From Methanothermococcus sp. SCGC AD-155-C09 (GTDB lineage Archaea > AGJL01 > Methanococci > Methanococcales > Methanococcaceae), in contig JAHEQB010000062.1 of assembly GCA_019561555.1 (NCBI GenBank), forward strand, positions 10,927 through 47,723: a stretch of 36,797 nt of DNA, given 5' to 3'. A program made the position numbers and the translations under genes. The notes under the pieces are model-generated. The model did not search any database, was not told the DNA's origin, and saw only the letters and a list, made by a program, of their open reading frames with translations. Positions 1-36,797 of the stretch are shown one piece after another (position 1 is the first letter of the stretch; every line of letters starts with the position of its first letter).

Positions 1-720
1 AGTGCATATATAAGGTTCCATTAAAAAACAAGGGATTCTATCCCCAAAGGGTTCGTTATACCTCCGAAGAACCCCTCACAAATTCCTCTTTTTTTATATT
101 CATTTTTATCGAAGATTTTATCTCTAATTCTTGCTCCATATCCCCTTGCTCTGTTTTTTCTAGGTTTAACCTGTGGTAAATATCCTTTAATACAATAGTG
201 TTTAAAACTTTTTTACTATCGTATGCTCCGTCAGCGTAGAAGTATCCCTTTCCTTCTGGCAGTTTTTTAATACTTTCAGTCTCGTAAGCATTATGGAGGC
301 GGCGATCCGAAAAGGGTTTTAGACTCTTTTTTATATTACTTATTACATGTATTTAATCTCTTCTTTTTTTTCTATTCCTAATGATTGTAGAATCTATAAA
401 ACTTTTAGAATATGTCATTTATGGAGTTTTTTCAGAACCATATTAATTATTTTTCCATATAAGGAGATAGTTTTTTCTCCCAGAAGTGTAGGACAGAATG
501 ATCAATTCTCAATCCGAGAATTTATTTACCCTTATCTCTGCAGATCTCAGGGATAATTTTTCGAATTCTTTTATAATCCCCTTTATTATTACCTTTATAT
601 TGTGAATCCTCTTTTGTTATACCTATGGATTCAAATGGTACATTAATCCAGTCGAATACCTCTAAAATTAATTTTATGTTGTATTTCTAGTATCCCATCT
701 CTTTAACATACTATTATTAT
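1..720 (-). pseudogene. Decayed DDE transposase (IS4/IS5-like), left part cut by the window edge
   Basis: Read on the minus strand, the stretch gives recognisable transposase pieces in changing frames. Around 395-420 it reads SFIDSTIIRNRKKR, which fits the first catalytic Asp (IDST). Around 185-262 it reads GKGYFYADGAYDSKKVL, the second Asp. Around 50-186 it reads GYLPQVKPRKN followed by RGICEGFFGG, the Glu region. The order D-D-E matches IS4/IS5-type transposases. At least one frameshift falls near 183-187, between VLNTIVLK and GYLPQV, and stop codons interrupt the upstream part, so no functional protein can be made. The N-terminal remnant near 540-610 reads GITKEDSQYKG and then reaches a stop. 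No inverted repeats could be assigned because the downstream end is outside the window. 721-888 is AT-rich, with no gene seen. Confidence 0.72.
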
Positions 721-888
721 TGGCAATATTTTAAATATATAGTTTACTATTAATAAGTATTGAAGTTATATGTTAGACACACTCCGTAATATAGATAATT
801 TATTATAGTATTTTTAATTAAATAATTTTACCATTTATTAATTATTTTTTATTAATTTATTACATAGGCACATAAATGGTGAAGGAAA

Positions 889-1620
889 ATGATGGTTATT
901 CCAGCAGTGGATATAAAAGATAAGAAATGTGTCCAACTAATACAGGGCAATCCAAATAATAAACTCATAGAATTGGAGGATCCCATAGATGTAGCAAAAA
1001 AATGGGTCAATAAAGGGGCACAAATGATCCATATTGTTGATTTGGATAGGGCAATATATCAAAAAAATACCAACGAAGAGATTATAAGGGAAATAATTAA
1101 TTCATTAGAGGTTCCGGTACAAGTGGGAGGAGGTATAAGATCCCTTAAAGATGTTTTAAATCTAATAGATATGGGAGTGGAAAGGGTTATATTGGGTACC
1201 TTGGCAATTGAAAATCCAGGGTTTATTGAGGTCCTATCGGAACATATAGATAAAGAAAAAATAATGGTGGCATTGGATTCAAAAGATGGAAAGGTGGTAA
1301 TAAAGGGATGGAAGGAAAAAACAAAATACTCTCCAGTTGAAATTGGAAAAATTTTAGAGGAAAAGGGGGCAGGTAGTATTCTATTTACAAATGTGGATGT
1401 TGAGGGATTATTAAAGGGCATAGATGTTGAAGTAATTAAAAAGTTAGTGGAAGAACTTGACATACCAATTATAGCATCTGGAGGCATTACCTCATACAAT
1501 GATCTTATAAAATTAAGAAATATGGGAGTTGAAGGGGTAGTTATTGGCTCTGCAATATATAAGGATTTAATAGATTTAAAAAAATGCATAGAAATCTGTA
1601 ATAATTATAAAGGTGATTAA
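889..1620 (+). CDS. hisA: HisA, phosphoribosylformimino-5-aminoimidazole carboxamide ribotide isomerase
   Basis: Isomerase of histidine biosynthesis that converts ProFAR to PRFAR, the substrate of HisF/HisH. The protein is 243 residues, normal for the family, and is a single (beta/alpha)8 barrel. The N-terminal strand carries catalytic Asp8 ([11 protein letters not shown]), and the second catalytic Asp is Asp130 ([11 protein letters not shown]). Phosphate-binding motifs are visible in both half-barrels: VQVGGGIRS at about 78-85 and IIASGGITS near residue 200, followed by GVVIGSAIY. The start is set by GGTGA at 878-882, six bases before ATG 889; ATG 892 is the alternative. Its stop codon abuts the ATG of the downstream kinase, so the two are almost certainly co-transcribed. 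No other his gene is nearby, in line with the scattered his genes of methanococci. Confidence 0.95.
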
Positions 1621-2574
1621 ATGGAAGATAAGGATAATAATGGGGAAAGTTGTAAAAAAATAATATCTGTTGGACATATAGCCCTTGATTATATTTTTAA
1701 TGTTAAAAAATTTCCTGAACCTAATACCTCAATTCAAATACCCTCAGTTAAAAAGTATTATGGAGGGGCGGCCTGTAATGTGGCTGTGGCAGTATCAAAG
1801 TTAGGATTGCAATCTGGCATTGTATCCTGTGTGGGCCATGACTTTGTAACTTCAGGATACAACTCCTATTTAAAAAATTTAAATATTGATGTTTCAACAG
1901 TATATCATTCCGATGAAGAGGAAACTCCCAAGGCATGGATATTTACCGACCCTGAAAACAATCAAATGACCTTTTTTTTATGGGGGGCAGCCAAACATTA
2001 CAACGAGTTAAAGCCTCCAACATTTGATGGGAATATTGTACATTTGGCCACAGGAGATCCTAAGTTTAATATAAAATGTGCTAAAAGTGCCAAGGAGCAT
2101 AATATAATGGTATCCTTTGATCCTGGACAGGATTTACCATTATATAGTAAAGATGACATCTATTCAATAATAGATAATTTGGATTTTATGTTTATGAACA
2201 TTCATGAATATAAAAGAACCTTAAAATTGTTAGAAATTGATCCTGAAGATTTAAAAGAAAAGGTGCCTATTTTGGTAATAACCTATGGAAAGGATGGAAG
2301 TATTCTATATCAAAACAATAGTGAAATAAAAATACCTGCAATACCTGCAAATGTGGAGGATCCCACTGGAGCAGGAGATAGTTATAGGGCAGGATTTTTA
2401 AGTGCATACTTAAAGGGTTATAATCTTAAAGATTGTGGAATTGTGGCATCCACTGTGGCATCCTTTGTTGTAGAAAAAAAGGGATGTCAAACTAATTTAC
2501 CCTCTTGGGAGGATGTATTAAAAAGAATTAAGGATAATGGTTATTCCATTGGTAGTGATATTATAATTTCATAA
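1621..2574 (+). CDS. PfkB-family nucleoside/sugar kinase, M. jannaschii nucleoside kinase type
   Basis: Ribokinase-fold (PfkB) kinase of 317 residues. The N-terminal substrate signature YYGGAACNVAVAVSKLG lies at about 46-62. The C-terminal anion-hole signature DPTGAGDSYRAGF lies at 247-259, with Asp253 as catalytic base. The stretch NNQMTFFLWGAAKHY (113-127) is what I recall as distinctive of the broad-specificity nucleoside kinase MJ0406, so phosphorylation of inosine, cytidine or guanosine is more likely than of a simple sugar; this is inferred from memory of the homologue. The ribosome binding site GGTGAT lies in the last codons of hisA, and the ATG directly follows the hisA stop. The stop codon is only 3 bp from that of the convergent dehydratase subunit gene. 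Confidence 0.85.
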   Translation: MEDKDNNGESCKKIISVGHIALDYIFNVKKFPEPNTSIQIPSVKKYYGGAACNVAVAVSKLGLQSGIVSCVGHDFVTSGYNSYLKNLNIDVSTVYHSDEEETPKAWIFTDPENNQMTFFLWGAAKHYNELKPPTFDGNIVHLATGDPKFNIKCAKSAKEHNIMVSFDPGQDLPLYSKDDIYSIIDNLDFMFMNIHEYKRTLKLLEIDPEDLKEKVPILVITYGKDGSILYQNNSEIKIPAIPANVEDPTGAGDSYRAGFLSAYLKGYNLKDCGIVASTVASFVVEKKGCQTNLPSWEDVLKRIKDNGYSIGSDIIIS

Positions 2575-2577
2575 CCT

Positions 2578-2979
2578 CTATTCTTCCTTAAATAATTCAA
2601 CAGTTCCATTATCTCCATTTATTATAACCCTATCTCCATCACTTATTTTGGAAATGTCTATATTATCCACCAGTGGAATTTTACCAAGTATTGCTCCAGT
2701 GGCAACTATTACCTCGCAATGACTGTTTATTATTCCCTTTAAAATACCTTTTTTTGCAAGGGCATATATAACATAGGAACCAACAGTACTGCCTTTACCT
2801 GTTGGAAAAACAAATATTTTATCCCTTATACTTTTGCCGTATAATTCATTTTCTTTGTCTATTATGATGCCCTCCTCATTTACTCCACCTAAGAAGGATA
2901 TGGGTTTATGGGATACTATTGCCTCTCCTTCAACTTGACCCTTTGAGATGGTCCTACCCTTTAATTTAATATGTTTCAT
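2578..2979 (-). CDS. Small (swivel) subunit of aconitase X-type dehydratase, probable phosphomevalonate dehydratase
   Basis: A 133-residue beta-rich swivel-domain protein of the DUF126 / aconitase-X family. The family signature is visible as FPTGKGSTVGSYV at 58-70, followed by ATGAILGKIPLVD. In archaea this small subunit pairs with the large AcnX catalytic subunit to form phosphomevalonate 5-phosphate dehydratase, which makes trans-anhydromevalonate 5-phosphate in the modified mevalonate route to isoprenoid lipids. The catalytic large subunit is not in this window, so it must be encoded elsewhere. The start is supported by GTGAT just upstream of the ATG. A dispersed repeat begins 20 bp upstream of the start codon, so the promoter probably lies in that repeat. 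Pathway assignment is from family knowledge, not from neighbours. Confidence 0.85.
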   Translation of the reverse strand: MKHIKLKGRTISKGQVEGEAIVSHKPISFLGGVNEEGIIIDKENELYGKSIRDKIFVFPTGKGSTVGSYVIYALAKKGILKGIINSHCEVIVATGAILGKIPLVDNIDISKISDGDRVIINGDNGTVELFKEE

Positions 2980-2998
2980 AGTATCACATTTTTTTAAA

Positions 2999-3262
2999 TT
3001 ATAGTCAAGGACATAATAATTTATACTAATTATGGATATAGGATCACATACTTAAAGAAGTTCCTCTGCACTTCAGTATTTGGGGGTATAGGGGGAAAAT
3101 AGATAGTGGCATTAGGATTTCTACTTTTTAAATATTTACTTATTTTATTTCTTTAAAAATTTAATTTTTTCCCATATTTTAGGATTTAGGTTATTTAATT
3201 TTATTTATTTTTAATTTTTTACATTTAGATTATAGTTTAAAAAATTATGTTTTTAACTATAA
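2999..3262 (+). repeat. Dispersed MITE-like element, subfamily A, complete copy
   Basis: The left terminus begins TTATAGTCAAGGACATAA at 2999. The right terminus, read on the other strand from 3262, begins TTATAGTTAAAAACATAA. They pair as an inverted repeat of about 27 bp with a few mismatches. Inside lies the family core (CCTCTGCAC at 3063-3071 and GTATAGGGG at 3086-3094), which can form a 9-position stem with wobble pairs and one mismatch, followed by GGATTTCTACTTTTT and a T-rich tail. It has no coding potential. It fills the gap between the dehydratase subunit gene and the small zinc-ribbon gene. Confidence 0.75.
3014..3025 (-). promoter_or_regulatory. Candidate archaeal TATA box inside a repeat terminus
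   Basis: On the minus strand this reads TATAAATTATTA. A start about 22-25 bases downstream would fall near 2993-2996, giving a leader of about 15 nt that carries the GTGAT ribosome binding site of the dehydratase small subunit gene (start codon at 2979). The box is formed by the terminal inverted repeat of the dispersed element at 2999-3262. Spacing fits archaeal promoters, but the AT-rich background means such boxes also arise by chance. Confidence 0.4.
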
Positions 3263-3381
3263 ATTTTATCTTTTATAAATTTATTATAAAAATATTTAAA
3301 TTAATATAAATATTTTATTTCTATAATAGTTATAGTCATTAGTTTTTTAATTTAAAATTATTAATAAATATGGTGTTTTCC

Positions 3382-3540
3382 ATGCCCTTGGATTTAAATG
3401 ATGAGGATTTATATAGATATACAATTATAGACTTAAAGGAATTGAATACAAAAAAGGTTAAATGTATCTGTGGTAATGTATTTCACTATGTTGGCAATAA
3501 AATAATATGTCCAAAATGTAAAAGAATATTCATTCCATGA
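3382..3540 (+). CDS. Small zinc-ribbon protein of unknown function
   Basis: A 52-residue reading frame. The C-terminal half has KCICG and, 13 residues on, CPKCKRIF, giving cysteines 28, 30, 43 and 46: a compact CxC...CxxC zinc ribbon with a short hydrophobic beta strand between the pairs. The N-terminal half is acidic (PLDLNDEDLYRY). I chose ATG 3382 because GGTG at 3372-3375 lies six bases upstream; the in-frame ATG at 3370 would add four residues but has no visible ribosome binding site. A TATA-like AATATAAATA lies near 3303-3312. It is isolated, on the plus strand, between a repeat element and a long gene-free gap. Many such ribbons bind nucleic acid or assist ribosomes or polymerase, but no function can be assigned. 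Confidence 0.68.
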   Translation: MPLDLNDEDLYRYTIIDLKELNTKKVKCICGNVFHYVGNKIICPKCKRIFIP

Positions 3541-4216
3541 TTTTTTTATTTTTTTTACTATAAAAAGTAAAATAATGGTGTATTATAATAAAAGAGATAA
3601 TAAGAGAATATAAAAAATTAAAAAAATAATTAGAAAAATTAATAACAAAATAAAAAATTAAATAATTAAAATATAAATATGGTATATAAAATAGGTAATT
3701 AAAATTTTATCTAATTTAAAAGTTAAATATAAATTATTTTTTAAAAAAATGGACATGTCCAGATAAGACATAATATTGATATAAAGTTATAATAAAAAAA
3801 TATTAATGCCCATAAATAAGAATTAAAAAAATAAAATAATTATAAAAAAATAATAATTTATATTAAATAAAAAAAATTTAAAGAGATTTTTAATTTTAAA
3901 TTTATTTTAACAATTTGTCTTTCTTTTTATTATAATAATTTTTATATTTTTTTTGCTTATATTTCTTTATCTGAACATGCCTAAAAATAAAATTAATTAA
4001 AAATAAACAAAAGGAATAAATAAAAAAATATTTATAAAATAATAATCTACCTAAAAAGGAAAATAGTATATAAAAACCTATAAAAGGCCAAAGGATCCTT
4101 AAAAGACCTTACTTAATGACATCCCTAAAATAGAGAGTGTTAAAAAGTAGCAAATCCAATGGGAATTATAGGACTACAGACCATTATACCTAAAAATAAT
4201 GAAATAAAAAATATAA
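3541..4216. other. Gene-free AT-rich gap between convergent genes
   Basis: About 680 bp of extremely A-rich sequence with many stop codons in all frames. I see no credible coding region, and no repeat core of the kind found in other gaps. Two things stand out: the 12-bp perfect palindrome at 3750-3761 (listed separately), and a less AT-rich stretch at about 4050-4190 that could be a decayed sequence or a small RNA. There is no decisive evidence for either. Confidence 0.5.
3750..3761. promoter_or_regulatory. Perfect 12-bp palindrome TGGACATGTCCA
   Basis: TGGACATGTCCA is a perfect inverted repeat with no loop, in otherwise featureless A/T-rich DNA. Dimeric helix-turn-helix regulators bind sites of this shape. 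It lies downstream of both flanking genes, so it does not sit at an obvious promoter. It could also be a chance palindrome or part of a small RNA promoter. Confidence 0.3.
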
Positions 4217-5277
<1,061 letters not shown>

Positions 5278-6404
5278 TGAATTACCTTATTTTTAATTAT
5301 TTATTATTTTATTTTTTAATTATTATTTTTTTATATTTTAATAATTTTTTTTAATTTTTTTAATAATTATTATTTTTATGGGGATTCCTAATAAGGATTA
5401 TAATGGTTTATTTTAGTGTAAATAGTTTGTTTAAGACTTATTTAAAGTTTTAATTTAATTTTTTAATTATTATGGAGTATTAAATAAAAATAAGATAATT
5501 TAAAAAAATATTCTTAGATTATCTATTTTACTTTATTCTTTTTTATTTTTATTATTTTTTTAATGTTAATTATTTTTTTAAAATCTTTTCATAATTTTTG
5601 TTTTTTTGAGAATTATTAATGGGAATTAAGGTAGTTATTGCTATTTTGCCATAAATAATTTTTTAAAATTCCAATTTATATTTTAATAACTTTTTTAAAT
5701 TTTTTATTATTTATAAAAACTAATATATTTAATTATATTATATTATTAAATTTATATATTTAGTTTTATCATAATACTGGACCACAAAATACCTATTAGG
5801 TTCAAAAATTTTTTACCAAAGTAAAACTTAAAGACATAAGTTTAAATATATTAACTAAGCATATAGATAATAAAGTAAATAATCGTTATAGGCAAAAATA
5901 GGTATTCCATTGCAATAGTAAATAATTTTTTAAGACACTTGGAAATAAATAATAATAATCCTAAAAAAGTTATTTAAACTAAAAAAACTAATTCTCATTA
6001 AAAATCTTATAAAAAATAAAATTATTAAAATAAAAATAACTAAAATAAAATTATTAAAAATTTTTAATATAAGTTTTGTTTTAAAAACAAACCTTAAGAG
6101 CGATAAAAAAATAAATTAAAGCATCTAAGGGTGATCACATAAAGAGTAGAAATCCTGTCATCTATCTCTCCACGAATGCCCCTAAACACTGGAGGAGTAG
6201 GAGAATTTCTTTACAGTATAAATTATTAACTTTATAGGTTAAGAGGGGAGTTAAAATATTTTCCTGTTTAATATGCTATTATTTATTTTTAATTATTAAT
6301 TATTTTTATCATTATTATTTTATGTTAATCAGTTTAAAATATTAAATGTTTGAATATAATTAAAAAAGAGGGATAACATAGATAATAAAAGGGAAAAATG
6401 GGAT
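5278..6404. other. 1.1-kb intergenic region, mostly AT-rich; contains one B-type repeat core
   Basis: Between the divergent HTH and recombinase genes. 5280-5770 is almost pure A/T with no reading frame. A 10-bp inverted repeat, AATACCTATT at 5788-5797 and AATAGGTATT at 5897-5906, brackets about 100 bp of slightly higher complexity that may be remnant sequence. An imperfect palindrome of GTTTTGTTTT / AAAAACAAAC type sits at 6071-6093. A decayed subfamily B repeat core, reverse orientation, is at about 6125-6240. No gene is supported here. Confidence 0.5.
6125..6240 (-). repeat. Dispersed element, subfamily B core, partial, reverse orientation
   Basis: Read on the minus strand it carries CTGTAAAGAAATTCTC, then CAGTGTTTAGG, GGCATTCGTGGAGA and CAGGATTTCTACTCTTT, then ATGTGATCA. 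These blocks match in order the copies at 7955-8338 and 16915-17075. The terminal inverted repeats are not recognisable, so this is a decayed or truncated copy. Confidence 0.6.
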
Positions 6405-6965
6405 ATGGGATTGGATTATATGAAAACCTTTAAAATGTTTTTAGATGAATTTAAAAATATAAAAAATAAAGAGATACTATATAAAAAAGACCTAAAAAAG
6501 TATGCCTATCTTATAATATTTTTAATACAGATTAAAAACGGTTGTAGGGTTGGAGAGGCCGTTGATGGTGTTCTATGGTTCTATGAGAATAGGAATAAAA
6601 TAAATTGGAATGATACAGTTGTGGGTTGGGCAAAAATAGAGAAATTAAAAAAGGAAGAATATAGAAAAATAACACTGCCAAGGGCAATAACAAAAAGGGA
6701 TTTAGAGAGAATAGAGCCAATTTTAAAGGAATTAAAAAATGTTAAAAAACCCTCCATAAGATTATCAAACTGGCTTAAGAGACACTATGGTATAAATACC
6801 CATTCCCTAAGATATGCCTTTATAACATATCATGCAGAAATGAATACCCCTGCCCAAATAATAGCAAAGATGACTGGCCATAAAAATCTAAACTATATTG
6901 TCCATTATACTCAACAACGGGTTGCAGATAAGATGTTATTAAATACCCCTGAACCTGAAGAATAA
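6405..6965 (+). CDS. Minimal tyrosine recombinase (catalytic domain only)
   Basis: 186 residues that cover essentially the C-terminal catalytic domain of XerC/XerD/lambda-integrase type recombinases. All signature residues are visible: Arg48 (NGCRVGEAV), a candidate beta-hairpin Lys near 88, His133-x-x-Arg136 (THSLRYAF), His159 (MTGHKNL) and nucleophile Tyr168 (VHYTQQRVAD). Only about 40 residues precede the first catalytic Arg, so the usual SAM-like core-binding domain is absent. The start is uncertain: ATG 6405 is used here, ATG 6420 is possible, and no good ribosome binding site sits at the expected distance; the frame is open upstream from 6360 but without another ATG. No adjacent att site, cargo or phage gene is visible. 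It may be a resident chromosomal recombinase rather than a recent integrase. Confidence 0.82.
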   Translation: MGLDYMKTFKMFLDEFKNIKNKEILYKKDLKKYAYLIIFLIQIKNGCRVGEAVDGVLWFYENRNKINWNDTVVGWAKIEKLKKEEYRKITLPRAITKRDLERIEPILKELKNVKKPSIRLSNWLKRHYGINTHSLRYAFITYHAEMNTPAQIIAKMTGHKNLNYIVHYTQQRVADKMLLNTPEPEE

Positions 6966-7037
6966 TTTTTTTATAGTTCTGTTATTTAATAAAAAGCACA
7001 TATACCACAACTAAAACTTTAAATTATATGTGATTCT

Positions 7038-7952
7038 ATGATATGCAACACCTGTAAAAAAAGGGAATCAACATACTATCAGTGCCACTCTGGATTAAAC
7101 CTATGTGATGAATGTTTTATAGGTTATGTAAAAAGGAAGGTTAGAAGGACCCTTGGTAAAAGTATAATAAAAAATAATATTAAAATTGGTATGGGCCTAA
7201 GTGGAGGAAAGGATAGTTTAGTAATGGCCTATTTATTAAAGGAGTACTATAATCCCATCCCAAATTCAGAAATTATAGGGTTAATGGTGGATGAAGGTAT
7301 AGAAGGATTTAGAAAAAAAGGTATAGATATGGCTATAGATTTTTGCGAGGAGTATAACATACCCTACTATATCACTACCTTTGAGGATCATGTAGGATGT
7401 ACCTTGGATTATATAGTGGAGAGATCTAAGGAGAGAAACATTACAGCCAATCCCTGCTCCTTTTGTGGGGTGATTAGAAGAAAGATATTAAATAAAATGG
7501 CTTTAGATAATAAATGTAATTACTTGGCAATAGGCCATAACTTAGATGATATTGCCCAGGGGGTGATGATGAATTATATTGAGGGAGATATTAGGAAATT
7601 GGCAATCTTAGGTAAAAACACAGATAATCCAATGTTTGTTAAGAGATTAAAACCTTTAAAGTATATTCCAGAGGATGAGGTAAAACTATTTGCCGATATA
7701 ATTGGCATTAAGTACCATAAAGAACCCTGTCCCTATTCTTCACTATCCTACAGAAGTGAAGTTTCAGAGATATTGGACAAATTGGAGGATAGACATCCAG
7801 GAACAAAGTATTCCATTATTTCAGGCTTTGAAAGGCTATTAACTTATTTACCTGTGGAGAAGGAGATGGATATATGTAAATACTGCGGTAGTCCATCTGC
7901 ATCTGATATTTGTAAGGCCTGTGAATTTTTAAAGAGGTTAAATATAATTTAA
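7038..7952 (+). CDS. ncsA: NcsA/Ncs6-type tRNA uridine-34 2-sulfurtransferase
   Basis: PP-loop ATPase of the TtuA/Ncs6/TtcA group that thiolates tRNA (s2U34 in archaea). 304 residues. An N-terminal zinc-binding region carries C3, C6, C23 and C26. The PP-loop SGGKDS is at 55-60. The catalytic trio is C140 and C143 (NPCSFCG) plus C231 (EPCPYSS). GHNLDD is at 166-171. A C-terminal zinc motif, CKYCG then CKACE, is at 280-295. The three-cysteine arrangement is that reported to be needed for NcsA and to bind an Fe-S cluster in methanococci. The ribosome binding site GTGAT precedes ATG 7038. A repeat element starts 3-5 bp after the stop codon. It acts in the cytoplasm, probably with a SAMP or persulfide sulfur source. 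Confidence 0.93.
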   Translation: MICNTCKKRESTYYQCHSGLNLCDECFIGYVKRKVRRTLGKSIIKNNIKIGMGLSGGKDSLVMAYLLKEYYNPIPNSEIIGLMVDEGIEGFRKKGIDMAIDFCEEYNIPYYITTFEDHVGCTLDYIVERSKERNITANPCSFCGVIRRKILNKMALDNKCNYLAIGHNLDDIAQGVMMNYIEGDIRKLAILGKNTDNPMFVKRLKPLKYIPEDEVKLFADIIGIKYHKEPCPYSSLSYRSEVSEILDKLEDRHPGTKYSIISGFERLLTYLPVEKEMDICKYCGSPSASDICKACEFLKRLNII

Positions 7953-7954
7953 AA

Positions 7955-8338
7955 GTATAGTTAAGCACATAATTTAAACTTATTATTAATCTTTTAAAAT
8001 AATATAACTTCCATAATAGATCCGTAAAGAAATCCTGCCTACTTTCCCAGTGCGTAGGAGCATTCGTGGGTAATGATGGATTTCTGCTTTTTATATTTTT
8101 ACTCTTTTTTAAGTATTTTAAAATTTTAAATTTTAATTTTATTGTTTTTAATTTTGATTATCTATATTTTAATTTAAAATTTTTTATTTTTTTATTATTT
8201 CTTTTAATTTTTTTATTTTATATATTATTTTTTAATTTTTTAATATAATTTTTTAATATTTATTTTATTTTTATATGAGTATTCTTTTATAATTAAAGTT
8301 TTTATCAACATAAGTAATTTATGTTTATAACTGTAATT
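7955..8338 (+). repeat. Dispersed MITE-like element, subfamily B, with terminal inverted repeats
   Basis: The left end reads GTATAGTTAAGCACATAA, then TTTAAAC. The right end, on the other strand from 8338, reads AATTACAGTTATAAACATAA. The core has CCGTAAAGAAATCCTG, CAGTGCGTAGGAGCATTC, GTGGGTAATGATGGATTT and CTGCTTTTTATATTT, followed by a long T-rich tail. It fills the convergent gap between ncsA and thiI. Open frames inside it are low-complexity Phe/Leu/Ile-rich artefacts. Confidence 0.65.
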
Positions 8339-8353
8339 AGTAGTACAATATCT

Positions 8354-9526
8354 TTATTTTATAATTTCCTCTATTTTTTTTACCTCATCAATGTTTCCCT
8401 GAGTAATAGGATATTTTGGTACTGCAAAGCATTTTATCTCTTTACTAATTGAGATATTGTATGTGCCTATTTCCTTTGCAATATTTATGATTTCTACCTT
8501 ATCAAATCCAATAAGGGGCCTTAATATAAGATGGGAAGTTCCCTCATTTATTAAAGTTATATTTTTTAAAGTTTGGGAGGCAACTTGACCTATATTATCC
8601 CCAATTACAATACCATCACAACCTAATTTTTTTGCATATTCCTCAGCAACCCTAAGCATGGTTCTCTTACATATTAAACAGGTATATCTCTCTTTCCCTA
8701 TATCCTTTAAGGTTTTATCTATTCTTTTAAGTGTTTCCCTATAATCCACAATTACAAGATTGGAGGTAGGGTCATAATTATTAAGTATGCTAAAAAGTTT
8801 TTTAACCTTTTCAAGGCCCTCCTCTGTTAATTTCAGATGGAGAAAGGTAATATTGCAACCTCTCTTCATCATTAAGTAGGATGCCACAGGACTATCAATT
8901 CCATCAGAGAGTAATGCCAATAACTTTCCCTGAGTACCAACAGGCAATCCTCCAACCCCCTTAAAGGTCTCAGTAAATATATAGGCCCTATCTATTATTT
9001 CTATTCCAATGTATATTTTGGGATTTTTAAGATCTACCTTTAAATTAATGTTTTTTAATATGTCATTCTTTAATTTAATATTTTCAAATTCCTTTATTAT
9101 GTGGCCCCCAATATTTTTATTTATCTCCATAGAGGTACTGGGAAATTCCTTTTTAACTCTCTTGGTTTTTACAGAAAAGGTTATATTATTTTCCTGTTCT
9201 TTTCTATCCCTAAGGATTTTCATTATCTCCTTAGTAAATACCTCTATAGAGGTTTTTTTTATATCCTTCATATTTAAATTACACTCCAAGGATGGACTAA
9301 ATGAAACAATGCCAGGAATCCTCCTTAGGATGGAGATGGATTTATTTATATCCCTACTATCCACTGTTAGAATTAATCTTCTATGGGATATCTCAAGATT
9401 ACCCTCTATATTGCATCTTTTAAGGGCCATTTCAATATTATTTTTAAGGATATGTTCAAATCTCCTTCTTGTGTGTTTAGATTTTATTCCAATTTCCCCA
9501 TATCTAATAATTATTTTGTTATACAT
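8354..9526 (-). CDS. thiI: ThiI, tRNA 4-thiouridine synthetase, methanogen type
   Basis: Adenylates U8 of tRNA and inserts sulfur to give s4U. 390 residues. An N-terminal ferredoxin-like and THUMP region spans about 1-165, then an adenylation domain with PP-loop SDGIDS at 207-212. No C-terminal rhodanese domain is present. Instead a CLIC motif (C283, C286) lies in the PP-loop domain, the arrangement described for methanogens in which this CxxC serves the sulfur transfer. The start is supported by GAGGAT ahead of ATG 9526. It converges with ncsA, so the two tRNA thiolation enzymes are adjacent but not in one operon. Bacterial-type ThiI also serves thiamine synthesis, but without the rhodanese domain tRNA thiolation is the safer call. 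Confidence 0.94.
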   Translation of the reverse strand: MYNKIIIRYGEIGIKSKHTRRRFEHILKNNIEMALKRCNIEGNLEISHRRLILTVDSRDINKSISILRRIPGIVSFSPSLECNLNMKDIKKTSIEVFTKEIMKILRDRKEQENNITFSVKTKRVKKEFPSTSMEINKNIGGHIIKEFENIKLKNDILKNINLKVDLKNPKIYIGIEIIDRAYIFTETFKGVGGLPVGTQGKLLALLSDGIDSPVASYLMMKRGCNITFLHLKLTEEGLEKVKKLFSILNNYDPTSNLVIVDYRETLKRIDKTLKDIGKERYTCLICKRTMLRVAEEYAKKLGCDGIVIGDNIGQVASQTLKNITLINEGTSHLILRPLIGFDKVEIINIAKEIGTYNISISKEIKCFAVPKYPITQGNIDEVKKIEEIIK

Positions 9527-9744
9527 TTTTTTATCCTCTAAAATATTTAATATAGCAAAATAAAAGGAATTATTAATAATTATATAATGGATAAATTATG
9601 AGTACTTATTAAGTAGTAATATATTTAAATATTAGCAATTATGTTTTAAGTAAAATTTTATGGTAAACATAAATTTAATATAAAAAATTTCATTATAAAA
9701 AAATAAAAACAAAATAAAAAATAAAAAAAATTAAAGGTGATTAT

Positions 9745-10242
9745 ATGAAAATAGGAATTATTTCAGATACTCACGACCATTTAGTAAATATAAGACAATC
9801 TGTGGATATATTTAATAGGGAAAATGTGGAACTTGTTATTCACTGTGGAGATTTTGTCTCTTTATTTGTTATAAAAGAATTTGAAAAATTGAATGCAAAA
9901 ATTTTTGCAGTGTATGGCAATAATGATGGGGAAAGGGGAAAATTAAAGGAATGGTTAAAAAATATAAATAGTGAAAATAAAGTAGATGAATATTTAACCT
10001 TTGAAGTGGATTCTTTAAAATTCTTTATTTTACATGGCACCAACAAAGAGGTATTGGATGCCATAATAGGATCTAAAAAATATGATGTTGTAGTATATGG
10101 CCATACCCATGAAAGGGTATTTAAGAAAATTGATGATGTTATTGTAATAAACCCTGGAGAATGCTGCGGTTATTTAAAGGGCATAGGCACCATTGGGATA
10201 TTTGACACAGATTCAAAGGAGTATAGGGAGATTATATTATAA
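9745..10242 (+). CDS. YfcE/MJ0936-family metallophosphodiesterase
   Basis: 165 residues of the calcineurin-like phosphoesterase fold. All five metal motifs are in order: SDTHDH (7-12), HCGDF (34-38), YGNNDGE, FILHGTN and YGHTHER. A final NPGECCG loop is typical of the MJ0936/YfcE group. Members hydrolyse phosphodiester bonds of small substrates with Mn or Ni; the physiological substrate is not known. The start has the strong ribosome binding site AAAGGTGAT immediately upstream. The stop codon lies 2 bp from that of the convergent trm5b gene. The upstream 218-bp gap is A/T-rich without visible features. Confidence 0.9.
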   Translation: MKIGIISDTHDHLVNIRQSVDIFNRENVELVIHCGDFVSLFVIKEFEKLNAKIFAVYGNNDGERGKLKEWLKNINSENKVDEYLTFEVDSLKFFILHGTNKEVLDAIIGSKKYDVVVYGHTHERVFKKIDDVIVINPGECCGYLKGIGTIGIFDTDSKEYREIIL

Positions 10243-10244
10243 CC

Positions 10245-11273
10245 TTAAATTTTATTTATTTTTATATCCAATACAAGCACATACTCTCTTGGAGAATAGG
10301 ATTTCACAATCCTTCTCTCAATTAATTGGCAATCGCATTTTGATTGAAATAAATCCATTGCATTATTGAAATCTTTACCTATGGTATAGTAATGTATTAT
10401 TCCATTATCCTCCACCATACTTAGGGCCTTATCTATAAATAGATGGGAATACATAGGGAGGTTCATAATTACCCTATTCCCAATTACCTCCACATCTCTA
10501 ACATCCCCTAAGATTGGAATAATTTTATTTTGAAGTTTATTTAATTGAATATTCCTTTTAAGTAGATCTATGGCATTGGGATTTATATCTATGGAGTATA
10601 TTTTTTTTGCATTTTTACAGGCCATTGAGAAGGGACCAACTCCACAGAACATATCTATTACAACATCCTCAGAATTTACCCTTTCCATAATTCTCTTTCT
10701 CTCCCATCCCAATCTTGGAGAAAAATAAACCTTTTCAACATCCACCCATAATCTATAACCATTTTCCTTATAAAATGTTAGTGTATTGTATTTTCCCGCC
10801 AGAAGTTCCAATTTACGGATCCTATACTCTCCCTCAATACTGCTCTTTCTTCTAAAAACAGATTCAATGGAGGGTATTAATTTTAAGGCATTAACTCCTA
10901 TCTCTTCCCTAAGATCTTTATCAATATCATCAGATATTTGGATTATTGCTATTTTTCCTATTATATCATAGGATAGAGATATTTTTCCCTCTTCTATCTC
11001 TCTTTTAAAGTTTTTAATTAAATACTCTCTAAAATTTATCTGTTTTTTAGGAGATCTACTAGGAAATTCCCTGTCCTCCAATTCCAAAAGTTCCACATCA
11101 TTAAATAATATATTTATCTCTTTTTTTACTTTACTGTTAAACTCTGATTTAATGGGCAGGTATATGTAATTATCTTCCCTTTTTAATTTATATCCTCTAT
11201 TTAATAATCCCCTATCCAAAAGATACCTCCTTAATTTCTCCCCCTCTTTAATATTGACCTTAAGGCAATGCAT
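10245..11273 (-). CDS. trm5b: Trm5b, tRNA (guanine37-N1)-methyltransferase
   Basis: SAM-dependent enzyme that makes m1G37 in tRNA and so guards against +1 frameshifts. 342 residues from ATG 11273. An N-terminal D1-like domain precedes the linker and Rossmann methyltransferase. FRRKS and YFSPRL (about 183-188) are family signatures, the SAM-binding motif FCGVGPF is at 209-215, and NLPM at 271-274 is the catalytic N-L-P motif. Close agreement with recalled MJ0883 supports the aTrm5b subtype. The frame is open for 36 codons further upstream, but that extension is a low-complexity, membrane-like artefact; GGTGAT sits just before ATG 11273 and decides the start. It converges on the phosphodiesterase gene. 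Confidence 0.93.
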   Translation of the reverse strand: MHCLKVNIKEGEKLRRYLLDRGLLNRGYKLKREDNYIYLPIKSEFNSKVKKEINILFNDVELLELEDREFPSRSPKKQINFREYLIKNFKREIEEGKISLSYDIIGKIAIIQISDDIDKDLREEIGVNALKLIPSIESVFRRKSSIEGEYRIRKLELLAGKYNTLTFYKENGYRLWVDVEKVYFSPRLGWERKRIMERVNSEDVVIDMFCGVGPFSMACKNAKKIYSIDINPNAIDLLKRNIQLNKLQNKIIPILGDVRDVEVIGNRVIMNLPMYSHLFIDKALSMVEDNGIIHYYTIGKDFNNAMDLFQSKCDCQLIERRIVKSYSPREYVLVLDIKINKI

Positions 11274-11419
11274 ATAATCACCAATATTAAAAAAATTATT
11301 TTTTTTATTTGTAGTAAATGAATTAATATATTTAATAAAAACTATTAAAAATAATAAAAAATAATAGGATTTATTAATCAAATTGTATATCTTATATTCA
11401 TTATAAAAATAAATATGGG

Positions 11420-11690
11420 ATTATTGTAAAACATACAACATTTTAAACCTATTGTGGATATAGTGATCCAAATACTTAAAGAACTTCCTCTGCACTTTCA
11501 GTGCTCAGGAATGTAGGGGAAGGAAGGATAATGGTAGGGAATTTCTACTAATTTTTAGACATTTGCTTTTTTTCTTTATTTCTTTAAATATTCACTTTTT
11601 CTCTTGTATTTTTTTAAATATTTTTATTTTTTCTTTTAATGTCTATTTTAAATTATTTTATTTTTTTAATTTTTTTAATTATATTATTAA
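11420..11690 (+). repeat. Dispersed element, subfamily A, right end missing
   Basis: The left terminus is ATTGTAAAACATACAACA, then TTTTAAACC at 11441-11449. The core at about 11470-11550 reads TACTTAAAGAACTTCCTCTG, then CACTTTCAGTGCTCAGGA and ATGTAGGGGAAGG, with GGGAATTTCTACT downstream and a T-rich tail. No matching right inverted repeat is found before the prenyltransferase stop codon at 11695, so the copy is truncated or decayed. It fills most of the 420-bp gap between two minus-strand genes. Confidence 0.6.
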
Positions 11691-11694
11691 TTTT

Positions 11695-12531
11695 TTATTT
11701 TAAAAGGGCCCCCATAACAAAGGATATAAGTATAAAATTCATAATAAGTTTAATTTCCTTAGAAACCCTTTCTGCATTTTCCTTTGAAGGATTCTTCAAT
11801 AAACCTATAAAAGAATATATAAACATTATATCACATAGAAATATACTATATAAATAGAATAACCCAAATATGCCCATTATATATGGCAATGGGCTTAAAA
11901 GTATTGCAATTATTAGTAATATCCCTGCAATGTATGGGGACTTTATCCCGTATTTTATTGGTAGGGAGACTACCCCTTCCTTAATATCTCCTTCCATATC
12001 CTCAAAATCCTTTATTATTTCCCTACTCCATGTTGCAAAGAGAGCACATAAAAATAAGATAAGGGTTATTAACATATTATTAACTGCGGCCCCACCAAAT
12101 AGGAATACAGATCCTGTAAGATAGGCCACCAATAGATTACCTATTATTTTATTTTTCTTATATCTCTTAGCATAGACATAGAGTACAACACTATTTATAA
12201 GAGCAATAAGAAAACATACCTTGTTAAATAGAGAAAGTAATAAACCCATTATTAACAATAGAAATGAAAATAACTTTGCATTTTTTAGGGATATTCTATT
12301 GGAGGGCAGGGGCCTATAGGGTTTATTTATTTTATCTATCTCTATATCAAATATATCATTTATTACATTTCCATAACCACAGATTAAAAATACAACAAGG
12401 GCTGCAATTAATATGGAGGGCAATAAATTGATATCAAAATTTGAGGCTATTAACCCAGCAATAATTGTCCCAATAGAGGCAGATAAACAGTTTTTTACCC
12501 TCATTAATTCCATATACTCTTTTATAGCCAT
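11695..12531 (-). CDS. UbiA-family prenyltransferase, probable digeranylgeranylglyceryl phosphate synthase
   Basis: Integral membrane protein, 278 residues with about eight to nine hydrophobic segments. The first Asp-rich motif NDIFDIEIDKINKPYRP starts at 58, and the second, REIIKDFEDMEGD, is at 170-182; both bind Mg-prenyl diphosphate. The N-terminus KEYMELMRVKNCLSASIGT resembles archaeal DGGGP synthases, which add the second geranylgeranyl chain to make the archaeal ether-lipid core. Other UbiA enzymes (quinone, haem) are less likely in a methanogen of this group. ATG 12531 is chosen because TGTGATATC directly precedes it; an in-frame ATG nine codons upstream would place the start in a repeat terminus. 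The promoter appears to lie in the adjoining repeat. Confidence 0.87.
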   Translation of the reverse strand: MAIKEYMELMRVKNCLSASIGTIIAGLIASNFDINLLPSILIAALVVFLICGYGNVINDIFDIEIDKINKPYRPLPSNRISLKNAKLFSFLLLIMGLLLSLFNKVCFLIALINSVVLYVYAKRYKKNKIIGNLLVAYLTGSVFLFGGAAVNNMLITLILFLCALFATWSREIIKDFEDMEGDIKEGVVSLPIKYGIKSPYIAGILLIIAILLSPLPYIMGIFGLFYLYSIFLCDIMFIYSFIGLLKNPSKENAERVSKEIKLIMNFILISFVMGALLK

Positions 12532-12544
12532 GATATCACAATAA

Positions 12545-12937
12545 TTATAGTTAAACACAATATTTTAACTTAATTTAGTAATGTAAATAATATAATAAAA
12601 ATAATTGAGGTAAATATTAATAGAAACAAATACTTTAAATCCCCACCTTGATTATTATGAACCATTAAATATATCTTATCAAAGGATTCCGCTCTATTCT
12701 CTCAGTGCTTAAGGACATAAGGACAATAAAAGACTTCTAATTTTATATATTTATTTTTTTCAGATGTTTTAAATTTTTGTATTTATTTTTTATTTTTTAT
12801 CTTAATTATCTTTTATTTTAATTATTCTTTATTTTTTTAATTATTTTAAATTATTTTTTAAAATTTTTATAATATTTTTTATAAGTATTCGAAATTAAGG
12901 TTTTTAATGAACATAAATGATTTTTATTTGGGGTAGA
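12545..12937 (+). repeat. Dispersed element, subfamily B, abutting an A element
   Basis: The left terminus ATTATAGTTAAACACAATA, then TTTTAACTT, lies 14 bp upstream of the prenyltransferase start codon. The core at about 12650-12770 has TTATTATGAACC, TCTCAGTGCTTAAGGA and AGACTTCTAATTTTATAT. The right part, AGTATTCGAAATTAAGG and TGAACATAAATGATTT, parallels the right end of the copy at 7955-8338 but then breaks off where the next element begins at 12938. The two elements therefore sit head to tail. Confidence 0.55.
12561..12568 (-). promoter_or_regulatory. Candidate TATA box for the prenyltransferase gene inside a repeat terminus
   Basis: Minus strand reads TTAAAATA in the inner part of the repeat terminus. 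A start about 24 bases downstream would fall near 12541-12544 and give a leader of about 10-13 nt that still contains the GTGAT ribosome binding site. Because the repeat begins only 14 bp from the start codon, any promoter must lie in the repeat. Sequence evidence is weak in this base composition. Confidence 0.3.
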
Positions 12938-13222
12938 ATTATAGTCAAGGATATAATAACTTAAACCTATTATGGAGATATGATTACATACTTAAAGGGT
13001 TTTCTCTGCACATCCAGTGCTTAGGGGTGTAGGGGAAGGAAGGTAAGTTATTGGATTTCTACTTTTTAATTATTTAATTTTCTTTTATTTCTTTAAATAC
13101 TTAATTTTTCCTATATTTTAGGATTTAAGTTATTAATTTTATTTATCTTTAATTTTTTTTAATTATTTTTATTTTTTTATATTTTAGATTATGGTTTAAA
13201 AAATTATGTTCTTAACTATAAT
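12938..13222 (+). repeat. Dispersed MITE-like element, subfamily A, complete copy
   Basis: One of the best-preserved copies. The left end is ATTATAGTCAAGGATATAA and the right end, read on the opposite strand, is ATTATAGTTAAGAACATAA; over 30 positions 24 match, and both end inward in TTAAACC. The core reads TACTTAAAGGGTTTTCTCTG, CACATCCAGTGCTTAGGGG and TGTAGGGGAAGG, followed by GGATTTCTACTTTTTAA and a T-rich tail. No target duplication is evident. It ends about 95 bp before the start of the downstream gene. Confidence 0.8.
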
Positions 13223-13317
13223 CTTTAATTTTATTTTTTTATTAATTTAAAAAATATATAATAAAATTATATATACCCCTATAAAATAATATTAATAATA
13301 AAAGTTAATGTGATATT

Positions 13318-14151
13318 ATGTTAAATTTTGGAACTGCAGGCATACCTATAAACACAAAGCCAAGAACTACAGAAAATGCCTTTTATTTTTTGAGAGATAT
13401 AAGTTTAAATGCCATAGAGTTGGAATTTGTTAGAGGAGTCAATATAAAGGAAAAAAAGGCCGAGGATTTAAAAGTCCATGCTAATAATATAGTAATAAGT
13501 GCCCATGCACCATACTATATAAACTTAAATGCCAAGGAAGAGGAAAAGATAGAGAGAAGTATAACCCATATAATAAATACTGGAAAAATAATAAATGTTT
13601 TCAATAGATACTCTGATGCCAATAAGAACATCGTATTCCATCCAGGATACTATCTTAAAATGAACAAAGAACAGGTATATAAAACCATAGCAAGTAATAT
13701 AGAGAGGATAATTAATTACTTCAAAGATAACAATATAAATGTAATGTTAAGGCCTGAAACAACGGGAAAAATAAGCCAATTTGGAAATTTAGATGAATTG
13801 CTATCTCTATCAGAGGAACTTGGAATATTGCCCTGTGTAGATTTTCCACATCTCTATGCAAGAAGTTTAGGGAAAATAAATGATTATGATTCCTTTTACA
13901 ACCTATTGGAAAAAATAGAAAGTGTCCTTGGAAAGAAGGGAATATATGATATGCATATTCATATATCAGGGATTGAATATGGAAAGGGGGGAGAAAAGAA
14001 CCATCTACCCCTTAATGAATCAGATTTTAACTATAAATCACTTTTAAAGGCTCTAAAGGATTATGGAGTAAGGGGAACTGTAATCTGTGAAAGTCCTAAG
14101 TTGGAATATGATGCCCTTATTTTAAAGAGGGAATATAATCAAATGGAGTAA
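13318..14151 (+). CDS. Endonuclease IV-like TIM-barrel protein (AP endonuclease family 2)
   Basis: 277 residues, about the length of archaeal and bacterial endonuclease IV. A beta/alpha barrel with the metal-ligand pattern of the family is visible in order: SAHAPYYINL, VFHPGYYL, RPETTGK, CVDFPHLYAR, DMHIHISGIEYGKGGEKNH and ICESPK. These supply the His/Glu/Asp ligands of a trinuclear zinc site that cleaves DNA at abasic sites. The opening MLNFGTAGIPIN fits archaeal homologues. A sugar-isomerase function of the same fold cannot be excluded from sequence alone. GTGATATT directly precedes ATG 13318. A repeat terminus (TATAGTCGTGGACATGA) starts directly after the stop codon. Confidence 0.83.
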   Translation: MLNFGTAGIPINTKPRTTENAFYFLRDISLNAIELEFVRGVNIKEKKAEDLKVHANNIVISAHAPYYINLNAKEEEKIERSITHIINTGKIINVFNRYSDANKNIVFHPGYYLKMNKEQVYKTIASNIERIINYFKDNNINVMLRPETTGKISQFGNLDELLSLSEELGILPCVDFPHLYARSLGKINDYDSFYNLLEKIESVLGKKGIYDMHIHISGIEYGKGGEKNHLPLNESDFNYKSLLKALKDYGVRGTVICESPKLEYDALILKREYNQME

Positions 14152-14545
14152 TATAGTCGTGGACATGATTATTTTTATACTAAAATAAAAAAATTTTATT
14201 AAAAGAACCCATAAAAAACAATTATTAAAAAAATAAAATAAGAAATAATAAAAATTTAAAATATTTAAAAAAAGTAAAGACATAAAAAAATAGAATTCTG
14301 CAATTGATAATATTAACATTAAAGTTTATTATTCAATATAAGAAATTCTCTCTTTTTCCTTAGTACTCAGAATAAGTATTAGGAAGAGGTATATAGGATC
14401 TTTTAATTTTATTTTTTTACTATTTCTTAAGTATTTTGAAATCTCAGATTATATTTTTATTTTATTATTTTTTAATTTTTAATTATTTTTAAATTATTTT
14501 TTTATTTATTTTTAACCTTAGTTCCCATCATCCCTTAATAATAGT
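14152..14545 (+). repeat. Decayed dispersed element (B-like) directly after a stop codon
   Basis: The left terminus TATAGTCGTGGACATGATTA, ending in TTTTATAC, starts immediately after the TAA of the endonuclease IV-like gene. A degenerate core at about 14340-14440 reads AAGAAATTCTC, CCTTAGTACTCAGAATAAG and ATAGGATCTTTTAATTTT, with a T-rich tail beyond. No clear right terminus; the next element begins at 14550. Confidence 0.45.
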
Positions 14546-14549
14546 AGGG

Positions 14550-14902
14550 ATTACAGTAAAAAACATATAAACATTTTAAACTTATTATGATATACAGTAA
14601 TCCAAATGCTTAAAGAACTTCCTCTGCACTTCCAGTGCTTAGGAGTGTAGGGGATGGCATATGGGATTTCTACTTTTTGAGTATTTGCTTTTTCCCTTAT
14701 GTCTTTAAGTATTTTATTTTTTTTCTCTATATTTAAGATTTAGATTAATTTTATTATTCTTTTGGGTTATGGGTTATTTTAATTTTATTTTTTTACTATT
14801 TTTAATTTTTTTTAAATTATTTTTTTATTTTTATTTTTTTAAATTGTTTTTATTTTTTATATTTGGATTATGGGTTTAATAATTTATGTTATTGATTATA
14901 AT
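14550..14902 (+). repeat. Dispersed MITE-like element, subfamily A, complete, flush with the glmS stop codon
   Basis: Left end ATTACAGTAAAAAACATATA, then TTTTAAAC; the right end on the other strand is ATTATAATCAATAACATAA, then ATTAAAC. The core CCTCTGCAC (14621-14629) pairs with GTGTAGGGG (14645-14653) over nine positions including two G-T pairs. From the core to the tail the copy is nearly identical to the one at 29171-29465, with about two differences in 140 bp. Its right end abuts the glmS stop codon (14903-14905), with no intervening base. Confidence 0.8.
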
Positions 14903-16756
14903 CTATTCCACAGTAACACTTTTAGCAAGTCCCCTTGGTTTATCCACATCTCTACCAAGTTCTAAGGCCTTATAATAGGCCAATAACTGGCAAACTGGAG
15001 CATAGATAAAGGGGCTAACCTCCTCAATTACATCAGGTATTTTAATTAAATGATCCACAGCAATATATACAGGGGATATTCCAATAACCTTCCCATTTCT
15101 GGCTTTTATTTCCTCTATGTTGGATACTACGGAATTGAATAGATCACTACTGGAGGGAGGCACTAAGGCAACAGTATCCATGTTCTCATCTATTAGGGAT
15201 ATGGTACCATGTTTTAAGAATCCACTACTCATACCTTCGGCATGTAAGTAGGTGATTTCCTTAAACTTTAAAGCCCCCTCTAATGCATTTGGTAGATTTA
15301 TACCCTTGGATATGAATATGTAGTTTTTAACTGTTAAACTTTCTGATATATTTTTTATATTACTTCTGCTCTCCTCTCCTATTACATTCCTAATGTACTT
15401 TGGAATATTTTCAATCTCCCTCTCAAATATCTCCATATTCTTTCCAATTATTTTTCCATACTCAATAAACAGTCTATAAAGTATCATAAGTTGAGATAGA
15501 TAGGTTTTTGTAGCACATACTGAAATCTCAATACCTGATCCCATCATAATATTTATATCCCCTATTCTTGTTGCTGTGGAGCCCAATACATTAACTATTG
15601 TGGCAGTTTTAGCCCCTTTACTTTTTGCATATTTTATGCCCTTTATGGTATCGTAGGTCTCTCCACTTTGGGTAATTCCAATAACCAAGGTATTCTCATC
15701 AACTATGCCCTTTACTAAAAACTCTGATGCATCACAGGGTATAACTAACTTATTCAACTTTGAGAACCAATATTCTCCAACCATCCCAGCATGAAGAGAG
15801 GTACCCATTGCAATAATGTATATTCTATTGTATTTTTTTAGATCCCTTGCCAACTCCTTTATTTCTTCCTTGGATATTTTAGCAGAGTTTTTAATAACCT
15901 CAGGTTCCTCCATTATCTCCTTTAACATAAAGTGTTCATAACCTCCCTTTTCAGCAGTTTCTATATCCCAATCTATACTAAGTTTTTTTCTTTTGGGGGT
16001 GATGTCCCTATCTTCTCTTATGCTATATATTTCATAGGATATATTAGATATATTCCCTTTATTGCCATCTGCCTTTTTTAAAATAACCATATCTCCATCC
16101 TCTAAGGGAATAACCTCCTTTGTCCATTCTAAGAAGGCTGAAATATCACTACCTAAGAAACATTCCTCCTTTTTTATCCCAAGAATCATTGGACTTTCAT
16201 TTCTTAATCCAATCAAGAGATTGGGAAAATTTTTATTTAATATCAATAGAGAGTATGTACCCTCCAATTTTTTTATGGCATTTTTTACAGAGGTTATATA
16301 ATCCTTCTCTGATATGTTTGATCTATTAGATTTATTTAATTTATTAATCTCCTCCTCAATTAAATGGGCAATTACCTCTGTATCTGTTTGAGATTTAAAT
16401 TTATGGCCCTTTTTTATCAACATCTCCTTTAATTCCTTATAGTTAGTAATTATTCCATTATGAACTATGGCCAACTCCCCCTTACAGTCAGTATGGGGAT
16501 GGGCATTCTCCTTTATAATACCTCCATGGGTAGCCCATCTTGAATGCCCAATCCCTATATGCCCATTGGCACTTAAAAAATCCTCAAACTTAGAAACCTC
16601 ATCAATCTTGCCAACCCCCTTTTTAATAATTAATTTATCATCCTCAATAGTGGCAATGCCACAACTATCATATCCCCTATATTCCAATCTTTTTAATCCA
16701 TTTAATAGAATTTCTGAAACTTTTTTATTTCCCAAGTATCCTATTATTCCACACAT
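14903..16756 (-). CDS. glmS: GlmS, glutamine-fructose-6-phosphate aminotransferase (isomerizing)
   Basis: Makes glucosamine 6-phosphate from fructose 6-phosphate and glutamine, the entry to UDP-GlcNAc and surface glycans. 617 residues from ATG 16756, chosen because maturation leaves Cys2 (MCGIIGYLG) as the N-terminal nucleophile and GGTG lies six bases upstream; an ATG three codons earlier is not used. The glutaminase domain spans about 1-230, with RWATHGG and NAHPH motifs and HNGIITNY. Two SIS sugar-isomerase domains follow, with GTSLHAG and GITQSGETYDT in the first and SKGINLPNALEGALKFKE in the second. The C-terminus DKPRGLAKSVTVE is the canonical family end, so the gene is intact. It stands alone, with repeat elements on both sides. 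Confidence 0.96.
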   Translation of the reverse strand: MCGIIGYLGNKKVSEILLNGLKRLEYRGYDSCGIATIEDDKLIIKKGVGKIDEVSKFEDFLSANGHIGIGHSRWATHGGIIKENAHPHTDCKGELAIVHNGIITNYKELKEMLIKKGHKFKSQTDTEVIAHLIEEEINKLNKSNRSNISEKDYITSVKNAIKKLEGTYSLLILNKNFPNLLIGLRNESPMILGIKKEECFLGSDISAFLEWTKEVIPLEDGDMVILKKADGNKGNISNISYEIYSIREDRDITPKRKKLSIDWDIETAEKGGYEHFMLKEIMEEPEVIKNSAKISKEEIKELARDLKKYNRIYIIAMGTSLHAGMVGEYWFSKLNKLVIPCDASEFLVKGIVDENTLVIGITQSGETYDTIKGIKYAKSKGAKTATIVNVLGSTATRIGDINIMMGSGIEISVCATKTYLSQLMILYRLFIEYGKIIGKNMEIFEREIENIPKYIRNVIGEESRSNIKNISESLTVKNYIFISKGINLPNALEGALKFKEITYLHAEGMSSGFLKHGTISLIDENMDTVALVPPSSSDLFNSVVSNIEEIKARNGKVIGISPVYIAVDHLIKIPDVIEEVSPFIYAPVCQLLAYYKALELGRDVDKPRGLAKSVTVE

Positions 16757-16914
16757 GGTTTTCACCGTTTATTAAAATTAATGGGTTATTATAAATAATA
16801 TTTTTTATGCCCCATAATAAACTTTAATATATTTTATTCTATTAAATTATAATTAATATGTAAATTTTAAAATTATAATCTTTTATAATAATAAAAAAGT
16901 ATAAAACATTAACA

Positions 16915-17075
16915 AAGAAAATTACTTTAAAATCCATCTTAGATTATTATGAACTTTTATTTTTATTCTATTCTGTAAAGAAATTCCACATATCCTCTAT
17001 TGTTTAGGAACATTCGTGGAGAATAACGATAAGATTTTATTTTTTATGTGATTCTCCTTTTTTAAATATTTTAAA
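16915..17075 (+). repeat. Dispersed element, subfamily B core
   Basis: The core carries GATTATTATGAAC, TTCTGTAAAGAAATTCC, CTATTGTTTAGGAACATTC, GTGGAGAATAACGATAAG and ATTTTATTTTTTATGTGA, in the same order as copies at 6125, 7955, 19436 and 23005. Terminal repeats are degenerate (GTATAAAACATTAACAAAG near 16899). A T-rich tail runs on toward the tgtA stop codon. It occupies the 500-bp gap between two minus-strand genes. Confidence 0.6.
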
Positions 17076-17259
17076 ACTTGGACTTCTTATTCATTTTATT
17101 TAGTTATTCTTTATTTTTTTATAATTTATTATTATTTCATTTATCTAATTAAATTATTTAATTTATTATAACTATTTTTTTAAATATAAAATTTTTAATT
17201 TTTAAATTACTTTTTTAATAATTTTTATTATTTTTTATTATATTATTTTTTTATATTTT

Positions 17260-19221
17260 TTAATCAATTCCTCCCCTCATATCAATGGCAACACCATAGT
17301 TAAACTCCATTAATTCCCTACCATTCAATATTGTAGTACCATATCCCATAAGTTCATCCTCCTCATTTACAACAAGTACCTCCTCATAGGGTCTAAGTTC
17401 CCTATCACAATCAATAACAAATTTAGCATATACAGATTTTCCCTTTTTTGCAAATTCCTGAACAGATTTATCCACTACAACCCTATATTTTGGAAAAGGT
17501 ATTTTTTTATGTAGGAGTTTTGCCCCCTCCTTTGTGGGTATAAGAAGATTATCATGGGATCTAAGGGTAAATAAAACCTCCTTTTCATTCTCTTCCTTTA
17601 TCACAAGTACATTTCTTATTCTACCTGTATTTTTACTTCTCTTTACTACAATATTTTTTATAATTTCTTCATCAAGTATCTTAAATCCATATTGATATTG
17701 GAGCATCCTGTCTATTCTTAAAATATCCTTATTTACTTTATTTTTATTTTCCTTGGAGTTATAATAATTTGTATAATAGTTATATGTTTTAATATCCATT
17801 ATTTTATCCCCATACTTATTAATAAATTCCTCTAAATATTTTTTATTATGTTCCCTCTCAATATTATAAAGTTCAGGTATTTCATTTTGGGATAGAGGAT
17901 ATATGGTATCAATATTCAAAGGTATCAATCCAAATACCTCATCCTTTATAAGAATATCCACATCACTTGGCAAATTATTTAAATTTTCACTGTAAGGCTT
18001 ATTTACATCCCTTGATACTGTGGAGATGTATATTTTATCAAATTTTATTCTATGTATTCTTTTTTTATGCCTAATTACTTCAGGTCGGAACATACTTTCA
18101 TATCCACTGTAAAAAAATGCTGATTTCTTTGTAATTGGATCAAATTTCTCAATAAATTCAATATATTTCAATGCCTGTCTATAGGCCTCCAATAACTTGG
18201 GATGACTTCTACATCTCAATTCCACTAATTCCCAAAGGGAACCTTCTTTAATGGATTCCTTTATTCTATTTATCTCCCCAAAGGTAACATATAGGTTATG
18301 CTCTGCCAATAGTTGCTCCCTATTCCTTTTATCCATATTAAAAAGTTCCTTTGGAGAATACTCATTACATATGGGGCAACAACATGGAAAATTACTTAAG
18401 TCCTTTAAATCCTTTAAGTGATAGGTCCCATATTCAGTTAAGTATCTATCATCCTTTGCATAGAGGGCATAGGCTGCACTATCAAATAGATCACATCCAA
18501 GTAAAACTGAAAGGGCAAATAACATTGGGTGGCCACATCCAAAGAGATGTATAGGTTTATTTGTAGGTAGATACTCCTTTGAGGTTATAATAATATCCAC
18601 AACGGTTTTATAATGGTAGTTTTCCATAAGGGGCACAAGGGCACCAATTGGATATATATCAAAATTCAACTTCCCTATAACCTCAGCACTTTTCCTTCTT
18701 AGATCCATATAGGTAGATCCTTGAATAGTTCCATTTAAAAGTATTTTAAGGTTATTTTTTTCCTTTAATTCAATGGCAGATCTACTTCTACGTAGGGTTT
18801 CCTCTAAATCCCTTTCAGCCTTTTCCCTATCTACATAGGGTGCCGTTGGAATATCCAATATTGTTCCAACATCCACTCCAATCCTATCTTGGAATTGCAC
18901 TATCTCCAAGGGATCCACATCTATGCTTCCATAGAGGCTAAGTTGAAAGGAACCACTATCTGTAACTATTACCTTGTCAAATCCTATTAACTTATGAACC
19001 CCTTTCTCTTCGGCAATATTTTTTAATTTGGGATTGGAATATATTATATAAGAGTTGGTAATTATTACATCAGTTAATTTTTTAATTTTCTCTATTGGGA
19101 GGGTTTGCCTCTCTGGATTGGGATGCACAACAGGCATTATTGTGGGGGTTTCAATTGTTTTGTTGTTTATTTTTAATTTTCCAAGTCTTCCAAGCCCATC
19201 TCTGGCTTTTATTTCCAACAT
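17260..19221 (-). CDS. tgtA: TgtA, archaeosine tRNA-guanine transglycosylase (position 15)
   Basis: Exchanges guanine-15 in the D-loop of tRNA for preQ0, the first step of archaeosine formation. 653 residues, the full-length archaeal form. An N-terminal TIM-barrel catalytic domain carries TDSGSFQLSLYG and FQDRIGVDVGTILD with the active-site aspartates, LNGTIQGS, and LFGCGHPMLFAL. A CCCPICNEYSP cluster with a following His gives the zinc site. C1/C2 domains follow, then a C-terminal PUA domain (VVVDKSVQEFAKKGKSVYAK, then VVNEEDELMGYG, ending NYGVAIDMRGG). The start is ATG 19221, preceded by AAAGGTGATTTA; an upstream in-frame ATG would add 13 atypical residues. Single full-length gene, not split as in some archaea. 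Confidence 0.96.
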   Translation of the reverse strand: MLEIKARDGLGRLGKLKINNKTIETPTIMPVVHPNPERQTLPIEKIKKLTDVIITNSYIIYSNPKLKNIAEEKGVHKLIGFDKVIVTDSGSFQLSLYGSIDVDPLEIVQFQDRIGVDVGTILDIPTAPYVDREKAERDLEETLRRSRSAIELKEKNNLKILLNGTIQGSTYMDLRRKSAEVIGKLNFDIYPIGALVPLMENYHYKTVVDIIITSKEYLPTNKPIHLFGCGHPMLFALSVLLGCDLFDSAAYALYAKDDRYLTEYGTYHLKDLKDLSNFPCCCPICNEYSPKELFNMDKRNREQLLAEHNLYVTFGEINRIKESIKEGSLWELVELRCRSHPKLLEAYRQALKYIEFIEKFDPITKKSAFFYSGYESMFRPEVIRHKKRIHRIKFDKIYISTVSRDVNKPYSENLNNLPSDVDILIKDEVFGLIPLNIDTIYPLSQNEIPELYNIEREHNKKYLEEFINKYGDKIMDIKTYNYYTNYYNSKENKNKVNKDILRIDRMLQYQYGFKILDEEIIKNIVVKRSKNTGRIRNVLVIKEENEKEVLFTLRSHDNLLIPTKEGAKLLHKKIPFPKYRVVVDKSVQEFAKKGKSVYAKFVIDCDRELRPYEEVLVVNEEDELMGYGTTILNGRELMEFNYGVAIDMRGGID

Positions 19222-19435
19222 TAAATCACCTTTAAGGGAGTTATGTAATAATATGTCCATAATAAAAATTAATTAAAATAAATTTTAAAATAAATTATTA
19301 AAAACATTATATAAAAAAAATGATAATGTTATAAAAATTATTTAATTAATAAATTAAAAAAATAAAAAAAATTTATAAATTATGATTATAAAATAAAAAA
19401 TAACGAATAATAATTAAAATAAAATAGGAAATCTA

Positions 19436-19590
19436 GGTTTTAAAATATTTAAGGAAAGAGAATCACATAAAAAATAAAATCTTATCATTATTCTTCTTAA
19501 TGCTTTGAGCACTGAAAGAACAGGGTAGTATCCTTAACAAGAATAGCATTATGAAAATTCATAATATGTTAAGATCGAGATTTGAAGTAT
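19436..19590 (-). repeat. Dispersed element, subfamily B core, reverse orientation
   Basis: On the minus strand: ATTATGAATTTTCATAAT (perfect 8-bp stem with a 2-base centre), GTTCTTTCAGTGCTC, GCATTAAGAAGAATAATGA, TAAGATTTTATTTTTTATG and TGATTCTCTTTCC. Blocks match 16915-17075 and 23005-23175. It sits in the gap between tgtA and pth2, which diverge; the rest of that gap (19222-19758) is A/T-rich and has no gene. Confidence 0.6.
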
Positions 19591-19758
19591 TTTTTTAATT
19601 AATATTTTATACTTATTATACTTATTTTATTTTTTTATATTATTTTTATATTTTAAATAATAAATTAATTTTATACATTTCTATAAATATCCCTAAATAT
19701 AAAAAATATTATGAATATAAAAAAATAACCGTTATTTATTAAGAAATAAGGAGAAAGC

Positions 19759-20109
19759 ATGTATAAACAGGTTATTGTTATTAGGAATGATTTAAAGATG
19801 GGCAAGGGAAAAATAGCAGTTCAGGCCTGCCATGCCTCCATTGAGGCATTTATAAGGGCCCAAAAGATATGCCCAAATGTTGTTAAAGAATGGTTAAAGG
19901 ATGGGCAAAAAAAGGTTGCAGTAAAAGTGGATTCTGAAAGGGAACTTATGGAGATATTTAAAGAGGCCAATATAGATGGATTACCCTGTAGTTTAATAAG
20001 GGATGCTGGAAAAACCCAATTAATCCCTGGAACCTATACTGCAGTTGCAATTGGTCCTGAAAGGGAGGAAAGAATAGAGAGGATAACTGGAAAATTAAAG
20101 TTGTTATAG
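19759..20109 (+). CDS. pth2: Pth2, archaeal peptidyl-tRNA hydrolase
   Basis: Frees tRNA from prematurely released peptidyl-tRNA. 116 residues, the complete Pth2/Bit1 fold. Signatures are [18 protein letters not shown], in which the Lys of MGKGK is typical of the active site, then [28 protein letters not shown], and [19 protein letters not shown] with the Asp and Thr of the family. It ends in [22 protein letters not shown], the canonical C-terminus. AAGGAGAAAGC precedes ATG 19759. The DNA glycosylase gene starts 33 bp after its stop codon, so both may be transcribed together. Confidence 0.96.
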
Positions 20110-20142
20110 TTTAGAACTATTGTTTATTTATAAAGGGATACT

Positions 20143-20799
20143 GTGTATTTAATGAACATATACCATAAACTACTATCACACTTTGGCCCACAAAATTGGT
20201 GGCCTGCTGAGAGTCCATACGAAATTATAGTTGGAGCCATACTAACCCAAAATACATCCTGGAAAAATGTAGAAAAGGCTATTAATTCTTTAAAAAGTAG
20301 GGATTTACTTGATGAAAGAAAGATACTTGATTTACAGAAGGAAGGTAAATTAAAAAATCTTATTAAGCCTGCAGGGTTTTACAATATAAAATCTGAGAGA
20401 TTGAGGAATATAACAGAATATATATTAAAAAATTACGGCAGTACAGAAAATATGGCAGGGAGTGATAAGGATCTATATGCACTGAGAAGGGAACTTTTGT
20501 CTATAAAGGGAATTGGTAAAGAGACGGCAGATACAATACTATTATACTGTTTAAATAGGCCCATATTTGTGATAGATGGTTATACTAAGAGAATATTTAG
20601 TAGGTATGGCATAATAAATAATAATTTGAAATATGATGAAATACGCATGATATTTGAAAGTAATATCCCAAAGGACTCAAGTATCTATAAGGAATATCAT
20701 GCCCTAATTGTTCAATTGGGAAAGACCCATTGTAAAAAAAGAAATCCTAACTGTGAAGGCTGTCCATTGTCTATTGAATGTAAAAAAATTTTTAATTAA
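20143..20799 (+). CDS. Endonuclease III-superfamily DNA glycosylase, MagIII-like
   Basis: 218-residue HhH-GPD base-excision enzyme. The N-terminus GPQNWWPAESPYEIIVGAIL, followed by TQNTSW, marks the subgroup. The helix-hairpin-helix is LLSIKGIGKETADTIL at 118-133. Asp145 (FVIDGYTKR) is the conserved catalytic Asp. A [4Fe-4S] motif of C197-x6-C204-x2-C207-x5-C213 is intact. The position of the catalytic Lys of true endonuclease III (GVGRKTAN) is Glu127 here, so a beta-lyase activity is not expected. The GKE(S/T)AD form recalls the 3-methyladenine glycosylase MagIII of Helicobacter; monofunctional removal of alkylated bases is inferred. The start is GTG 20143 after AAAGGGATACT, with ATG 20152 the alternative. 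It follows pth2 closely. Confidence 0.85.
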   Translation: MYLMNIYHKLLSHFGPQNWWPAESPYEIIVGAILTQNTSWKNVEKAINSLKSRDLLDERKILDLQKEGKLKNLIKPAGFYNIKSERLRNITEYILKNYGSTENMAGSDKDLYALRRELLSIKGIGKETADTILLYCLNRPIFVIDGYTKRIFSRYGIINNNLKYDEIRMIFESNIPKDSSIYKEYHALIVQLGKTHCKKRNPNCEGCPLSIECKKIFN

Positions 20800-21004
20800 A
20801 TAAATAATAATATAAATAAAATAAAATTTAAAAAAATTAAAAATTTTATAATTAAAAAAAAGAATAAAAATATTGGTTAAATTTATTTCTTAAAAATTAT
20901 AAAAAATAAAAAACAGTTCCTATTAAAATCAATATAAAGAATAATCATATAAAATAGCATAAATTTTAAGATTTTAATAAATAGAAATGGAACAAAAATA
21001 TAAA

Positions 21005-21125
21005 AATTAAAAATCCTATCATCGCCCTCTTAGGTACTCCAAGCACTGAGGGAACAGGCAGGATCCCTTGATGGAATAGTATTATGAAAGTTCATAATCA
21101 GGCAAGATAAGGACTTAAGTATTTC
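21005..21125 (-). repeat. Dispersed element, subfamily B core, reverse orientation
   Basis: Minus strand: ATTATGAACTTTCATAAT (8-bp inverted repeat), CCATCAAGGGATCCTGC, TTCCCTCAGTGCTTGGAG, GGGCGATGATAGGATTTTT. It matches the copies at 19436 and 23005. The remainder of the gap 20800-21409 is A/T-rich with no gene recognised. Confidence 0.58.
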
Positions 21126-21409
21126 TTTTTATTAATGCTCTATATTCCCTATTATTTTTATTTATGTTATTATATTTTTTATGTCTTTAATTTTTTTAAA
21201 TATTTTAAATTTTTTTATAAATTTTTATTTTTTAATGATCATTTTTTTATTATAGTTAATTTTATCAATATCTTAAAATAAAAAAATTAGAATAAATTAA
21301 ATAATTTATAATTAAGTATTTTATATTTAGATAATTTATTATATTATAAATTAAATAATTTTTATATATGGATAATTATTATTTTAATAACATTATTAAA
21401 GGGATATTT

Positions 21410-22861
21410 ATGGGATTTCTCGATAAAATACTTACAATATTTAAGAAAGGCCCTAAGATACACTATGCAAAATCTCAAGATGTTGATTTAATAGAATTAA
21501 AAAAAAATCCCTACTATATTGTGGCATCTGTTGAATTAGGAAATACCACTACAAAATCCATAATCACAGGAACCAACATGGAAACAGGTATTACCTATAT
21601 AATAAGTAAGTATGTAAAAATGACAAGGGATGTAAGGCCTCCAAAAAAGGGAGAAGAAGTATTTGGAAAGACCCTTTGGGGAGTGGAATTGAGCAAAGGG
21701 GCAGTTTCAGATATGGTTAAGGATGTATTAATTGGGGCCTTAAAAAGGGGAAATCTTACAGTGGATGACCTTCACTTCGTAGTTAGAAGTACTGGGGTTA
21801 CTGCAGGCTTTGCCTCTCCAGAGGAAATATCAAATATGATAGTTGCCCTTGCAGATGGCTGTTTAAAGGCTGGAGTACCTCCTTCAAAGATGGCTCCTGC
21901 AATGAGTAAAAACCAACTTCCAAAACCCTTTGATAAATATTGTTTAATGGACAAAATAATATTTGACGGTGCAGTAACAGGAGTAGTACCTCCAACAGGT
22001 AAGGAGGTTGTTGCCAATGAAATGGAGGGGGAATTAGTTACTGCAGGTATAAAGGTTGGGGCAAAATGGACCCAGGTGGATTTCAGAAATCCTTGTATGA
22101 GTATAGACTTTGGTACAACCCTTGCAGGTAGAATTACAAATGATAAAAAGCCCTATGCAAATGTTACTGGCAATCTATGTGGCCTTGCTGGGGCCATTGC
22201 CGATGCAATAGTTAGGGGTAGTGGTCTTGTAAGTAAGGATAAGGGGGCAGTATTGGATATAAAAAATAGGGAAGGTAAGATAAATAAGGAACTTGGGGAA
22301 AAATATGGAGAAGAGGCCCATAAGTATATAAAAATCTGTGAGGTTCCAATGGACGTGGAGAGATTCGGAACAGTGCCTGTAAATCCAGAAAGTGCAAAAA
22401 AGGCTGGAACAATATTAATAGGTTGTGATGTTGGAGAGAATGGAAGCGATATTCCAAAATTGGAGGAAATTGGAAAAAAAATAATGGAGGAAAGTAATAC
22501 TCCAACTCTATTATATACTTTGGACATAGTATCGGCCCAAATAACAAAAAGACTTGTAGAATTAGCAAAGGACAAAGGTATTGTAAATAGTAAAAGTGCC
22601 ATTGGAATAACTGGAAGGGCGGGAATAACTGGAAATAAACCTAAGTTAATAATAGAAAAACTTGGAGAATTAAATATATGGGAAAAACCTGAGGATAACG
22701 TAGTATTTGTTGAAGATGGGCTTGCATTAGGGGCAAGTATTATGGCAAGATGTATGAATTGCTTAGGCACTCCACAGAATCCTATTGGAGGAAATAGGGG
22801 AGATAATTGTATATTGGGAGAAAGAAGAAAATTACAGAAGGAAAGAGGCATGATAAGATAA
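21410..22861 (+). CDS. Methanogenesis marker protein 14
   Basis: 483-residue protein of the family conserved across methanogens under the name methanogenesis marker 14. Recognised by VASVELGNTTTKSIITGT near the N-terminus, FVVRSTGVTAGFASPEE, the middle stretch NPCMSIDFGTTLAGRITND, GLAGAIADAIVRGSG, and the C-terminal GITGRAGITGNKP and EDGLALGASIMARCMN. The glycine-rich phosphate-type loops (ELGNTTTK and DFGTTLAG) suggest an actin/Hsp70-like ATPase fold related to reductive activators of corrinoid proteins; this is inference. Its exact role, perhaps in methyl-coenzyme M reductase maturation, is not established by this sequence. ATG 21410 is preferred because AAAGGGATATTT precedes it; an ATG 14 codons earlier lacks this. 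It is a single-gene unit between repeat-bearing gaps. Confidence 0.9.
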   Translation: MGFLDKILTIFKKGPKIHYAKSQDVDLIELKKNPYYIVASVELGNTTTKSIITGTNMETGITYIISKYVKMTRDVRPPKKGEEVFGKTLWGVELSKGAVSDMVKDVLIGALKRGNLTVDDLHFVVRSTGVTAGFASPEEISNMIVALADGCLKAGVPPSKMAPAMSKNQLPKPFDKYCLMDKIIFDGAVTGVVPPTGKEVVANEMEGELVTAGIKVGAKWTQVDFRNPCMSIDFGTTLAGRITNDKKPYANVTGNLCGLAGAIADAIVRGSGLVSKDKGAVLDIKNREGKINKELGEKYGEEAHKYIKICEVPMDVERFGTVPVNPESAKKAGTILIGCDVGENGSDIPKLEEIGKKIMEESNTPTLLYTLDIVSAQITKRLVELAKDKGIVNSKSAIGITGRAGITGNKPKLIIEKLGELNIWEKPEDNVVFVEDGLALGASIMARCMNCLGTPQNPIGGNRGDNCILGERRKLQKERGMIR

Positions 22862-23004
22862 TGAATAAAAAAATAAATAATATAATTAAAAAAATAAAAT
22901 ATAATAAAATTAATTTAAAATTTATTTTATAAAAAATATTATAAAAATATAAAAAATAGACTATTTAATAGAATAAAAAATAAAAAATAATTAAATTATT
23001 ATAA

Positions 23005-23175
23005 AAAATCTAAGATTTTAAAGTACTTGAAAAGGGAGTAAATAATAAAAAGTAAAAACCCTATCATTATTCTTCTTAATGCTCCTAAGCACTGGGGGGC
23101 AGGTGGGGGTCCTTTGGCAGGACTATATTATGAAGATTTCATACTCAGACTAAGGTAGAGGGATTTAAAGTATTC
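23005..23175 (-). repeat. Dispersed element, subfamily B core, reverse orientation
   Basis: Minus strand: ATGAAATCTTCATAATATAG, GTCCTGCCAAAGGACC, CCCCAGTGCTTAGGAGCATT, AAGAAGAATAATGATAGGG and TTTTTACTTTTTATTATTT, then AAGTACTTTAAAATCTTAG. It is one of the better-preserved B copies. Terminal inverted repeats are not clear; AT-rich DNA fills the rest of the 22862-23372 gap, and no gene is seen. Confidence 0.6.
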
Positions 23176-23372
23176 TCTTTATTGTTATTTTATCCTTTCA
23201 TTATTCTATTATATTATTTATATTTAAATTAAGTGATATGCATTTAATTATAAACTATTTTAAACTATAATTAAATTATTATTTACTATTTATTTTATTA
23301 TAATTAAATTTATTTATTATTAATTTATTAATTTTTTTAATTAAATTTTTAAATATAAATGGTGATTCTAAA

Positions 23373-24815
23373 ATGGATTTTAAAAGATATTTAATATTTA
23401 CACACTATGGAGCATTTCTTTTTGAATATGGAGAGGACTCTAAAAATCTAACTATGGAGGATATAAAATATTTTAAGATATTTAATGAAGATGAGATTCC
23501 TAAGATTATGTGTGATTTAAGAAATGAAAATTTTGAAATAATAGAGAGATTAAAAAAGGAATGGAATTTAAATAATAACGACAATAACAACATAACCCTT
23601 GAAAATATTATTGTAGAATACTTGGAGGATAAGCCCACGGTCCCTGGGAACTTTGTAAGGGAAAATATATACAACATAGGCAAAAAATATGGGGTTTTTG
23701 AAAATTACGAGGATTTTATTGAAAAATTAAATCTATGGACCACTGAATTTACAAAATTGCTAATGAAGGAATCCTCTGAAAAAAAGGATAAACTAATAGT
23801 ACAGACTGTAAGTGCATTGGATGATTTGGATGAAACCTTAAATTTATTTTCTGAGAGACTTAGGGAATGGTATTCCTTATATTTTCCAGAAATGGATAAA
23901 TTAATAAAAAAACATGATCTCTATGTGGATTTAATATCGGAATATCCCAATAGGGAAAACTATACAAGAACCAGATTAAAGAAAACACTACCCTCAAAAC
24001 TTGCCAGAACATTATCCACTGCTGCAAAAAATTCAATGGGGGCAGAATTGTCTGAAAGGGATTTATCCATTATAAAATTATTTGCAGAGGAAGTAAAATC
24101 CATGTATTTACTTAGAAGAAAACTTCAAGATTACTTAGAAGAGTTAATGAAAGAAATAGCGCCAAATCTAACAAAATTGGCAGGTCCCTCATTAGGAGCA
24201 AGGTTAATAAGTTTAACAGGGGGAATAGATAGATTATCAAAACTCCCTGCCTCAACAATACAGGTAATTGGAGCAGAAAAGGCATTATTTGCACACTTAA
24301 GAGAGGGAGCACAACCTCCTAAGCATGGAGTAATATTTCAACATCCCTTTATTCAGTCCTCTCCCTGGTGGATTAGGGGTAAGGTAGCAAGGGCCCTTGC
24401 CTGTAAATTATCCATAGGAATTAGGGCTGATGTTTTTGGAAATTATATTGCAGAGGAACTTATGGAATCCCTAAGTAAAAAGGTTGAAAGTATAAAGGAA
24501 AAAAATCCAGAGCCTAAAAGAAAAAAGCCAGTAAGTAGAGACAGGAAAAAAACAGGAAGTGTAAGGGGAAAAAGAAAAAATAGAAAAGAAAAAGAAGAAA
24601 AGGGTAAAAAGGGAAAAAGAGAAAAAAATATCCAGAGAAAGGGAAAAACTAAGAATAAAGGGGATAATGAAAAAAATAAAAAAAATAATATTAAAAATAA
24701 AAATAAGAATATAGATAAAAATAACAGTATAAATAAAAAAATTAAAAATAAAGATAATACCTCTAAAAAAAAGAAAGAGAGAAAGGTAATTGGAAAAACC
24801 TCCTCTAAATTTTAA
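23373..24815 (+). CDS. nop5: Nop5 (Nop56/58 homologue) C/D-box sRNP core protein with long basic tail
   Basis: Scaffold of the archaeal box C/D RNP: the N-terminal domain docks fibrillarin, the coiled coil dimerises, and the NOP domain holds the L7Ae-sRNA complex for guided 2'-O-methylation. 480 residues. Residues 1-120 form the variable N-terminal domain. At about 135-260 lies the helical coiled-coil region. The NOP signature follows as ELMKEIAPNLTKLAGPSLGA and LISLTGGIDRLSKLPASTIQ, with VIGAEKALFAHLREGAQPPKHGVIFQHP. From about 385 to the end it is a Lys/Asn/Arg-rich low-complexity tail, longer than I expect for archaeal Nop5 and like the KKE/D tails of eukaryotic Nop56/58. GGTGAT precedes ATG 23373. 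flpA follows 46 bp downstream. Confidence 0.95.
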   Translation: MDFKRYLIFTHYGAFLFEYGEDSKNLTMEDIKYFKIFNEDEIPKIMCDLRNENFEIIERLKKEWNLNNNDNNNITLENIIVEYLEDKPTVPGNFVRENIYNIGKKYGVFENYEDFIEKLNLWTTEFTKLLMKESSEKKDKLIVQTVSALDDLDETLNLFSERLREWYSLYFPEMDKLIKKHDLYVDLISEYPNRENYTRTRLKKTLPSKLARTLSTAAKNSMGAELSERDLSIIKLFAEEVKSMYLLRRKLQDYLEELMKEIAPNLTKLAGPSLGARLISLTGGIDRLSKLPASTIQVIGAEKALFAHLREGAQPPKHGVIFQHPFIQSSPWWIRGKVARALACKLSIGIRADVFGNYIAEELMESLSKKVESIKEKNPEPKRKKPVSRDRKKTGSVRGKRKNRKEKEEKGKKGKREKNIQRKGKTKNKGDNEKNKKNNIKNKNKNIDKNNSINKKIKNKDNTSKKKKERKVIGKTSSKF

Positions 24816-24861
24816 TTTAATCTTATTTAAGAATAATATATTTTAATTATTAGGTGGTATT

Positions 24862-25545
24862 TTGAAAATCAAAGAAATTTTTAATAATGTTTATGAAATT
24901 GATCTTGGAGATGGGATAAAGAGAATAGGTACAAAGTCCTTAGTCCCATCAAAAAGGGTATATGGAGAGAAATTGATTGAGATAGATGGAATAGAGTATA
25001 GAATATGGAATCCCAATAAAAGTAAATTATCTGCTGCCATAATAAATGGATTAAAGAATATGCCAATAAAAAGGGGGAGTAAGGTTCTTTATTTGGGATC
25101 TTCGGCAGGTACTACTCCTTCACATGTTGCAGATATAACTGAAAATTCTCCAATTTATTCTGTGGAGTTTGCGCCAAGAATTATGAGGGAATTTCTGGAA
25201 GTATGTAGGGATAGGAAAAATTTAATACCAATATTGGGGGATGCCAATATGCCAAATACCTATTCCAATATTGTTGAGACTGTAGATGTAATATTTGAGG
25301 ATGTTGCTCAACCAAATCAGGGGGAGATACTTGTTAAAAATGCTGAATGGTTCTTAAAGAAAAATGGATATGGAATGATTTCCATAAAGGCAAGAAGTAT
25401 TGATGTAGTAAGGGATCCTAAGGAGATATTTAAAGAACAAAAGGAGATATTAATAAAAGGGGGCTTTGAGATAGTTGATGAGGTAAATATTGAACCCTTT
25501 GAAAAGGATCATATATTATTTGTTGGAATATGGAAGGGAGAGTAA
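24862..25545 (+). CDS. flpA: FlpA, fibrillarin-like rRNA/tRNA 2'-O-methyltransferase
   Basis: SAM-dependent methyltransferase of the box C/D RNP. 227 residues, the normal archaeal length. A small N-terminal beta domain (VYEIDLGDGIKRIGTKSLVP) precedes the Rossmann fold. The SAM-binding loop GSSAGTTPSHVAD is at 79-91, Glu102 (SVEFAPR) and Asp127 (GDAN) line the cofactor pocket, and VDVIFEDVAQPNQ at 141-153 is the family signature. Start codon is TTG (24862), supported by AGGTGGTAT just upstream. Operon with nop5, as in many archaea, consistent with stoichiometric assembly of the two proteins. Confidence 0.96.
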   Translation: MKIKEIFNNVYEIDLGDGIKRIGTKSLVPSKRVYGEKLIEIDGIEYRIWNPNKSKLSAAIINGLKNMPIKRGSKVLYLGSSAGTTPSHVADITENSPIYSVEFAPRIMREFLEVCRDRKNLIPILGDANMPNTYSNIVETVDVIFEDVAQPNQGEILVKNAEWFLKKNGYGMISIKARSIDVVRDPKEIFKEQKEILIKGGFEIVDEVNIEPFEKDHILFVGIWKGE

Positions 25546-25637
25546 AAAAATTAAAAACAAAATTAAAGTAAAAATAAAATTTTAAAATACTTAAAAAAGA
25601 ATAAATATAAAAAATAAATAAAATAATAATTAAAAAA

Positions 25638-25848
25638 ATTAAAAATAAACATGAAATCAATAATCTAAATTCTAAGATATAGGGAAAAATTAAATATTTA
25701 AAAAAATAAAAAAAGCAAATAGAGTAGAAATTCCCTACCGCTATCCTCTCTCTACACGCCTAAGCACTGAAAGTGCAGAGGAAGTCCTTTAAGCATTTGG
25801 ATTACTATATTATAATAGATTTAAGATGTTATGTGTTTTACTACAATA
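25638..25848 (-). repeat. Dispersed MITE-like element, subfamily A, reverse orientation
   Basis: On the minus strand the leading terminus is TATTGTAGTAAAACACATAA, then CATCTTAAATC. The core reads TGCTTAAAGGACTTCCTCTG, CACTTTCAGTGCTTAGGCG and TGTAGAGAGAGG, followed by GGGAATTTCTACTCTATTTG and a T-rich tail. The far terminus at about 25638-25662 is weak. It fills part of the 570-bp gap between flpA and the PHP gene; 25849-26117 is A/T-rich with nothing recognised except the TTG-start ribosome binding site. Confidence 0.65.
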
Positions 25849-26117
25849 ACAAAAATAAAAACATTATTATTACCCTTATTACTATAGTTTTAATTTTTAT
25901 TTTTTTACTTTTTTCTTGAGTATTTTAAAGTCTTATTAATTTTATAACAAATCTTATGTTATTTTTAATATTTTAAATTAGATTATTATTTTATTTTAAT
26001 TATTTTATTTTTATAAGTAATTACATTTATAATCATATTCTAAATTTTTATAAGTGAGATTTTATATATTAGACATATTCCTTATATTATACTTTAAATT
26101 ATAATCGTGGTGATACC

Positions 26118-26783
26118 TTGAGATATGATTTTCATACCCATACAGTTTTCAGTGATGGGGAACTAATACCTTCAGAACTTATAAGAAGGGCTAAAATACT
26201 AAATCATAGGGCAATAGCCATCACAGATCATGGGGATGCAAGTAATTATAAGGATCTCATAGAAAAAATAACCTTGGCAAGGGAGGAATTAAAGAATTAT
26301 TGGGATATTAGATTAATCGTTGGTATTGAACTTACCCATATACCTCCAAAATCCATTCCAAAAATGGCTAAGAGATGTAAGGATATTGGGGCAGAAATTG
26401 TGGTAGTCCATGGAGAAACCATAGTGGAACCTGTTGAGGAAAAAACCAATTATTACGCTTCAATATCTGAAGATGTGGATATTATAGCCCATCCTGGGTT
26501 AATAGATAAGGAAAGTGCAGAGAATATCAAGGAAAATAATATATTCTTAGAAATTACTTCAAGAAAGGGCCACTCTTTAACAAATGGGCATGTTTTAAAT
26601 ATTGGGAGGGAATACAATATACCCTCTTTGATAAACACTGATACCCATAGCCTTTCAGATTTAATAGATATAAGTTTTGCAAAAAAGGTTGGGATGGGAT
26701 GTGGTATGAGTGAAAGGGAATTAAAAAATACCCTATCAACCTACCCTAAGGAATTATTAAATAGATTAGATAATAAATTTTAG
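26118..26783 (+). CDS. PHP-domain phosphoesterase, histidinol-phosphatase-like
   Basis: 221 residues of the polymerase-and-histidinol-phosphatase fold. Metal-binding motifs are in order: DFHTHTVFSDGEL (His6, His8, Asp13), ITDHGD (His about 38), GIELTH, VVHGETI, IAHPGLI, and NTDTHSL near the C-terminus. Such proteins use a trinuclear Mn/Zn/Fe centre to cleave phosphomonoesters or phosphodiesters; the substrate here is unknown. Histidinol phosphate is possible but the protein is shorter than HisK-type enzymes and no his gene is near. Start codon is TTG 26118 after a clean GGTGAT (26109-26114). It is followed after 61 bp by an E1-like gene and nadA in the same direction. Confidence 0.85.
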   Translation: MRYDFHTHTVFSDGELIPSELIRRAKILNHRAIAITDHGDASNYKDLIEKITLAREELKNYWDIRLIVGIELTHIPPKSIPKMAKRCKDIGAEIVVVHGETIVEPVEEKTNYYASISEDVDIIAHPGLIDKESAENIKENNIFLEITSRKGHSLTNGHVLNIGREYNIPSLINTDTHSLSDLIDISFAKKVGMGCGMSERELKNTLSTYPKELLNRLDNKF

Positions 26784-26844
26784 ATTATGATTAAATTATA
26801 GATTATAATAAGTTATAAATAAGTTATAATTACGGGGAATAATT

Positions 26845-27483
26845 ATGGAACATGTGAAAACCTTAGAAAATAAGTTAATACCAATGGGAGAGGTCTCCAT
26901 AATTGGATGTGGTAGATTAGGGGTCCGTGTTGCAATGGATTTAATTGAAGTCCATAGAGGAGGCCCTAAAAAAATATACCTATATGATGGGGAAAAAATA
27001 GATAATAACGATATAATCCATAGAAAATTTGGAGGAAAGATTGGAGAGTACAAGGTTAAGTTTGTGGAGAGATTCTATAGGGAAAAGATAGTTGGGATTA
27101 ATGAAAATATAAACCTAAATAACCTTGATTTAATTAAGGGAGATGTTGCCATAATATGTATTGCAGGAGGGGATACCCTACCTATAAGGCATGAAATAAT
27201 CAATTACTGTAAGGAGAGAGGCATAAAAACCATAGGAACCAATGGGGTTTTTGGTGTAGATGAGAAGATTAAGGTTTCAGATGCCAAATATGCCAATGGA
27301 CCTGTTAAATATATGAATATTAAGGAAGAAGGCCATATTGTTGTGGGAAGTGAAAGATTTATAAGGGATGGGGAGCCAATTACTCCCTACACCCTTGATG
27401 AAATATCTAAAAAAATGGTAATTGAGTGTTTAAGGATTTTGAATGGAATATATAGGGATAATTATAAAGTATCTGAAAAATAA
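26845..27483 (+). CDS. ThiF/E1-like nucleotide-binding protein upstream of nadA
   Basis: 212 residues. A Rossmann glycine loop (VSIIGCGRLGVRVAMDL) at about 18-34 is followed by YLYDGEKIDNNDIIHRKFGG and then GEYKV, the pattern of E1/ThiF/MoeB enzymes, in which the Asp, the Asn and the Arg contact ATP. DVAIICIAGGDT gives the next strand, and GTNGVFGV a later one. The zinc CxxC pairs and the catalytic Cys of full E1 enzymes are absent, so it may adenylate a small-molecule carboxylate, as HcgE does in Fe-hydrogenase cofactor synthesis, or merely bind nucleotide. GGGGAATAATT precedes the ATG. The gap to nadA is 19 bp, suggesting one transcript; a link to NAD or a pyridine cofactor is inference. 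Confidence 0.72.
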   Translation: MEHVKTLENKLIPMGEVSIIGCGRLGVRVAMDLIEVHRGGPKKIYLYDGEKIDNNDIIHRKFGGKIGEYKVKFVERFYREKIVGINENINLNNLDLIKGDVAIICIAGGDTLPIRHEIINYCKERGIKTIGTNGVFGVDEKIKVSDAKYANGPVKYMNIKEEGHIVVGSERFIRDGEPITPYTLDEISKKMVIECLRILNGIYRDNYKVSEK

Positions 27484-27502
27484 GGAAAAATTGGGATGTA
27501 CT

Positions 27503-28426
27503 ATGAACATTGTAGAGAGAATAAATAAATTAAAAAGGGAAAAAAATGCCATAATATTGGCCCATAATTATCAACCTGAAGGGATACAGAGAGTAGCAGA
27601 TTTTATAGGAGATTCACTGGAATTATGCCTAATTGCAAAGGATACAGATGCAGATATTATTGTATTCTGCGGCGTAGATTTCATGGCTGAGACTGCAAAG
27701 ATACTGAATAAGGATAAAAAGGTATTGATACCTGAGATAAAAAATACAGAGTGTCCCATGGCCCATCAACTTCCTCCTGAAATTATATTGGAGGGTAAAA
27801 GGAAGTATAAAAATAGTAAAGTGGTAATATATGTAAATACCCTATCCTTAGCAAAGGCCTTAGCCGATGCAACATGTACCTCTGCAAATGCCAGTGAAGT
27901 TGTTAATTCCTTTAAAGAGGAGGAGATATTGTTTGGTCCAGATAGGAATCTTGGATATTATGTAGAGAAGAGATCCAATAAAAAAATAATTTTAATACCT
28001 GAGGATGGCCATTGTTATGTGCATAAAAAATTTACAGTTGAGGATATAATCAATGCTAAAAGGAAATACCCAAATGCCGAGGTTTTAATTCATCCTGAAT
28101 GTGATCCTAAAGTTCAGGATATGGCAGATTATGTTTTTAGCACAGGGGGCATGGTTAAACATGTGTTAAATTCTCCTAAGGATGAATTTATAATAGGTAC
28201 GGAAGTGGATATGATAACAAGATTAAGAATAGATCTTGAGAAAATTGGAAAATCCAAAAAATTGATACCTCTTAGAGAGGATGCTATTTGCGAGCCTATG
28301 AAGGAAATAACCCTTGAAAAATTGGAAAAATGCCTATTAGAGGAAAAATACGAAATTACATTAGATGAAGAAGTAATAAATAAGGCAAAAAAACCTATTG
28401 AGTACATGCTATCTTTAAGTAAGTGA
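27503..28426 (+). CDS. nadA: NadA, quinolinate synthase
   Basis: [4Fe-4S] enzyme that condenses iminoaspartate with dihydroxyacetone phosphate to quinolinate for NAD synthesis. 307 residues. AHNYQPEGIQRVADFIGDSLEL near the N-terminus is the first family signature. The three cluster ligands are in FCGVDFMAETAK, TCTSANASEVV and DAICEPMKEI. VHKKFT and HPECDP, with STGGM, are the substrate-binding motifs. ATG 27503 is chosen as the N-terminus (MNIVERINKLK) and is preceded by TTGGGATGTACT; an in-frame ATG 20 codons upstream overlaps the previous gene and gives an unusual leader. A repeat terminus starts at the base after the stop codon. No nadB or nadC is nearby; archaea often use aspartate dehydrogenase instead of NadB. 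Confidence 0.95.
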   Translation: MNIVERINKLKREKNAIILAHNYQPEGIQRVADFIGDSLELCLIAKDTDADIIVFCGVDFMAETAKILNKDKKVLIPEIKNTECPMAHQLPPEIILEGKRKYKNSKVVIYVNTLSLAKALADATCTSANASEVVNSFKEEEILFGPDRNLGYYVEKRSNKKIILIPEDGHCYVHKKFTVEDIINAKRKYPNAEVLIHPECDPKVQDMADYVFSTGGMVKHVLNSPKDEFIIGTEVDMITRLRIDLEKIGKSKKLIPLREDAICEPMKEITLEKLEKCLLEEKYEITLDEEVINKAKKPIEYMLSLSK

Positions 28427-28470
28427 TTATGGTTGAGCACATAACATTTTAAACTTGAGTAATTAAGGAG
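28427..28470 (+). repeat. Solo terminus of the dispersed element, directly after nadA
   Basis: TTATGGTTGAGCACATAACA, then TTTTAAACTTG, is a good match to the left terminus of the family and begins at the first base after the nadA stop codon. The typical core does not follow within the expected 60 bp; the sequence continues as A/T-rich DNA to about 28690. This is either a truncated copy or a remnant after internal deletion. Confidence 0.45.
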
Positions 28471-28689
28471 AATATAATGGACTTTTAACTCTTTTATATT
28501 TTTATTACTTCTTAAAGCATATATAACATTAATAAAAAAATAATTAAAAATAAAAATAATTTAAAGTTTAAAAAAATAAAATAAATAATAATTTAACTTT
28601 AAAATATTAAAAAATAACAAATGTATTAAAAAAGTAAAATTTAAATTATGAAATAAGGAGATTTTAAAACACTTAAAAAAATGTTTTTA

Positions 28690-28885
28690 TATTATTAGTT
28701 TAGTAAAACATTTAGTAAAATATACAACATATGGATGTAGTAATCTCATACCTAAAGGACTTTCTCTGCACTTTCAGTGATTAGGGATGTGGGGAGATGG
28801 AGGATAGCATAGGGAATTTCTGTTACTTTTTAGGTATTTAATTTTCTTTATTTTTTTTAAGTATTTTTATTTTTTCCCTTATATA
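28690..28885 (+). repeat. Dispersed element, subfamily A, degraded ends
   Basis: A disrupted left terminus (TAGTAAAACATTTAGTAAAA) is followed by the core: CATACCTAAAGGACTTTCTC, TGCACTTTCAGTGATTAGGG and ATGTGGGGAGATGGAGG, then AGGGAATTTCTGTTACTTTT and a T-rich tail. No right terminus. It is the first of three A copies in the 1.37-kb gene-free stretch between nadA and trpC. Confidence 0.6.
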
Positions 28886-28987
28886 AAAAATAAAATAATA
28901 AAAGAATAAAAAATTTAATAATAAAAAAAATAAGATCAATAATAAAAAATAAAATAAAATAATAAAATAAATAATAAAAAAATAAAA

Positions 28988-29533
28988 AAATTATAGTCAA
29001 TAATAATTTAAACTATTATGGATATAGGATCGCATACTTAAAGGGTTTCCCACTTCAGTGCTTTGGTGTAGGGGGAAGGAGAGTAGGTTATGGGATTTCT
29101 ACTTTTTAGGTATTTACTTTTCTTTATTTCTTTAAGAATTTAATTTTTTATTTTTAAGATCTATATTATTTTATAGTCAGGCACATAATATTTTAAACTT
29201 ATTATAGTGTAATAATCCTCTACTTAAAGGACTTTCTCTGCACTTCCAGTGCTTAGGCGTGTAGGGGATGGCATATGGGATTTCTACTTTTTGAGTATTT
29301 GCTTTTTCTCTTATGTCTTTAAGTATTTTATTTTTTTTCTCTATATTTAAGATTTAGATTAATTTTATTATTATTCTTTTGGGTTATTTTAATTTTATTT
29401 TTTTATTATTTTTAATTTTTTTATATTTAAATTATAAGTTTAAGAAATTATGTTCTTAACTATAATTATTTTATTATTTTTATTTTTTATATTTAGATTT
29501 GTGGATTTAAGAAACTTATGCTCTTGACTATAT
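28988..29533 (+). repeat. Dispersed A element interrupted by a second A element (nested insertion)
   Basis: The outer copy has left end AATTATAGTCAATAATAATT, its own core (CATACTTAAAGGGTTTCC, CACTTCAGTGCTTTGG, TGTAGGGGGAAGG, GGGATTTCTACTTTTTAGG) up to about 29165, and its right end on the other strand is AATATAGTCAAGAGCATAAG, then TTTCTTAAATCC, at about 29503-29533. Between these lies the complete inner element 29171-29465. Removing the inner copy leaves an outer element of about 250 bp, the usual size. Confidence 0.7.
29171..29465 (+). repeat. Dispersed MITE-like element, subfamily A, intact inner copy with 5-bp target duplication
   Basis: Left end TTATAGTCAGGCACATAATA, then TTTTAAAC; right end on the other strand TTATAGTTAAGAACATAA, then TTTCTTAAAC. 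It is flanked by TTATT at 29166-29170 and TTATT at 29466-29470, a possible 5-bp target duplication. The core TCTCTGCAC pairs with GTGTAGGGG at 29259-29267. From core to tail it differs from the 14550-14902 copy at only about two positions in 140, so both are young or homogenised. Confidence 0.8.
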
Positions 29534-29800
29534 TTTTTATAGCACTTATTTTTATAATTTTTTTGAGATTATATTATGTTATAGGTTAATTAAGCACTCT
29601 CGATTAAATAAATAAAAATAAATAATACAAAATTTTAAAATATAATAAAAATTATTAAAAATATAAAAACTTAATAAAAATATTATAAAAAATAAATAAT
29701 AAATTTTTTAATTTTTTTTATAAAAATCCTAATATCAAAATTTAGATATTCTTTTTAAAAATCTTACTTTTCTCTTTTATATTAATATTAGGTGATTTAT
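29534..29800. other. AT-rich leader region of the trp cluster
   Basis: About 265 bp between the nested repeats and trpC. A/T-rich, with no TGTACA-type TRP box as used by TrpY in some methanogens and no leader peptide with tandem Trp codons. The only clear signal is the ribosome binding site GGTGAT at 29791-29796 for trpC. How trp expression is controlled is not visible. Confidence 0.4.
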
Positions 29801-30493
29801 ATGTATAATATGGCAAGATCAATAGTAAGTAAAAGAAAGGAGAATAAAAATCCAATAATTGCTGAGATAAAGGTTCATTCTCCTAAATATGGGGATTTGC
29901 TTAGGGGGAGAGATGAGATTGATATTCTTAGGATCTACGAAGATGCGGGAGTTGCAGGAATATCCTACATTACAGATAAAAAATATTTTAATGGAGATTT
30001 TAATCTCTTTAAAAAGATATGTGCATCCACAGAACTTCCTGTATTAAGAAAGGATTTTATAACCACAAAGGAAGAGATAGAAAGAACTGCAGAGGCTGAG
30101 GGGGGAGCCATTTTGTTAATAGGGAGACTTTTAAAGGACAAAACAACAGAATTTGTTGATTATGCCTTGGAGCATGGATTGGATACCCTACTTGAGGTAC
30201 ATAATAGGGAGGAAATAGATATGGCAAAGGAAACAAATACAACAATGATAGGAGTAAATAACAGGGATATATCCAAATTAGAACGTGATGATGGAACAGT
30301 GTCCCTTACTGCAAAATTATCCAAGTATATTCCAAAGAATGTTATTTTTGTAAGTGAAAGTGGAATTGCCTCAATAGATGACTTAAAAATAGCCCTAAGA
30401 TATGCAGATGCTGCTCTTATTGGCACAAGTTTTATGAAATCCAATAATACCTTAGAGTTTGTTAAAAGTTTTGTGGAGGCTAAACTATGCTAA
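29801..30493 (+). CDS. trpC: TrpC, indole-3-glycerol-phosphate synthase
   Basis: Closes the indole ring from CdRP. 230 residues from ATG 29801, with GGTGAT five bases before it; a GTG three codons earlier overlaps the ribosome binding site and is not used. A single (beta/alpha)8 barrel. Active-site motifs are PIIAEIKVHSPKYGDLLRG (catalytic Lys), YITDKKYFNGDF, VLRKDFITT (second catalytic Lys), LLEVHNREE (Glu), IGVNNRDI and FVSESGI. The last motif ALIGTSFMKS binds phosphate. Its stop overlaps the trpD start in ATGCTAA, a translationally coupled arrangement. It is the first gene of the trp cluster; no trpE or trpG precedes it. Confidence 0.95.
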   Translation: MYNMARSIVSKRKENKNPIIAEIKVHSPKYGDLLRGRDEIDILRIYEDAGVAGISYITDKKYFNGDFNLFKKICASTELPVLRKDFITTKEEIERTAEAEGGAILLIGRLLKDKTTEFVDYALEHGLDTLLEVHNREEIDMAKETNTTMIGVNNRDISKLERDDGTVSLTAKLSKYIPKNVIFVSESGIASIDDLKIALRYADAALIGTSFMKSNNTLEFVKSFVEAKLC

Positions 30494-31458
30494 ATAAAAT
30501 TGTAGATAACTACAATCTAACATTTGAGGAATCCTATGAATTATTTAATAACCTATTGAAGGAAAGTGATATTAGAATAGGGGCCTATCTTGCGGCACTT
30601 CAAACCAAAGGAATTACTTCCCAAGAGATTGCAGGTTTTGCAAAGGCCATGAGAGATAATGCCATTAAAGTAGATTTAGGTAGGAATATAGTTGATACCT
30701 GTGGAACTGGAGGGGATGGCTCCTCCACTATAAATGTTAGTACGGCAGTATCTCTAATACTATCCCATTTTATAAAGGTTGCCAAGCATGGAAATGTATC
30801 TATTACCTCTAAAAGTGGTTCTGCAAATGTCCTACAGGCATTGGGTATTAAAATAGATCTCTCTCCTGAAGAGGCAAAGGAAATGATTGATAAAACAAAC
30901 TTTGTATTTTTATTTGCTCCAAGGTATCATCCTGCCTTAAAAAAGATCATGCCTGTTAGAAAGGAATTGGGCATAAAGACAATATTTAATATATTAGGTC
31001 CTCTTTCAAATCCTGCAAATCCAGATTATCAGATGGTAGGGGTTAATTCCTTAGATTTAGTGGAAAAGGTTGCAGAGGCCTTAAGGTTGTTAGGAGTTAA
31101 GAGGGCCCTTGTGGTTTATGGAAGTGGTCTCGATGAATTAAGCCCAAAGGATACTTCAAAGGTATGTGAGGTTAAGAATAAATCCTTAAATACCTATACT
31201 CTATCTCCAGAGGATTTTGGAATGGAGGCCTCAAAAATAATACCCTGTGGAAGTCCAGAGGAAAGTGCAAGGAGAATAATTGATGTATTCTCTGGCAAGA
31301 AAAATGAAGATAGAAACTTTATAGTATTAAATGCTGCTGCAGGTCTCTATACCTGTGGAATAGCATCTGATTATTTAGAATCTGTTGAAATGGTAAATAA
31401 TGTAATAGACAGTGGAGAGATATTGAATAAGGTTAAGGACATTCAATCTTATAAATAA
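30487..31458 (+). CDS. trpD: TrpD, anthranilate phosphoribosyltransferase
   Basis: Transfers phosphoribose from PRPP to anthranilate. 323 residues of family II phosphoribosyltransferase fold. Signatures are DTCGTGGDGSSTINVST (PRPP-binding glycine loop), KHGNVSITSKSGSANVLQ, FLFAPRYHPALKKIMPVR (anthranilate-binding helix) and TIFNILGPLSNPANP. Start ATG overlaps the trpC stop codon by several bases and has GGAGG 30475-30479 upstream in trpC. The gene is followed by about 800 bp of repeat-bearing DNA before trpF, so the cluster is interrupted here. Confidence 0.95.
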   Translation: MLNKIVDNYNLTFEESYELFNNLLKESDIRIGAYLAALQTKGITSQEIAGFAKAMRDNAIKVDLGRNIVDTCGTGGDGSSTINVSTAVSLILSHFIKVAKHGNVSITSKSGSANVLQALGIKIDLSPEEAKEMIDKTNFVFLFAPRYHPALKKIMPVRKELGIKTIFNILGPLSNPANPDYQMVGVNSLDLVEKVAEALRLLGVKRALVVYGSGLDELSPKDTSKVCEVKNKSLNTYTLSPEDFGMEASKIIPCGSPEESARRIIDVFSGKKNEDRNFIVLNAAAGLYTCGIASDYLESVEMVNNVIDSGEILNKVKDIQSYK

Positions 31459-31628
31459 TTATAAAAAATAGGAATTAATAAAAAATTTAAAAAAATAAAA
31501 AATGATTATAATTATAAACATATTAACAATACTAAAATAAAAAATCTTAATTAATGGAATCCTTATAAAAATATTATTATAAAAAAATTAAAAAAATAAT
31601 TTAAAAAATTTAAAAATAAAATAGAAAA
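31459..31628. other. AT-rich spacer after trpD
   Basis: Mostly A/T with short homopolymer runs; no gene or repeat core found. It forms the first part of the roughly 800-bp gap between trpD and trpF, whose remainder is repeat-derived up to about 32070 and then A/T-rich to 32255. Confidence 0.4.
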
Positions 31629-32070
31629 TTATAGTCAAGTACATAATATTTTAAACTATAATCCTCAAAGTAATAAGAATAGAAGAGGATAAAATAACAA
31701 AGAAGGATACCTTAGGTCCCTATCTTACTGAGTATGGGATTTTATAATTATTCTATAAATGATTTTACTTCTTTCCAAGTACTCAGGGCATTAAGGGGAA
31801 AAATAACGATATAGATTTTAATTTTTTTAATTTATTATATTTTTTTGATATTTTAAAATTTTTATTTATTTTAATAATTTATTTTTAATTTTTAATTATT
31901 TTATTTTTTTTATGGTGGATAAATACGTTTAAAACTATATTATAGTCAAACACATAACCTTAACTCATCTTCTAAAAATTTATAATAACTGCTGCAAACA
32001 ACATATTATATAATTTTTTTAAAAGTTCTATCAACTACGGTTTAAAATATTTTATGTGCTAAACTATAAA
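31629..32070 (+). repeat. Composite dispersed element in the trpD-trpF gap
   Basis: The left end TTATAGTCAAGTACATAATA, then TTTTAAAC, is at 31629. B-like core blocks (TTTACTTCTTTCCAAGTACT, CAGGGCATTAAGGGG, AACGATATAGATTTTAATTT) lie at about 31760-31830. A second left-type terminus TTATAGTCAAACACATAACC begins at 31939, and a right terminus, on the other strand TTTATAGTTTAGCACATAAA, then TTTTAAACC, ends at about 32070. Either one rearranged element or two adjacent ones, the second only about 130 bp. No transposase frame. Confidence 0.6.
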
Positions 32071-32255
32071 TAAAAAAATTAAAATTTTAAAATATTTTAA
32101 AAGAATAAAATAATAAAATATATAATCATAAAGAGATTTTAATAAAAATTTTATTAATGTTTTATCTTTTTTATTATTAATATTTTCATTTTATAGATTA
32201 TATAGGTTAAAATATATATGATTGATTATTAATAACATCATCATAGGGATATATT

Positions 32256-32891
32256 ATGTTTATTAAAATATGTGGAATTAAATCCATTAAGGAATTAAAA
32301 ATAGTTGAAAAATATGCTAATGCCACAGGAGTAATAGTGGAATCAATATCTAAAAGGACCATAAGTTTCAGTAAATCTAAGGAATTAATAAAAGAATCTA
32401 ATATTCCAGTATTTGCAGTTTCCACATCGGAGGATTTTGAATCCTGGTCAAATATAGTGGAAAAAACCAGAACAGAGTATATTCAGATTCATTCAGATAT
32501 GGAACCTAATGCCATAGAAAAACTAAAGGGGGAATATGATTTATTCATAATGAAGGCATTTAAAGTGCCTAAAAGCACTTCATCTCCTGAAGAGGATGCT
32601 GAGAAATTAATAAATCAAATAAAGGAATATAATAATATTATTGATAGGGTTTTATTGGATACAGGTAAGGGTTGTGGTATAACCCATGATCACAGGATAA
32701 GTAAAATAATATGCAAAACAGTATGTAAAAACTTTGAGGTAGTACTTGCAGGAGGCCTAAATCCTAATAATGTGGGGAAAATTATAAATTATGTCCAACC
32801 CTTTGGGGTAGATGTATCAAGTGGCGTTGAGAGGAATAATGAAAAAAATGAGGATTTAATAAAATTGTTTGTTAATGCTGTAAAAAAATAA
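32256..32891 (+). CDS. trpF: TrpF, phosphoribosylanthranilate isomerase
   Basis: Amadori rearrangement of PRA to CdRP. 211 residues, (beta/alpha)8 barrel. Catalytic Cys6 is in FIKICGIKS, and the general acid Asp is in VLLDTGKGCGITHD. Phosphate-binding loops are VVLAGGLNPNNVG and GVDVSSGVER, the canonical family end. The sequence between (VSTSEDFESWSNIVEKTRTE) is more divergent than its neighbours but spans the expected length. AGGGATATATT precedes ATG 32256. It starts the second trp block, followed 86 bp later by trpB. Confidence 0.93.
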   Translation: MFIKICGIKSIKELKIVEKYANATGVIVESISKRTISFSKSKELIKESNIPVFAVSTSEDFESWSNIVEKTRTEYIQIHSDMEPNAIEKLKGEYDLFIMKAFKVPKSTSSPEEDAEKLINQIKEYNNIIDRVLLDTGKGCGITHDHRISKIICKTVCKNFEVVLAGGLNPNNVGKIINYVQPFGVDVSSGVERNNEKNEDLIKLFVNAVKK

Positions 32892-32977
32892 ATGATATAC
32901 ATTTTTATAATTATTATTTTTATTTTAAAAATAAATTATTTTAATTATTTTTTTTAAAATTCTTAGGTGATATAAAA

Positions 32978-34147
32978 ATGGAAATGAGATTTGGAAAATA
33001 TGGGGGACAGTATGTTCCAGAAGTACTTATACCATCTTTAAAGGAGTTGGAAAAGGCCTACAAAGAGTATAAGGATGATCCAGAGTTTAAGGAGGAACTT
33101 GATTACTACTTAAAGAACTATGCTGGAAGGGAAACTCCCTTATATTTTGCTGAGAATCTTACAAAGAAAATTGGCGGGGCCAAGATATATTTAAAGAGGG
33201 AGGATCTATTACTTGGAGGAGCCCATAAAATAAATAATAGTATTGGTCAGGCCCTTTTGGCAAAGAAAATGGGAAAAACAAGATTAATAGCAGAAACTGG
33301 AGCAGGAGAGCATGGACTGTCCTCTGCAATGGTTGGGGCACTCTTTAAAATGAAAACTAGAATATACATGGGAGCAATAGATGTTGAAAGGCAGAAGTTA
33401 AATGTATATAAAATGAAATTACATGGGGCTGAGGTATATCCTGTGGAATCAGGTTCAAAAACACTAAAGGATGCCATAAATGAAGCATTAAGGGATTGGG
33501 TAGAAACCTTTGAAGATACATATTACTTAATAGGTTCTGTTGTAGGTCCCTATCCCTATCCCTCAATAGTTAGGGATTTCCAATCTGTTATAGGAAAGGA
33601 GGCCAAAAAACAGATACTTGATATAGAGGGAAAACTTCCAGAGTGCATTGTTGCCTGTGTAGGAGGAGGGAGTAATTCCATAGGTATTTTTAATGAATTT
33701 AAAAATGATAAAGAAGTTAAATTGATTGGAGTGGAGGCCGCTGGAGAGGGACTTGATACTGAAAAACATGCTGCTGCACTACTTAAAGGTAAGGAGGGAA
33801 TACTTCATGGAATGCTCTCCTACTTTTTGCAGGATGAGGATGGACAGATTAGGCCAACCCACAGTATCTCTGCAGGACTTGACTATCCAGGGGTAGGTCC
33901 TGAGCATGCCTATCTTAAAGATATGGGGGCAGTGGAATATGCAGGGATAACAGATGAAGAGGCATTAAATGCATTCTTAGAACTTTCCAAAACTGAGGGA
34001 ATAATTCCTGCCCTTGAATCCTCCCATGCCCTTGCCCATGCAATGAAAATTGCTAAGGAAATGGATAGTGATGAGATTATCATAGTAAATCTCTCAGGAA
34101 GGGGAGATAAAGATTTGGACACAGTTATGAATTATGTTAAATTCTAA
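32978..34147 (+). CDS. trpB: TrpB, tryptophan synthase beta chain (TrpB1 type)
   Basis: PLP enzyme that joins indole to serine. 389 residues. The N-terminus [19 protein letters not shown] is the TrpB1 signature. The PLP Lys is in [14 protein letters not shown], the phosphate-binding loop is [11 protein letters not shown], and [12 protein letters not shown] is the substrate loop with the catalytic Glu. [18 protein letters not shown] forms part of the beta/alpha interface, and [13 protein letters not shown] is the C-terminal signature. GGTGAT lies before ATG 32978. A trpA partner follows directly, so this is the alpha-coupled TrpB1 rather than the stand-alone TrpB2. Confidence 0.96.
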
Positions 34148-34216
34148 GAATTTTAAAATAAAAATTATTTATTAAATTATTAAAAAATTATTAAAAAATT
34201 ATTGGAAGTGGTTTTT

Positions 34217-34981
34217 ATGGATAAAAAATTAGTTAGTTTTATAGTTGCAGGTGATCCAAATCCAGAGGCAACATTAAAATTTATGAAGGCCCTAAGTAAG
34301 CACTCCGATATAATAGAATTGGGTATTCCATTTAGTGATCCTATGGCAGATGGAGAAACAATTCAGATGGCAGATATTAGGGCATTAAATAATGGAATGA
34401 AGGTTTCCAAAGTGTTTGATATTATTAGGGAGTTTAGAAAGTATTCAAGTACTCCAATAGTTGTAATGACCTACTATAACCCAGTGTTTAATATGGGGTT
34501 AGAAAGGTTTTTAAAGGAATTAAAGGAGTCTGGAGGGAATGGTTTAATAGTGGTTGATTTACCTGTTGAGGACTCAGAGGAATATCTCTCCCACTGTAAA
34601 AAATATGGTATAGATACAATATTTCTTGCTGCTCCAAATACTTCAGAGGATCGGATTAAAAAAATTGATAATGCCAGTTCCATGTTTATTTATTTGGTTT
34701 CACTATATGGTACTACAGGAGTTAGGGGGGAGGTTTCCAACTTGGCCATTGATTTTTTAAAGAGAACTAAAAAATTATGCAAAAACCCAGTTTATGTTGG
34801 TTTTGGAATATCAAAGAAGGAGCATGCTAAGAGGTTTATTGAAAATGGGGCTGATGGAGTTGTTGTAGGTAGTGCCTATGTAAAGATAATTGAGGAATAT
34901 GGAGATTCAGAGGAAACAATTAAAAAACTTGAAGAAAAGGCAAGGAAATTAAAGGAAGGGATTTTAGAAGGCAGTAAATAG
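34217..34981 (+). CDS. trpA: TrpA, tryptophan synthase alpha chain
   Basis: Cleaves indole-3-glycerol phosphate and channels indole to TrpB. 254 residues. Catalytic Glu is in ELGIPFSDPMADGETIQ and catalytic Asp is in GLIVVDLPVED. VSLYGTTGVRGE is loop 6, and YVGFGISKKEHAK and GVVVGSAYVKII bind the phosphate. ATG 34217 is chosen; GTGG lies just upstream, whereas the in-frame TTG five codons earlier has no such site. Last gene of the trp cluster; 69 bp after trpB. Confidence 0.95.
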   Translation: MDKKLVSFIVAGDPNPEATLKFMKALSKHSDIIELGIPFSDPMADGETIQMADIRALNNGMKVSKVFDIIREFRKYSSTPIVVMTYYNPVFNMGLERFLKELKESGGNGLIVVDLPVEDSEEYLSHCKKYGIDTIFLAAPNTSEDRIKKIDNASSMFIYLVSLYGTTGVRGEVSNLAIDFLKRTKKLCKNPVYVGFGISKKEHAKRFIENGADGVVVGSAYVKIIEEYGDSEETIKKLEEKARKLKEGILEGSK

Positions 34982-35061
34982 TATATTTACAAAATAAAAT
35001 AAATAAAAAAATAATTTTAAAAAAATTAAAATAAATTAATAAATAAAAAAAATAAAAATTT

Positions 35062-35287
35062 ATTGAAAAATAACAAAATTAATCTAAATTTTAAGATAAA
35101 AGAAAAAAATAAAATATTTAAAGGGATAAAGAAAGTAAATACTAAAGATAATAAGAAAAATAAAAAAGTAGAAATTCCATATGCCATTCTCCTTCCTCCT
35201 ACACTCCCAAGCACTGGAATTAAGGGGAAATCTTTAAGTATAGGATCACTATATTATAATAAGTTTAAAATGTTATGTGTTTTATAT
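35062..35287 (-). repeat. Dispersed MITE-like element, subfamily A, reverse orientation
   Basis: On the minus strand the leading terminus reads AATATAAAACACATAACA, then TTTTAAACTT, at 35261-35288. The core reads ATACTTAAAGATTTCC, CCAGTGCTTGGGAGTGTAGG and AGGAAGG, with ATGGAATTTCTACTTTTTTA downstream. It fills the gap between trpA and the convergent ccdA. Weak similarity to the far terminus is seen near 35062-35090. Open frames in it are low-complexity artefacts. Confidence 0.62.
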
Positions 35288-35387
35288 TCTTTCTCTTAGA
35301 TGTTTTAAAATTTTTTATAATTTTTAATTTTATTAAATATTTTTTATTTTTTTAATTATTTATTTTTTATATTGATATAAGTATTTT

Positions 35388-36041
35388 TTAAGACATAAAA
35401 ATAATAAAAAGTCCCAATAAAACCAATATAAGGCCTGAAATAAAATTAACAATACTTGAACTGGTAAATTTTTCAAATATCTCCTTACCTTCAACGCCCA
35501 TAATACTTAAAAGAATTATTGGAAGTCCATAGCCCATCGAATATATAAATAATGCTAATATTCCAAAGGTTATATCTGATTTTGTAGATACATAAGTTAA
35601 TATTCCTGCCAAAATAGGATCTGCACATACATTGGCTCCAACGCCATAGGATATTCCAAGAATAATAGAGGTAAATACCTTATATTTAAAGGAAATACTT
35701 TTATTACTGATTTTGGTTATAAATTTATTAAAAAAATTTCCCTTTAATCTAAAGGAAAAACCCTTTTTAAAAATGATTAATAAACCTAAAGCCACTGCCA
35801 AAATACCTGCAATATACTTTAACTTGTAAATCCCAAAAAGCATTCCAAAAACTGATGAGATGGCTCCTAATATACTAAAAACTATGGAAAACCCTAAAAC
35901 AAAAAATAAAGATATAATAAATGCCTCTCTTTTAGATTCTGAAATTCCAAAGGTATAGGTAAATACCACAGGCAATACAGTAAATACACAGGGCCCTAAT
36001 GCTGTAAATACTCCTGAAATAAATATTAACAATAAATCCAT
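35388..36041 (-). CDS. ccdA: CcdA/DsbD-type transmembrane thiol-disulfide electron carrier
   Basis: 217-residue integral membrane protein with six hydrophobic segments. The two conserved cysteines of CcdA are present: Cys18 (TALGPCVFTVLPVV) in the first segment and Cys139 (GVGANVCADPILAG) in the fourth. CcdA passes reducing equivalents from cytoplasmic thioredoxin across the membrane to an extracytoplasmic partner. The partner is likely the thioredoxin-like lipoprotein encoded 109 bp upstream on the same strand. No cytochrome c maturation genes are here, so the role is probably general reduction of surface thiols. GTGATATTAT precedes ATG 36041. Confidence 0.88.
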   Translation of the reverse strand: MDLLLIFISGVFTALGPCVFTVLPVVFTYTFGISESKREAFIISLFFVLGFSIVFSILGAISSVFGMLFGIYKLKYIAGILAVALGLLIIFKKGFSFRLKGNFFNKFITKISNKSISFKYKVFTSIILGISYGVGANVCADPILAGILTYVSTKSDITFGILALFIYSMGYGLPIILLSIMGVEGKEIFEKFTSSSIVNFISGLILVLLGLFIIFMS

Positions 36042-36150
36042 ATAATATCACTAAACAGTTAGTAAAAATATTATTAAATAAAATAGTAAAGGATAATAGG
36101 TTAAATATATTATAAGTAATATAAGTAATAACGTAAAATTAATTATAACA

Positions 36151-36558
36151 TTAATTATAAAGTTCCTTAGCCTTTTTTGTTATTTCTTCTGGATCATAGC
36201 CTATGGTTCTGCCAACTTCCTTTCCATCTTTAATATAGACAACTGTAGGTAATCCTCTTACTCCAAACTGTCTTCCCAACTCCGGATATTCATCGGTGTT
36301 TATTTTTATAATTTCCACTCCTTCCTTCTCCAATTGATTCATTGTAGGTTCAAGGGCCTTACAATATCCACACCAGTCGGCATAGAACTCCAATACTACA
36401 GTTTTCCCTTCAAGATTCAAATTATTTAATTTTTGGCTATCTATGTTATTATTATCTGATTCATAGGCACCAGATAATCCTCCATTCTCATAGTCCAAAC
36501 AACCTACAAATAATATTATTAGGAATAGGGATATTAATATTTTTAAGTATGCTTTCAT
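36151..36558 (-). CDS. Thioredoxin-like lipoprotein
   Basis: 135 residues from ATG 36558, which GGTGAT precedes; an upstream ATG overlaps that site. Signal peptide MKAYLKILISLFLIILFVGC ends in a lipobox-like LFVGC, so Cys20 is probably lipid-modified and the protein anchored outside the membrane. A low-complexity linker (21-50) leads to a thioredoxin fold with the active site ADWCGYCKAL (Cys63, Cys66) and the cis-Pro RGLPTVV (Pro104). A thiol oxidoreductase facing the outside; CcdA just downstream could keep it reduced. No other redox gene is nearby. Confidence 0.88.
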   Translation of the reverse strand: MKAYLKILISLFLIILFVGCLDYENGGLSGAYESDNNNIDSQKLNNLNLEGKTVVLEFYADWCGYCKALEPTMNQLEKEGVEIIKINTDEYPELGRQFGVRGLPTVVYIKDGKEVGRTIGYDPEEITKKAKELYN

Positions 36559-36639
36559 ACAATCACCCATGGTCCATTGATAATTTATTTTTGTTTTCTT
36601 TTTTATTTATTGCTCCTACTTAAAAATTTCCCTTATATC

Positions 36640-36797
36640 ATATAAATTATTATAGGGTGTTCTGTCAACTTGCAATTTAATCTCTATTCAGATCGCTCCA
36701 TATTATAATTAAACAGTTAGTCTACTCTCCCCTTCTAACGGGACAAAACCATATCACTCTAAATAAGAAATAAATTAATCATAAACCGTAAAATTTA
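36640..36797 (-). other. Possible decayed coding remnant at window edge
   Basis: On the minus strand a short open stretch ends EIKLQVDRTPYNNLYDIREI, followed by Phe-Lys and a TAG stop at about 36620. It is interrupted upstream by stops in all frames (TGA, TAA). Composition is richer than the surrounding A/T DNA (GTTCTGTCAACTTGC, CTCCCCTTCTAACGGGAC), as in the transposase remnant at 1-720. Family not recognised. Confidence 0.3.

Follow-up and report, generated by a model that had tools for sequence, protein, structure and literature searches.

A nested pair of MITE copies in the nadA–trpC spacer of a Methanothermococcus genome, probably mobilised at TA by an IS630-family transposase

The window, the whole stretch of 36,797 nucleotides analysed here, is part of contig C62 of a 1.73-Mb Methanococcales genome (G000). 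Its intergenic region between nadA and trpC holds three copies of one MITE family: a partial copy (28730–28882, plus strand; model positions 33–179, 90.0 bits) and a nested pair, in which a complete copy lies within another. Both members of the pair are assigned to the same family by a profile HMM, for which 28 full copies served as input. The left part of the outer copy (TAGTCAATAATAATTTAAAC..., 28994–29173, plus strand; HMM match 28992–29172, 125.5 bits) ends with the TA that the inner copy targeted. The inner copy follows as a complete element of 289 bp (TAGTCAGGCACATAAT...ATTATGTTCTTAACTA, 29174–29462, plus strand; HMM match 29172–29465, 199.7 bits). The right part of the outer copy (29465–29530, plus strand; HMM match 29469–29532) ends in ...TTATGCTCTTGACTA and scores 14.4 bits alone. 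When the two outer parts are joined, they match the model from 2 to 298 at 147.5 bits.

A preliminary description had placed an outer element at 28988 to about 29533 and an inner one at 29171–29465. The nesting stands, and the profile HMM moves the boundaries to 28994–29530 and 29174–29462. It had also stated that removing the inner copy restores an element of usual size. Without the inner copy and one TA, the outer copy comes to 246 bp, among the shortest for a family whose full copies measure 247–348 bp. The outer copy is itself flanked by TA. On the left (28992–28993), the closest named relative for which the locus could be compared, Methanothermococcus sp. SCGC AD-155-M21 (G007), matches the flank as far as the target TA (AAAAAAATTA) and departs from it beyond that point. 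The right TA (29531–29532) is assigned on sequence alone, and this junction is without counterpart in AD-155-M21.

The family has the features of a MITE. Its members are short (under ~500 bp) and non-coding, carry terminal inverted repeats of ~17–35 bp (TAGTCAAGSACATAAT / ATTATGTTCTTAACTA) and occur as many dispersed copies without counterpart at orthologous sites in relatives. The profile gives 138 matches of at least 40 bits in 686 kb of G000, amounting to 4.8% of bases, in stretches picked partly for holding MITE copies. An end pattern, counted over the whole genome from the terminal inverted repeats, has 115 occurrences in the sample and 211 genome-wide; scaled accordingly, the copy number is ~250. 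G007 has 12 copies in 535 kb. Of the intergenic DNA in the G000 sample, 15% belongs to the family, or 24% if an older related core is included, and only 1 of the 138 matches lies mostly inside an ORF of at least 100 aa. Nesting is not in excess: 3 of the 58 copies tested lie across another copy, in addition to the nadA–trpC pair, and this frequency is not above the 15–24% coverage of intergenic DNA. Nesting therefore needs no special cause, because the density of the family in intergenic DNA accounts for how often it occurs.

Further copies lie elsewhere in the window. Two are full length, at 12940–13221 (plus strand, 209.2 bits; not in the orthologous region of contig C98 of G007) and 3000–3262 (plus strand, 177.4 bits). 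Others are found at 25604–25844 (minus strand, 126.9 bits), 11424–11658 (plus strand, 120.5 bits) and 35057–35283 (minus strand, 115.8 bits). A copy of the inner copy's subgroup occupies 14552–14900 (plus strand; 143.1 bits for 14552–14810), and its site is empty in both G007 and the other closest named relative in databases, Methanothermococcus okinawensis isolate SZUA-1385 (G002). It forms part of a composite insertion at 14152–14900, an older and a young copy together, which has no counterpart in G007 or G002 and carries a few extra bases at its right junction. The copies at 11424, 12940 and 14152–14900, and one of older type at 7956, lie in blocks missing from one or both relatives.

The older-looking subfamily is ~400 bp long and contains the MITE core. 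Members in the window lie at 7955–8335, 12540–12925, 16789–17216, 19264–19680 and 22853–23360. The core is related to that of the young family, and the ends are partly degraded, with the left end recognisable in many copies. Outside the young family, this subfamily gives 121 matches in the G000 sample and 54 in G007 (535 kb). Its presence in both genomes makes the family older than their divergence and places the burst in G000 after that. Repeat matches on contigs C1 and C47 of G007 share identical coordinates (for example 5867–6157), suggesting that these two contigs are redundant.

In several genomes, the older subfamily has the GC-richer core (CTGCACTTCCAGTGCTTAGG ... GGGATTTCTACTTTTTA) of the young MITE. 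Rfam has no match in the window, and consensus folding of 126 unique cores, in a gappy alignment, yields no conserved RNA structure. Folded singly, the cores have a mean z of -1.7 against simple shuffles. One idea, which we consider unlikely, is that selection keeps the core, for instance as a transposition signal or as a regulatory or RNA element dispersed among genes. If selection did maintain it, about a quarter of the intergenic DNA of G000 would be one dispersed functional cassette.

In AD-155-M21 (locus L012), nadA is followed by trpC without any of the three spacer copies. The nadA locus of G002 is unusable, as its downstream sequence is unrelated. Together with clean empty sites for other family copies, the AD-155-M21 spacer upholds the preliminary view that the nested pair reflects mobility and not local duplication. 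A stretch of ~115 bp, from 29533 to about 29650, lies between the right end of the outer copy and conserved DNA upstream of trpC and is likewise without counterpart in AD-155-M21; it may be another insertion, or the relative may have suffered a deletion.

The nested arrangement could in principle stem from local duplication or from recombination between copies. Repeats are dense in the spacer, and copies of the insertion sequence described below look mosaic, so copies do recombine. Such an origin is nevertheless very improbable, because nothing is missing from the inner copy, which retains both ends and has TA on each side, and the outer copy is continuous once the inner one is removed. The two also differ in subgroup. 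The inner copy falls into a small subgroup, with its nearest relatives elsewhere in the genome: it shares 89% identity, over its full length, with L027:14680–14979, a copy with a clean empty site in a relative, and, along 153 nt, 97% with the copy at position 14609 of the window. The outer copy is nearest to others (L035, L036). Insertion of one element into another is thus the preferred origin of the pair. The order of events at this locus, outer copy then inner, is a reading of structure, and an outer-only allele was not found in the relatives.

What the inner copy duplicated on insertion was decided from the family as a whole. At their termini, copies read (T)TA-TAGTCAAGSACATAAT on the left and ATTATGTTCTTAACTA-TA(A) on the right, and 51 of 58 full copies have TA at both ends. 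The host bases around these 58 copies give a palindromic target consensus, AAT-TA-ATT. The T or A outside the flanking TA is a host base, with a preference of 81%. Four clean empty orthologous sites were found in close relatives, and all are consistent with a 2-bp TA duplication. A single TA stands at the empty counterparts in G007 of L027:14678 (contig C2), L034:13203 (C38) and L122:13435 (C2), where the match is letter-perfect. At the fourth, L036:2733, the relative (G007:C13) has TC at the TA, a TA-to-TC change. At L034:13203, for example, the occupied site has two TAs, ACTTTATTTA[TAGTTAAG...TTGACTA]TAACTTTTAAAATTAATT, and its empty counterpart, GACTTTATTTAACTTTTAAAATTAATT, has one. A TATA duplication, suggested by ends of the form TTATAGT/ACTATAA, was considered and rejected, as the empty sites of L027, L034 and L122 carry a single TA without TATA.

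The preliminary description had proposed TTATT as a 5-bp target duplication. This string is indeed present on either side of the inner copy, at 29166–29170 and 29466–29470, and would suit nesting, with a 5-bp duplication, of a MITE that belongs to a different IS family. The family as a whole speaks against it. Exact 5-bp flank matches occur in 2 of 33 full copies against 0.84 expected from cross-pairing, which is chance level, and a scan over offsets for lengths of 2–12 detects no direct duplication signal. Sister copies have empty sites that give 2 bp, not 5. The profile fit of the restored outer copy points the same way, with 147.5 bits for a TA duplication, 142.4 for no duplication and 138.2 for TTATT, the last 9.3 bits below TA. 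A reading based on a 5-bp duplication is therefore extremely improbable. The most plausible reading of TTATT is coincidence in AT-rich DNA, the very outcome that the preliminary description had named as fatal to its proposal.

We accordingly take TA as the target duplication. For the inner copy, the TAs at 29172–29173 and 29463–29464 are assigned by the family rule (TA at empty sites), and the restored outer copy, which fits the profile better that way, agrees. Under this assignment, the outer copy without the inner one is expected to read ...CTATATTATTTTAATTATTTTATT..., and the corresponding outer-only reading, expected if TTATT is wrong, is CTATATTATTTTAATTATTTT. TA target duplication is the signature of IS630/Tc1/mariner elements. 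Correcting the duplication length to TA thus decides the family to which the MITE belongs.

G000 holds a 1.1-kb IS630-family IS, as three full-length copies and pieces at contig ends. Both ORFs are open in only one copy, L118:1597–2706 (contig C32), with an HTH half of 159 aa and a DDE half of 181 aa in the -1 frame. The ORFs meet at ATTTTAAAAAAAACTTGA, an A8 tract, and this arrangement implies a putative frameshift. The site is identical in all seven IS copies that include it, though most copies are otherwise broken. The C32 element matches PF13358 with an E value of 9.3e-28. Against NF033545 (IS630), the second half scores 126.1 bits, above the cut-off, and the first half 97.6, just below 100. 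The acidic residues are of the DD34E type, with 34 residues between D and E, as expected of an IS630-family DDE transposase.

This IS provides a partner with matching ends. Over 16 bases on the left (TAGTCAAGCACATAAT) and 17 on the right (TAGTTAAGAACATAATT), it has the ends of the MITE consensus, and differences between the left and right ends are common to both elements (CAAGCAC left, TAAGAAC right in the young MITE and the IS). The identity is limited to these ~17 bases, and the interiors are unrelated. Among the genomes searched, an intact IS was seen in G000 alone, and the MITE burst is confined to that genome. Only decayed relics of the IS were found in G007. A Pfam search of 41 genomes revealed a DDE_3 transposase in G000 and none in other genomes of the genus or family, though an intact IS may have been missed in G007 and G002, which are 54% and 81% complete.

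Two further observations concern the IS. A second MITE of ~100 bp, similar to the final 108 bp of this element, occurs in the window at 31941–32036 and at L122:13435–13534, L036:424–526 and L118:19341–19441. The IS copies (L118:1597–2706, L137, L140, L135, L136, L138 and L139) have odd changes in common, arranged in blocks and combined like a mosaic, as would result if decayed copies had recombined with one another.

Another TA-specific transposase, now lost, might have mobilised the MITEs, with the resident IS630 merely a relative with similar ends. The older, longer subfamily is common in G007, where the IS survives as decayed relics only. We regard a lost source as unlikely, since the resident IS has the same left/right end differences as the young MITE, whose burst is restricted to the genome with the intact IS. 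From the sequences, we strongly infer that the resident IS is what would move the MITE.

We therefore propose, with high confidence, that the outer and the inner copy are members of one non-autonomous, non-coding MITE family, that an IS630-family (IS630/Tc1/mariner) transposase mobilises this family in trans with insertion at TA, and that the outer copy entered the nadA–trpC spacer before the inner one. The transposase, probably supplied by the IS in C32 and not by a lost relative, would recognise inverted ends of the TAGTCAAGSACATAAT type. Movement would be by cut-and-paste, and the two spacer copies presumably moved likewise. Insertion would occur at TA, with AATTAATT as the preferred context, and a TA would be left on either side. 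The spacer would have received the outer copy first; a copy of another subgroup would later have inserted at a TA within the AT-rich right half of that element, producing the nested pair.

The analysis offers a well-documented IS630–MITE pair for Methanococcales. At about 250 copies and roughly 5% of the sampled DNA, the burst in G000 is unusually large. The same genome also holds the partner IS with both ORFs open, and close relatives provide the empty sites. No MITE paper mentioning Methanothermococcus was found in the collection of open-access papers searched.

Among archaea, MITEs paired with resident ISs were reportedly described in Sulfolobus solfataricus by Redder et al. in 2001. Those are likewise archaeal non-autonomous elements with the ends of resident ISs, but lineage and sequences differ, and the likeness is by description only. 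In bacteria, IS630-type MITEs are already known, and the mechanism is well known. RUP of Streptococcus pneumoniae is a 107-bp MITE with about 108 copies, ends like those of the resident IS630-Spn1 and insertion at TA, for which trans-mobilisation has been proposed (PMC2229807). The present family shares with it the non-coding character, the intergenic location, terminal similarity to a resident IS630-family IS and the use of TA as target. RUP is shorter (107 bp against about 290 bp), has short ends and comes from a bacterium, and the likeness shown is one of organisation, not of sequence. MITEPlu5 of Photorhabdus luminescens, with 552 complete copies, a terminal TA duplication and ends related to IS630-type elements, is similar in combining high copy number with these two features (PMC6267812). 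It is also bacterial, measures 123 bp and has a very strong secondary structure, whereas no conserved fold was found in the core of the family described here.
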